In this document: in pieces, positions 1 to 41,391 of the stretch
Layout: each line of letters opens with the position of its first letter
Numbering within the stretch: position 1 is the first letter of the stretch
Assembly: GCA_017443945.1 (NCBI GenBank)
Contig: JAFSXS010000020.1
Location: forward strand, 1 to 41,391
Length of the DNA stretch: 41,391 nt
Origin: Synergistaceae bacterium
GTDB lineage: Bacteria; Synergistota; Synergistia; Synergistales; Aminobacteriaceae
Direction: 5' to 3'
The notes under the pieces: generated by a model
Told to the model about the DNA's origin: nothing
What the model saw: the letters and a program-made list of their open reading frames with translations, nothing else
The model's database searches: none
Made by a program: the position numbers and the translations under genes

Positions 1-1194
1 ATCTCGACCGACCCTCCCTATTATGACAATATCGGCTATGCTGATCTATCGGACTATTTTTATATATGGCTGCGAAAGAATCTGCGTAAAGTTTACCCCG
101 ATTTATTTGCAGTTATGACGACTCCCAAGAATGAAGAATTAATTGCGACTCCCTACAGACATGATAATAAGGACGAGGCAAAAAATTTTTTCGAGTCTGG
201 AATGCTTGAGGCCTGCAAAAAAATTTATCTCTATGCAAGCGATGATTACCCTGTTACGATTTATTACGCTTATAAGCAGAAAGATTCTGACTCGCCGTCT
301 TCAGCATGGGAGACGATGTTATCAGCAATAATTAACGCCGGATTTGTCATAACTGGAACTTGGCCGATGAGAACGGAATTAGTATCAGCGTTGAAGAAAA
401 AAACAAGCTCTCTAGCATCGTCGATAGTGTTAGTGTGCCGCAAACGTCCAGAAAACGCGCATTCAATCAGCCGCCGTGAATTTATGAGAGAGTTGCACAA
501 AGAGTTAGAGTCGGCGTTAAAGACTCTTCAAGCAAGCAGCATAGCACCAGTAGACATGACTCAATCAGCGATAGGGCCGGGAATGGCTGTATATTCGCGA
601 TATTCGAGTGTGTTAGAGTCAGACGGCAAAGCAATAACGATTCGGGAAGCCCTGCAAATAATCAATGATGAACGCGATAAAATTTTACATCCCGATAATA
701 TAAATTTGGACGCAGAGTCGAAATTCTGCATAGAGCTTTACACTATGAAGGGCTTTGACACGATTTCATACGGTGAGGCAGATACTTTGTCGCGCGCAAA
801 AAATGTAACAGTTGACTCGCTTGTGAAAAAGGGCGTTTTGTTTGCCAGCGGAGGTAAAGTACATTTAACGGATCGCGAAAAATTGCCGTCAAACGCAGAT
901 TTAAATATCACTTGGGCATTGACTCAGAAATTGACTCATGCGATGTCTACGGGCGGAAATGAAGAATGCGCGAACATTATAAAAAATTTGGGCAGTGCAG
1001 AACGTGCGAAAGATTTAGCGTACAGACTCTATAATATCGCCGAACACAGAAAATGGAATCAGGAGTCATACGCGTATAATGCTCTTGTTTCGTCGTGGCC
1101 GGAGATAGTGAAGAAAGCTGCAAAACTTAACGAGAAATCGCCATTTGTGCAGAAAGAAATTAATTTTCAGGAGGGCGAACAAGTAAATGAATAA
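1..1194 (+). CDS. DUF1156-type adenine-specific DNA methylase, C-terminal part (5' end outside window)
   Basis: The reading frame is open from base 1, so the true start lies left of the window; the ATG at 115 is internal. The first visible residues hold a DPPYYDNIGYADLSDYFY segment, which contains the catalytic DPPY motif IV of amino-methyltransferases in the form typical of the DUF1156/COG1743 methylases. These are large proteins, often around 900 residues, so roughly the last 40 percent is seen here (397 codons). The remainder is a helical C-terminal region I cannot assign further. The stop overlaps the start of the DUF499 ATPase by 8 bases, indicating one transcript and probable translational coupling. 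Family knowledge: such methylases sit beside DUF499 ATPases and helicases in predicted phage-defence loci. The target sequence cannot be read from this fragment. Confidence 0.82.
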   Translation: MSTDPPYYDNIGYADLSDYFYIWLRKNLRKVYPDLFAVMTTPKNEELIATPYRHDNKDEAKNFFESGMLEACKKIYLYASDDYPVTIYYAYKQKDSDSPSSAWETMLSAIINAGFVITGTWPMRTELVSALKKKTSSLASSIVLVCRKRPENAHSISRREFMRELHKELESALKTLQASSIAPVDMTQSAIGPGMAVYSRYSSVLESDGKAITIREALQIINDERDKILHPDNINLDAESKFCIELYTMKGFDTISYGEADTLSRAKNVTVDSLVKKGVLFASGGKVHLTDREKLPSNADLNITWALTQKLTHAMSTGGNEECANIIKNLGSAERAKDLAYRLYNIAEHRKWNQESYAYNALVSSWPEIVKKAAKLNEKSPFVQKEINFQEGEQVNE

Positions 1195-3946
1195 CTTAAC
1201 GAGCTGGAGAGAAATAATAACGCCTCATGATGATGTAATGAAGGGAGTCTACAAGAATTCAGATTTTGCGATAGATCTTGCACAGTCAACGAGCGGAGAA
1301 GGCCGGGACGAGTATTCAAACCCGAACGAATTTTTTTCGCGCACATATTTAACGTCAGGTATGAAGGGTTTATTACTTCAGGCAGCAAAGCGGGTAACAA
1401 ATCAGGACGGCGACCCAGTAATGCAGATAAAAACGGCGTTCGGCGGAGGAAAGACTCACAGTATGCTTGCATTGTATCATTTTATGCGTTCAGGAAATAA
1501 TATAAAGTCTGTGCGTGAGATTCTTGATGAGGCGAAAATTTCTGCATTGCCTCGTGTAAATATTGCTGTTCTTGTTGGTACTGCATTAAATGTGTCTGAG
1601 GCGAGAGTCTCAAAAGTTTTCCCTGACATAAAGATAAATACTTTCTGGGGAGAAATGGCGGCACAGCTTGCGGAGTCTTCCGGTGATAAGACAATTTTTG
1701 AGCGCGTCAGAAAAAATGATGAAGATGGTACATCGCCGGGATCACAAGTTTTGCGTGAAATATTTGACTCTTGCGGGCCGTGTTTAATCTTGATGGATGA
1801 GATAGTAGCGTATGGGCGTAAATTGAATGACAGAAAATTATCTGCTGGTACGTTCGGAAATTTTATAACGTTCATTCAGGAATTAACAGAAGCGGCCAGA
1901 ACGAGCAAAAATAGTTTAATAGCTGCGTCAATACCTGAGTCAGATATGGAAGTTGCCGACTCTCAGGGAAAAGAAATTTGCAGGACGATAGAAAAATTTT
2001 TTGGCAGAATTGAGACGATTTATAATCCTGTAGAACCCCGCGAAGGTTTTGAGGTTGTGAGACGGCGATTATTCAAGGAGTGTGCGAATCCGGAAGCAAG
2101 AGACATAACGGCGGACTCATTCAGCAAATTTTACCGTTACAACAAGAAAGATTTTCCCTTTGAGGCCAGCGAATTATCATATAAGGACAGAATAATATCA
2201 TGCTATCCGATTCACCCTGAAATTTTTGACAGGTTATATAAAGAGTGGTCGACGCTTGAAAATTTTCAGAGGACTCGAGGCGTTCTGCGTTTTATGGCGA
2301 GTGTGATATATAATTTATGGGACAAGAGCGACTCTAACGCTTTAATAATGCCCGGTTCGATAGATTTCAGCGAGCAGAATATCAGGACGAATCTAATAAA
2401 ATCTTTGTCATCACAGGACACTTGGAGCGCAATAATAGATAATGAAGTTGACGGCCTTGACTCGATTCCCCGCAAAAACGATAGAGAAATTACACGTTAC
2501 GGCAAAGATCACGCGTCAATAAAGATAGCTCGTGCAATCATGTTAGGGAGTGCGCCTTCAAGCCCATCACAGCAGAAAACAAAAAGAGGGATAGACTCGG
2601 CGAGCATAAGACTCGGAGTGATTCAGCCCGGCGAAAATATTTCTGTCTATAATGACGCATTAAACACGTTAAGGGATTCACTTGCATACTTATATTCTGA
2701 CTCTGACGGAAATAATTTCTGGTACGACACGAGGCCGACCCTCCGCAAAACTGTAGACGAGAGAGCCTCACAAGTTGATGATTTGAAGATTGACTCTGAA
2801 ATAATTAAACGTTTGGGAAAAATGAATCGCGGTCAAATTTTTTCAGGTGTTCACGTCTGCCCGGACAGTGCATTTGATGTAACAGATGAACAGAGAGCGA
2901 GACTCGTTATATTGCCGCCTTCAAAATCTTATAACGGCCGTGATGATGATATTGCTAAAAAGTTTTGTCTAGAGATAATGAATGACTGCGGGAGATCGCC
3001 GAGAATGCACAAAAATATGTTAGTTTTTCTTGCTCCTGACTCTGAAAACTTAGAGGGCTTGAGGAAGATTGCGAGATTTTACATTGCGTGGCGTTCGATA
3101 AGTGATGACAGGGAAATTTTGAATCTTGATTCGCGTCAAATACGGGAGACTCAGGCGAATATAAAGCGTTATGACGATGAAATTATGAATAAATTATGCT
3201 CGGTTTGGATATGGCTGTTAGTGCCAAGTCTTGAAAATGGCCAAGATCTGAAGAATTTAAATTTTGAGCGGTACAGGATCAGCAATGACGGCAGCAATTT
3301 AATCGAGCGCACAGAGTCAGCGATAAAAGACTATGATTTAATTTATACGAGCTGGGCACCTGAAAATCTCAGATTCGAACTTGATAAATTATTATGGGAC
3401 GGAAAGAATGATATTTGCGTAAAAACTTTATGGGACTGTTTGACTCAATATTGTTACTTGCCGAAACTCGCGAAATACAGCGTGCTTGAGACTGCGATAA
3501 AAAGGGGTTTAGAGTCTGATAAATATTTTGCGCTTGCTGACTCGAAAGATTCTGACGGTAAATATATAAACTTTAGATATAATTTTTCGTGTGAGTCAGT
3601 GAATAAAGAGTCATATCTTGTGAAGCCTGAATTTATCCCGAAGCCTGAAGAATCAAAGCCGCAAGACTCGACCAAGCCCGAACAAGAAAAAATTACGACT
3701 CCTGAACCTGAACACAAGACGAGAGAATTTTATTTGACAGCGAAATTGGATCCTTCGAGATTTGCGCGCGATTTTGACAAAATAAAAGATGAGATAATAC
3801 CGCATTTAATGACTGGCGGTAGTCTTGAAATTTCTGTAAATATAGATTTTGTTGCTTCCGATGAAATATCAGGGAATATACAGCATATATTAAGCGAAAA
3901 TTGCAAAGCATTGGGCCATGAAAATTTTAGATTTGTTAAGGAGTAA
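1187..3946 (+). CDS. DUF499-family P-loop ATPase, partner of the DNA methylase
   Basis: A 919-residue protein beginning MNNLTSWREI. It has a Walker A-like AFGGGKTHSM at residues 84-93 and a Walker B-like CLILMDEIVAY near residue 200, matching the DUF499/COG1483 family of large ATPases related in general layout to BREX BrxC/PglY. Near the C-terminus is a Pro/Glu/Lys-rich linker (around residues 825-850) followed by a small compact domain. The ATG overlaps the methylase stop by 8 bases, and a GGAGGG element lies 12 bases upstream. Inference: the pair forms the ATPase and methylation arms of a restriction-like defence module, similar to helicase-methylase-ATPase loci. No helicase or nuclease follows downstream, so those parts, if present, are left of the window. 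The family assignment is firm; the defence role is inferred from context. Confidence 0.82.
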   Translation: MNNLTSWREIITPHDDVMKGVYKNSDFAIDLAQSTSGEGRDEYSNPNEFFSRTYLTSGMKGLLLQAAKRVTNQDGDPVMQIKTAFGGGKTHSMLALYHFMRSGNNIKSVREILDEAKISALPRVNIAVLVGTALNVSEARVSKVFPDIKINTFWGEMAAQLAESSGDKTIFERVRKNDEDGTSPGSQVLREIFDSCGPCLILMDEIVAYGRKLNDRKLSAGTFGNFITFIQELTEAARTSKNSLIAASIPESDMEVADSQGKEICRTIEKFFGRIETIYNPVEPREGFEVVRRRLFKECANPEARDITADSFSKFYRYNKKDFPFEASELSYKDRIISCYPIHPEIFDRLYKEWSTLENFQRTRGVLRFMASVIYNLWDKSDSNALIMPGSIDFSEQNIRTNLIKSLSSQDTWSAIIDNEVDGLDSIPRKNDREITRYGKDHASIKIARAIMLGSAPSSPSQQKTKRGIDSASIRLGVIQPGENISVYNDALNTLRDSLAYLYSDSDGNNFWYDTRPTLRKTVDERASQVDDLKIDSEIIKRLGKMNRGQIFSGVHVCPDSAFDVTDEQRARLVILPPSKSYNGRDDDIAKKFCLEIMNDCGRSPRMHKNMLVFLAPDSENLEGLRKIARFYIAWRSISDDREILNLDSRQIRETQANIKRYDDEIMNKLCSVWIWLLVPSLENGQDLKNLNFERYRISNDGSNLIERTESAIKDYDLIYTSWAPENLRFELDKLLWDGKNDICVKTLWDCLTQYCYLPKLAKYSVLETAIKRGLESDKYFALADSKDSDGKYINFRYNFSCESVNKESYLVKPEFIPKPEESKPQDSTKPEQEKITTPEPEHKTREFYLTAKLDPSRFARDFDKIKDEIIPHLMTGGSLEISVNIDFVASDEISGNIQHILSENCKALGHENFRFVKE

Positions 3947-3950
3947 ACGC

Positions 3951-4114
3951 GATAAAAGGTTTTCGCCTTTGACGCTGCTTGTACGCCATTAATGACGATA
4001 AAAAAATTTTGTGATTCATGCAAGGGGGACCCCCTAACGCCCGTCCCCCTTACCCCCTCCCCGCCCAGGAAGACGCGCCATTAATAGCGATAAAAAGGTT
4101 TTGCATTTATAGAG
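3951..4114 (+). repeat. Intergenic island: two direct repeat copies flanking a GC-rich core
   Basis: Downstream of the DUF499 gene, a short motif AAAAGGTTTT(C)GCCTTTGA (3953-3971) recurs as AAAAAGGTTTTGCATTTATA (4092-4111). A longer direct repeat, CGCCATTAATGACGATAAAA (3984-4003) against CGCCATTAATAGCGATAAAA (4076-4095), flanks the GC-rich core at 4022-4066. The AAAAAGGTTTT motif also occurs at 7253-7282 (reverse strand) and 29254-29284. This looks like a small non-coding dispersed element. There is no ORF in it. Confidence 0.6.
4022..4066. other. GC-rich hairpin overlapping a minus-strand G-quadruplex motif
   Basis: AAGGGGGAC (4022-4030) can pair with GTCCCCCTT (4043-4051), a 9-bp stem with a 12-base loop. 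The C-tracts at 4045-4049, 4053-4057, 4059-4062 and 4064-4066 give four G-runs on the minus strand with loops of 3, 1 and 1 bases, a canonical G4 pattern. The hairpin lacks a following T-run, so it is not a classical terminator for the + strand genes. It stands out strongly against the AT-rich surroundings. Confidence 0.55.
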
Positions 4115-4125
4115 TCATGATATTA

Positions 4126-4134
4126 TGCTATAAT
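4126..4134 (+). promoter_or_regulatory. Extended -10 promoter of the alcohol dehydrogenase gene
   Basis: TGCTATAAT is a perfect extended -10 (TGn plus TATAAT). There is no good -35 at 17 bases, which is usual for extended -10 promoters. Transcription from here would give a leader of about 65 bases before the GTG at 4206, with GAAGGGAGA as the ribosome binding site. Confidence 0.6.
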
Positions 4135-4205
4135 TCAAAAAGTTTTATACAATAAACAATCATCAATTACAGCAAATTATAGAATCAACGAAGGGAGATT
4201 TTAGC

Positions 4206-5261
4206 GTGAAAGGTTACGCAATGTTAAAAATCGGTGAAGCCGGATGGATCGAGAAAGATCGTCCTGCGTGCGGCCCTCTTGATGCAATCGTGAAGCCCCT
4301 TGCATTATCACCCTGCACAAGCGATGTACACACAGTCTGGGAAGGCGCAATCGGAGACCGTCATAATATGATTCTCGGTCATGAAGGCTGCGGAGTCGTT
4401 GATGAAGTCGGCGCACTCGTCAAAGATTTCAAGAAGGGCGATAGAGTCATGGTCGCTGCAATTACACCTGACTGGGGATCACTTGAAGCGCAGGCAGGAT
4501 ACGGCCAGCACTCCGGCGGAATGTTAGCGGGCTGGAAATTTTCAAACTTTAAAGACGGTGTTTTCGGCGAATATTTCCATGTCAACGAGGCAGACTCGAA
4601 CTTAGCACACCTCCCCGACTCAATTTCTCCTGAAGAAGCATGTATGTTATCTGATATGGTGCCTACAGGATTTCACGGCGTAGAACTTGCACAGGTAGAA
4701 TTTGGCGACACAGTTTTAGTAATCGGAATAGGGCCGGTCGGATTAATGGCAGTCGCGGGCGCAAACCTTCACGGAGCAAGCAGAATTATTTGTGTAGGAA
4801 CGCGCAAAGTTTGCAGAGATGCAGCAGCTTTCTACGGTGCAACAGATTTTATCGGCTACAAGGACGGCAGCATTGACGAACAAGTTTTAAAGCTCACTGA
4901 CGGCAAGGGCGTTGACAAAGTTGTCATTGCAGGCGGCGGCGTTGAGACATTCGAACCCGCTATTAAATGCCTTAAACCGGGCGGAAGAATCGGAAATGTA
5001 AACTATCTCGGCAGCGGAACATATGTAACAATCCCGAGAGCTGAATGGGGCTGCGGAATGTCAAATAAAGTTATTGCAGGCGGACTCATGCCCGGCGGAA
5101 GATTGAGACTCGAAAAGTTAAGCAGTCTCGTTGCTTGCGGAAAATTGAACGTCAAGAAATTAATTACTCACCCGTTCAAAGGCTTTGAGCACGTCGAAGA
5201 TGCTTTAATGCTCATGAAGAATAAGCCGGCAGATCTCATTAAACCGGTTGTCGTGCTTTAA
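4206..5261 (+). CDS. adh: Zinc-dependent secondary-alcohol dehydrogenase, NADP-type
   Basis: A 351-residue medium-chain dehydrogenase very like the Thermoanaerobacter/Clostridium beijerinckii secondary-alcohol dehydrogenases, which interconvert 2-propanol or 2-butanol and the ketone. The catalytic zinc ligands of that family are present at the same positions: C37, H59, E60 and D150. The Rossmann motif is GIGPVGLMAVAGA. After it comes GTRKVC, with R200 kept and T199 where TbADH has Ser, and Y218 in FIGYKDG; R200 and Y218 are NADP-phosphate contacts in the family, so NADP preference is likely. The structural-zinc cysteine cluster of horse-liver-type enzymes is absent, as expected. Start is GTG after AGGGAGA. 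The gene has its own promoter and a terminator at 5281-5312, so it is monocistronic. Probable role: disposing of reducing equivalents during fermentation. Confidence 0.9.
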   Translation: MKGYAMLKIGEAGWIEKDRPACGPLDAIVKPLALSPCTSDVHTVWEGAIGDRHNMILGHEGCGVVDEVGALVKDFKKGDRVMVAAITPDWGSLEAQAGYGQHSGGMLAGWKFSNFKDGVFGEYFHVNEADSNLAHLPDSISPEEACMLSDMVPTGFHGVELAQVEFGDTVLVIGIGPVGLMAVAGANLHGASRIICVGTRKVCRDAAAFYGATDFIGYKDGSIDEQVLKLTDGKGVDKVVIAGGGVETFEPAIKCLKPGGRIGNVNYLGSGTYVTIPRAEWGCGMSNKVIAGGLMPGGRLRLEKLSSLVACGKLNVKKLITHPFKGFEHVEDALMLMKNKPADLIKPVVVL

Positions 5262-5280
5262 TATTTAAAAATTTTGTGAG

Positions 5281-5312
5281 ACGCTCTGTAGAAAATTGCA
5301 GGGCGTTTATTT
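5281..5312 (+). terminator. Rho-independent terminator after the alcohol dehydrogenase
   Basis: ACGCTCTG (5281-5288) pairs with CAGGGCGT (5299-5306), 8 pairs including one G-U, with a 10-base loop, followed by TTATTTATTTA. It ends only about 8-14 bases before the ATG of the next gene at 5320. Confidence 0.75.
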
Positions 5313-5319
5313 ATTTATC

Positions 5320-6237
5320 ATGCAGGTACTAATTATAAGTGGCTTTCTCGGAGCAGGTAAAACAAGTTTCATCAAGGCCATGACACGCGCGACGGGCCGT
5401 CAATTTGTCGTGGTGGAAAACGAATTTGGAAATTCAAACGTTGACAGCAAATTATTGAATCAGGACGCAATGAAAATTTATGAGCTTACAGAAGGCTGTA
5501 TTTGCTGCTCGATGAATATGGATTTCTCGCTGTCTGTCATGACTATAGCAAACACTTTGAATCCTGATTATATAATTGTCGAACCGAGCGGAGTTGCAAT
5601 GCCTTCAAGGATTCTGGAGAGTCTGCGCAAAATTTCATATGAGAATATCGGCGTGCTTGCTCCTGTTGTGATAGTTGACTCGCAAAATTTCAGGGAAGAG
5701 AAAAATTTTTATCCCGAATACTTTAATGATCAGTTAGACTCTGCCGGAAATGTTGTATTATCGAAATCTGAAAGTTTATCACAAGACGGCTTCAACGAAA
5801 TTTATAACGAGCTTGCAATCAAAGACGGCGTAAATTTCCCGTTAGAGCATTACTCAAAGTGGCCGCGCGAAAAATGGTTTGAATTATTGACTCTCAAAGA
5901 CGGCAATAAAGCAATAAAATCATCCGTTAATCCCGAAGAAAGATTATCGAGTCTAGCACTGGCAAATATAAAAGTTTCATCACCCGACGAGCTTATATAC
6001 AAACTTGAAAATTTATTATCAGGCAGTTACGGCGATATTGTGAGGTCGAAAGGCTTTGCGGCGTGTAAAAATGGCGTGTTAAATTTCAGCGTCGTTAATA
6101 GAATCTATGAAGTAACAGAGTCAGCTATAAATAATAATTCTGATATTGTCGTAATCGGTGAAAATTTGAAAGTTGAAGCGATAAATAAACTTTTCGGTGG
6201 TTCAATCATAGACGAAGACGAAGAAACCGGGCATTAA
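5320..6237 (+). CDS. CobW/COG0523-type G3E GTPase, putative metal chaperone
   Basis: A 305-residue protein with Walker A GFLGAGKT (8-15) and the diagnostic GCICC motif (59-63), whose cysteines bind Zn or another transition metal in COG0523 proteins. A switch/Walker B-like IIVEPSG follows near residue 85. The family delivers metal to target enzymes or acts in B12 synthesis. No cobalamin genes are adjacent; the neighbouring Zn alcohol dehydrogenase is a possible but unproven client. I prefer the ATG at 5320, five residues before the Walker A glycines; a TTG at 5296 would add eight residues encoded by the terminator arm. No normal Shine-Dalgarno precedes 5320 because the upstream terminator hairpin occupies that space. 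The stop codon lies in the loop of the next terminator. Confidence 0.8.
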   Translation: MQVLIISGFLGAGKTSFIKAMTRATGRQFVVVENEFGNSNVDSKLLNQDAMKIYELTEGCICCSMNMDFSLSVMTIANTLNPDYIIVEPSGVAMPSRILESLRKISYENIGVLAPVVIVDSQNFREEKNFYPEYFNDQLDSAGNVVLSKSESLSQDGFNEIYNELAIKDGVNFPLEHYSKWPREKWFELLTLKDGNKAIKSSVNPEERLSSLALANIKVSSPDELIYKLENLLSGSYGDIVRSKGFAACKNGVLNFSVVNRIYEVTESAINNNSDIVVIGENLKVEAINKLFGGSIIDEDEETGH

Positions 6238-6249
6238 ACCCGGCTTTTA
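6227..6249. terminator. Bidirectional terminator between convergent cobW-like gene and fcl
   Basis: CCGGG (6227-6231) pairs with CCCGG (6239-6243) around a 7-base loop that contains the TAA of the CobW gene. CTTTT follows on the plus strand; the minus-strand flank GGTTTCTTC is also T-rich, so it can end fcl too. Confidence 0.6.
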
Positions 6250-7179
6250 CTCTCTATATTTGCGCTTGAAATCCTCATATGATAATTTAATTCCTTCGCG
6301 GAGACTCGTTTTATCGTGCCATCCCATAGAATGAGCTTTGCTGACATCCATTAATTTGCGCGGAGTCCCGTTCGGCTTTGAAGTGTCCCATAAAATTTTG
6401 CCGTTGTAGCCGATAATTTCTGCTGTTAAGTGCGTTAAATCCTTGATAGAAATTTCTTTGCCGCTTCCTGCGTTTACTGTCTCATCGCCTGAATAATTAT
6501 TCATGAGAAACACGCACAATTCGGCCAAGTCATCAACAAATAGAAATTCTCTTAACGGGCTGCCGTCGCCCCAGCATGTAACTTCAGGGAGATTATTAAT
6601 TTTTGCTTCATGGAATCTGCGAATCAAAGCCGGCAAAACATGACTGTGTTCAGGGTGATAATTATCGTTTATTCCGTACAAGTTGCAGGGCATTACGGAA
6701 ATATAATCGGTGTGATATTGTTTGTTGAGAAATTCACAATATTTTAGCCCGGAAATTTTTGCGAGTGCATATGCTTCGTTAGTCTTCTCAAGTGAGCCGG
6801 TTAATAAATATTCTTCCTTGATGGGCTGAGGCGCGAGTCTCGGATAAATGCAGGAAGATCCAAGAAATTCAAGTTTTTTGCAGCCATTTTTCCACGCGGA
6901 ATTAATAACGTTCATCTCAAGAATCATATTTATATACATGAAGTCAGCGAGTGCCGCCGAATTTGCACCTATTCCGCCTACTTTGGCAGCAGCTAAGAAA
7001 ACATATTCAGGCTTCTCGTCAGCAAAAAATTTTTCTACTTCTGATTGACGCGTTAAATCTAATTCCGAATGTGTGCGCGTAATAATATTTGTATAGCCCT
7101 GCTTTGTGAGTTCGCGCAAAATTGCAGAACCTACCATGCCTCTATGGCCTGCTACATAAATTTTTGAGTCCTTAAGCAT
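6247..7179 (-). CDS. fcl: GDP-L-fucose synthase (GDP-4-keto-6-deoxymannose epimerase-reductase)
   Basis: A short-chain dehydrogenase/reductase of about 310 residues that converts GDP-4-keto-6-deoxy-D-mannose to GDP-L-fucose with NADPH. Visible motifs: cofactor loop GHRGMVG near the N-terminus, AAAKVGGI, the active-site serine segment LGSSCIYP, the catalytic YALAK tyrosine-lysine pair, and HSHVLPAL carrying the family's active-site histidine. These are the signature features of Fcl. I prefer ATG at 7179, giving MLKDSKIYVAGHRG as in characterised Fcl; a GTG at 7191 is almost inside the AGGAG site. GDP-mannose 4,6-dehydratase (gmd), normally the preceding enzyme, is not in the window. It points to fucose in surface polysaccharide, consistent with the glycosyltransferase and UGM-like genes further along. 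Confidence 0.9.
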   Translation of the reverse strand: MLKDSKIYVAGHRGMVGSAILRELTKQGYTNIITRTHSELDLTRQSEVEKFFADEKPEYVFLAAAKVGGIGANSAALADFMYINMILEMNVINSAWKNGCKKLEFLGSSCIYPRLAPQPIKEEYLLTGSLEKTNEAYALAKISGLKYCEFLNKQYHTDYISVMPCNLYGINDNYHPEHSHVLPALIRRFHEAKINNLPEVTCWGDGSPLREFLFVDDLAELCVFLMNNYSGDETVNAGSGKEISIKDLTHLTAEIIGYNGKILWDTSKPNGTPRKLMDVSKAHSMGWHDKTSLREGIKLSYEDFKRKYRE

Positions 7180-7252
7180 AAAACTTTTCACGCTCCTATA
7201 ATCTAATCAATTTATAAGCAACATAATATAGCGAAAACACTTTAAAATCTAT

Positions 7253-7282
7253 ACAAGCAAAGTCAAAAGCTAAAACCTTTTT
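7253..7282 (-). repeat. Dispersed intergenic motif, reverse-oriented copy
   Basis: Read on the minus strand it gives AAAAAGGTTTTAGCTTTTGA followed by CTTTGCTTGT. It matches 3952-3981 at roughly 26 of 30 positions by eye. Confidence 0.55.
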
Positions 7283-7326
7283 GCACGTCTACAGTTAAGG
7301 GTATTCCACGCACGGGCCGAGTAGTT

Positions 7327-7341
7327 CCCACCCGCCCACCC
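7327..7341 (-). other. G-quadruplex motif downstream of the RiPP operon
   Basis: The plus strand reads CCCACCCGCCCACCC, so the minus strand reads GGGTGGGCGGGTGGG: four G3 runs with single-base loops, the most stable class of intramolecular G4. It lies 40 bases past the stop codon of the last gene of the minus-strand peptide operon, so it would be in that transcript's 3' end. Confidence 0.7.
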
Positions 7342-7380
7342 GTTTAAAGTGTATTCCCCGCGATGAAAGAGTGAATATCG

Positions 7381-9534
7381 CTATATCTGACGTTCTACAA
7401 GTTCAGCAAATAAGCCGTGTTTATTCATTAATTCGTCATAAGTTCCCGACTCCGCGATTTTCCCGTTGTCAAGAACTAGAATTTTATCGCAGTTTCTCAC
7501 GGTCGAAAGTCTGTGAGCTATTATAATTCTCGTGCATTTAAGCTGTTCGAGTGAGTCAGCAATTATTTTCTGAGTGATATTATCTAGTGCGCTTGTTGCC
7601 TCGTCGAACAATAAAATTTTAGGCCTTGACGCTATTGCACGCGCGATTATTATTCTTTGTATCTGACCGCCCGAAAGTGTCCCGGCTCCTTCGCTTATGA
7701 ACGTCTGCATCTTCATGGGCATTGCGTTAATGTCGTCATAGATTCCGGCCATTTTTGCAGCTTCCCACGCGTCATTTTCCGTCAAGTTAGGCGCAGAAAT
7801 TATTATATTCGAGTAAATGCTTCCGGGAAATAATTTGCTATTTTGCATGACACAGCCGATATTTTTGCGAAATTCTTTAACGTCAAGAGTCTTTAAGTCG
7901 TGGCCGTCATAATAAATTACTCCCTTCTCCGGACGTTCAAAGCCTAATAATAAGCGCATTAACGTACTTTTTCCCGCACCGCTTTTTCCGACTATTGCAA
8001 CGTATTCGCCTTTGTTGATCTTCACTGAAAATTTGTCGAGAATTAACGGCGTTTTTGGCGAATATCTGAAGCTGACATTATTTAATTCTATAGTGCCGTG
8101 AATGGGCTTACTTTTTCCGTGCGATATTTCCGGAACTGACTCTAAAATCGGTCTCACCATGTCAAGCAGAGGATTTATTGACGCAATAGACAACGCTGCA
8201 CCGCTCAAAGCAACAAACGCCCCCGACAATAACCCGTATGAAGCAGTAAAAGCCATATAATCATCAGGCGAGACTCCTGCACTCACAGCAGACGAATATA
8301 ATATAAACGTTCCCGCTAAAGTTATTGCAGGCTGGAAAACTTGAGTCAGCTTCAACAATATAGGCGGGTCATAATTAAGTTTTGCAATTTGCCTGTATTG
8401 ATCTGCCCATTTCGCAAAGGCCCGGCGTTCTGAACCCGATAATTTAATTTTCTGGATTCCCGTTACAAATGCGTAAATTAACCCGTATTCTTTCGCAAGT
8501 AATTTCGTTGTGCGGGTCATTATTACTGAATGCCCATACGTCAACAGCACCGACGAAATAAATAACGCAGAAACTATTAATACAGCCGGACGAACAAGCG
8601 CAGGAGTAAATATAAAAATTTGCCGGAGATAAAATAAACTCATTATCGCAGTTAATCCCAATGAAAAAATTACGTTCGCCATAGTTGTACATAAATTGCT
8701 TGCTGATTCTGCACGCTGGGCAAGTTCTCCCGAAGAATACTGCTTGAAGAAGTCCGCCGGAAGTTCTATTACTCTCATCATTACAGCCGATTCAACATTT
8801 GCATTTGTCTTGATATTGATTCGTGATAGTGCAAGATTTTTCGCGACATTAAATAACGTTACTGAAATCCCCGACGCTATAATAAATATAAATACCGCAG
8901 CCGCCGCACTTATATTTTTACTGTAAATCGTCTGTGAATAAATAATCTGCGTCAAATAAGGCGTTACCATTGATACAAACGTTACACAAAGAGTTATTAG
9001 CAATATAGAAATTATGTCCGACAAATTTAAACTTTTCAGAGCGTGATTTATTAAATCCGTAATAGTGAGCTTTCTTGCCGGTAATGGACGATAAAAGCAA
9101 AGTGCTTCATGATGTAAATTTTTCTGAGTCTTGGAATTGATTCTAATTTTCCTGCCGGTCTCGTAGTCTTTATAAGTGTAGCCCCTGTAATCAGGAATCA
9201 ACGCAATATAACGGCCTTCTTTAGTCGACGCTAAATAAATCCCCGCCGAGTCTTTGTACCAGCCTTCAGTTAAAATTACTTCACGGCGCATAATCCCATT
9301 TGAGGCAAAAATTTTGTCGAGCTTGATATTAATTTCGTCGTCTTCTATATCTCTTATGCTGTCATAAATATTATAGAATCTCGCAATTTCTTCAAGTGCA
9401 CTGCTTGAGTCGTCCTCAACATCGAAAATTTTTCTGCCCATTATTGCCTCTGATATGCTGCTAAAGGCGTTAGAGAAAGAGTCTAAATCTGATTGCATTC
9501 TCGTGTGTATTTGTTCATCAAACCAGTTTGACAT
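7381..9534 (-). CDS. NHLM-type peptide exporter, ABC transporter without peptidase domain
   Basis: 717 residues. The first roughly 170 residues are a soluble region lacking C39 catalytic residues; then come a six-helix ABC membrane domain (about 170-460) and an ATPase domain. The ATPase has Walker A GKSGAGKST, signature LSGGQIQRI, Walker B ILLFDEATSALD and H-loop IIAHR. This layout matches the 'NHLM bacteriocin system ABC transporter, ATP-binding protein' family, whose partner is the peptidase-bearing transporter encoded just upstream; the two probably form a heterodimeric exporter. It is the last gene of the minus-strand peptide operon, 20 bases after the preceding gene. The non-peptidase N-terminal domain may bind leader peptide or be a vestigial accessory domain; this cannot be settled by reading. 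Confidence 0.85.
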   Translation of the reverse strand: MSNWFDEQIHTRMQSDLDSFSNAFSSISEAIMGRKIFDVEDDSSSALEEIARFYNIYDSIRDIEDDEINIKLDKIFASNGIMRREVILTEGWYKDSAGIYLASTKEGRYIALIPDYRGYTYKDYETGRKIRINSKTQKNLHHEALCFYRPLPARKLTITDLINHALKSLNLSDIISILLITLCVTFVSMVTPYLTQIIYSQTIYSKNISAAAAVFIFIIASGISVTLFNVAKNLALSRINIKTNANVESAVMMRVIELPADFFKQYSSGELAQRAESASNLCTTMANVIFSLGLTAIMSLFYLRQIFIFTPALVRPAVLIVSALFISSVLLTYGHSVIMTRTTKLLAKEYGLIYAFVTGIQKIKLSGSERRAFAKWADQYRQIAKLNYDPPILLKLTQVFQPAITLAGTFILYSSAVSAGVSPDDYMAFTASYGLLSGAFVALSGAALSIASINPLLDMVRPILESVPEISHGKSKPIHGTIELNNVSFRYSPKTPLILDKFSVKINKGEYVAIVGKSGAGKSTLMRLLLGFERPEKGVIYYDGHDLKTLDVKEFRKNIGCVMQNSKLFPGSIYSNIIISAPNLTENDAWEAAKMAGIYDDINAMPMKMQTFISEGAGTLSGGQIQRIIIARAIASRPKILLFDEATSALDNITQKIIADSLEQLKCTRIIIAHRLSTVRNCDKILVLDNGKIAESGTYDELMNKHGLFAELVERQI

Positions 9535-9554
9535 AAAAAATTTTCCTCCTGCCT

Positions 9555-11699
9555 CTATTCATTTGTAATCAGAGACGCATAATACCCGCATTTATTCATT
9601 AATTCCTGGTGAGTGCCTCTGTCTAAAATTTCGCCGTTTTTCATCACGATAATTTCGTCGCAGTCCCTTATTATAGAGAGTCTGTGAGATATTATTATTC
9701 GCGTTATTCCCCGTGCTGAGATTGCATTTATCAATTTATATTCTGTCTTAGTGTCCAGTGCGCTTGTTGCCTCATCAAGAATTATTATAGTAGGGTCTTG
9801 GGCAAGTGCTGAAGCTATTTCGATTCGCTGTTTCTGACCGCCTGAAAAATTTTTCCCGCCCTCTTGAACGTCTGACGAGTAATCCCCGTCCCGCTGTAAT
9901 ATTTCATCATGAATCATTGCATCACGCGCGGCCAAGATAATTTCAAAGTCTTCAATTGATTTATCCCACATGCGGATATTATTAGAAATTGAGTCCTCGA
10001 ATAAAATAGCTTCCTGACTGACACACGCTACAGAGCCGGTGAAAACGTTTCTATTAATTTGCGATAACTTTTTGCCGTCAAATAAAATTTCGCCCTCCCA
10101 GACATTATAAAGACCGGTGATTAATTTTGCGACGGTAGATTTTCCGCACCCTGAAGGCCCGACAATAGCGACACTTTTTCCCGGTTCGACTCTCATTGAG
10201 AAATTTTTTAGAATCGGCTCGCTTAACTTGTTATAACCGAATGTAATATTATTCACTTCAACAAGGCCGCTCAATTTATTTATTTCCTCGTCGGGCAAGT
10301 CATTATCATATTCAACGTCAACAGGATATTTAAAAACGTCCTGCACACGTTCCATTCTTGTTCGCATTTCTTGAAGCTGCTGGCCTGCACTTATTAACAT
10401 TTGAGCTGGACTCGAGAACGCCGCTAAATATCCGTTGAACGCAGAAATTAAACCGATTGTCCATTCACCTGTCATTATTAATCTTATGCCCAAGAATAAA
10501 ATTATATTTGATGACAATAATGACAACAACGCCGGAAGCTGCCCTAAAGTCTGATTCAATCTCTCAAATTTTACCAGTTGAGCAAGTGAATTAGCTTGAA
10601 AGCCTGCCCATCGCGTAAAGAATCCGTTTTCTGCGCCTGATGATTTAATAGTTTCTATCATGTCAATTCCCATTAGAGTTGTGCTGCTTAAATTTGCCTG
10701 ATCGCGCATTTGTACACGAGTTATATTTATTCTGTGCTCTGAAATTATCTTAGCGAGAAATAAATTTATGATTACAGCAAGAATCCCGATAAACGCAAGA
10801 GTCATACTGTAATTGAGCATGATAACTAAATTAAATATCATCACGACAGAATCAAGAATTAACGGCGTAAAAGTGTTTATCAGAATGCTTGATATTCCCT
10901 GATTCGACACGTAACGATCTGCAATATCTCCGGCCATACGCTGCTCGAAAAATTCTAACGGGAGTCTCAATATATGCCACATAAATGAAGTATTTGACAT
11001 CGCCGTCATTTTGCCCTGAAGCCTGAGAAAAAATATAGCTTTTATTCCGAGTGCTAGAATCTGCGAAATTATTACGAGTCCAAGCAATATAAAGAATCCT
11101 TCTGACCACTGCAAATGTCTGGCCGTTAATAAATTATCGACGAAGAATCTATTAAATGCCGGCAGTAACATCCCTATCAATGAAGTAATCAGAGTCGTTA
11201 AAGCAGTAATCAGAAACATTTGGAACGCACCACGCAATTTTTGACGCGCAAAACCGAGAATAGACGCAGGACGGCCGCCCGGTTTAAAATTTTCGTCAGG
11301 CTCAAGCACTAAGCAAATTTCAGAATATGATCGCTTGAACTCCTCAAAAGTTATTATTACATGGCCTCGTGCAGGGTCGTTGATTGAAACTTTATTCTTG
11401 TGAAAACCGTTGACGACAACAAAATGATTATTTTCCCAGAAAACTATAACGGGGAAACTTGCATTTTCTCTCAAAGCCTGTGCATCACAACTAAATGCTT
11501 TAGTGTGTAAATTATATTTCTGTGCTGCCCTGTAGATGTTGCGCAAATTAGAACCATCGCGGGAGACTCCGCAGTCCCGGCGCATTTGTTCTAACGGGAT
11601 CCAGAGTCCGTAATAAGCAAGTATCATATCAAGACAAGCTGCCCCGCATTCGAGAGCTTCAAGCTGCATTATAATGGGAACTTTTGCAAATTTTTTCAT
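9555..11699 (-). CDS. NHLM-type peptidase/ABC exporter with C39 leader peptidase
   Basis: 714 residues. The N-terminal C39 cysteine peptidase domain has Q12, catalytic C18 in LECGAACL, H92 in ENNHFVVV and D108 in SINDPARG, all intact, so it should cut after double-glycine leaders such as the VAGG sites of the two precursors in this operon. A six-helix membrane domain follows, then an ATPase with Walker A GPSGCGKST, signature FSGGQKQRI, Walker B IIILDEATSALD and H-loop IISHR. It overlaps the HlyD-like gene upstream by 4 bases. Family knowledge: such proteins couple leader removal to export of bacteriocin-like peptides. Together with its neighbour it is the export step of this RiPP system. Confidence 0.92.
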   Translation of the reverse strand: MKKFAKVPIIMQLEALECGAACLDMILAYYGLWIPLEQMRRDCGVSRDGSNLRNIYRAAQKYNLHTKAFSCDAQALRENASFPVIVFWENNHFVVVNGFHKNKVSINDPARGHVIITFEEFKRSYSEICLVLEPDENFKPGGRPASILGFARQKLRGAFQMFLITALTTLITSLIGMLLPAFNRFFVDNLLTARHLQWSEGFFILLGLVIISQILALGIKAIFFLRLQGKMTAMSNTSFMWHILRLPLEFFEQRMAGDIADRYVSNQGISSILINTFTPLILDSVVMIFNLVIMLNYSMTLAFIGILAVIINLFLAKIISEHRINITRVQMRDQANLSSTTLMGIDMIETIKSSGAENGFFTRWAGFQANSLAQLVKFERLNQTLGQLPALLSLLSSNIILFLGIRLIMTGEWTIGLISAFNGYLAAFSSPAQMLISAGQQLQEMRTRMERVQDVFKYPVDVEYDNDLPDEEINKLSGLVEVNNITFGYNKLSEPILKNFSMRVEPGKSVAIVGPSGCGKSTVAKLITGLYNVWEGEILFDGKKLSQINRNVFTGSVACVSQEAILFEDSISNNIRMWDKSIEDFEIILAARDAMIHDEILQRDGDYSSDVQEGGKNFSGGQKQRIEIASALAQDPTIIILDEATSALDTKTEYKLINAISARGITRIIISHRLSIIRDCDEIIVMKNGEILDRGTHQELMNKCGYYASLITNE

Positions 11700-12169
11700 C
11701 GTAATAAAAAGTGTACGGGCTTAACTATGCCGGTTATAAAATTTGCCTCTGATACGTTTTGAGGCGCGTTATCGAATTTCATCGAGACAGCAAATAACCT
11801 GTCAAACTCGTTTATGTGCATTGCTGCTGAAGTTCTGCGCCCGATTGATTTAATTATTTCGTCATACCTCATTACGTCGTGTGAAATATTTGTGATTGTG
11901 CCGGTTATCGCTGTGTTGTCGATTCTGACTGTCATACCGTTTTGAAGCTGGGAAACTTGGCCGTAAGCGAGAAAAGCTCTCGCCTCGTGTCCCTGCATGA
12001 AAATAGGTGCTCTAAACGATATTTCTATTTGTCCCATGAATATCCAGACGAATAATCCCGCAAGAAATGCAATAATCGCGCCTAAAATTATCCAGACTCC
12101 GGGGTTGCTTATGCGGATATAATTATTTAACTGTTCCGGCGAAGTGATTCGATTATTATTTTCCGGCAT
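11696..12169 (-). CDS. Miniature HlyD/NHLM-type secretion adaptor
   Basis: 157 residues. The N-terminal segment RITSPEQLNNYIRISNPG is the hallmark start of NHLM secretion proteins. It is followed by one transmembrane helix (about residues 26-47) and a short beta-rich region with YGQVSQLQNGMTVRID, resembling the biotinyl/lipoyl-like domain of membrane-fusion proteins. Canonical HlyD-like adaptors are 300-450 residues with a long coiled-coil hairpin; that hairpin is missing here. Inference: it anchors to the ABC pair and forms a minimal periplasmic collar rather than spanning to an outer-membrane channel. It sits 2 bases after the regulator and overlaps the peptidase exporter by 4, so expression is tightly coupled. 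Confidence 0.75.
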   Translation of the reverse strand: MPENNNRITSPEQLNNYIRISNPGVWIILGAIIAFLAGLFVWIFMGQIEISFRAPIFMQGHEARAFLAYGQVSQLQNGMTVRIDNTAITGTITNISHDVMRYDEIIKSIGRRTSAAMHINEFDRLFAVSMKFDNAPQNVSEANFITGIVKPVHFLLR

Positions 12170-12171
12170 AA

Positions 12172-12960
12172 CTAATTACCTAATGCATTATACTGCGCCC
12201 AATCGTAGCAAATCATATAATCGCCCCTGTATTGACGATGTGCGGAAGGATCGCCCTTGAGGAAATTATAAGCGTCGCACTCGAAAGTATCAGGTTTTAT
12301 CGCGAGAAAACTTTTGCGCCTGATTAAAATATTTCTTATTCCTGCATCCATGAGCGTATGAACTAACGAATGAACTAATACATGATAATAGCCGTTTACA
12401 ATATCGTCATAGGGTCTGTCGCCGAAAAGTGCTGCACATGACTCACGAGCTGTAACGCCTGCCCCGCGCCTGTCGACCAAAAGTGCAAGAAGTTCTTTAG
12501 CTTTTGTACGCTTAAATTCGATTATATTTCCGTCAAGAAAAATGTTAAATCCTCCGAATGTCTGGACGTAAATTTTTCCCTTAGTCTTTATGGGTGCGGG
12601 ATAATTGTTCGAGATATAATTAATTTCGCGTTTGATGTCCCGTTCAGTAACTTTTTTCAGCAAATAAGAGTCTGCGTGTACTGCAAATGCTTCTGGATAA
12701 TAATCTGTGCTGTTAGTTACAAATATAATATGAACATCTTTGCGGATAGATTTCAATTTTGCTGCGAGTTCAAGACCGCTCATATATCCGGGGTCAAGCT
12801 CGATTTCAATAAATGCCGCGTCAAAATCAAGTGAGGGCAGTGTTAAAACGCTTTCGGCAGATTGTTTTGCGATAATCTCCATACCGGGGACGACTTTGTG
12901 AATAATATTTGATAAATTATTTAAATCCGATAAATTGTTATCGACCAATAAAAAACTCAT
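12172..12960 (-). CDS. Atypical response regulator with Glu at the phospho-acceptor site and a winged-helix domain
   Basis: 262 residues. The receiver domain occupies about 1-120: acidic patch VDNN (D7), the phospho-acceptor strand reads FIEIEL so Glu52 replaces the usual Asp, switch Thr in FVTNSTD, and conserved Lys in YLLKK. The C-terminal half (about 128-255, beginning VQTFGGFNIF) resembles the OmpR/SARP-like winged helix with part of a BTAD-like helical tail. Asp-to-Glu often mimics phosphorylation, so it may be constitutively active or governed by protein level. No histidine kinase is adjacent. It lies between the precursors and the export genes, after an AGGAGG site, and a 70-base gap before it could hold an internal promoter. 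Likely role: control of the peptide operon; inferred from position. Confidence 0.75.
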   Translation of the reverse strand: MSFLLVDNNLSDLNNLSNIIHKVVPGMEIIAKQSAESVLTLPSLDFDAAFIEIELDPGYMSGLELAAKLKSIRKDVHIIFVTNSTDYYPEAFAVHADSYLLKKVTERDIKREINYISNNYPAPIKTKGKIYVQTFGGFNIFLDGNIIEFKRTKAKELLALLVDRRGAGVTARESCAALFGDRPYDDIVNGYYHVLVHSLVHTLMDAGIRNILIRRKSFLAIKPDTFECDAYNFLKGDPSAHRQYRGDYMICYDWAQYNALGN

Positions 12961-13030
12961 TTGAAGCCTCCTGATATAGTGTAATTTGTTGTAATAATAC
13001 CATAAAGAGACCTCAAATGAGCAAAAAATT

Positions 13031-13465
13031 TTACGCTAAACCGATACCGCCGTTATTGCATGAGCAGCGAGAACCGCCGTTAGTAGGGTTATAGCCGTCG
13101 CCTTGTCCTGAGCAGTAGCAGTCTAACTCTAATGCGCCGTCGCTGGGACGATAGCCGATTCCGTCGCCTGTTCTGTTGCAGTAACATGAGCTCGTAACTT
13201 TGTTAGGCTGGAAATTTACACCGCCTGCAACTGATTTAAGCTCGTCTTCTGAAAGCAGATACATTTTTTGAGTCTTGAAGTCTTCAACTGGGATATTATG
13301 TCCGTGAGCTGCTGCAATTTTTGCGCTGGCCTCAAGTGCTGCTTCTGTTGCTGCCTCTTTGCTGTCTTTACCTTTTGCGGCCTCTGTGCAAGCCTTTGCT
13401 AATTCCTGCTTGAGTGCCTCATCCTTTGACGCTAATTCGAGAAATTTTCTTGCGTTTTCCTTCAT
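13031..13465 (-). CDS. RiPP precursor with Nif11-like leader and three CxC core modules
   Basis: 144 residues. Residues 1-82 are a leader: ENARKFLELASKDEALKQE is Nif11-like, and it ends LLSEDELKSVAGG, a double-glycine C39 cleavage site (G81-G82). The 62-residue core carries six cysteines as three CxC pairs (94/96, 116/118, 134/136). The first two modules read CYCNRTGDGIGY and CYCSGQGDGYN, sharing CxC-x3-GDG; the last is CSCNNGGIGLA. The core is rich in Gly and Asn and poor in Lys. Inference: the upstream radical SAM enzyme modifies these modules, for example with thioether links, and the C39 exporter cleaves and secretes the product. The start is ATG with AGGAGG 7 bases before it. I do not recognise the core family. 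Confidence 0.85.
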   Translation of the reverse strand: MKENARKFLELASKDEALKQELAKACTEAAKGKDSKEAATEAALEASAKIAAAHGHNIPVEDFKTQKMYLLSEDELKSVAGGVNFQPNKVTSSCYCNRTGDGIGYRPSDGALELDCYCSGQGDGYNPTNGGSRCSCNNGGIGLA

Positions 13466-13477
13466 GATAATACCTCC

Positions 13478-13687
13478 TTAAATGATTGCTTTGCTGTCAG
13501 CATATACGATACCGCTCTCATCAGTTTTCTTGTCTTCGGCAGGGTTAACTTTACTTATGATTTCAGGCTTAGCAGCAGACTCGCCGTTAAGTCCAATTCC
13601 GATTCCGCCTGCAACTGATTTAAGCTCTTTGTCCGTTAATTCTTCTTCTGAAGATGTTGCAAGAATTTTTTTTGCTTCTTCCTTCAC
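13478..13687 (-). CDS. Second GG-leader precursor, Cys-free
   Basis: 69 residues, GTG start with AGGAGG about 11 bases upstream, 12 bases before the main precursor gene. A short leader ends in TDKELKSVAGG (G27-G28), nearly identical at the cleavage site to the main precursor, so the same C39 peptidase should process it. The 41-residue core starts IGIGLNGESAAKPE and is hydrophilic with no Cys, so it cannot receive Cys-based crosslinks. The IGIGL start echoes the GGIGLA end of the other core. Possibilities are a second peptide of a two-component product, a signalling peptide, or a relic. The Nif11-like helix of the partner is mostly missing. Confidence 0.75.
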   Translation of the reverse strand: MKEEAKKILATSSEEELTDKELKSVAGGIGIGLNGESAAKPEIISKVNPAEDKKTDESGIVYADSKAII

Positions 13688-13711
13688 GATTAATAATTCC
13701 TCCTTAAAAAT

Positions 13712-15142
13712 TTATTTCAAAGCCTGCCACAACGGACTCTCGAAAACTATAGAGTCAGCGTTCGGCCTAACTTTTTTCACGGTTCTAATAATTTTCTCTA
13801 CCCAGCCGCCCCTGAATAATTCGCATGAACTCGGAGACTTACCCATTATATTATTTTCGTCAGCGCTAAGAGCATCGGCCCGGCACCCTCCAAAACAGTT
13901 ATGACCGTACTTGCATTTTTCGCAAATTTCATTGAGTGCAAGATATTCGCTTGCTTTGGTCTCGATTAATTTCATGTAGCGCGAGTCAGTTATGCACTGA
14001 GATAAACTTTTTTCTGTTATGAGCGGGAACTCGTTTTGAATGCTCATTCCTGACAGGGACATACACGGAAGAGTCCGGCCTTCAGGAGAAATATACATAA
14101 TGACTCTTGCATGACCGCAGATACAAAAAGTTTTAGGGTCAATATCGGGCATAAACGACGGAATATCAAATTTATCCGGTTCACTTGGCCTAGCAGTGAA
14201 GAAACCTCCGAGCATTAAAGCTAACGGCATATTGTCATAGTAATATTGCGGAATATAATCGAGATAAAGCGCGAAAAGTTCTTTGATTGACATAGACTCG
14301 CCAAAATTATTTTTCTTCCATTCACCGACATTAGCAACAGGATTAGTCTTGAGACTCTTTACGCCTAAACCGCCCAAATGTTTTATGCTTTCACGCAGAG
14401 TGTGTTTATTGTGTTGATGTAAGCACATTTCTGCACCGGTCGGAAATCCCATATCACGACACAAAGCAAATGCACGGTCAACAATTTTTTCTGCGCCGTT
14501 AATGCCTCTAAGCCAGTCATGCCAGCCCGCACCGTCATAGCTCATATTAAATTCCGGGTGAATGTTGCGTTTATCGAGTTCGCGTAATAATTTTTCATTC
14601 ACAAGAGCGCCGTTAGAGTAAATCTGCTTGATAATTATATTGCGTTCGAGGAGTGAATCAACAATTTCGAGAAAGTCATCACGTATTAAAGGTTCTCCGC
14701 CGGTTAGACTCACGTTCATTATTCCGCAGTCGCCTAATTGATTAATTATATTCATGATTGTGTCGTGATTTAATTCGCCTAATTTCGCGTCAGGTGCTGA
14801 CATGTAACAATGTTTGCAGCGATAATTACATTTTCCCGTGATTGACCAGTGAGCCTGCCTGATATAACGTGCAGGATATAATTTATACTCCTGAATTGCA
14901 TTAAGGCCGTGTCCGGGTTCGCATTGTTCGATTACTCCGGCATTCTCGGCGATGTTGATATATTTACGAACGTCATCACTAATAACCGGCAACGACAAAT
15001 CAATTTTCCCGTTACAATATTCTAGAGCATTCATCATTTTTTCGTCGATAAAATTTGCTCCGCCCGTTTTGAGATTCATTACTGCATATGGTAATTTCTC
15101 GTAACCCCGCAGAATAAAATTATCCTTCAGCCTATAATACAA
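13712..15142 (-). CDS. Radical SAM/SPASM peptide maturase
   Basis: 476 residues. The N-terminal region (about 1-90) resembles a PqqD-like precursor-recognition fold. The radical SAM cluster motif is CNYRCKHC (C105, C109, C112), followed by SLTGGEPLIRDD, the SAM-binding GGEP motif. The C-terminal SPASM region carries cysteines in FCICGHARV, LPCMSL, ICEKCKYGHNCFGGC and SSCEL, enough for auxiliary Fe-S clusters. SPASM maturases make thioether, C-C or epimerised residues in peptides. Start is TTG at 15142 with GGGGTGA 6 bases before it. It is the first gene of the minus-strand operon, 24 bases before the Cys-free precursor. Its likely substrate is the CxC precursor; the bond it makes cannot be deduced. 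Confidence 0.88.
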   Translation of the reverse strand: MYYRLKDNFILRGYEKLPYAVMNLKTGGANFIDEKMMNALEYCNGKIDLSLPVISDDVRKYINIAENAGVIEQCEPGHGLNAIQEYKLYPARYIRQAHWSITGKCNYRCKHCYMSAPDAKLGELNHDTIMNIINQLGDCGIMNVSLTGGEPLIRDDFLEIVDSLLERNIIIKQIYSNGALVNEKLLRELDKRNIHPEFNMSYDGAGWHDWLRGINGAEKIVDRAFALCRDMGFPTGAEMCLHQHNKHTLRESIKHLGGLGVKSLKTNPVANVGEWKKNNFGESMSIKELFALYLDYIPQYYYDNMPLALMLGGFFTARPSEPDKFDIPSFMPDIDPKTFCICGHARVIMYISPEGRTLPCMSLSGMSIQNEFPLITEKSLSQCITDSRYMKLIETKASEYLALNEICEKCKYGHNCFGGCRADALSADENNIMGKSPSSCELFRGGWVEKIIRTVKKVRPNADSIVFESPLWQALK

Positions 15143-15188
15143 TTCATTTCACCCCTTACCGCTCACATAAATTTTCAAGCGTGCGAAT

Positions 15189-15197
15189 ATTTTAACA
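15189..15197 (-). promoter_or_regulatory. Extended -10 promoter of the peptide operon
   Basis: On the minus strand this reads TGTTAAAAT, an extended -10. A weak TTGCAC -35 lies at 15214-15219 with a 19-base spacer. It would give a leader of about 40 bases before the TTG start of the radical SAM gene. Confidence 0.45.
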
Positions 15198-15292
15198 CAG
15201 ATATGTTTACAAAGTGCAAACTATTAGCAAAAGTGTGCGTCAAAAATTTTTTATTCCAAAAGTTTTATAATTGTCGAGTAAATAAATTTTAT

Positions 15293-15309
15293 AGGAGGAA
15301 TCTATTATT
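15293..15309 (+). promoter_or_regulatory. Strong Shine-Dalgarno that points to an AUU start codon
   Basis: A perfect AGGAGG (15293-15298) lies 8 bases before ATT at 15307 (5 before an ATT at 15304). An in-frame TAG at 15292 rules out any earlier start, and no ATG, GTG or TTG exists in frame until a TTG at 15373. Confidence 0.7.
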
Positions 15310-16140
15310 AGACGTTTATATTTCGCTGCAATTCTGCTGTTATTCATTATCACGCCCGTTAAAGCTGAAAATTTGCGCATTATTTCATTATATCCGGGAC
15401 ATTCTGATAATATTTTTGCGCTGGGAGGGGAAAAACTTTTAATCGCACTCTCAGAAAACGATGACTCGGACTTATTGCCGGATTTGCCAAGAGTCTCTAT
15501 GAGGTCGAACGCTGAAAAAATTTTATCGCTGAGTCCTGATATTGTCGTTACAAGAAGTTTTGCGGAAAGACTCAACCCGAACTTATATGAAATTTTGCGC
15601 TTATCAGGCGTTAAAGTCTTGAGTCTCGATCCTCCAAGCTGGGAAAATTTCCCGGAATATTTAAAGACTCTTGCGCGAGAATTAAATTTAAACCCTGACT
15701 CAGCAATCACGAAATTAAATAATATCCGCGAAAATATAATATCTCAAGCACAAAATATAAAATTTAAGCCTAGAGTCTTTGTTGAAGCCACGTCAAGAGA
15801 AATTCACACATGTGCGCCGGACTCGTGGGCAGCAAATTTAATAGCTCTTGCAGGGGGAATAAATATCGCTGATTCTGCAAAATCTCTGCGCGCCGGGAGT
15901 GTCATAGCTCCATTTGGCCTAGAACGTGTGATAAAATCTCTCGAAAATCTTGATGTCTATATAATTCAAACCGGAGCAATGAACAGCACAACACTTCAAG
16001 ATTTTAACGCAAGGCACTGGGCAAAAGCTCTTAAACACGTGAAAGTTTACGAGGTGCCGGAAAAATATTTAAGCCGTCCTTCTTTGCTTGGACTCGAAAA
16101 GGGCGGAGAGATTCTCATAAAAATTTTTAGGGGGAAATAA
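15307..16140 (+). CDS. Periplasmic binding protein of the FecB/BtuF family (probable AUU start)
   Basis: From ATT at 15307 the product is 277 residues and begins with a complete signal peptide, (M)RRLYFAAILLLFIITPVKA, then the mature ENLRIISLYPGHSDNIFALG. Starting at the TTG (15373) would delete the signal sequence and leave an exported-type protein without one. The mature part has the class III binding-protein pattern: ILSLSPDIVV, a long connecting helix, a second lobe with AANLIALAGGINIAD, and a C-terminal VPEKYLSRPSLLGLEKG. The family binds vitamin B12, haem or ferric siderophores. The matching ATPase lies 1.1 kb away on the other strand; no permease is present. The HypE-like gene begins 3 bases after the stop, so the two are co-transcribed. 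Confidence 0.8.
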   Translation: MRRLYFAAILLLFIITPVKAENLRIISLYPGHSDNIFALGGEKLLIALSENDDSDLLPDLPRVSMRSNAEKILSLSPDIVVTRSFAERLNPNLYEILRLSGVKVLSLDPPSWENFPEYLKTLARELNLNPDSAITKLNNIRENIISQAQNIKFKPRVFVEATSREIHTCAPDSWAANLIALAGGINIADSAKSLRAGSVIAPFGLERVIKSLENLDVYIIQTGAMNSTTLQDFNARHWAKALKHVKVYEVPEKYLSRPSLLGLEKGGEILIKIFRGK

Positions 16141-16143
16141 ATT

Positions 16144-17091
16144 TTGCCGGGAAAATTAAATCCTGATATTTTGCGCAAAAATGTCTTAGATTTTACGGGA
16201 GCGAAACGAAATGATTTATTAGTCGGCGGCGGACTTGGTGAAGACGCTGCATTAATCCGCGTTAATGATGGGATTCTTGTCGCTGCGTCAGATCCCGTAA
16301 CAGGTGCAGAAAAAAACGCCGGAAAATTGCTCGTTCACGTAAACGCAAATGATTTAGCCTGCAAAGGTGCTGACCCTTCGTGGCTTATAGTAACGCTTAT
16401 AGTTCCGGACTCAATGGGCGTAAAATTTATAAGCTCAATCATGCAGGAAATTCACGAGGCTTGCAAAGAATTAAATATTTCAATCGCAGGAGGACACACG
16501 GAATTAACGAACAAATATTCACAGCCGGTTATTTCAGCTACAATGTTGGGAATGACAAAATATAATTTGAGCGCGAAAAATATTCGTGAAGGCGATAAAA
16601 TTTTATTGACCGGCCACGCAGGACTCGAGGGCATGAGCATTATTGCGCAGGATCGGGAAGATTTATTTTCGGAAATTTTTTCACGCAGCGAGATAAATAT
16701 TATTCAGTCATGGAGCAGCGAATTATCAATTATGAGACCTGCTAAAATTTTGCGTGAGTTTGCCCGTTACATGCACGACCCTACAGAAGGCGGACTCAAT
16801 GGCGCATTATATGAGACTTCAGAAGGCTGTAAAATGGGAATAAAATTTTTTGCTGACTCTATTCCGATTTCAGATTTTACAAAACGTGCGGCGGAAAAAT
16901 TAAATTTTAACCCGTTAAATTTAATCTCGTCAGGCATGTTATTAGCTGTGATTGCTCCTGAAAAAGTTTGTGAAGCTCAGGAAAAATTAAAATCGTCCGG
17001 CATAGATTCGAGCATAATCGGTGAATTTGATCCGCGCGAAAAAAATAATTTCAGCACTCACGAAGAATTATGGGGGATTCTTTCGCGTTAA
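16144..17091 (+). CDS. AIR-synthase-fold protein, HypE/ThiL-like
   Basis: 315 residues with the AIRS fold of ATP-binding proteins (HypE, ThiL, SelD, PurM). Visible are GGGLGEDAALI near residue 28, HVNANDLACKGADPSW (metal/ATP-binding Asp, about residues 65-80), IAGGHTELT and MHDPTEGGLNGALYE. HypE itself ends in a Cys that carries the thiocyanate/cyanide group; this protein ends in EELWGILSR with no C-terminal Cys, so it is not a classical HypE. ThiL is an alternative but the spacing fits HypE-like family members better. Start is TTG at 16144 with AGGGGG 9 bases upstream. It follows the binding-protein gene by 3 bases. Substrate unknown. Confidence 0.7.
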   Translation: MPGKLNPDILRKNVLDFTGAKRNDLLVGGGLGEDAALIRVNDGILVAASDPVTGAEKNAGKLLVHVNANDLACKGADPSWLIVTLIVPDSMGVKFISSIMQEIHEACKELNISIAGGHTELTNKYSQPVISATMLGMTKYNLSAKNIREGDKILLTGHAGLEGMSIIAQDREDLFSEIFSRSEINIIQSWSSELSIMRPAKILREFARYMHDPTEGGLNGALYETSEGCKMGIKFFADSIPISDFTKRAAEKLNFNPLNLISSGMLLAVIAPEKVCEAQEKLKSSGIDSSIIGEFDPREKNNFSTHEELWGILSR

Positions 17092-17117
17092 ATTTAAGTT
17101 GTGATAAAATATTTTTG

Positions 17118-17151
17118 TGCAGTTCTCGATTATGGGGGCTGCAATTTTTTT
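17118..17151 (+). terminator. Terminator after the HypE-like gene
   Basis: TGCAG (17118-17122) pairs with CTGCA (17139-17143), followed by ATTTTTTT. The stem is short with a large loop, so efficiency is uncertain. It ends inside the next dispersed repeat. Confidence 0.5.
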
Positions 17152-17176
17152 ACAACTACATTTACAACTACAAAAA
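17146..17176 (-). repeat. Dispersed element with 12-bp tandem motif (copy 1)
   Basis: The minus strand holds GTAGTTGTAAAT directly followed by GTAGTTGTAAAA, preceded by TTTTT. The same 28-base segment, with one base changed, occurs on the plus strand at 29146-29173. It lies between two convergent genes. Confidence 0.6.
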
Positions 17177-17265
17177 TGTTGACTCGTTTGTGCAATGATA
17201 ATTATTCGCGAATAAAAATTTTTTCTTAACGTGATAATTTGCGAACAAATAAAATTTTTTAATAA

Positions 17266-18024
17266 TTATCCCGGTAAAGCACGCCACATTTTTGACTCGA
17301 CAAAATCAGAATCATATAAATCACTCAAAATTTTTGAGTCCAGACTCTCGCATTTATTGAACGAAATTAATTCGCCGTCTCTGAGTCCTAAATAATAATC
17401 AGAGTAAGCTAACGATAAATTTATGTCGTGAACTGCTGTTATAATTGTCCGGCCTTCACGCGTTAAAGCCCGCAAAATCTCGAAGACTCCCGCTGACCTT
17501 CCCGGATCTAATGCGCTCGTAGGTTCATCAAGCAAAAAAATTTCTGTGTCCTGAGCAAGTGCCGCCGCTAAAAAAGTTAATTGCCTCTCACCGTCTGATA
17601 ATGAAGTTATGTCGCGTTCTAATAAATGAGTGATTCGCAAAGTTTCAGCAGCTTTTGTGATTAAAGCCTCGTCAAAACTTGTCAGCCTCGAAAATAGATT
17701 CATATAGGGCAATCGTCCTAGCGCAATAATTTCACGAGCACTAAAGCAATATGACGGCTTAAAATTTTTATCACTCATCACAAAACTTACTGAACGCGCA
17801 AATTTTTTTCTTGCAATATCGCGGACTTCACGAGAATTTAATTTAACGCTGCCGAGATAATTTTTCAGCCCGGCCAAGACTCGCAGGAGTGTACTTTTTC
17901 CGCTGCCGTTAGAGCCTATCAACGAAATTAACGCACCTGAAGGAACACGAAAATTTAAATCTTTCAGGACTCTATTTTTGCCGTAATCAGCGCATAAATT
18001 ATTAATCTCGTAAATTTCTCTCAT
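17266..18024 (-). CDS. ABC transporter ATPase of the FecE/BtuD (iron-siderophore/B12) type
   Basis: 252 residues from ATG at 18024 (a TTG at 18030 would add two). Walker A is GSNGSGKST, the signature is LSDGERQ, Walker B is IFLLDEPTSALD, and H-loop His is in AVHDINLSLAYSDYY. A Q-loop Gln is not obvious: the position reads VSFVMSDKNF. This is the ATPase class that pairs with FecCD/BtuC permeases and FecB/BtuF binding proteins, and a matching binding protein is encoded 1.1 kb away convergently. No BtuC-like permease lies in the window, so it must be encoded elsewhere or the set is incomplete. No clear Shine-Dalgarno is visible, and the start is only 41 bases from the divergent peptidase start. 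Confidence 0.8.
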   Translation of the reverse strand: MREIYEINNLCADYGKNRVLKDLNFRVPSGALISLIGSNGSGKSTLLRVLAGLKNYLGSVKLNSREVRDIARKKFARSVSFVMSDKNFKPSYCFSAREIIALGRLPYMNLFSRLTSFDEALITKAAETLRITHLLERDITSLSDGERQLTFLAAALAQDTEIFLLDEPTSALDPGRSAGVFEILRALTREGRTIITAVHDINLSLAYSDYYLGLRDGELISFNKCESLDSKILSDLYDSDFVESKMWRALPG

Positions 18025-18065
18025 TTGCAAATTATATAATATTTCGATACGAGGTGAATTATTAC

Positions 18066-19232
18066 GTGAAAAAGTTTATTGTAATGATATTATTAATTAC
18101 GGCGATAAAAGCTCAAGCCCTGCCGGTAAAGCATGACTCGCGCGTTCTGCCTGTGAAATCGCAAAAAGTTTTGGAGACCTGTTATTCATTTGCAGCAATG
18201 GGAGCATGTGAAGCAAATTTTATGACTCATAATCCTGACTCAAATATTAATTTGCCGGGGGATTTCTTAATTTCTTACGCTGAAGAGTTATTTACATTTC
18301 CAGCATTAGAACTTGGCGACGAGTTCACAGCAGCGGCGATATTGTCAAGACTTCCGGAATTTTGCGGACTTAGGCTCAGGGACGTATATTTTATGTCGCG
18401 TCATATGCCGTTCGACAAAGATTTTATCAGCGATGAGACGAGAAAAAATTTAATTCTCGCTAACGGTGCAATTTACGCGGGAATCTTTGTAGATCACAGA
18501 CTATTTGAGAGGCGCGGAAAAATTGTAACTTACTTCAACAACTCGCAGGAACGCAGAATAAATCACGATATTTTGATTACCGGCTGGGATGATAATTTTC
18601 CGTTGTTCTACTTCAATCCGAGACCGTCAAAAAATGGCGCGTGGCTCGTTAAAGACTCATGGAAACCGGAAAACAGCGAAAACGGTTATTACTGGATTCC
18701 TTATGAGCAGAATATTAAAGGCGGAGCAGCATTTATCACCGAAAAATTTAATCCTGACGCGAGAATTTATTTGCATGATGATTTAGGTTATTGCAGCTCT
18801 ATAAAATTTTCGTGGGCAGCAAATATTTTCAGAGTCCGCGAAGATTTAGAATATCTCAATGAAGCAGCATTCTACACGCCCAGAAATAATATGAGCTGGG
18901 ACATTTATATTTATGAGTGCGGGAAAAATTTTCCAGATTCACCCGTGTCAGGCATTCTGAAGAGTCATATTTCCGGAAAATTTGATTTAGCAGGCTATCA
19001 CACTGTAGAGATTCCCGAAAAATTTTCATTATGGCAGGGGACTTATTTATCAGTTATATTAAAGCTGGGAGCTAAAATAATGCCGGTAGAGACTCAGATT
19101 ATAAATTATTCTGACAATGCAGTAATAAACGCGAACGAGAGCTATTTTTCACTAGACGGCCAAAAATGGACTGACGGTAAAAATTTAAACTCTAACGCGT
19201 GCATAAAAATATTTACGGTGATTCGAGAATGA
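18066..19232 (+). CDS. Papain-fold (C1A) secreted protein with lectin-like C-terminus, probably impaired catalysis
   Basis: 388 residues from GTG at 18066, which sits 9 bases after GAGGTG; an in-frame GTG at 18054 lies within that site. Signal peptide VKKFIVMILLITAIKAQA. The C1A-like domain shows the oxyanion Gln (Q33), Cys in ETCYSFAA (C39) and His in NHDILITGWDD (H167). The catalytic Asn is replaced: LVKDSW has Asp197 where the paralogue downstream has Asn. The C-terminal half has the motif DLGYCSSIKFSWAANIFRV and a beta-rich lectin-like domain. Its stop overlaps the ATG of the next, better conserved paralogue (ATGA). Activity is uncertain: weakened protease, altered specificity or a binding-only partner. 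Confidence 0.8.
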   Translation: MKKFIVMILLITAIKAQALPVKHDSRVLPVKSQKVLETCYSFAAMGACEANFMTHNPDSNINLPGDFLISYAEELFTFPALELGDEFTAAAILSRLPEFCGLRLRDVYFMSRHMPFDKDFISDETRKNLILANGAIYAGIFVDHRLFERRGKIVTYFNNSQERRINHDILITGWDDNFPLFYFNPRPSKNGAWLVKDSWKPENSENGYYWIPYEQNIKGGAAFITEKFNPDARIYLHDDLGYCSSIKFSWAANIFRVREDLEYLNEAAFYTPRNNMSWDIYIYECGKNFPDSPVSGILKSHISGKFDLAGYHTVEIPEKFSLWQGTYLSVILKLGAKIMPVETQIINYSDNAVINANESYFSLDGQKWTDGKNLNSNACIKIFTVIRE

Positions 19233-20488
19233 GAAAAATTTTTATTATTATATTTGCGTTACTAATTGCGGGAGAATCTTACGCGCTGCCGAGCCGTTAT
19301 GACCTTCGCGGCTTTAACAGAGTCACTAGCGTAAAACATCAGGGAATCCCCGGACCTTGCTGGGCATTTGCGGCACTGGGAGCAATGGAGTCAAGCTGGC
19401 TGACTCAAAATTTAGGCGGCAACCCCGATTTATCAGAAATTCATTTAGCTTATTACGTCTACAAAGACTCTAATCCTGCAAGAAATTTCACATCAAGACT
19501 CAAAGACGGGACTCTAAGGCTTGAAGGCAATATTTTCAATGCAGCAGCTTTCTTGTCGCGTTTATCTGGGCCTGCAAACGAGAAAGATCTTAGATACTCA
19601 ACTACAGAACTTGATGACGTAAAAAAATTTGCTTCCCGCAAGAATCCCGAAGATTTCAGACGGCCAATGAGGTTAAGAGACGCATTTTTTATGTCGCGCT
19701 ATGAGAATCCTTCAGACACTATCAAGAAAGAATTAATCATAAATTACGGCGCAATAGTTATAACTTTCTGGCACAAACTCGACAAATTTCACGGCAATAC
19801 ATATTTCAACAACAACGGCCGGAAAACTAATCATGACGCATTATTAATCGGTTGGGACGATAATTTTTCGCGCAATAATTTCACTCCTAAGCCTGCTAAA
19901 AACGGTGCTTGGCTGGTAAAAAATTCTTTCGGGACAAGTACGGGTTATTTCTGGATGTCGTACGAGCAATTTACTAGAGGCGGGACGGCTTTTATCGCAG
20001 AAAAAAATAATCCCCGCTTGAGTCATTACGGTTATGATGATTTAGGCTGTTGCAGCGCGTTAAAATATTCGTGGGCAGCAAACATTTTTAGAGTCCGGAG
20101 GCGCAAAGAGTCTCTCATTGAAACAGGATTCTACACGACTCATAATAATGCGGGCTATGAAATATTTATTTATTTGCACGATAAAAAATTTCCTGACTCT
20201 CCTGTATCAGGCAAGTTAATTGCTAATTTTTCAGGCGAAATCAAGTATGCAGGCTATCACACTGTAAATTTGCCCGAAAGAATAAATTTGACTCATGAGG
20301 AATATTTTTCTGTAGTGCTGAAACTTTCAAATAAGTTAATGCCTGTAGAGACTCGAGTCAAAAACTTTTCAGAGAATGCAGTTATTCACGCGAAGGAGAG
20401 CTATTTTTCACGAGACGGGCAAAAATGGACTGACGGAATAAAATTTAATTCTAACGCCTGTATCAAAGCATTCACTATAACGCGATAA
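19229..20488 (+). CDS. Secreted C1A papain-like cysteine peptidase with lectin-like domain
   Basis: 419 residues from ATG at 19229, which overlaps the previous stop as ATGA; a start at 19199 would add ten residues before the signal peptide MRKIFIIIFALLIAGESYA. The catalytic set is intact: Q38 in KHQG, C44 in GPCWAFAAL, H202 in TNHDALLIGWDD and N232 in LVKNSFG. The C-terminal half has DLGCCSALKYSWAANIFRV and a beta-rich domain like the lectin-like domain attached to many bacterial C1A peptidases. It is about 30 residues longer than its upstream paralogue. Role: probably extracellular or periplasmic proteolysis, with binding to glycan or peptide through the C-terminal domain. Gene pair, same operon. 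Confidence 0.88.
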   Translation: MRKIFIIIFALLIAGESYALPSRYDLRGFNRVTSVKHQGIPGPCWAFAALGAMESSWLTQNLGGNPDLSEIHLAYYVYKDSNPARNFTSRLKDGTLRLEGNIFNAAAFLSRLSGPANEKDLRYSTTELDDVKKFASRKNPEDFRRPMRLRDAFFMSRYENPSDTIKKELIINYGAIVITFWHKLDKFHGNTYFNNNGRKTNHDALLIGWDDNFSRNNFTPKPAKNGAWLVKNSFGTSTGYFWMSYEQFTRGGTAFIAEKNNPRLSHYGYDDLGCCSALKYSWAANIFRVRRRKESLIETGFYTTHNNAGYEIFIYLHDKKFPDSPVSGKLIANFSGEIKYAGYHTVNLPERINLTHEEYFSVVLKLSNKLMPVETRVKNFSENAVIHAKESYFSRDGQKWTDGIKFNSNACIKAFTITR

Positions 20489-20494
20489 AAAAAT

Positions 20495-20520
20495 TCCCGG
20501 CCGTTTTTGTATGACCGGGA
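20495..20520 (-). terminator. Terminator for the Spy-like operon
   Basis: TCCCGG (20495-20500) pairs with CCGGGA (20515-20520). On the minus strand the hairpin is followed by ATTTTTTTA, a good U-tract. It also lies 6 bases after the plus-strand peptidase stop and may act on both. Confidence 0.7.
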
Positions 20521-20532
20521 TAAAAATTTTCG

Positions 20533-20859
20533 TTATTCTGCCTCTGCGTCTGGTGATTCTGGGTGTCTGTTGAAGTCCTCGACATCGTTTAAATATTTCT
20601 CGAACTCCCAAACGTCTAACTCCTGTTGCAGCTTAATAATTTTCCCATAAACCTCGCGGGCCTCTGCTTTATTGAGCGGATGACTCGTTAAAGCCTCGTC
20701 GAGATCTATATTTAATTTTGCAATTTCCGTAACTTTCTCGCGGATTTCCTTAGGCATATCGGGCGCAAACATTGAGTCGTGATGTCTGCTGCCGTGAAAT
20801 GCTAAAGCTGTCCCCGAAAATAGCATTACGATTAATAATACTGCCGCAAATTTCTTCAT
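20533..20859 (-). CDS. Small periplasmic Spy/CpxP-like helical protein
   Basis: 108 residues. Signal peptide MKKFAAVLLIVMLFSGTALA, then a His-rich start FHGSRHHDSMFAPDMP and two predicted amphipathic helices, EIREKVTEIAKLNIDLDEA and NKAEAREVYGKIIKLQQELD. This layout resembles Spy/CpxP/ZraP-type periplasmic chaperones and heavy-metal-responsive proteins, although the exact LTxxQ motif is absent. It shares an operon with the Pro/Arg-rich protein (33 bases apart) and is divergent from an OmpR-type two-component system, as CpxP is from CpxRA. Inference: envelope-stress chaperone or sensor modulator. Good AAGGAGA site before the ATG. Confidence 0.65.
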   Translation of the reverse strand: MKKFAAVLLIVMLFSGTALAFHGSRHHDSMFAPDMPKEIREKVTEIAKLNIDLDEALTSHPLNKAEAREVYGKIIKLQQELDVWEFEKYLNDVEDFNRHPESPDAEAE

Positions 20860-20892
20860 GCTTTAAAATCTCCTTCCCGTTATTGTCGCTAA

Positions 20893-21450
20893 TTATCTTC
20901 TCGGCGGTCGCGGTCCGGGTCCTGGTCTTGGGCCTGGGCGTGGGCCGGGTCTTGGCGGTAATGGTCTCGGCGGCATTGGTCGAGGTCCTGGGCCGGGTCT
21001 CGGTGCAAATCTTGGGCCAGGTCCTGGTCTTGGGCCAAATCTCGGTCCGGGAGGAGGCGGCGGCACTGGTCGAGGTCTGAAGCGCGGGCCAGGCGGCGGA
21101 GGAGTCGGGCCATAACGTCTATATCTCGGGCCATAATCATAATCATCAAAATATGGCGGAGGCGACGGTACATGCGGTCCGGGTCTAAATCTCGGTCTCG
21201 GCGGCATTGGTCGAGGTCCTGGGCCGGGTCTCGGTGCAAATCTTGGGCCGGGCGGCGGAGGCATATGCGGGCGAGGTCCGGGAAGCGGAGTATGTCTGTT
21301 TATCAGAGGCGGATTAGCTGTATTCGTTTTTCCGTTGTCTGATCTTACCGCGAGCGTGTCAAGTTCCTTAGCCTTTGCAGATTCAGCCGTAAATAAAATA
21401 CTTCCTGCTGCAATCACTGTAAGGGCTATTGCTAGAGTACGTTTCTTCAT
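20893..21450 (-). CDS. Exported Pro/Gly/Arg-rich repeat protein
   Basis: 185 residues. Signal peptide MKKRTLAIALTVIAAGSILFTAESAKA, a short spacer, then about 130 residues made almost wholly of PGPRP, PPPPGPRF and PRPMPPRP units, ending PGPGPRPPRR. It has no Cys and is very basic. The Tyr-rich break YFDDYDYGPRYRRYG near the middle is the only non-repeat core. The DNA is strikingly GC-rich compared with its neighbours and contains a 56-bp perfect duplication. Probably an extended polyproline-type protein in the envelope; function unknown. It starts after AAAGGAGG and is transcribed with the Spy-like gene, divergently from the two-component regulator. Confidence 0.7.
   Translation of the reverse strand: MKKRTLAIALTVIAAGSILFTAESAKAKELDTLAVRSDNGKTNTANPPLINRHTPLPGPRPHMPPPPGPRFAPRPGPGPRPMPPRPRFRPGPHVPSPPPYFDDYDYGPRYRRYGPTPPPPGPRFRPRPVPPPPPGPRFGPRPGPGPRFAPRPGPGPRPMPPRPLPPRPGPRPGPRPGPGPRPPRR
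20963..21249 (-). repeat. 56-bp perfect direct repeat inside the Pro/Arg-rich gene
   Basis: Positions 20963-21018 and 21194-21249 are identical over 56 bases by eye, 231 bases (77 codons) apart, so duplication or loss between them keeps frame. The encoded unit is GPRFAPRPGPGPRPMPPRP. Confidence 0.8.
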
Positions 21451-21562
21451 CTTTGTTAAACCTCCTTTATTTCTCTCAATCTTTCAACGCTGATAGAATA
21501 ACAATAAAATATGTGCGTCATATGAATTATAAATGAAAATTTTGTGAAGGAGTAATACTTAC

Positions 21563-22252
21563 ATGAAAATATTGATAGTTGAAGACGAAATCTCTATTTC
21601 TGAAGTCGTCAGCGCATATGCAAAACGTGAGGGACTCGAGACAATTTGCGCGTTTGACGGCCTGGAAGCATTAAATTTATTCGAGTCAGAGAGTCCTGAT
21701 TTGGTCGTGCTTGATTTAATGCTCCCGAAATTAAACGGTGAAGAAGTTTGCAGACGAATCCGCGAAAAATCTAACGTTCCTATTATCATGCTCACAGCAA
21801 AAAGCAGCGAGTCCGACGTTGTGTCAGGTCTTGACTTGGGCGCAAATGATTATGTAGCTAAACCCTTCAGCCCGCGAGTCTTAATGGCAAGAATCCGCGC
21901 ACAGTTACGGCCGAGAGAGAGTTTAACCCGCGATAATTTAGCGTCAGGTTCATGCGCAGACGGAAGAATCGAAATTGACCCCGAACGCGTAGAAATTCGC
22001 AAAGACGGCGTTGTTATTCCCGTTACAAAAAGTGAATTTCTTATTTTCTCGACTCTTGCGTCAAAACCGATTCGCACATGGTCGCGCGAAGAAATAATAA
22101 GATCTGCTCTCGGTGATGACTATGACGGCTTTGACAGGACTATTGACACGTACATAAAAAATTTGCGCAAAAAATTAGCTGAACCAGGCCACGAAAACGG
22201 CTGGATAAAAACTATTTACGGATTCGGATATAGGCTCGACGATGAAAAATAG
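21563..22252 (+). CDS. OmpR/PhoB-family response regulator
   Basis: 229 residues. Receiver domain (1-120) with acidic pair E8/D9, phospho-acceptor D51 in VVLDLMLP, switch Thr in IIMLTAKSS and Lys in DYVAKPF. The C-terminal winged helix (about 130-229) has the OmpR-family ending RKKLAEPGHENGWIKTIYGFGYRL. All key residues are present, unlike the regulator in the peptide operon. The kinase gene overlaps by 11 bases. The start is ATG with GAAGGAG upstream. It faces the Spy-like/Pro-rich operon across 112 bases, which probably hold divergent promoters, so it may control those genes in response to envelope stress. Confidence 0.92.
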   Translation: MKILIVEDEISISEVVSAYAKREGLETICAFDGLEALNLFESESPDLVVLDLMLPKLNGEEVCRRIREKSNVPIIMLTAKSSESDVVSGLDLGANDYVAKPFSPRVLMARIRAQLRPRESLTRDNLASGSCADGRIEIDPERVEIRKDGVVIPVTKSEFLIFSTLASKPIRTWSREEIIRSALGDDYDGFDRTIDTYIKNLRKKLAEPGHENGWIKTIYGFGYRLDDEK

Positions 22253-23609
22253 ATCTCTGAGATTTCATTTATTGCTGCTTTATGTGCTGCTTGCTGTGTT
22301 AAGCGGTATCGTTGTGCCTTCACTGGGAGTTAGATTAAGCGTCAATGCGTTCAGAAATTATTTAATTAACCGCCGTCAAGCAGATCTTGAAAATTTAAGC
22401 GAGTCCCTTGTTGAACTCTATCACGAAGAAGGCGGAAAATGGGAACGACGCAGAGTAATGGACATTTTGCGGCCTGCACCTCAATGGGGAGGAATGACAA
22501 TCGCGTTAAAAGATTCAGAAGGAAACGAAATTTTTACACTCCAGCCAAGACGGCCAAGACCCAGAAATCACAGAGAGCCTCAAAATATGGAAATTGAAAA
22601 CTTTAATATAAATCTCGACGACAATAACGGAAAAATTATCGGACTTCTTGAAATCGAACGCAGAGTCCCTCAATGGAGCTATCACGACAACCCGTTTATA
22701 AATTATTTGACGCGTTATACGTTGGCAGGAGCTTTTATCATGATAATTGCTGCTTGCGGGCTTGGTTATTTTGTCGCGGGAAAGTTAAGCAGGCCGGTCA
22801 TTAAAGCTATTGAACGTGCAAGACAAATTTCACGCGGAGAATATGACTCAGACGATAATTTAAAATCTTCAGGAATCAGGGAACTTGACGCACTCACAAA
22901 AGGAGTCAGAGATTTAGCGCGGTCTCTTGAAGGTCAGGAAAAATTACGCCGCCGATTAATGGTCGATGTAGCTCACGAGCTGAAAACGCCTTTAACTGTA
23001 GTGATGACTCAGATAGAAGCAATTTCCGACGGAATATTAGAGCCTACTCCCGAAAGATTAAATCTTTGTGTCAACGAGATGCAGAGATTAAGCGGCTTGA
23101 TCGGAAATGTTGAGACTTTAACGCGTCTTGAAGGCGAGACTCTTGCGATTCACACGGAATTAACTGACATGAAAAAATTTCTTGAACCCGTCATAGAAAG
23201 TTTTGCGCCGCTTTTCGAGAAGTCCGGGATAATTTTAATGAGTGAGCTTGCAAATAAAATTTTCTGCGAGATCGATACAGACAGCTTCAGGCACGTTATA
23301 GACAATTTATTATCAAATGCTCATAGATATACTAATAAAGGCGGCCAAGTTACATGCAGGCTTTCACGCGAAAATAATAATGCAGTTATCGAAGTCAGCG
23401 ACACAGGAATCGGAATATCAGATAAAGATTTGCCCAACATTTTCGAGCGTTTTTACAGGACTGATGAGTCACGCGCAAGAATAACAGGCGGAAGCGGTGT
23501 CGGACTTGCAATCGTCAAAGCGTCTGTCGAGGCTCACGGCGGAAAAATTACAGTTACGAGTCATAAAGATAAGGGGAGCTGCTTTAGAATCACTCTGCCG
23601 GTGAATTAA
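22242..23609 (+). CDS. Membrane sensor histidine kinase, partner of the OmpR-type regulator
   Basis: 455 residues. First transmembrane helix about 8-30, an extracytoplasmic sensor region of about 125 residues (rich in Arg/Pro around 100-115), second helix about 158-180, HAMP region, then a HisKA domain with phospho-acceptor H245 in DVAHELKTP. The ATPase domain has N box NLLSNAHRYTN, G1 DTGIGI, F box FERFYR and G2 GGSGVGLAI. This is a complete orthodox kinase of the BaeS/CpxA type. It overlaps the regulator by 11 bases. The signal sensed is unknown; the divergent Spy-like gene suggests misfolded envelope protein or metal. Confidence 0.92.
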   Translation: MKNRSLRFHLLLLYVLLAVLSGIVVPSLGVRLSVNAFRNYLINRRQADLENLSESLVELYHEEGGKWERRRVMDILRPAPQWGGMTIALKDSEGNEIFTLQPRRPRPRNHREPQNMEIENFNINLDDNNGKIIGLLEIERRVPQWSYHDNPFINYLTRYTLAGAFIMIIAACGLGYFVAGKLSRPVIKAIERARQISRGEYDSDDNLKSSGIRELDALTKGVRDLARSLEGQEKLRRRLMVDVAHELKTPLTVVMTQIEAISDGILEPTPERLNLCVNEMQRLSGLIGNVETLTRLEGETLAIHTELTDMKKFLEPVIESFAPLFEKSGIILMSELANKIFCEIDTDSFRHVIDNLLSNAHRYTNKGGQVTCRLSRENNNAVIEVSDTGIGISDKDLPNIFERFYRTDESRARITGGSGVGLAIVKASVEAHGGKITVTSHKDKGSCFRITLPVN

Positions 23610-23640
23610 ATTTATTTTACCGCAATCATTGTTTAAGGCT

Positions 23641-23646
23641 TATAAT
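23641..23646 (+). promoter_or_regulatory. Possible -10 of the glycosyltransferase gene
   Basis: TATAAT 48 bases before the ATG at 23689, with TTTACC at 23616-23621 as a poor -35 (19-base spacer). The ribosome binding site CAGGAGTG follows. Confidence 0.35.
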
Positions 23647-23688
23647 GTTAAGACTAGGGGATTTATTTTATACAGGAGTGATTAATTA

Positions 23689-24786
23689 ATGTCAGAACAA
23701 AGCAAACACCAGATATTTTGTGCATTATTTGACATAAAAAATGAACACATCATAAAGGATCACGGTTTATTAACATGGGGAATGCACGAATATTATAATT
23801 ACAACTCATTTTTTGCGACGTACAAGAATGACGATTACCCAAATTTGAAATATCTTCCCGGCGTAAAAATGGAATTTATCCCGAAAAAGTCCGGCAACTG
23901 GTTAAAAGATTCGTGTTCATGGCTGCGGAAAAATGCGAAAAGAATCGACGTGTTATTTATTTATCACCTTAGGCGGGTTACTTTGTCTCAAGCATTAATC
24001 TATAAAATATTTAATCCGCGCGGAAAAATTTATCTCAAGCTGGACGGCTGGCCCCTTCCTCGTGAAATGTCGTTCTTTATGCGCAAATTAATGCAGCTCG
24101 AAATAAAATTATGCGATTGTGTCAGTACAGAATTTCGAGAAAATACAGAAATATTATCGCGTTCATGGAAGAAAAAAATTATTCCCGTTGCTAATCCCGT
24201 TAACCCGAATGAGATTCAAGACTTTAAAAATTTTTCACAACGTCAAAATATTATATTAACCGTCGGGAGGCTCGGCACATATCAGAAAGCTACAGAAATT
24301 TTGCTTGAGTCATTCGCAAGAATCAGCGCGCAAATTCCAAACTGGACTCTAAAACTTGCAGGTTATATCGCAGAAAATTTGAACATCGCAGACGATTTTT
24401 ACGCAAAATATCCGGATTTACGGGAACGAGTTATTTTCACGGGCGAGATCAGAGACCGCGAACAATTAATAAATTTCTACAGGGACGCGAAAATTTTTGC
24501 ATTCCCGTCAAGATTCGAGAGTTTCGGAATAGCACTAACTGAAGCAATGTCGCAAGGTTGTTTTGCAGTTGTCAGCGATATTCAGTCAAGCAGGAATCTA
24601 ACAGAAAATTTTAAATTCGCACTCTCCAGCAAAGTAGACGACATTGACGGACTCGCGAAAAATCTTCTATACGCCTGCACACATGAAAACGAGACAGAAA
24701 AATCAGCACTCGAAGGCCGCAAAGCAACACTTGAACGCTGTAATCTAAAATTTATATGCGACTCAATTATTGACGAGCTGAAATAA
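23689..24786 (+). CDS. GT-B glycosyltransferase of family 4 type
   Basis: 365 residues with the two-domain GT-B layout. The C-terminal donor-binding half begins IILTVGRLGTYQKATEIL and contains RVIFTGEI and the nucleotide-sugar motif FAFPSRFESFGIALTEAMSQG, the E-x7-E signature of GT4 retaining glycosyltransferases. The N-terminal acceptor half is not recognisable beyond KIYLKLDGWPLP. No signal peptide; probably cytoplasmic or peripheral at the membrane, acting in surface polysaccharide or glycolipid synthesis. It stands alone between its own weak promoter and the convergent nusB block. Sugar donor and acceptor cannot be read. Confidence 0.85.
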   Translation: MSEQSKHQIFCALFDIKNEHIIKDHGLLTWGMHEYYNYNSFFATYKNDDYPNLKYLPGVKMEFIPKKSGNWLKDSCSWLRKNAKRIDVLFIYHLRRVTLSQALIYKIFNPRGKIYLKLDGWPLPREMSFFMRKLMQLEIKLCDCVSTEFRENTEILSRSWKKKIIPVANPVNPNEIQDFKNFSQRQNIILTVGRLGTYQKATEILLESFARISAQIPNWTLKLAGYIAENLNIADDFYAKYPDLRERVIFTGEIRDREQLINFYRDAKIFAFPSRFESFGIALTEAMSQGCFAVVSDIQSSRNLTENFKFALSSKVDDIDGLAKNLLYACTHENETEKSALEGRKATLERCNLKFICDSIIDELK

Positions 24787-24804
24787 TTATTTTATCGGCC
24801 ATGA

Positions 24805-25272
24805 TTAATTAAAAATTTCCCTCTGTGCGAAAAATTTTGCTGCCTTGACCATGACTCCATTAATAAAACGCGATGAGTCCCTAGTCCCGAATGAGTTTGC
24901 GAGCTTGTTTGCTTCACTGATTGCGGATTTCACGGGAAGAGACTTCAACATAAAGCCTTCAAGCACCATTAAGCGCAAAATAATTCTGTCTACAATTACC
25001 ATTCTTTCGGGTCTCCAGCCTGTTACGATTCTCAGCAAAAACGAGTCAATCTCATTTTTACGCGTAATAACTTGGCCGATAAGCTCGCGTGAATGCATTT
25101 TTACTTCCGGAGTGTCGCCGCTTGTTAATTCCTCGTTGTTCATAAATAATTCTATTGCAGTGTTCAAATCCTCGTATTGATTTACTTCAAGTGAGAATAA
25201 AAATTGTATTGCAAGCTCTCTAGCTCTGTGAATTGCCTGAAATTTTTTGCCGATAAATTTTTTGTTTGCCAT
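24805..25272 (-). CDS. nusB: Transcription antitermination factor NusB
   Basis: 155 residues from ATG at 25272, one base after the stop of the upstream gene; the frame extends to 25368 but that would overlap the AmaP-like gene and add an atypical N-terminus. The all-helical NusB pattern is clear: RARELAIQFLFSLEVNQYED at the start, then WRPERMVIVDRIILRLMVLE and the conserved VKSAISEANKLANSFGTRDSSRFINGVM. NusB with NusE binds boxA RNA to prevent premature termination in rRNA operons. It is the last gene of the secretin-efp-asp23-amaP-nusB series on this strand. Confidence 0.93.
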   Translation of the reverse strand: MANKKFIGKKFQAIHRARELAIQFLFSLEVNQYEDLNTAIELFMNNEELTSGDTPEVKMHSRELIGQVITRKNEIDSFLLRIVTGWRPERMVIVDRIILRLMVLEGFMLKSLPVKSAISEANKLANSFGTRDSSRFINGVMVKAAKFFAQREIFN

Positions 25273-25273
25273 G

Positions 25274-25720
25274 TCATGCGCTCCAAAATCTGCGTGTAAT
25301 AAGTGAAAGGCCGCGCACAATGAACCACGCCGCCGAACCCCAGAAAAGAGTCCAGAAAAATCCTTCAAAACCTGCAGTAACTATCACAGCTAAACACGAA
25401 GCAGCACCAGCCCACGTCCATGAACTGCGCACAAGTGAAGCAAGCCAGCTTTCAGGAGCAGCCCACACAACCGACGAGATAATGCCCATAGGTTTGAATA
25501 TAGAATTTAAATGCGACTCAACTTTTTGCTTGATTTCCGGGATTAAATCATCTTCGGACAGAACAACGCTTAAATCTGCATTATTATCGCTGCCCGAAGG
25601 TGATAGTGTTATGCTGTACAGTCTGAGACGTGATTTTATAGTGCTCTCGACAAATTCATATAATCCGCCGCTTGAAATTCTGATAGTCCCGTGTTCTGTA
25701 TTCTTCCATAAGAAATACAT
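25274..25720 (-). CDS. AmaP-like two-helix membrane protein, partner of Asp23
   Basis: 148 residues. A soluble N-terminal part contains alternating strands (RLRLYSITLSPSGSDNNADLS) and a helix, followed by two hydrophobic segments (about 104-120 and 122-137) and a basic C-terminus SLITRRFWSA. In other bacteria AmaP-type proteins anchor Asp23 to the membrane and lie next to asp23; here the ATG follows the asp23 stop directly (TAAATG). The assignment rests mainly on layout and position; sequence similarity to Firmicute AmaP is weak. Its stop is 1 base before nusB. Confidence 0.6.
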   Translation of the reverse strand: MYFLWKNTEHGTIRISSGGLYEFVESTIKSRLRLYSITLSPSGSDNNADLSVVLSEDDLIPEIKQKVESHLNSIFKPMGIISSVVWAAPESWLASLVRSSWTWAGAASCLAVIVTAGFEGFFWTLFWGSAAWFIVRGLSLITRRFWSA

Positions 25721-26131
25721 TTATTCGGCCTCTTCATCCTGCGGGGGTAGTTCGATATTGACTTGATAATTATCGCCCGGCCCTGCGTAAATTCCCTGAA
25801 CACTTACATTCACGGCTTTGACGTTATAACCTGTGTAGCGTTCGAGATTATCTTTTATTTTTTCCTGAATGTCCCACGCTAAATCCGGGATTCTCTGGCC
25901 GAACTTCACGAGAACATATGCATCAACGTTTATATTTCCCTGTGAGTGATCCACTGAAACGCGAATACCTGTATTTTTGCGGCCAAGACCGAATTTACTT
26001 GCAAATTTCGACGCAACTTTTATATTTTGTATGCCTTGAATCGTTTTTCTTGCAAGCTCGATTATAACGTCTTCGGAAATATGGATTAATCCGCCGTTAG
26101 CAGCTTTATTTTTTCCGTCTCTAGCTGACAT
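25721..26131 (-). CDS. Asp23/Gls24-family envelope protein
   Basis: 136 residues from ATG at 26131 (MSARDGKNKAANGGLIHISE); a TTG at 26161, preceded by AGGA, would add ten residues overlapping efp, so the start is not certain. The Asp23 core is visible: LIHISEDVIIELARKTIQGI, then GIRVSVDHSQGNINVDAYVLVKFGQRIPDLAWDIQEKIKDNLERYTG, and VKAVNVSVQGIYAG. Asp23 proteins are abundant membrane-associated envelope-stress proteins. In this window the gene sits between efp and an AmaP-like gene, an order seen in several low-GC and Synergistes-type genomes. Confidence 0.85.
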   Translation of the reverse strand: MSARDGKNKAANGGLIHISEDVIIELARKTIQGIQNIKVASKFASKFGLGRKNTGIRVSVDHSQGNINVDAYVLVKFGQRIPDLAWDIQEKIKDNLERYTGYNVKAVNVSVQGIYAGPGDNYQVNIELPPQDEEAE

Positions 26132-26138
26132 AATGTGA

Positions 26139-26714
26139 TTAATTTTTCTTTGCGCGTTCAAGATAAAGTCCTGTGCGTGTATCGACGACTATATCTTCGC
26201 CAGGTTCAATGAAAACGGGAACAGTTACGACGAGTCCTGTCTGAAGAGTCGCAGGTTTACCGCCGCCCGTTACTGTATCGCCTTTAAAGCTGGGGGGAGT
26301 CTCGATAACTTTCATTGTTACACTTTTAGGCAATTCTATGCCCATGACTTTGCCCTCAAAAAATTCGATCTGGATCTCTAAATCATCAACTAAATATTTT
26401 GCTGCGTCTCCGAGAACTTGAGGCGATAATCTCATTTCTTCATATGTAGCAAGATCCATGAAAACATAATCTTCGCCGTCTCTGTAAGAATATTGCGCGG
26501 GTTTATCCTCGTAAATTATGCGCTCAAATTTTTCGCCAGGTTTAAATGAATTCTCAACGATTGAGCCTGTCTCTACATTGCGTAATTTAGTGCGTACAAC
26601 TGCACCGCCTCGGCCCATTTTGTGATGATCATATTCTACGATTTCCCAAATAGCGTCCTGCCAGCGTAATTTTAAGCCGACATAAAAAGTAGTAGTATCT
26701 GCTACTTGTGCCAT
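26139..26714 (-). CDS. efp: Translation elongation factor P with Arg at the modified-loop position
   Basis: 191 residues with the three-domain EF-P layout: KOW-like N-domain, OB domain (YVFMDLATYEEMRLS) and C-terminal OB domain ending in VVDTRTGLYLERAKKN. EF-P relieves ribosome stalling at polyproline. The functional loop reads HHKMGRGGAVV: Arg35 stands where many EF-Ps have a Lys, and Met replaces the usual Pro. An Arg here is the type that EarP rhamnosylates in other bacteria; no earP is in the window. Start is ATG after GGGAGGAA. Relevance: the Pro-rich protein at 20893-21450 would depend strongly on EF-P. Confidence 0.93.
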   Translation of the reverse strand: MAQVADTTTFYVGLKLRWQDAIWEIVEYDHHKMGRGGAVVRTKLRNVETGSIVENSFKPGEKFERIIYEDKPAQYSYRDGEDYVFMDLATYEEMRLSPQVLGDAAKYLVDDLEIQIEFFEGKVMGIELPKSVTMKVIETPPSFKGDTVTGGGKPATLQTGLVVTVPVFIEPGEDIVVDTRTGLYLERAKKN

Positions 26715-26774
26715 TTATAAATATTCCTCCCTAAGTGCAAATAAAATTTTCGCGATTATTATATTATATTGCGT

Positions 26775-28406
26775 CTATTTGCTGTCAAGAATATAAGGTG
26801 TTACAACCATAACAACTTGAGTCTTGTTGCGCGTTCTTGTGCGTGTCTTGAATAATTCTCCCAAAAACGGAATATCGCCTAATATCGGCATCTTCAATAC
26901 TTGACGGTTCATATTTTCACGGAATAATCCGCCGACAACAAAGGGCATACCTTCGCGGACTCTAATTTCTGTCTTGACACTGCGGCTTGATGTACGGGGC
27001 ATTTCTTCACCGGTGCTGCTTGTTATTGTGTCGAGAACTTCTCCGGTTTGTATGTCGAGCTTGAGATTTATAAATCCGTCTCTGCCGATTCTGGGAGTAA
27101 ATGTGAGTTTGGGGCCGACTTCTTCTGTTGACCAAGTTACATTTCCGGCTTGATCTCTTGCTGATATGTAGGGATAATCTTCTGTCAAACTTATTTGGGC
27201 TTCGTGGCCGTCAAGAGCAATTACAGAAGGATTTGCTATAACTTTGCCGCTTCCCCTGCGCTCAAGATTCGTAAAACTGTTTGTGATTACATGCTGCATT
27301 CCCGCGCCGTTGTCGTAAGTGAATGTGCCTCCGCCTGCTGCCCATTGCAAAGTGTATTCATTATAGACAATATCAAGTGCATTAGCTACTTCACGTGTTG
27401 CAGTGTCAGCAAACTCGAAAATATTTGCGCGAATCATTACTTGTTTGCCGGGTAAATCTATTTTCTTGACTGTTTCTGTTACTTCCTGCATTTTTGCGGG
27501 ATTTGTGCGGACATGAACAGCGTTTAATCTTTCATCGACGACTATATTTGCGTCAGGGACTCCCGTAAGAGCTGCCAGCATTGTTTTTACTGCTGATGGA
27601 GTCGAGTAAGAAATATCAAATGTTTTAGTCTCATCATCGCCGGAAAGTTTATATAAACCTTCGCGAGTCCCGAAAACTGTAGTGTTTGCTCCGGCAGTGT
27701 AGCAGGCGATATTATAAGTACGCAGCAAATAATTTAATACATCGTCGATTCTCAAGTCATTAAGAGACATAGTGATTAAAACATTTTTCGGGAAAGACGT
27801 ATCTATTATTACATTTCGGCCGAGTTGATTCATGAACATTCTTATAACGTCCATTAAATCAACTTCTCGAAGCTCAACGGTAATTTTTGTGTTGACCTTG
27901 AACGGGAGAGTCTGACTCGGAGCTATTGCACGTTTTTGCGGGATTAGAACGCTGTTAAAATTTGTCTCCTGAATCGCAGAAAGCCTTATTGTGAAACCTT
28001 CACGGATTACAGAAATTTTGTGCAGCTTTAGAGATTTTGCGCCCCTGATTGTTATCATAGCTTTATTTACTAAGTCATCAGATAAATTTTCTGCGTTGAA
28101 ATCTACTATCATTGGGACTATTTCGAGATCGTCTTGAACTTCTTTATTAATTTCATCCGGCTTGGGTATATTGCAATTATAAAACGTGATATAAGCCATG
28201 TCGTTATTAAATTGCACTAAGGGATCAGGGAGTTTATTTCCGATGAACTTCACTACAAATTCATCTGTGCCGAGCTGATAGACCGCGCATTTTGTGAGCG
28301 ATGAGTCAGAAATTTTTTCGGGCTTTCTCCGTGCAGCAAGCAAAATATCACTTCCTGCAAGAATTAATATAATAATTATAAATATTGCCGAAAATTTTTT
28401 TAGCAT
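26775..28406 (-). CDS. Secretin (PilQ/GspD family) outer-membrane channel
   Basis: 543 residues. Signal peptide about 1-24 (FSAIFIIIILILAGSDILLA), N-terminal AMIN-like/N-domains, an STN-like segment KVNTKITVELREVDLMDVIRMFMNQLGRNVII, a second N-domain (ANIVVDERLNAVHVRTNP), and the secretin C-domain with GSGKVIANPSVIALDGHEAQI, VGPKLTFTPRIG and the C-terminal VREGMPFVVGGLFRENMNRQVLKMPILGDIPFLGELFKTRTRTR, which is diagnostic. This builds the gated ring of a type IV pilus or type II secretion machine and is direct evidence of an outer membrane. No pilus genes follow; the other neighbours are efp and asp23. Confidence 0.92.
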   Translation of the reverse strand: MLKKFSAIFIIIILILAGSDILLAARRKPEKISDSSLTKCAVYQLGTDEFVVKFIGNKLPDPLVQFNNDMAYITFYNCNIPKPDEINKEVQDDLEIVPMIVDFNAENLSDDLVNKAMITIRGAKSLKLHKISVIREGFTIRLSAIQETNFNSVLIPQKRAIAPSQTLPFKVNTKITVELREVDLMDVIRMFMNQLGRNVIIDTSFPKNVLITMSLNDLRIDDVLNYLLRTYNIACYTAGANTTVFGTREGLYKLSGDDETKTFDISYSTPSAVKTMLAALTGVPDANIVVDERLNAVHVRTNPAKMQEVTETVKKIDLPGKQVMIRANIFEFADTATREVANALDIVYNEYTLQWAAGGGTFTYDNGAGMQHVITNSFTNLERRGSGKVIANPSVIALDGHEAQISLTEDYPYISARDQAGNVTWSTEEVGPKLTFTPRIGRDGFINLKLDIQTGEVLDTITSSTGEEMPRTSSRSVKTEIRVREGMPFVVGGLFRENMNRQVLKMPILGDIPFLGELFKTRTRTRNKTQVVMVVTPYILDSK

Positions 28407-28567
28407 GACTCCCCGTACTCCCCTGTCAAATATTTTATGTGATTTATTATACGATTAAGTGATTATACACGCAAGAAATTACGTAAAATTACTATGTATA
28501 AATTAATTGCGAATAATTTAATCTCTTAATCTCAACAAAAATATTATCACAAGAGGTGCATTAATTC

Positions 28568-28987
28568 ATGAAAGATAATAATTGCGGTTATTGTATGAGG
28601 GGCGAACTTCTCGAACAGTTCGGAATTTATATTTGCGATTTGAGTGTAAGCTCTCTGATTCTCTTCAAGGAACAAAGCCACCCGGGACGATGTATTGTCG
28701 CGTATAAAGATCATGTCAGCGAAATTGTAAATATCTCTGACGATGAGAGAAACGCGTTTTTTGCAGACGTGAACAGGGCAGCAAAGGCGATTCACGCGGC
28801 ATTTCACCCCGACAAATTAAATTACGGCGCATACGGCGACACAGGCTGTCATTTGCACGTTCATTTAGTCCCTAAATATAAAGACGCTTACGAGTGGGGC
28901 GGAGTCTTCGAGATGAACCCTAAGAAAAAATTTTTATCTGCGCAGGAATACTCTGACATGATAGAGAAAATCAAAGCGAATCTCTAA
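28568..28987 (+). CDS. HIT-family nucleotide hydrolase/transferase
   Basis: 139 residues. The catalytic histidine triad HLHVHLVP is at about residues 97-104 and is preceded by the family's NYGAYGDTGCHLH. An N-terminal CGYC pair may bind zinc together with a later His. These proteins hydrolyse or transfer nucleotides from phosphoramidates or dinucleoside polyphosphates. Start is ATG at 28568 with AGAGGTG upstream. It is a single gene between the divergent secretin and a hairpin at 29001-29029. Exact substrate unknown. Confidence 0.88.
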   Translation: MKDNNCGYCMRGELLEQFGIYICDLSVSSLILFKEQSHPGRCIVAYKDHVSEIVNISDDERNAFFADVNRAAKAIHAAFHPDKLNYGAYGDTGCHLHVHLVPKYKDAYEWGGVFEMNPKKKFLSAQEYSDMIEKIKANL

Positions 28988-29000
28988 TAACATTACGGAC

Positions 29001-29029
29001 GGGGAGAACAGGTTTTAATAGCTCTCCCC
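29001..29029 (+). terminator. Hairpin after the HIT gene
   Basis: GGGGAGA (29001-29007) pairs perfectly with TCTCCCC (29023-29029). The T-run that would make it a textbook terminator is missing immediately after; AAAATTTTTT appears about 13 bases later. Confidence 0.5.
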
Positions 29030-29084
29030 ATAGTAAACAATAAAATTTTTTATTCATGTGAGATATATTTTTTTTGCGCGCAAA

Positions 29085-29180
29085 TAATAGTGTTAATAAA
29101 ATTTTTTTCTCCGTGAGTCTTTGTCATGGCGTGAATGAAATTAACTTTTTGTAGTTGTAAATGTAGTTGCAAAATTATAA
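29085..29180 (+). repeat. Dispersed element with 12-bp tandem motif (copy 2)
   Basis: Contains TTTTTTTCTCCGTGAGTCTT, then TTTTTGTAGTTGTAAATG and TAGTTGCAAAA. It aligns with 37885-37975 over nearly its whole length, and its 12-bp tandem is the reverse complement of that at 17146-17176. Confidence 0.6.
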
Positions 29181-29253
29181 ATTTCTGAATTAACTTATGG
29201 AATGTAAATATTATACAGCAGAAATATTCGCATAGTAAATTATTTCAAAAGTG

Positions 29254-29284
29254 TACGCCAAAAAAGGTTTTGCCTTTATAAAAC
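29254..29284 (+). repeat. Dispersed AAAAAGGTTTTGCC motif copy
   Basis: TACGCCAAAAAAGGTTTTGC then CTTTATAAAAC. It shares AAAAAGGTTTTGC-TTTATA with 4092-4111 and a TACGCC start also found at 3982. Confidence 0.5.
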
Positions 29285-29424
29285 ATTTTCGGAAAACTAT
29301 GGCAAAATATTTTATTGAATATTTACAAAAAATTTGTTGTATGTGTGCGACCCGTTTTTTTTCTCGCGCTCTTTTTCCCCACCCATAATTATAAATGCAT
29401 GTTTCACTATATCACGCAAAAAAA

Positions 29425-29455
29425 TTTCCTCCGCCCTAATATCAGACAGAGGAAA
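29425..29455 (-). terminator. Terminator of the mgl operon
   Basis: TTTCCTC (29425-29431) pairs with GAGGAAA (29449-29455). On the minus strand the hairpin is followed by TTTTTTTGCG, giving the U-tract 24 bases after the mglC stop. Confidence 0.75.
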
Positions 29456-29478
29456 AAATATAATCTCACGCAAAAAAT

Positions 29479-30687
29479 TTATTTCCTGCGGTATTTCGTC
29501 AAGTCAATAGCAACTGCAACAGCAATAATTACACCCTTGATAACCTGCTGCCACATCGGCGAAACATTTATGAACTGCAAACCGTATTGAATTATCGTGA
29601 ATATCAACACGCCCATTATTATCCCGCCGACTCTGCCTATGCCTCCATTAAGTGAAACACCGCCGACAACGCACGCTGCTATTGCATCAAGTTCATAACC
29701 GTTGCCGTAATTGTTCGTAGCTCCTGCCGTTCTTGCTGCCTCTAGGACTCCTGCGATTCCGTACAAGCACGACGCTAAAATAAATATTCCCATTATATTA
29801 CGGAAAACGTTAATACCTGCAACAACTGCCGCTTCACGATTTCCGCCGATCGCATAAACATTTTTGCCGAAAACTGTCTTATTCAGGACAAACCATATAA
29901 TTAAGCAAATTACTACTGCGATAGGAATTAATATCGAAATTCCCGGGAAATCTCGTCCCATTGAGAATAAACGCATTTGACCTATCTGCGCGAAATCAGG
30001 TCTGATCCCTCCGATGGGCTGCGAGTTGTTCGGAGGCATGTCGAAATAAAGCGAGCAGGTACCGTAAATAATAACTTGCACGGCCAACGTAGCTATAAAC
30101 GGGTGCATGTCATATTTCGCAACTAAGAATCCATTTAACGCACCGAATATCATACACGCGACTATTGCAATTAATATCGGCATCCATAATTGAACCTGCG
30201 GTAAGTCCGGGAAAAATCTATTTGCATATGTAGCAGTCTGAAGCATTGAAGCCGAAATTACAGCAGCAAGACCAACCATACGCCCCGCGCTTAAGTCCGT
30301 ACCTGCTATTAAAAGCGTGAAACAGATTCCCAGTGCCATAATTAATTTTGTAGACGACTGAGTCAAAATATCAAGTGCGACTCTTATCTGCATAAATCTC
30401 GGCTGTAATATGCAAATTACTATAACAAGCACTAACATTGCAAGTAAAATCGCATTGTTTGTCAGAAATTCCCCGAAAGTTTGTTTATTAAGCTCGTTGA
30501 CTTCCTGATTTCTTGAGAGAAAGCCCTTCAACGCAAAACAGACTCCGATTATAATCAAGAATATAGGCAGGTCATAAATTTTGCGGTTAAGTCCGAGCGG
30601 TGCTTTTGCGAAATAAAGTATTACTCCCAGCGCAAGAAAAACAATCCCGGCTGTAGTGATTAGACGCTTTGAACGATTTTCTGCCAT
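29479..30687 (-). CDS. mglC: Galactose/methyl-galactoside ABC transporter permease
   Basis: 402 residues with about ten hydrophobic segments, of the sugar-permease family BPD_transp_2 (RbsC/MglC). Diagnostic stretches are LGICFTLLIAGTDLSAGRMVGLAAV, GALNGFLVAKYDMHPFIATLAVQ and the C-terminal GGVSLNGGIGRVGGIIMGVLIFTIIQYGLQF. It is longer than E. coli MglC (336) because of two extra N-terminal helices and a loop containing GFLSRNQEVNELN. Inner membrane; works with MglA and the two MglB proteins encoded upstream. ATG after AAGGAGAA. Confidence 0.92.
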   Translation of the reverse strand: MAENRSKRLITTAGIVFLALGVILYFAKAPLGLNRKIYDLPIFLIIIGVCFALKGFLSRNQEVNELNKQTFGEFLTNNAILLAMLVLVIVICILQPRFMQIRVALDILTQSSTKLIMALGICFTLLIAGTDLSAGRMVGLAAVISASMLQTATYANRFFPDLPQVQLWMPILIAIVACMIFGALNGFLVAKYDMHPFIATLAVQVIIYGTCSLYFDMPPNNSQPIGGIRPDFAQIGQMRLFSMGRDFPGISILIPIAVVICLIIWFVLNKTVFGKNVYAIGGNREAAVVAGINVFRNIMGIFILASCLYGIAGVLEAARTAGATNNYGNGYELDAIAACVVGGVSLNGGIGRVGGIIMGVLIFTIIQYGLQFINVSPMWQQVIKGVIIAVAVAIDLTKYRRK

Positions 30688-30714
30688 GATAAAAATTTCT
30701 CCTTCTATAAAGAT

Positions 30715-32253
30715 TTATGCAGCTGTATTTTCTTTACGGCCTGCAAACTGTGTAGCGAGTGCCATAATTTTTTCTTGGCTGTATTCGCCCTTGTTGAGGA
30801 AACCTGTAACTCTTCCCTCGCACATTACCATAATTCTGTCAGACATTCCCATTAATTCCGGCATTTCAGACGAGATCATTATAATAGAACGTCCCTGCGC
30901 AATTTGTTCGAGCATAATATTATAAATTTCATATTTTGCACCGACATCGATTCCGCGTGTAGGTTCATCGAGAATCAATATATCAGAATTTGTCAACAGC
31001 CAGCGTGCAATTAAAACTTTCTGCTGATTTCCTCCGCTTAAATTTTGTATGAGAGTCTCAAGTGAAGGAGTCTTGACATTCAATTTTTTGCACTCTCTAT
31101 CAGCTTCGACTCTGCGTTTGTGATCGTTAAGAATGCCTAAATTCGCGTATTTTCTCTGATTCGCTATAACAGTATTCTCAAGTATGGGCAGGATTCCAAA
31201 TATACCGGTTGCGCGCCTTTCTTCTGTGAGTAATGCAAGACCGCGCGACTTTGCAAAACCGGGATTCTTTGACGTATATTTTGCACCGTTTAGGAAAATT
31301 TCACCCGATGCAATGCTCCTGAGTCCAAATAAAGCCTCAACAAATTCTGTTCTCTGAGCACCTACAAGACCGCCAATCCCTAAAATTTCCTGTTTGTGCA
31401 ACTCAAAGCTGACATCTTGGAATGACTTTTTCAGGGGCGAGCAGACGTGTTCAACTTTAAGCACAACTTCATCACTTGGCTTGCCTTCACGAGGCGGGAA
31501 TTGATTCGTCATTTCGCGTCCGACCATCTGCTTAATGATAAAATCGTTCGTTAATTTCTCGCCAGTTTCCTTATTCACAACCGGCCAAGTTCCGACATAC
31601 TGACCATCGCGCATAATAGTAACCTCGTCAGAAATCTCTAATATTTCCTTCATTTTGTGCGAGATATAAATAAACGCGACTCCCTGCGCCCTTAAGCGAT
31701 TAATAATCTTGAAGAGGTGATCAACTTCTCTGTCAGATAATGAGCTTGTAGGCTCGTCAAGGATTATAATTTTTGCTTTCATGTCGACGGCCCTGGCTAT
31801 TTCCATCATTTGAAGTATTGCTGCGCTTTGATCTCCTGCAAGTGCTAAGGGGTCAACGTCAAGCTCTAAATCTTCAAATAGTGCCTTAGTCTTGTCGTAC
31901 ATTGCTTTATGATCAACTACGCCCATATGACCGGGGAATCTGCCGAGATAAACATTTTCCATTACTGACCTGAATCTAATCGGGTGTAATTCCTGATGTA
32001 CCATTGCGATTCCTTTGTCCATTGCCTGACGTGCTGAATGAATGTCCGCTTTCTGACCGTCTAAATAAATTTCTCCGCCGTTAGGTTCGTAAATTCCGAA
32101 TAGACATTTCATCAGGGTTGATTTTCCTGCGCCGTTTTCACCCATGAGAGCGTGAACAGTCCCCGCCCTTACGTTTAATTGAACGTTGTCGAGAGCTTTA
32201 ACGCCGGGAAAAACTTTCGTGATATTCTTCATTTCGAGCAAAAACTCACTCAC
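30715..32253 (-). CDS. mglA: Galactose/methyl-galactoside ABC transporter, dual ATPase
   Basis: 512 residues with two fused ABC domains. The first has Walker A GENGAGKST, signature SLSDREVDHL and Walker B IIILDEPTSS. The second has a degenerate Walker A (GGLVGAQRTE), signature LSGGNQQKV and Walker B ILILDEPTRGID, the asymmetric layout usual for MglA/RbsA. Start is GTG at 32253, whose GTGA overlaps the stop of mglB2, so translation is coupled. Followed by mglC after a 27-base gap. Confidence 0.93.
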   Translation of the reverse strand: MSEFLLEMKNITKVFPGVKALDNVQLNVRAGTVHALMGENGAGKSTLMKCLFGIYEPNGGEIYLDGQKADIHSARQAMDKGIAMVHQELHPIRFRSVMENVYLGRFPGHMGVVDHKAMYDKTKALFEDLELDVDPLALAGDQSAAILQMMEIARAVDMKAKIIILDEPTSSLSDREVDHLFKIINRLRAQGVAFIYISHKMKEILEISDEVTIMRDGQYVGTWPVVNKETGEKLTNDFIIKQMVGREMTNQFPPREGKPSDEVVLKVEHVCSPLKKSFQDVSFELHKQEILGIGGLVGAQRTEFVEALFGLRSIASGEIFLNGAKYTSKNPGFAKSRGLALLTEERRATGIFGILPILENTVIANQRKYANLGILNDHKRRVEADRECKKLNVKTPSLETLIQNLSGGNQQKVLIARWLLTNSDILILDEPTRGIDVGAKYEIYNIMLEQIAQGRSIIMISSEMPELMGMSDRIMVMCEGRVTGFLNKGEYSQEKIMALATQFAGRKENTAA

Positions 32254-33242
32254 TTGTCATCACCTCTAGTAACTTTCTGATATGGGATCCAAATATATTT
32301 ATTATCAGTAATTGGGTAGCCTATCGAGCTTAAATCTTTATTTGACGCAAGGGCAACAGCTAATTTAGCAGCTGCGAATCCCTGATTATCGGCATCGTTT
32401 AAGACAGTTCCGAGCAGTTCGCCTTTGTTCATTGCTTCAAGTGCTGAGGCGTTCGCGTCAACTCCTACTACAGGAATATATAACGCCGGGTCGCCTTTGT
32501 TGTAATTATTTGCTTTGAGGGCTTCGACTGCGCCTAATGCCATTTCGTCATTGTTTGCGATAATTGCCTCGATATTTTCTGCGCCGATTGACATTATGAA
32601 AGCGTTTGCTATGGTCATGGCCTGTAATTTGTCCCAGTTTGCTATGGCGTTAGCGAGTTCTACAGGTTCGATTCCAGCTGCTTTTATTGCCTCGATTGAA
32701 TATTTTGAACGCAAGATCATATCTTGATGGCCGTTCTGACCGCGCAATAAAATAAATTGTAATTTCCCGTCTTTGTTCTTGTCTGCGTCGGGGTGTGATT
32801 TAAAGTATTCTGCGATTAACTGTCCTGACTGAGTGCCGGACTCTTCTGCTTTTGCGCCGATATAATATGCTTTATCGTAGGAATTTAACACGGATAATTC
32901 AGGCTCGCGATTAATAAACACTACCGGAATATTTGCGGCTTTAGCTTTATCGACGATTGTTTGTGATGTCATTCTATCGACGGGATTAACTATCAAGACA
33001 TTTACGCCGTTTGCAATAAATTCATCAATCTGGGCATTTTGCGTGTTCTGGTCGTCTTGGCCGTCGGAGAAATTAATTATTGCGCCTTCTTTCTGTGATT
33101 GTTCGGCCATTGCGTTACGGAATCTAAGCATGAAGGCATCATTAAATCTGTAAATGCACGCGCCTATTTTTATTTCTTGTGCGTGAGAACATGAGACTAC
33201 TGCAAGAATCAAGATAAATGCTAATACAAAACTTTTACGCAA
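32250..33242 (-). CDS. mglB: Galactose-binding protein, second copy
   Basis: 330 residues, TTG start with AGAGGTGA 8 bases upstream. Signal sequence MRKSFVLAFILILAVVSCSHA; the VVSC could also be a lipoprotein cleavage site. The mature protein follows E. coli MglB closely: FNDAF (Asp14), INREPE (Asn91), GHQDMILR (His152, Asp154, Arg158), IANWDK (Trp183), NNDEM (Asn211), VGVDA (Asp236) and LNDADNQG (Asn256), so galactose/glucose binding is expected. DKNKDGKLQ is the calcium loop. It overlaps mglA by 4 bases and lies 73 bases below mglB1 across an attenuator hairpin. Confidence 0.92.
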   Translation of the reverse strand: MRKSFVLAFILILAVVSCSHAQEIKIGACIYRFNDAFMLRFRNAMAEQSQKEGAIINFSDGQDDQNTQNAQIDEFIANGVNVLIVNPVDRMTSQTIVDKAKAANIPVVFINREPELSVLNSYDKAYYIGAKAEESGTQSGQLIAEYFKSHPDADKNKDGKLQFILLRGQNGHQDMILRSKYSIEAIKAAGIEPVELANAIANWDKLQAMTIANAFIMSIGAENIEAIIANNDEMALGAVEALKANNYNKGDPALYIPVVGVDANASALEAMNKGELLGTVLNDADNQGFAAAKLAVALASNKDLSSIGYPITDNKYIWIPYQKVTRGDDK

Positions 33243-33276
33243 GGAAAATCACCTCTTTCACTAATAAAGAAAATAA

Positions 33277-33299
33277 CCCCCGCGCTAATTCAACGGGGG
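33277..33299 (-). terminator. Attenuator hairpin between the two mglB genes
   Basis: CCCCCG (33277-33282) pairs with CGGGGG (33294-33299) with an 11-base loop; on the minus strand TTATTTTCTTTA follows. A partial terminator here would let the first binding protein be made in excess over the transporter genes downstream. Confidence 0.7.
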
Positions 33300-33315
33300 C
33301 TGAAAATTTCACATT

Positions 33316-34329
33316 TTATTTCATGAACTCTTTGTAATTGTCAACAGTTACAGGACGATAAGGAATCCAAATATATTTTCCGTCGGTGATCTTGTAGCCG
33401 ATTGACTCTTCAGTTACGGGTTTGTCATCTGCTGCGACAACTGCGACTCTTACTGCTGCGAAGCCCTGATTATCTGCGTCATTAAGAACTGTGCCGAGAA
33501 GCTCGCCTTTGCTCATTGCTTCGAGTGCGGGTGCTGTTGCGTCAACGCCTACTACAGGAACATATTTTGCGGGGTCGCCCGTGTTGTAGCCTTCAGCTTT
33601 GAGAGCTTCAATTGCGCCGAGTGCCATATCATCATTATTTGCGAGAACTGCCTCGATATTTTCAACGCCGACTGCTGAAATAAAGCCCTTCATTTTGTCT
33701 GTTGCCTGAACTTTATCCCAGTTTGCTGTGTCATTGCCGAGCTCTACAACTGCAAATCCGCCGTCTTTAATTGCTTTGAGCGAATATTCTGTGCGGAGTG
33801 TAGCGTCCTGATGTCCCTGTTCGCCGCGAATCATAATGTACTGGATTTTGCCGTCTTTGTTCTTGTCTGCTTCGGGATGTGCTTTGAAGTAGTCTACGAT
33901 GATTTGACCTGACTGAGTGCCGGACTCTTCTGCTTTTGCGCCGACGTACCAAATTTTATCATAAGCCTTCATAACTTCTTCGTAAGGTTCGCGGTTTACG
34001 AATACGATCGGTAGTCCTTCTGCTTTTGCTTTCTCCATGAGGGGCTGAGCTGCTGTTCTGTCAACGGGATTGACGATTAAAGCATTTGCGCCTTTGGAAA
34101 TATACGCGTCGACCTGGTCATTTTGTGTGGGCTGCCTGTTCTGTGAGTCAACGATTTCGAGCTCTCCGCCCTGACGATCCATTTCTGCGCGCATTGCATT
34201 TCTTACGCCGGTCATGAAAGTATCATCAAATTTGTAGATACAAGCTCCGACAAGTGCGTCTGTGGCTGCATATGCTGATACTGCAAAAACTGCGAGACAA
34301 AGTGCTGCTAAAATTACAACTTTTTTCAC
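33316..34329 (-). CDS. mglB: Galactose-binding protein, first copy
   Basis: 337 residues from GTG at 34329, which follows a perfect AGGAGG; an open extension to 34389 would add 20 residues before the signal peptide VKKVVILAALCLAVFAVSAYA. All galactose-contact residues of MglB are kept: FDDTF, VNREPY, GHQDATLR, NWDK, NNDDM, VGVDA and LNDADNQG, plus the DKNKDGKIQ calcium loop. It is closely related to the second copy downstream. First gene of the mgl operon, so the best expressed of the set. Confidence 0.93.
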   Translation of the reverse strand: MKKVVILAALCLAVFAVSAYAATDALVGACIYKFDDTFMTGVRNAMRAEMDRQGGELEIVDSQNRQPTQNDQVDAYISKGANALIVNPVDRTAAQPLMEKAKAEGLPIVFVNREPYEEVMKAYDKIWYVGAKAEESGTQSGQIIVDYFKAHPEADKNKDGKIQYIMIRGEQGHQDATLRTEYSLKAIKDGGFAVVELGNDTANWDKVQATDKMKGFISAVGVENIEAVLANNDDMALGAIEALKAEGYNTGDPAKYVPVVGVDATAPALEAMSKGELLGTVLNDADNQGFAAVRVAVVAADDKPVTEESIGYKITDGKYIWIPYRPVTVDNYKEFMK

Positions 34330-34587
34330 GATAAAAGCCTCCTGATAAAAATTTTTATTTCCAACGCAATTTAATGCGCGGGATTCCATAATTTGAATAT
34401 TGTAGATAATCTTGTGATTTGATGAATATATTATAATGAAGTCCGCAAAAATTATACAGTAAATCTCGCAAAAATTTTTTGTGTGAGTCAGACTTGGCAG
34501 TTATCGTGTCAGCAAAAATTTCTTTCACGCCCATTCAAGCAGCTAATAAAATTATGTAAATATCACGTGAATATATTATTACGAATC

Positions 34588-34596
34588 TGCTAAAAT
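34588..34596 (+). promoter_or_regulatory. Extended -10-like promoter of the zinc-ribbon gene
   Basis: TGCTAAAAT, one base from the TGCTATAAT used upstream of the alcohol dehydrogenase. No clear -35. Confidence 0.4.
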
Positions 34597-34645
34597 CTTA
34601 ATCAGCTTATGAAAAAATTTGTTTAACGGAGGACGCATAAATATT

Positions 34646-34807
34646 ATGGCAAAATTTAAGTGCCTCGAATGCAAGAAAGAATTTGAACTTGACTCATCAT
34701 CAACCAGCAGACGCTGCCCAGAATGTATGAGCCGTTATCTTGAGCTTGTTTCAGGAGAAATACAGCGCGGCAAATCCTGGAGCGCAAAAAGTTATTCAGC
34801 CCGCTAA
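34646..34807 (+). CDS. Small zinc-ribbon protein
   Basis: 53 residues from ATG at 34646 (MAKFKCLECKKEFELDSSST). Two CxxC knuckles, CLEC and CPEC, separated by 14 residues, form a zinc ribbon like FmdB-type regulatory proteins. The GGAGG lies 13 bases upstream, and the frame extends to 34619 but that part overlaps the ribosome binding site. The short basic C-terminus is QRGKSWSAKSYSAR. It is 6 bases before the tail-anchored gene, so co-transcribed. Function unknown. Confidence 0.75.
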   Translation: MAKFKCLECKKEFELDSSSTSRRCPECMSRYLELVSGEIQRGKSWSAKSYSAR

Positions 34808-34813
34808 AATATC

Positions 34814-35851
34814 ATGCCTGCAGATAATAATTTACTCACAGATTTTCAGGGACTCGCAGAAGAGACCGCAACGCCTTTTGCCGATAACTCACAGTCCGAA
34901 CAAGCCGCGAAAAATGTTCCGGGCTATCTCGCGCTAAAATTCACGTTTGCACCCAGCCGCGGGGATATGGGCGGAGCTTTCTGCACTATTTTTGACGGTC
35001 AGACAGGGAAAACAGTTTTTCAAGTCTTCTGGCTCGCAAGACCCTACGCAAGCAATGTTTTAATCGAACCCGCAAAAGATTGGCGCAGCTTTGTCAAGAA
35101 ATTCACGCAGTTAGGGCCGCTCGACAAGGACTGGGGCGCAAAATTACAGGAACAGCTCAAAGAGTTACTACCAGCAGCAGAAAAACGCAAATTATTCGAG
35201 AATTATACAAAAGTTAAATTGCGTCAAGTTGAAAGTATTTTGCGAAGGAGCTTCGAGACCGCCTCACAATGTGTATTCAGTGCCTCAATTGATGCAGAAC
35301 CCATAACAAGAGCAGATCTCGAACGCGCAAAAGTGTTAAAGCCTTTAGGGCCGAGTCCTGACGAAATAGCAAGACAGAAACGGGAAGAAGAAAATAAAGC
35401 TCAGGAAGCCTACGACGAAGCAAATAAATCTACTAAGAAAGACGGCGAATTTGAAGGAACGCTAATAAAATGTTCGGCAGTAGTAGATCCGGTCAAGGGC
35501 AAGCCTTCATCTGAAATAGTGCCGGGAGATATTATAGAAGTAGTAATTGAAGGCGACGGAGCAAGCGGACTCGTTCGCAAATTTCTTGAAGAAAACGACA
35601 TGAAACCTTTATTTCCGGTCGAGGAAGTCAAGCGCACAGAGGGCAAATCTTTAATTTATGTGCGTATCAATGACGAGATTCGCGGATTCATCAACATAAC
35701 TAAAGATATTCGCATGAAGACAAAAGAAGATCCCCGGCAAAATGTCAGTCAGGAACGGGCGACTCATATGCTTGAAGATATATTTTTCTTCGGGATTCTG
35801 GGTGTTGCGTTAATTGGCCTGCTGCTTGTAATTCGTTATTTCTTCTTGTGA
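34814..35851 (+). CDS. Uncharacterised tail-anchored membrane protein
   Basis: 345 residues, not recognised. N-terminal part is soluble (KFTFAPSRGDMGGAFCTIFDGQTGKTVFQVFW, an antiparallel-strand look, up to about residue 90), then a helical region with LRQVESILRRSFETASQCVF, a charged coiled coil around 187-210 (ARQKREEENKAQEAYDEANK), a second strand-rich domain (VPGDIIEVVIEGDG ... IYVRINDEIRGFINITKDI) and one C-terminal transmembrane helix ILGVALIGLLLVIRYFFL. No signal peptide, so a tail-anchored topology with the bulk in the cytoplasm is likely. It follows the zinc ribbon by 6 bases. Confidence 0.7.
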   Translation: MPADNNLLTDFQGLAEETATPFADNSQSEQAAKNVPGYLALKFTFAPSRGDMGGAFCTIFDGQTGKTVFQVFWLARPYASNVLIEPAKDWRSFVKKFTQLGPLDKDWGAKLQEQLKELLPAAEKRKLFENYTKVKLRQVESILRRSFETASQCVFSASIDAEPITRADLERAKVLKPLGPSPDEIARQKREEENKAQEAYDEANKSTKKDGEFEGTLIKCSAVVDPVKGKPSSEIVPGDIIEVVIEGDGASGLVRKFLEENDMKPLFPVEEVKRTEGKSLIYVRINDEIRGFINITKDIRMKTKEDPRQNVSQERATHMLEDIFFFGILGVALIGLLLVIRYFFL

Positions 35852-35859
35852 TAAATAAA

Positions 35860-35893
35860 CCCTCCCGATTGAGTGAGTCAGGAGGGGAAAAAT
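35860..35893. terminator. Terminator between the tail-anchored gene and the UGM-like gene
   Basis: CCCTCC (35860-35865) pairs with GGAGGG (35881-35886), followed by GAAAAATTTTTT on the plus strand. It lies between convergent genes and may serve both. Confidence 0.65.
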
Positions 35894-35896
35894 TTT

Positions 35897-37453
35897 TTAT
35901 TTGCTCTCGTGATATTCTTTCTCTGTGTTGACGTTCCAAATGTTGGACTTGTCATTATTGCCGGATAAAATATTTCTCACCGCCTCGAACGCCGTACACA
36001 TTGAGTGATCTATATTATTATATCTGTGCTGGCCGTTGCGCCCGATACAGTAAAGATTTTGAATCGAGTCTAAATATTTTCTCAGCTCGTCAATATGCTC
36101 ATACGTGTCAAAATATGCGGGATAGGCCTTCTTTATGCGTTCAACGTGCGAGTCGATTACGTCAGAACGAGATTTAATCATGCCGATTTTGATAATTTCG
36201 TCAGCAGCGAGTCTCGTAAAATCTTCGTCATTCATTGTCCAGTAAGAGTCACCTTCTGAGCAGAAATATTCAAGCCCAAGCCACACAGTATTATTTAAAT
36301 CTTTGACCATGTACGGCGACCAGTTGTTAAATATTACGATTCGTCCGACTTTGACCTCTCTATCTTGAATATAAATCCATTCGTCAGGGATAATATTTCC
36401 GAAAGTTTTTGCGTTTGTGTCGTTGTGAAGCTCGAAATTTTTTACAAGCATTCCGGCAATCTTATAATCTCTGTAGGGGAGTCCTGACGCGATGAAATTA
36501 ATTCGTTCCGGGACATCATTTAAGCCCGCAACTAAATCTTTTATCGGCATTGAAGAAATTACTATATCGCATGACTCTGTGAGTTCTTGATTATCTTTCT
36601 CGTAAATAACTGACTCGATTAGATTTCCGGATTTATTGAAACCTTTTGCGCGCGCACCTGTAATAATTTTTCCGCCCATTTTCATAATTTCGTCTGCTGT
36701 GATTTCCCAGATTTGACCGGCTCCGAGCTTTGGATATGAGAACTCTTCAATTAATGATGTCTCTACTTTGCGATTTTTGCTGTGAAAGATTTTCCCGAAA
36801 ATGTCGCGTAAAATTGCAATTATTGACAGACCTTTGACTCGTTGTGCGCCCCAGTCAGGTGAAATATTTGACGGATGACGGCCCCATAAATTTTCGGTGT
36901 AGTACTCGAAGAACATCGAATATAATTTTTTGCCGAAACGGTTTATATAGAAGTCTTCAAGTGATTTTTCCCTGCGCTTGAAAATTGCACTCTTCATATA
37001 ACTTAAACCGGCTGCTATTGTCGTGAAGAATCCCATATTTTTTATTGTGCTGAACTTTAGCGATATAGGGTAATCAAAAAATTTGCGCTTGAAGAATATT
37101 CGCGTGAGTCTGTTGCGCCTTAACATGACTCTATCGACTTTTTCAGGGTCAGGGCCGCCGGGGGTGAGTCTTGATGTCTGGCCTAAAGTTTTATAATCAA
37201 ATGGGAGTGCGCCTTGATTTGGCATTACGTGTTCCCACCATGAATTAACCTCCGGAACCTTCGAGAAAAATCTATGCGGGCCAGTGTCCATTAAATTCCC
37301 GTTGTGATTGACAGTTTTTGAGATGCCGCCCATGTAAGAGCTTTCTTCAAGTATTGTTACATCGTAAGAGTCTCCGGCCTTGCGTAAAATTTCATAGCCT
37401 GCTGTAAGACCTGCCGGGCCTGCTCCGATTATGATAACTTTTTTGCGCGTCAT
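35897..37453 (-). CDS. UDP-galactopyranose mutase-like FAD/NAD(P)-dependent oxidoreductase
   Basis: 518 residues. FAD-binding dinucleotide motif IIIGAGPAGLTAGYEI at the start, then ILEESSYMGGISKTV, DTGPHRFFSK and LWGRHPSNISPDWGAQRVKGLS. The C-terminal part has GLEYFCSEGDSYWTM and IQNLYCIGRNGQHRYNNIDHS, the second FAD contact. It belongs to the amine-oxidase/protoporphyrinogen-oxidase superfamily that contains UDP-galactopyranose mutases and related surface-sugar enzymes; classical mutases are about 370-400 residues, so this is a longer relative. Probable cytoplasmic role in polysaccharide synthesis, like fcl and the glycosyltransferase. Monocistronic. Confidence 0.75.
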   Translation of the reverse strand: MTRKKVIIIGAGPAGLTAGYEILRKAGDSYDVTILEESSYMGGISKTVNHNGNLMDTGPHRFFSKVPEVNSWWEHVMPNQGALPFDYKTLGQTSRLTPGGPDPEKVDRVMLRRNRLTRIFFKRKFFDYPISLKFSTIKNMGFFTTIAAGLSYMKSAIFKRREKSLEDFYINRFGKKLYSMFFEYYTENLWGRHPSNISPDWGAQRVKGLSIIAILRDIFGKIFHSKNRKVETSLIEEFSYPKLGAGQIWEITADEIMKMGGKIITGARAKGFNKSGNLIESVIYEKDNQELTESCDIVISSMPIKDLVAGLNDVPERINFIASGLPYRDYKIAGMLVKNFELHNDTNAKTFGNIIPDEWIYIQDREVKVGRIVIFNNWSPYMVKDLNNTVWLGLEYFCSEGDSYWTMNDEDFTRLAADEIIKIGMIKSRSDVIDSHVERIKKAYPAYFDTYEHIDELRKYLDSIQNLYCIGRNGQHRYNNIDHSMCTAFEAVRNILSGNNDKSNIWNVNTEKEYHESK

Positions 37454-37884
37454 GAAAAATTTTAATCCTCCGAACTTGATAATTTATTGAGTTAACGCAT
37501 TTAATTTATTAATTTCAGCTATGTGCACTACTAATCATTTACTCACCAGCAGCGCGAACAGACAAAAATTTTTATAGAGATTCAAGTTTATTTGCTATAT
37601 TATAACGAAGCTGAATCAATAAAATCAACGGCGTTACAATTATGAGCCAATGCCAGATTATAAGGCTTCAAATTTCTAATTACACAAAATTTTGGACAAA
37701 CCCGAAAAATTCCGCTCACTGATAATCAGAAGTCTCCCGCTTAAGATTTGTCATAGAGCGAGTAAACAGCAAAATTTTATAATTACATTTTCTTTGATAT
37801 GTGGATTATATATTTTACAATGTCATGCATAAAAATTTATTTTCCGAAAGTGTTTTACATAATTAATCGCATTGATTAAAAATT

Positions 37885-37975
37885 TTGTGTCAATAAATTA
37901 TTTTTTCTCTGTGAGTCTTTGCCATTAAAGCAGAAAATTAATATTTTTGTATTGGTAAAAGTATTAGTAAAATAT
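37885..37975 (+). repeat. Dispersed element with 12-bp tandem motif (copy 3)
   Basis: TTTTTTCTCTGTGAGTCTTT then, 30 bases on, GTATTGGTAAAA directly followed by GTATTAGTAAAA. It aligns to 29085-29180 with many single-base differences, but the 12-bp tandem organisation is kept. Confidence 0.6.
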
Positions 37976-38072
37976 TTCTCGTATGCAATATAATTTTGTG
38001 AAGTGAAAAATTTTAGTATGCACACATTATATCAAACTTTTTGTCAACGGGAACAGCTTATAAATATTTCTC

Positions 38073-38081
38073 TGATATAAT
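38073..38081 (+). promoter_or_regulatory. Extended -10 promoter of the znu operon
   Basis: TGATATAAT, a perfect extended -10, 34 bases before the znuA ATG. A TTGTCA at 38041 is too distant to be its -35. The ribosome binding site AGGAG is at 38101-38105. Confidence 0.6.
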
Positions 38082-38115
38082 AGCGTAAAATTATTTATTC
38101 AGGAGTATTTATTAT

Positions 38116-38940
38116 ATGAGATTCAAGCGTTTATTATTAATCACAAGTTTTTTGCTGCTAATCACATCGACAGCTTATGCAAAAATTGTAATCACTTGCA
38201 GCTCTTTCCCAGTGTTTGACTTTGCAAGAAATATCGCCGGAAATGATGCAGAAATAAAATTATTATTGCGTCCCGGAATGGAACCTCACGAATTTGAGCC
38301 TTCCCCTATGGACATTGTAACTCTTAATGACTCCGACGTTTTCATTTATACAGGGCCGGAGCTTGAACACTGGGCAGAAAAAATTTCTCACTCACTAGAG
38401 AATACACGCATAATAAACGCTTCTGAAAATATAGAACTCGTCAATAATGACCCTCATATTTGGATGGACATGCAAATGGCTTCTCACATGGCCGCAAATA
38501 TTTTAACCGGTTTGATAATGGCTGACTCGCAAAATTCAGAGTCTTATATGGACAACGCACAAAAATTTTTGCACGAACTTGCAGAACTTGACGGAGATTT
38601 TATGAGCCTTCCACGAAATAAAACGCTCGTTTTTGCGGGAGAATTTGCAGCAAATTATTTTATCGCCCGTTACGGATTTAAATATATCTCAGCTTACGAC
38701 GGCGAGAACGAACCAGGAATCAAGCGCATTACAGAAATAATTGATTTCATTCGTGAGAACGGGACAAAATATATTCTTGCTGACGATTTCGGAGGCTCAC
38801 AAATAACGCGCTCAATAGCAAACGAGACCGGCACGCAAATTTTGACATTCAGCACGGCTCATGCTTCATCAGAAAATGACTCGTTCATAGCGATAATGAG
38901 ACAAAATCTTGAATCACTCCGGCTCGCATTAAATGACTGA
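38116..38940 (+). CDS. znuA: Zinc/manganese ABC transporter binding protein with an altered metal site
   Basis: 274 residues. Signal peptide MRFKRLLLITSFLLLITSTAYA. Cluster A-1 (ZnuA/TroA) binding-protein layout: H58 in PGMEPHEFEPSP and H114 in DPHIWMD, both canonical metal ligands. The third ligand, normally His in a HxAxxYF segment, is Glu176 in AGEFAANYF, and the terminal Asp segment is not evident (FSTAHA). The His-rich loop of E. coli ZnuA is absent. Metal specificity could thus be altered, for example to manganese. The last 8 bases overlap znuC. First gene of the operon. Confidence 0.88.
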   Translation: MRFKRLLLITSFLLLITSTAYAKIVITCSSFPVFDFARNIAGNDAEIKLLLRPGMEPHEFEPSPMDIVTLNDSDVFIYTGPELEHWAEKISHSLENTRIINASENIELVNNDPHIWMDMQMASHMAANILTGLIMADSQNSESYMDNAQKFLHELAELDGDFMSLPRNKTLVFAGEFAANYFIARYGFKYISAYDGENEPGIKRITEIIDFIRENGTKYILADDFGGSQITRSIANETGTQILTFSTAHASSENDSFIAIMRQNLESLRLALND

Positions 38941-39556
38941 AAGAATCAAGCTCGACAACGTAATAATCAAATACGGCGACAATACAGCGATAAATAATAT
39001 CTCGTTGAAGGCTGACTCAGGCGAATTTATATTTATCACGGGCGCAAACGGTTCGGGAAAAAGTACACTGACTCGCGCTATTGCAGGATTGATAAAATTA
39101 GATTCCGGAAAAATTGAGACTCTCGGCAAAATTTCATACGTCCCGCAAATAGAAGAAGCTGATAGAGATTTCCCCGCGTGCGTGAAAGAAATAGTCATAA
39201 CCGGCACACAAAGACCGGGAAAAATTTTTTATTCGCGCAGAGATAGGGAGCTTGCAAAAATTTCTATGCAGGAATTATTTATTTCTGACTTGGCCGAACG
39301 TGAAATAAAGACTCTTTCGGGCGGGCAGTTGAGGCGGGTATTTCTTGCGCGTGCTTTGTGCGGTGAACCTGATATTTTGCTGCTTGATGAACCTTGCGCG
39401 GGCTTGGATGCTGACTCACACGAGATTTTATTTTCACTCCTGCGCAAAAAAATTTCTGAAGGCTGTACAATTTTAATGGTAACTCATGATGACTCAGATT
39501 TGGCCGGTATTACTAACGCAAGAGTCATAAAACTTTCACACGGGAGAATTATATAA
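38933..39556 (+). CDS. znuC: Zinc/manganese ABC transporter ATPase
   Basis: 207 residues. Walker A GANGSGKST, Q-loop Gln in SYVPQ, signature LSGGQLRRV, Walker B ILLLDEPCAGLD and H-loop His in MVTHDDSDLAG. Slightly short for the family (usually 230-250). It overlaps znuA by 8 bases, and znuB starts directly after its TAA. Energises uptake of the metal bound by ZnuA. Confidence 0.9.
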   Translation: MTERIKLDNVIIKYGDNTAINNISLKADSGEFIFITGANGSGKSTLTRAIAGLIKLDSGKIETLGKISYVPQIEEADRDFPACVKEIVITGTQRPGKIFYSRRDRELAKISMQELFISDLAEREIKTLSGGQLRRVFLARALCGEPDILLLDEPCAGLDADSHEILFSLLRKKISEGCTILMVTHDDSDLAGITNARVIKLSHGRII

Positions 39557-40360
39557 ATGAGCGAAATAATTAATTTATTGCATTACTCATTTGTACAGCG
39601 TGCATTAATTGCGGGCTCGTTAATTTCTGTCTGTGCGTCTGTTCTGGGAGTTATTCTAGTTTTGAAGCATTATTCACTCATTGGGCACGGATTGTCGGAA
39701 ATTGGTTTTGCGTCATTGTCGATTGCTGCTGCACTGGAAATTTCTGCGATTTACATAACTGCACCGTCTGTGATAATTGCTGCGTTCGTTATTATGTTTG
39801 TGAGCGAAAAATTTAAGACTGCCGGAGATATTGCGATTGCTGTAGCCTCGTCTGCTGCTCTTGCGATGGGGGTAATAATTTCGTCGTTGTCCGGGTCAGC
39901 GTCTAACATGTCATCATATTTATTTGGGAGCGTGTTAGCTTTGAGTGAGAGTGATTTAATTTTCGCTGTAATTCTTGCTGTGATAGTAATTTTTTCGTTC
40001 ATAATATTTTATAACCGCTTATTCCTGATTACATATAATGAAGATTACGCGCGCTCACTTGGAATAAATATCACGTTCTATCAGGCTTTAATCTCGATTT
40101 TGACGGCGTTAATAGTTGTTACCGGTATGCGTATAATGGGAACGCTTTTAATTTCGGGAGTAATAATTTTGCCGGCAGTGAGTGCAAAGAGTTTAGCGTC
40201 AGGCTTCAAAAGTTTAGTTATAATTTCTGCAATAATTTCATTTACGGCATTTATAGCGGGATTAATTCTCTCGTTTGTAATGAATCTTCCTGCGGGTGCC
40301 GGTGTAATATTGACGAACACAATTATATTAATTCTCGTGAAAGCGTGCGTAAAAAAATGA
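39557..40360 (+). CDS. znuB: Zinc/manganese ABC transporter permease
   Basis: 267 residues with about eight hydrophobic helices of the ABC-3 (ZnuB/MntB) family: ASVLGVILVLKHYSLIGHGLSEIGFASLSIA, MSSYLFGSVLALSESDL and GTLLISGVIILPAVSAKSLA are typical. The ATG follows the znuC stop without a gap. The stop overlaps the next ATG (ATGA), so a fourth gene is coupled to the transporter. Confidence 0.92.
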   Translation: MSEIINLLHYSFVQRALIAGSLISVCASVLGVILVLKHYSLIGHGLSEIGFASLSIAAALEISAIYITAPSVIIAAFVIMFVSEKFKTAGDIAIAVASSAALAMGVIISSLSGSASNMSSYLFGSVLALSESDLIFAVILAVIVIFSFIIFYNRLFLITYNEDYARSLGINITFYQALISILTALIVVTGMRIMGTLLISGVIILPAVSAKSLASGFKSLVIISAIISFTAFIAGLILSFVMNLPAGAGVILTNTIILILVKACVKK

Positions 40361-40896
40361 CTGGCAAGGGACATAGAATTTCTACATTTTCATTTGTGCT
40401 GGGTGCGACGGGTTCGCCATTAGCGGCAGTTATAAGTTTATTTGGGAGTACATTTCCGGACTCGTCAGAATATATTATTTTTGGGCGCAGGAGGAATCGT
40501 TATCACAGACGTTATACACATTGGTTTGTGATATGGCTCTTGCTTAGTTACACGTGTTTTCTGCGTGCGGGGTGGATTGTGCCGAGGCTCTCTGCATTAG
40601 TTGACGGGAGGCAGGCGCATTTTGATGTATGGTCGTGCGCGGGATTTTGGTTTATGGGATGTTTGCTGCATGTTTTAGAAGACGCTTGGTGCGGGACAGT
40701 GCCGTTTTTGCTGCCTTGGAAACGTTCGGTCGGGATTCATGTATTTCATATGTCGAAGAAGATCGGCCAAATGAGTCGCGGAGAAATAAATTTTGTCTTG
40801 ATTACGGTTATAATATCGTTGGTTGCGTTCTTTATGAGATTCTTCACTGTGAAAAGTTTTATGGATTTCTTAGCGCAGTTATGGAGAAGTATTTAA
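40357..40896 (+). CDS. YdjM-like membrane-bound metal-dependent hydrolase family protein
   Basis: 179 residues from ATG at 40357, which overlaps the znuB stop as ATGA; an in-frame GTG at 40345 lacks this coupling. The MTGKGHRISTF start, HRRYTHWFVIWLL and CLLHVLEDAWCGTVPFLLPW are the His-rich motifs of the LexA-regulated YdjM-type 'membrane-bound metal-dependent hydrolase' family, with about four transmembrane segments. The function of the family is poorly known; location at the end of a zinc uptake operon is consistent with a metal-using enzyme. Confidence 0.8.
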   Translation: MTGKGHRISTFSFVLGATGSPLAAVISLFGSTFPDSSEYIIFGRRRNRYHRRYTHWFVIWLLLSYTCFLRAGWIVPRLSALVDGRQAHFDVWSCAGFWFMGCLLHVLEDAWCGTVPFLLPWKRSVGIHVFHMSKKIGQMSRGEINFVLITVIISLVAFFMRFFTVKSFMDFLAQLWRSI

Positions 40897-40941
40897 TTTA
40901 TGTGCTATAATTTACAAAATTCAGTAATAGGAGCATTGACA

Positions 40942-41067
40942 GTGATTAAATTTTCTGACATAATCGGCTTCACGGCTTCACGGCTTCACGGCTTCACGGC
41001 TTCACGGCTTCACGGCTTCACGGCATCACGGCCAAGAGTCTATCCTTTTAGCATATCACAAGAATAA
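40942..41067 (+). CDS. Short repeat-bearing ORF, possibly the OFF form of a phase-variable gene
   Basis: A GTG at 40942 follows AGGAG by 8 bases. The frame encodes 41 residues: VIKFSDII, then three rounds of the octapeptide GFTASRLH made by the 8-bp repeat, the third cut short after TASR, then PRVYPFSISQE and stop. With one repeat unit more, or two fewer, the same start would read on through a 65-codon open frame to a TAA at 41216-41218 that overlaps the next ATG. Whether either protein is made is not known. The gene is uncertain, but the ribosome binding site is good. Confidence 0.4.
   Translation: MIKFSDIIGFTASRLHGFTASRLHGFTASRPRVYPFSISQE
40965..41028 (+). repeat. 8-bp tandem repeat (CGGCTTCA), 7 perfect units plus one variant
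   Basis: Seven perfect copies of CGGCTTCA span 40965-41020. An eighth, CGGCATCA, has one change, and CGGCCAAG follows as a decayed unit. The unit length is not divisible by 3, and the repeat is open in all three forward frames, each giving the same cyclic octapeptide. Confidence 0.95.
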
Positions 41068-41217
41068 TTTACGCACAAGATTAAATAAATTTCTAGCAGG
41101 AAAAATTTTTTTGCTTCTTCGTGTAGTTTGCGGAGGAGTAATTTTTTGCTGTGAATATATTGCTGCCTTATTGCTGATAAATAAATTTTCACATTCAAAT
41201 ATGGAGGTCTGTTATTA

Positions 41218-41391
41218 ATGGGATTTATATATAATATTGTTAAGGCAAATTGTCCTGATTGTTTATTTCCGTTAATGAGATCGTGTTACAGAACGATAAA
41301 GCTGCCAAAAACTTTGATGAACAAGTACAAAATGTCTCGTATAATTTCGCGTGCTGAAAAATTAAGGCCGTATTACCGCGATGAATTGTCG
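41218..41391 (+). CDS. N-terminal part of an unknown protein, cut by the window edge
   Basis: ATG at 41218 with GGAGG at 41203-41207, a 10-base spacing. The 58 visible codons begin MGFIYNIVKANCPDCLFPLM and are basic overall (RSCYRTIKLPKTLMNKYKMSRI). A CPDC pair and a further Cys are near the start. I do not recognise the family. Its start overlaps the stop of the frame that would be joined to the upstream ORF by repeat-length change, so its expression might be coupled to the switch. Confidence 0.6.
   Translation, partial: MGFIYNIVKANCPDCLFPLMRSCYRTIKLPKTLMNKYKMSRIISRAEKLRPYYRDELS

Follow-up and report, generated by a model that had tools for sequence, protein, structure and literature searches.

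Introduction

In attenuation of the pyrBI type, a ribosome translating across the terminator favours readthrough. In phase-variable genes of the neuO type, the heptanucleotide array is placed in the enzyme gene itself. Such a gene is found in Escherichia coli K1, where a phase-variable capsule O-acetyltransferase carries heptanucleotide repeats (PMC13001214). In the pil1 locus of Streptococcus gallolyticus, the number of GCAGA repeats in a leader peptide determines whether the ribosome halts ahead of a terminator or comes to cover it, as concluded from variants, chloramphenicol treatment and mutants of the start codon, the stop and the terminator (PMC3894217). In the literature we searched, S. 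gallolyticus pil1/pil3 was the one described case of phase-variable attenuation; we found no report of repeat-driven phase variation in Synergistota, and searches on rumen repeats and on coupled upstream ORFs returned no relevant paper.

Here, we describe a locus at the end of a Synergistaceae contig (C20 of a 2.4 Mb assembly; 41,391 nt, hereafter the window) that is quite likely a phase-variable attenuator leader controlling a methyltransferase gene. As in pil1 and pil3, a repeat lies within a leader-peptide ORF and the frame would decide whether the ribosome stops before the terminator or covers it; the spacing is similar, with the short S. gallolyticus leader ending 39–49 bp and the OFF frames of the window 43–59 nt before the hairpin (PMC3894217). 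In contrast to pil1/pil3, the locus belongs to another phylum, the units are 8 and 7 bp long, the target is a probable surface-glycan enzyme instead of pili, the ON frame of the window crosses the hairpin and ends in a TAATG/ATGA overlap, and a single 5′ module recurs at many loci per genome. Whereas attenuation in pil1 was proven by experiment, here we infer it. The likeness to neuO consists in a heptanucleotide array combined with a surface-sugar-modifying enzyme and is closest for those genes of this genus that carry the array internally; the array of the window, however, sits in a separate leader. As in pyrBI, readthrough in our model is favoured by a ribosome crossing the terminator, but the switch would be a change in DNA length, not nucleotide supply or polymerase pausing. 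Changes in array copy number probably switch the neighbouring surface-modifying enzyme on and off, in a genus whose genomes carry many such arrays, mostly before cell-surface genes.

Results

All features described here lie on the plus strand, downstream of genes for a ZnuA-type binding protein, an ABC ATPase, an ABC-3 permease and a YdjM-like protein. TRF places a tandem array of the 8-bp unit CGGCTTCA at 40965–41032 (8.5 copies, 98% matches, one substitution in the final units), with a score of 129 against 59 for the second-ranked array across the 41 kb. The initial annotation had proposed a translational switch at this site, and its account of the frames is borne out by the sequence. A leader ORF (40942–41067) opens with a GTG, preceded by an AGGAG Shine-Dalgarno (SD) sequence 8 nt upstream (40929–40933), runs into the array and meets a stop at 41067; three relatives have ATG or GTG as the homologous start codon. 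A TAA is present at 40961. A second frame (41033–41218), which the ON leader would use, stays open from the array for 65 codons up to a TAA at 41216–41218 and overlaps the ATG of the next gene (41218) as TAATG. The frame arithmetic, too, was correct: adding 8 bp or removing 16 bp moves the GTG frame into the long frame. As assembled, the leader is OFF; it would be ON with one unit more, giving 94 residues, or with two units fewer.

The initial annotation overlooked the identity of the next gene, the terminator at 41111–41147 and the promoter-like elements at 40903–40911 and 40936–40964. Full-length FkbM (PF05050) homologs in the genus identify the ORF from 41218 to 41391 as the N-terminal end of an FkbM-type methyltransferase gene, truncated because the contig ends at 41391. 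Searched alone, the 58-residue FkbM fragment of the window had no Pfam match. Contig C12 of the same genome begins with 171 C-terminal FkbM residues and may carry the other half of the truncated gene.

Between the array and this target gene, sequence and folding identify a candidate intrinsic terminator. The terminator scan found a stem of 13 pairs with a 5-nt loop (41111–41141), followed by TTTTTT (41142–41147), and the hairpin strand folds with −14.4 kcal/mol (z −3.45). Both non-ON frames stop ahead of it, at 41051 and 41067 (59 and 43 nt before the hairpin, respectively), and the ON frame passes through it, ending 77 nt beyond the stem. The hydrophobic stretch remarked on in the initial annotation exists, but it is partly encoded by the T-rich terminator and is not conserved as protein. 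The hairpin is kept in homologs: across four sequences, pairing is maintained in 97.5% of hairpin cells, compared to 48–73% when slid by 1–3 columns. Covariation in these four sequences did not exceed that in shuffles, and the case for the hairpin thus rests on the terminator enrichment presented below.

The leader is present in three of the 43 genomes of the genus, with three homologous loci in two congeners. In G016, it follows the same upstream gene, has 3.6 units and is ON. G045 carries the cassette of leader and FkbM gene twice, flanking a chromate-transporter pair (L045:3635–5113 and 6399–7803); copy A (8.5 units) is OFF and has a weak hairpin (z −1.4), and copy B (6.6 units) is ON. Upstream DNA is 92.7% identical between G016 and G045 copy A, and their arrays differ by about five units (3.6 versus 8.5), the comparison being between species with one genome each. 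The leader peptide also gave weak matches in G018 and G024; that in G018 looked unrelated.

The initial annotation had made its proposal depend on conservation of the downstream frame in relatives, and an open frame from the array to the methyltransferase start is indeed kept in all four loci (the window and its three homologs). The post-array peptides of the four loci differ in length, and their frames diverge beyond the hairpin; the ON frame extends 38–58 nt into the methyltransferase gene in G016 and in both copies of G045. This divergence excludes the long-frame product as a conserved protein. Of the joined frames and their product, as initially envisaged, the ON frame is real, but the 94-residue protein is probably not functional. 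As judged from the aligned loci, the conserved feature is the open frame across the terminator into the next gene, not the peptide.

Is this a slipped-strand contingency locus, as had been suggested? Comparison of loci supports this reading well: copy numbers of 3.6, 6.6 and 8.5 and both frame states occur, a non-triplet unit lies inside an ORF (8 bp × 8.5 here; periods of 5, 7 and 8 genus-wide), gain or loss of units toggles an open frame that relatives retain, and copy number differs between close relatives, here between species.

A consensus scan returned two promoter-like elements. P1 (40903–40911) is an extended −10 element (TG-C-TATAAT) and the probable promoter of the leader transcript. 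P2 (40936–40964; TTGACA-N17-CATAAT), with 11 of 12 consensus matches and a TG preceding its −10 box, adjoins the array and contains the leader start codon in its spacer. The same element precedes arrays genus-wide, where the distance from its −10 box to the array ranges from −2 to +5 nt (82 arrays). Transcripts from P2-type elements (TTGACA-N17/18-TATAAT) would start within the array, leaving out the leader start codon. At 58 loci, an SD sequence with at least five of six matches lies upstream of TTGACA in 97% (14% in shuffles), a start codon 6–12 nt past the start of TTGACA in 93% (36% in shuffles), and a P1-like extended −10 element upstream of the array in 69% (2.9% in shuffles). From these frequencies, the leader start codon is probably transcribed from P1.

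The shared layout consists of an SD sequence, TTGACA-N17-TATAAT with the start codon in the spacer, and an array directly after the −10 box. When the 43 genomes of the genus were searched for SD-TTGACA-N16–18-TATAAT without requiring repeats, 32 had matches; the reversed pattern gave single matches in a few genomes. A tandem array began at most 8 nt from the −10 box in 83 of the 98 modules with enough sequence, compared to 4 of 500 shuffles. The periods of these 83 arrays were 7 (68 arrays), 5 (14) and 8 (one), with none of 3, 6, 9, 12 or 15. A recount of 82 arrays gave 41 distinct units, none of which has a stop in any of the three frames (0.90 expected for each). ON frames were called in 21 of the 82 arrays and in 11 of the 35 in-gene arrays, close to the one third that random phase predicts, with calls based on one chosen start codon per leader and ambiguous at a few loci (L109, L141).

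When a GCT-type 7-bp array was also required, 20 of the genus's 43 genomes had the pattern, and 145 other genomes from the phylum had none. Two of 42 genome-collection matches, L107 (Oceanospirillaceae) and L145 (Planctomycetota), were set aside as chance, given that the pattern is absent from every other genus of the phylum. In public data, the genus is represented by Synergistaceae MAGs, some of them labelled Fretibacterium; goat, reindeer and red deer guts are the main sources.

Other FkbM genes of the genus follow arrays of GCTCACA, CTTACGG, GGCTCAC, GTGGCTC, GTTCGCG, TCACAGT or TCGGCTG. In each of the 12 array-bearing FkbM genes examined, the period is 7 or 8 and the frame stays open between the array and the gene start (7 ON, 5 OFF), the start being fixed by homology and the four 8-bp loci not being mutually independent. 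For leaders of other genes, the open-frame count is partly circular, because the search for the next gene was made close to where the leader ends.

At least six further module arrays were seen in the window's own genome (L211, L212, L214, L215 with two, L079). Their units are TGGCTCG (twice), GACAC, GGTTCACA, GAAGCAG and GACTCAG, and they precede MBOAT, GDP-mannose dehydratase-like, GT11 and methyltransferase genes as well as one gene without a Pfam match. Elsewhere in the genus, loci with similar upstream DNA carry different units (L009 versus L126; L118, L127, L128 and L139), several of them with different downstream genes, as if the array were an exchange point for expression sites. Contigs often end within or just past an array (L231, L232, L269, L217, L080, L081, L104). 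A sampled population with mixed unit numbers may be the cause; simple breakage at repeats fits too.

Arrays occur in three placements: in the gene itself, in a coupled leader, and in a leader with a terminator, as in the window. In-gene arrays lie at the 5′ end of full-length enzyme genes, for example GT2, WbsX and sugar-transferase genes. With leader-type arrays, the leader ends at the next start or close to it, at a distance of −4 (ATGA) in 16 cases of the repeat-blind set. Terminators were found at 16 of 33 leader-type and 1 of 15 in-gene arrays in our first set (Fisher P 0.008), and at 9 of 45 and 0 of 35, respectively, in the repeat-blind set (Fisher P 0.004). In nearly all leaders with a terminator, the OFF-frame stops fall upstream of the hairpin.

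Downstream genes are mostly related to surface glycans: GT2, GT8, GT11, GT56, GT61, WbsX, sugar transferases, LicD, FkbM and other methyltransferases, and MBOAT and Acyl_transf_3 acyltransferases. A GDP-mannose dehydratase-like enzyme and a cytidylyltransferase are also encoded downstream of arrays. Some arrays precede genes of the nitroreductase family (four) or radical SAM genes (four), with no obvious surface-glycan function, and those at L121 and L091 stand before List_Bact/InlB-type repeat-protein genes.

Discussion

How might the locus work? Array, frames, terminator-like hairpin, gene overlap and genus-wide recurrence can all be read from the DNA, and from these we infer the following course of events. 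Transcription would start from P1, and ribosomes would initiate at the GTG (40942) and translate through the 8-bp array. Replication slippage there would alter unit number within a population and, with it, the frame in which ribosomes exit. In two of three frames, the ribosome would halt at 41051 or 41067, ahead of the hairpin (41111–41141); the hairpin would form, transcription would terminate at the T tract and the methyltransferase gene would be silent. In the third frame, the ribosome would traverse the hairpin, hold it open and reach the TAATG, where it may restart on the methyltransferase gene. The switched gene is thus likely the FkbM-like methyltransferase, through attenuation plus coupling, and surface-glycan methylation would come under control of the array.

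Might translational coupling do all the work? In that case, the leader frame would decide whether ribosomes arrive and restart at the TAATG, with the hairpin a bystander or minor terminator. Many leaders of the genus lack a terminator and stop at an ATGA or a short way from the next start, so that coupling alone may suffice there. In the window and its homologs, however, the terminator-like hairpin is significant, terminators are enriched in leader-type over in-gene arrays, and the ON frames of G016 and both G045 copies run 38–58 nt into the gene, a poor arrangement for restart. We therefore regard coupling as the sole mechanism as rather unlikely. P2 invites a different reading, in which it is a working promoter and the array forms the variable 5′ end of an untranslated leader, its units tuning transcription or mRNA stability instead of frame. 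P2 is closer than P1 to the sigma-70 consensus and lies within a few bases of the array everywhere, yet no period is a multiple of 3, units are free of stops, an SD sequence and a start codon are retained ahead of the array, and one third of arrays lie in full-length genes whose only start precedes the array. Such a role of P2 appears very improbable.

Finally, the array could be frozen and the OFF state could represent a decayed or mis-assembled leader that does not switch. Short-read assembly can misjudge array length, and our comparison covers one genome per species. On the other hand, loci whose flanks are 92.7% identical differ in copy number, both phases occur within one genome, and the open frame past the array survives in OFF copies, all of which makes a frozen array hardly credible. 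Returning to the attenuator model, P2 is not required for it. P2 might instead be a dedicated part of the switch, a promoter whose melting start region is the array itself, raising the rate of slippage and perhaps seeding arrays. We hold this to be unlikely; it would explain why more than 40 different units all lie within a few bases of a −10 box from which transcripts without the start codon would arise. If true, the genus carries a reusable hypermutation cassette.

An attenuator logic like that of pil1 thus appears to have arisen independently in Synergistota, where one 5′ module stands before many surface-glycan genes of a ruminant-gut genus and feeds three outputs: in-gene, coupled leader and attenuator leader. 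Three output types behind one module make it testable what an attenuator adds over a plain frame switch. If our reading is true, each genome would combine many ON/OFF surface states, which bears on phage escape, host immunity and strain variation in the rumen.
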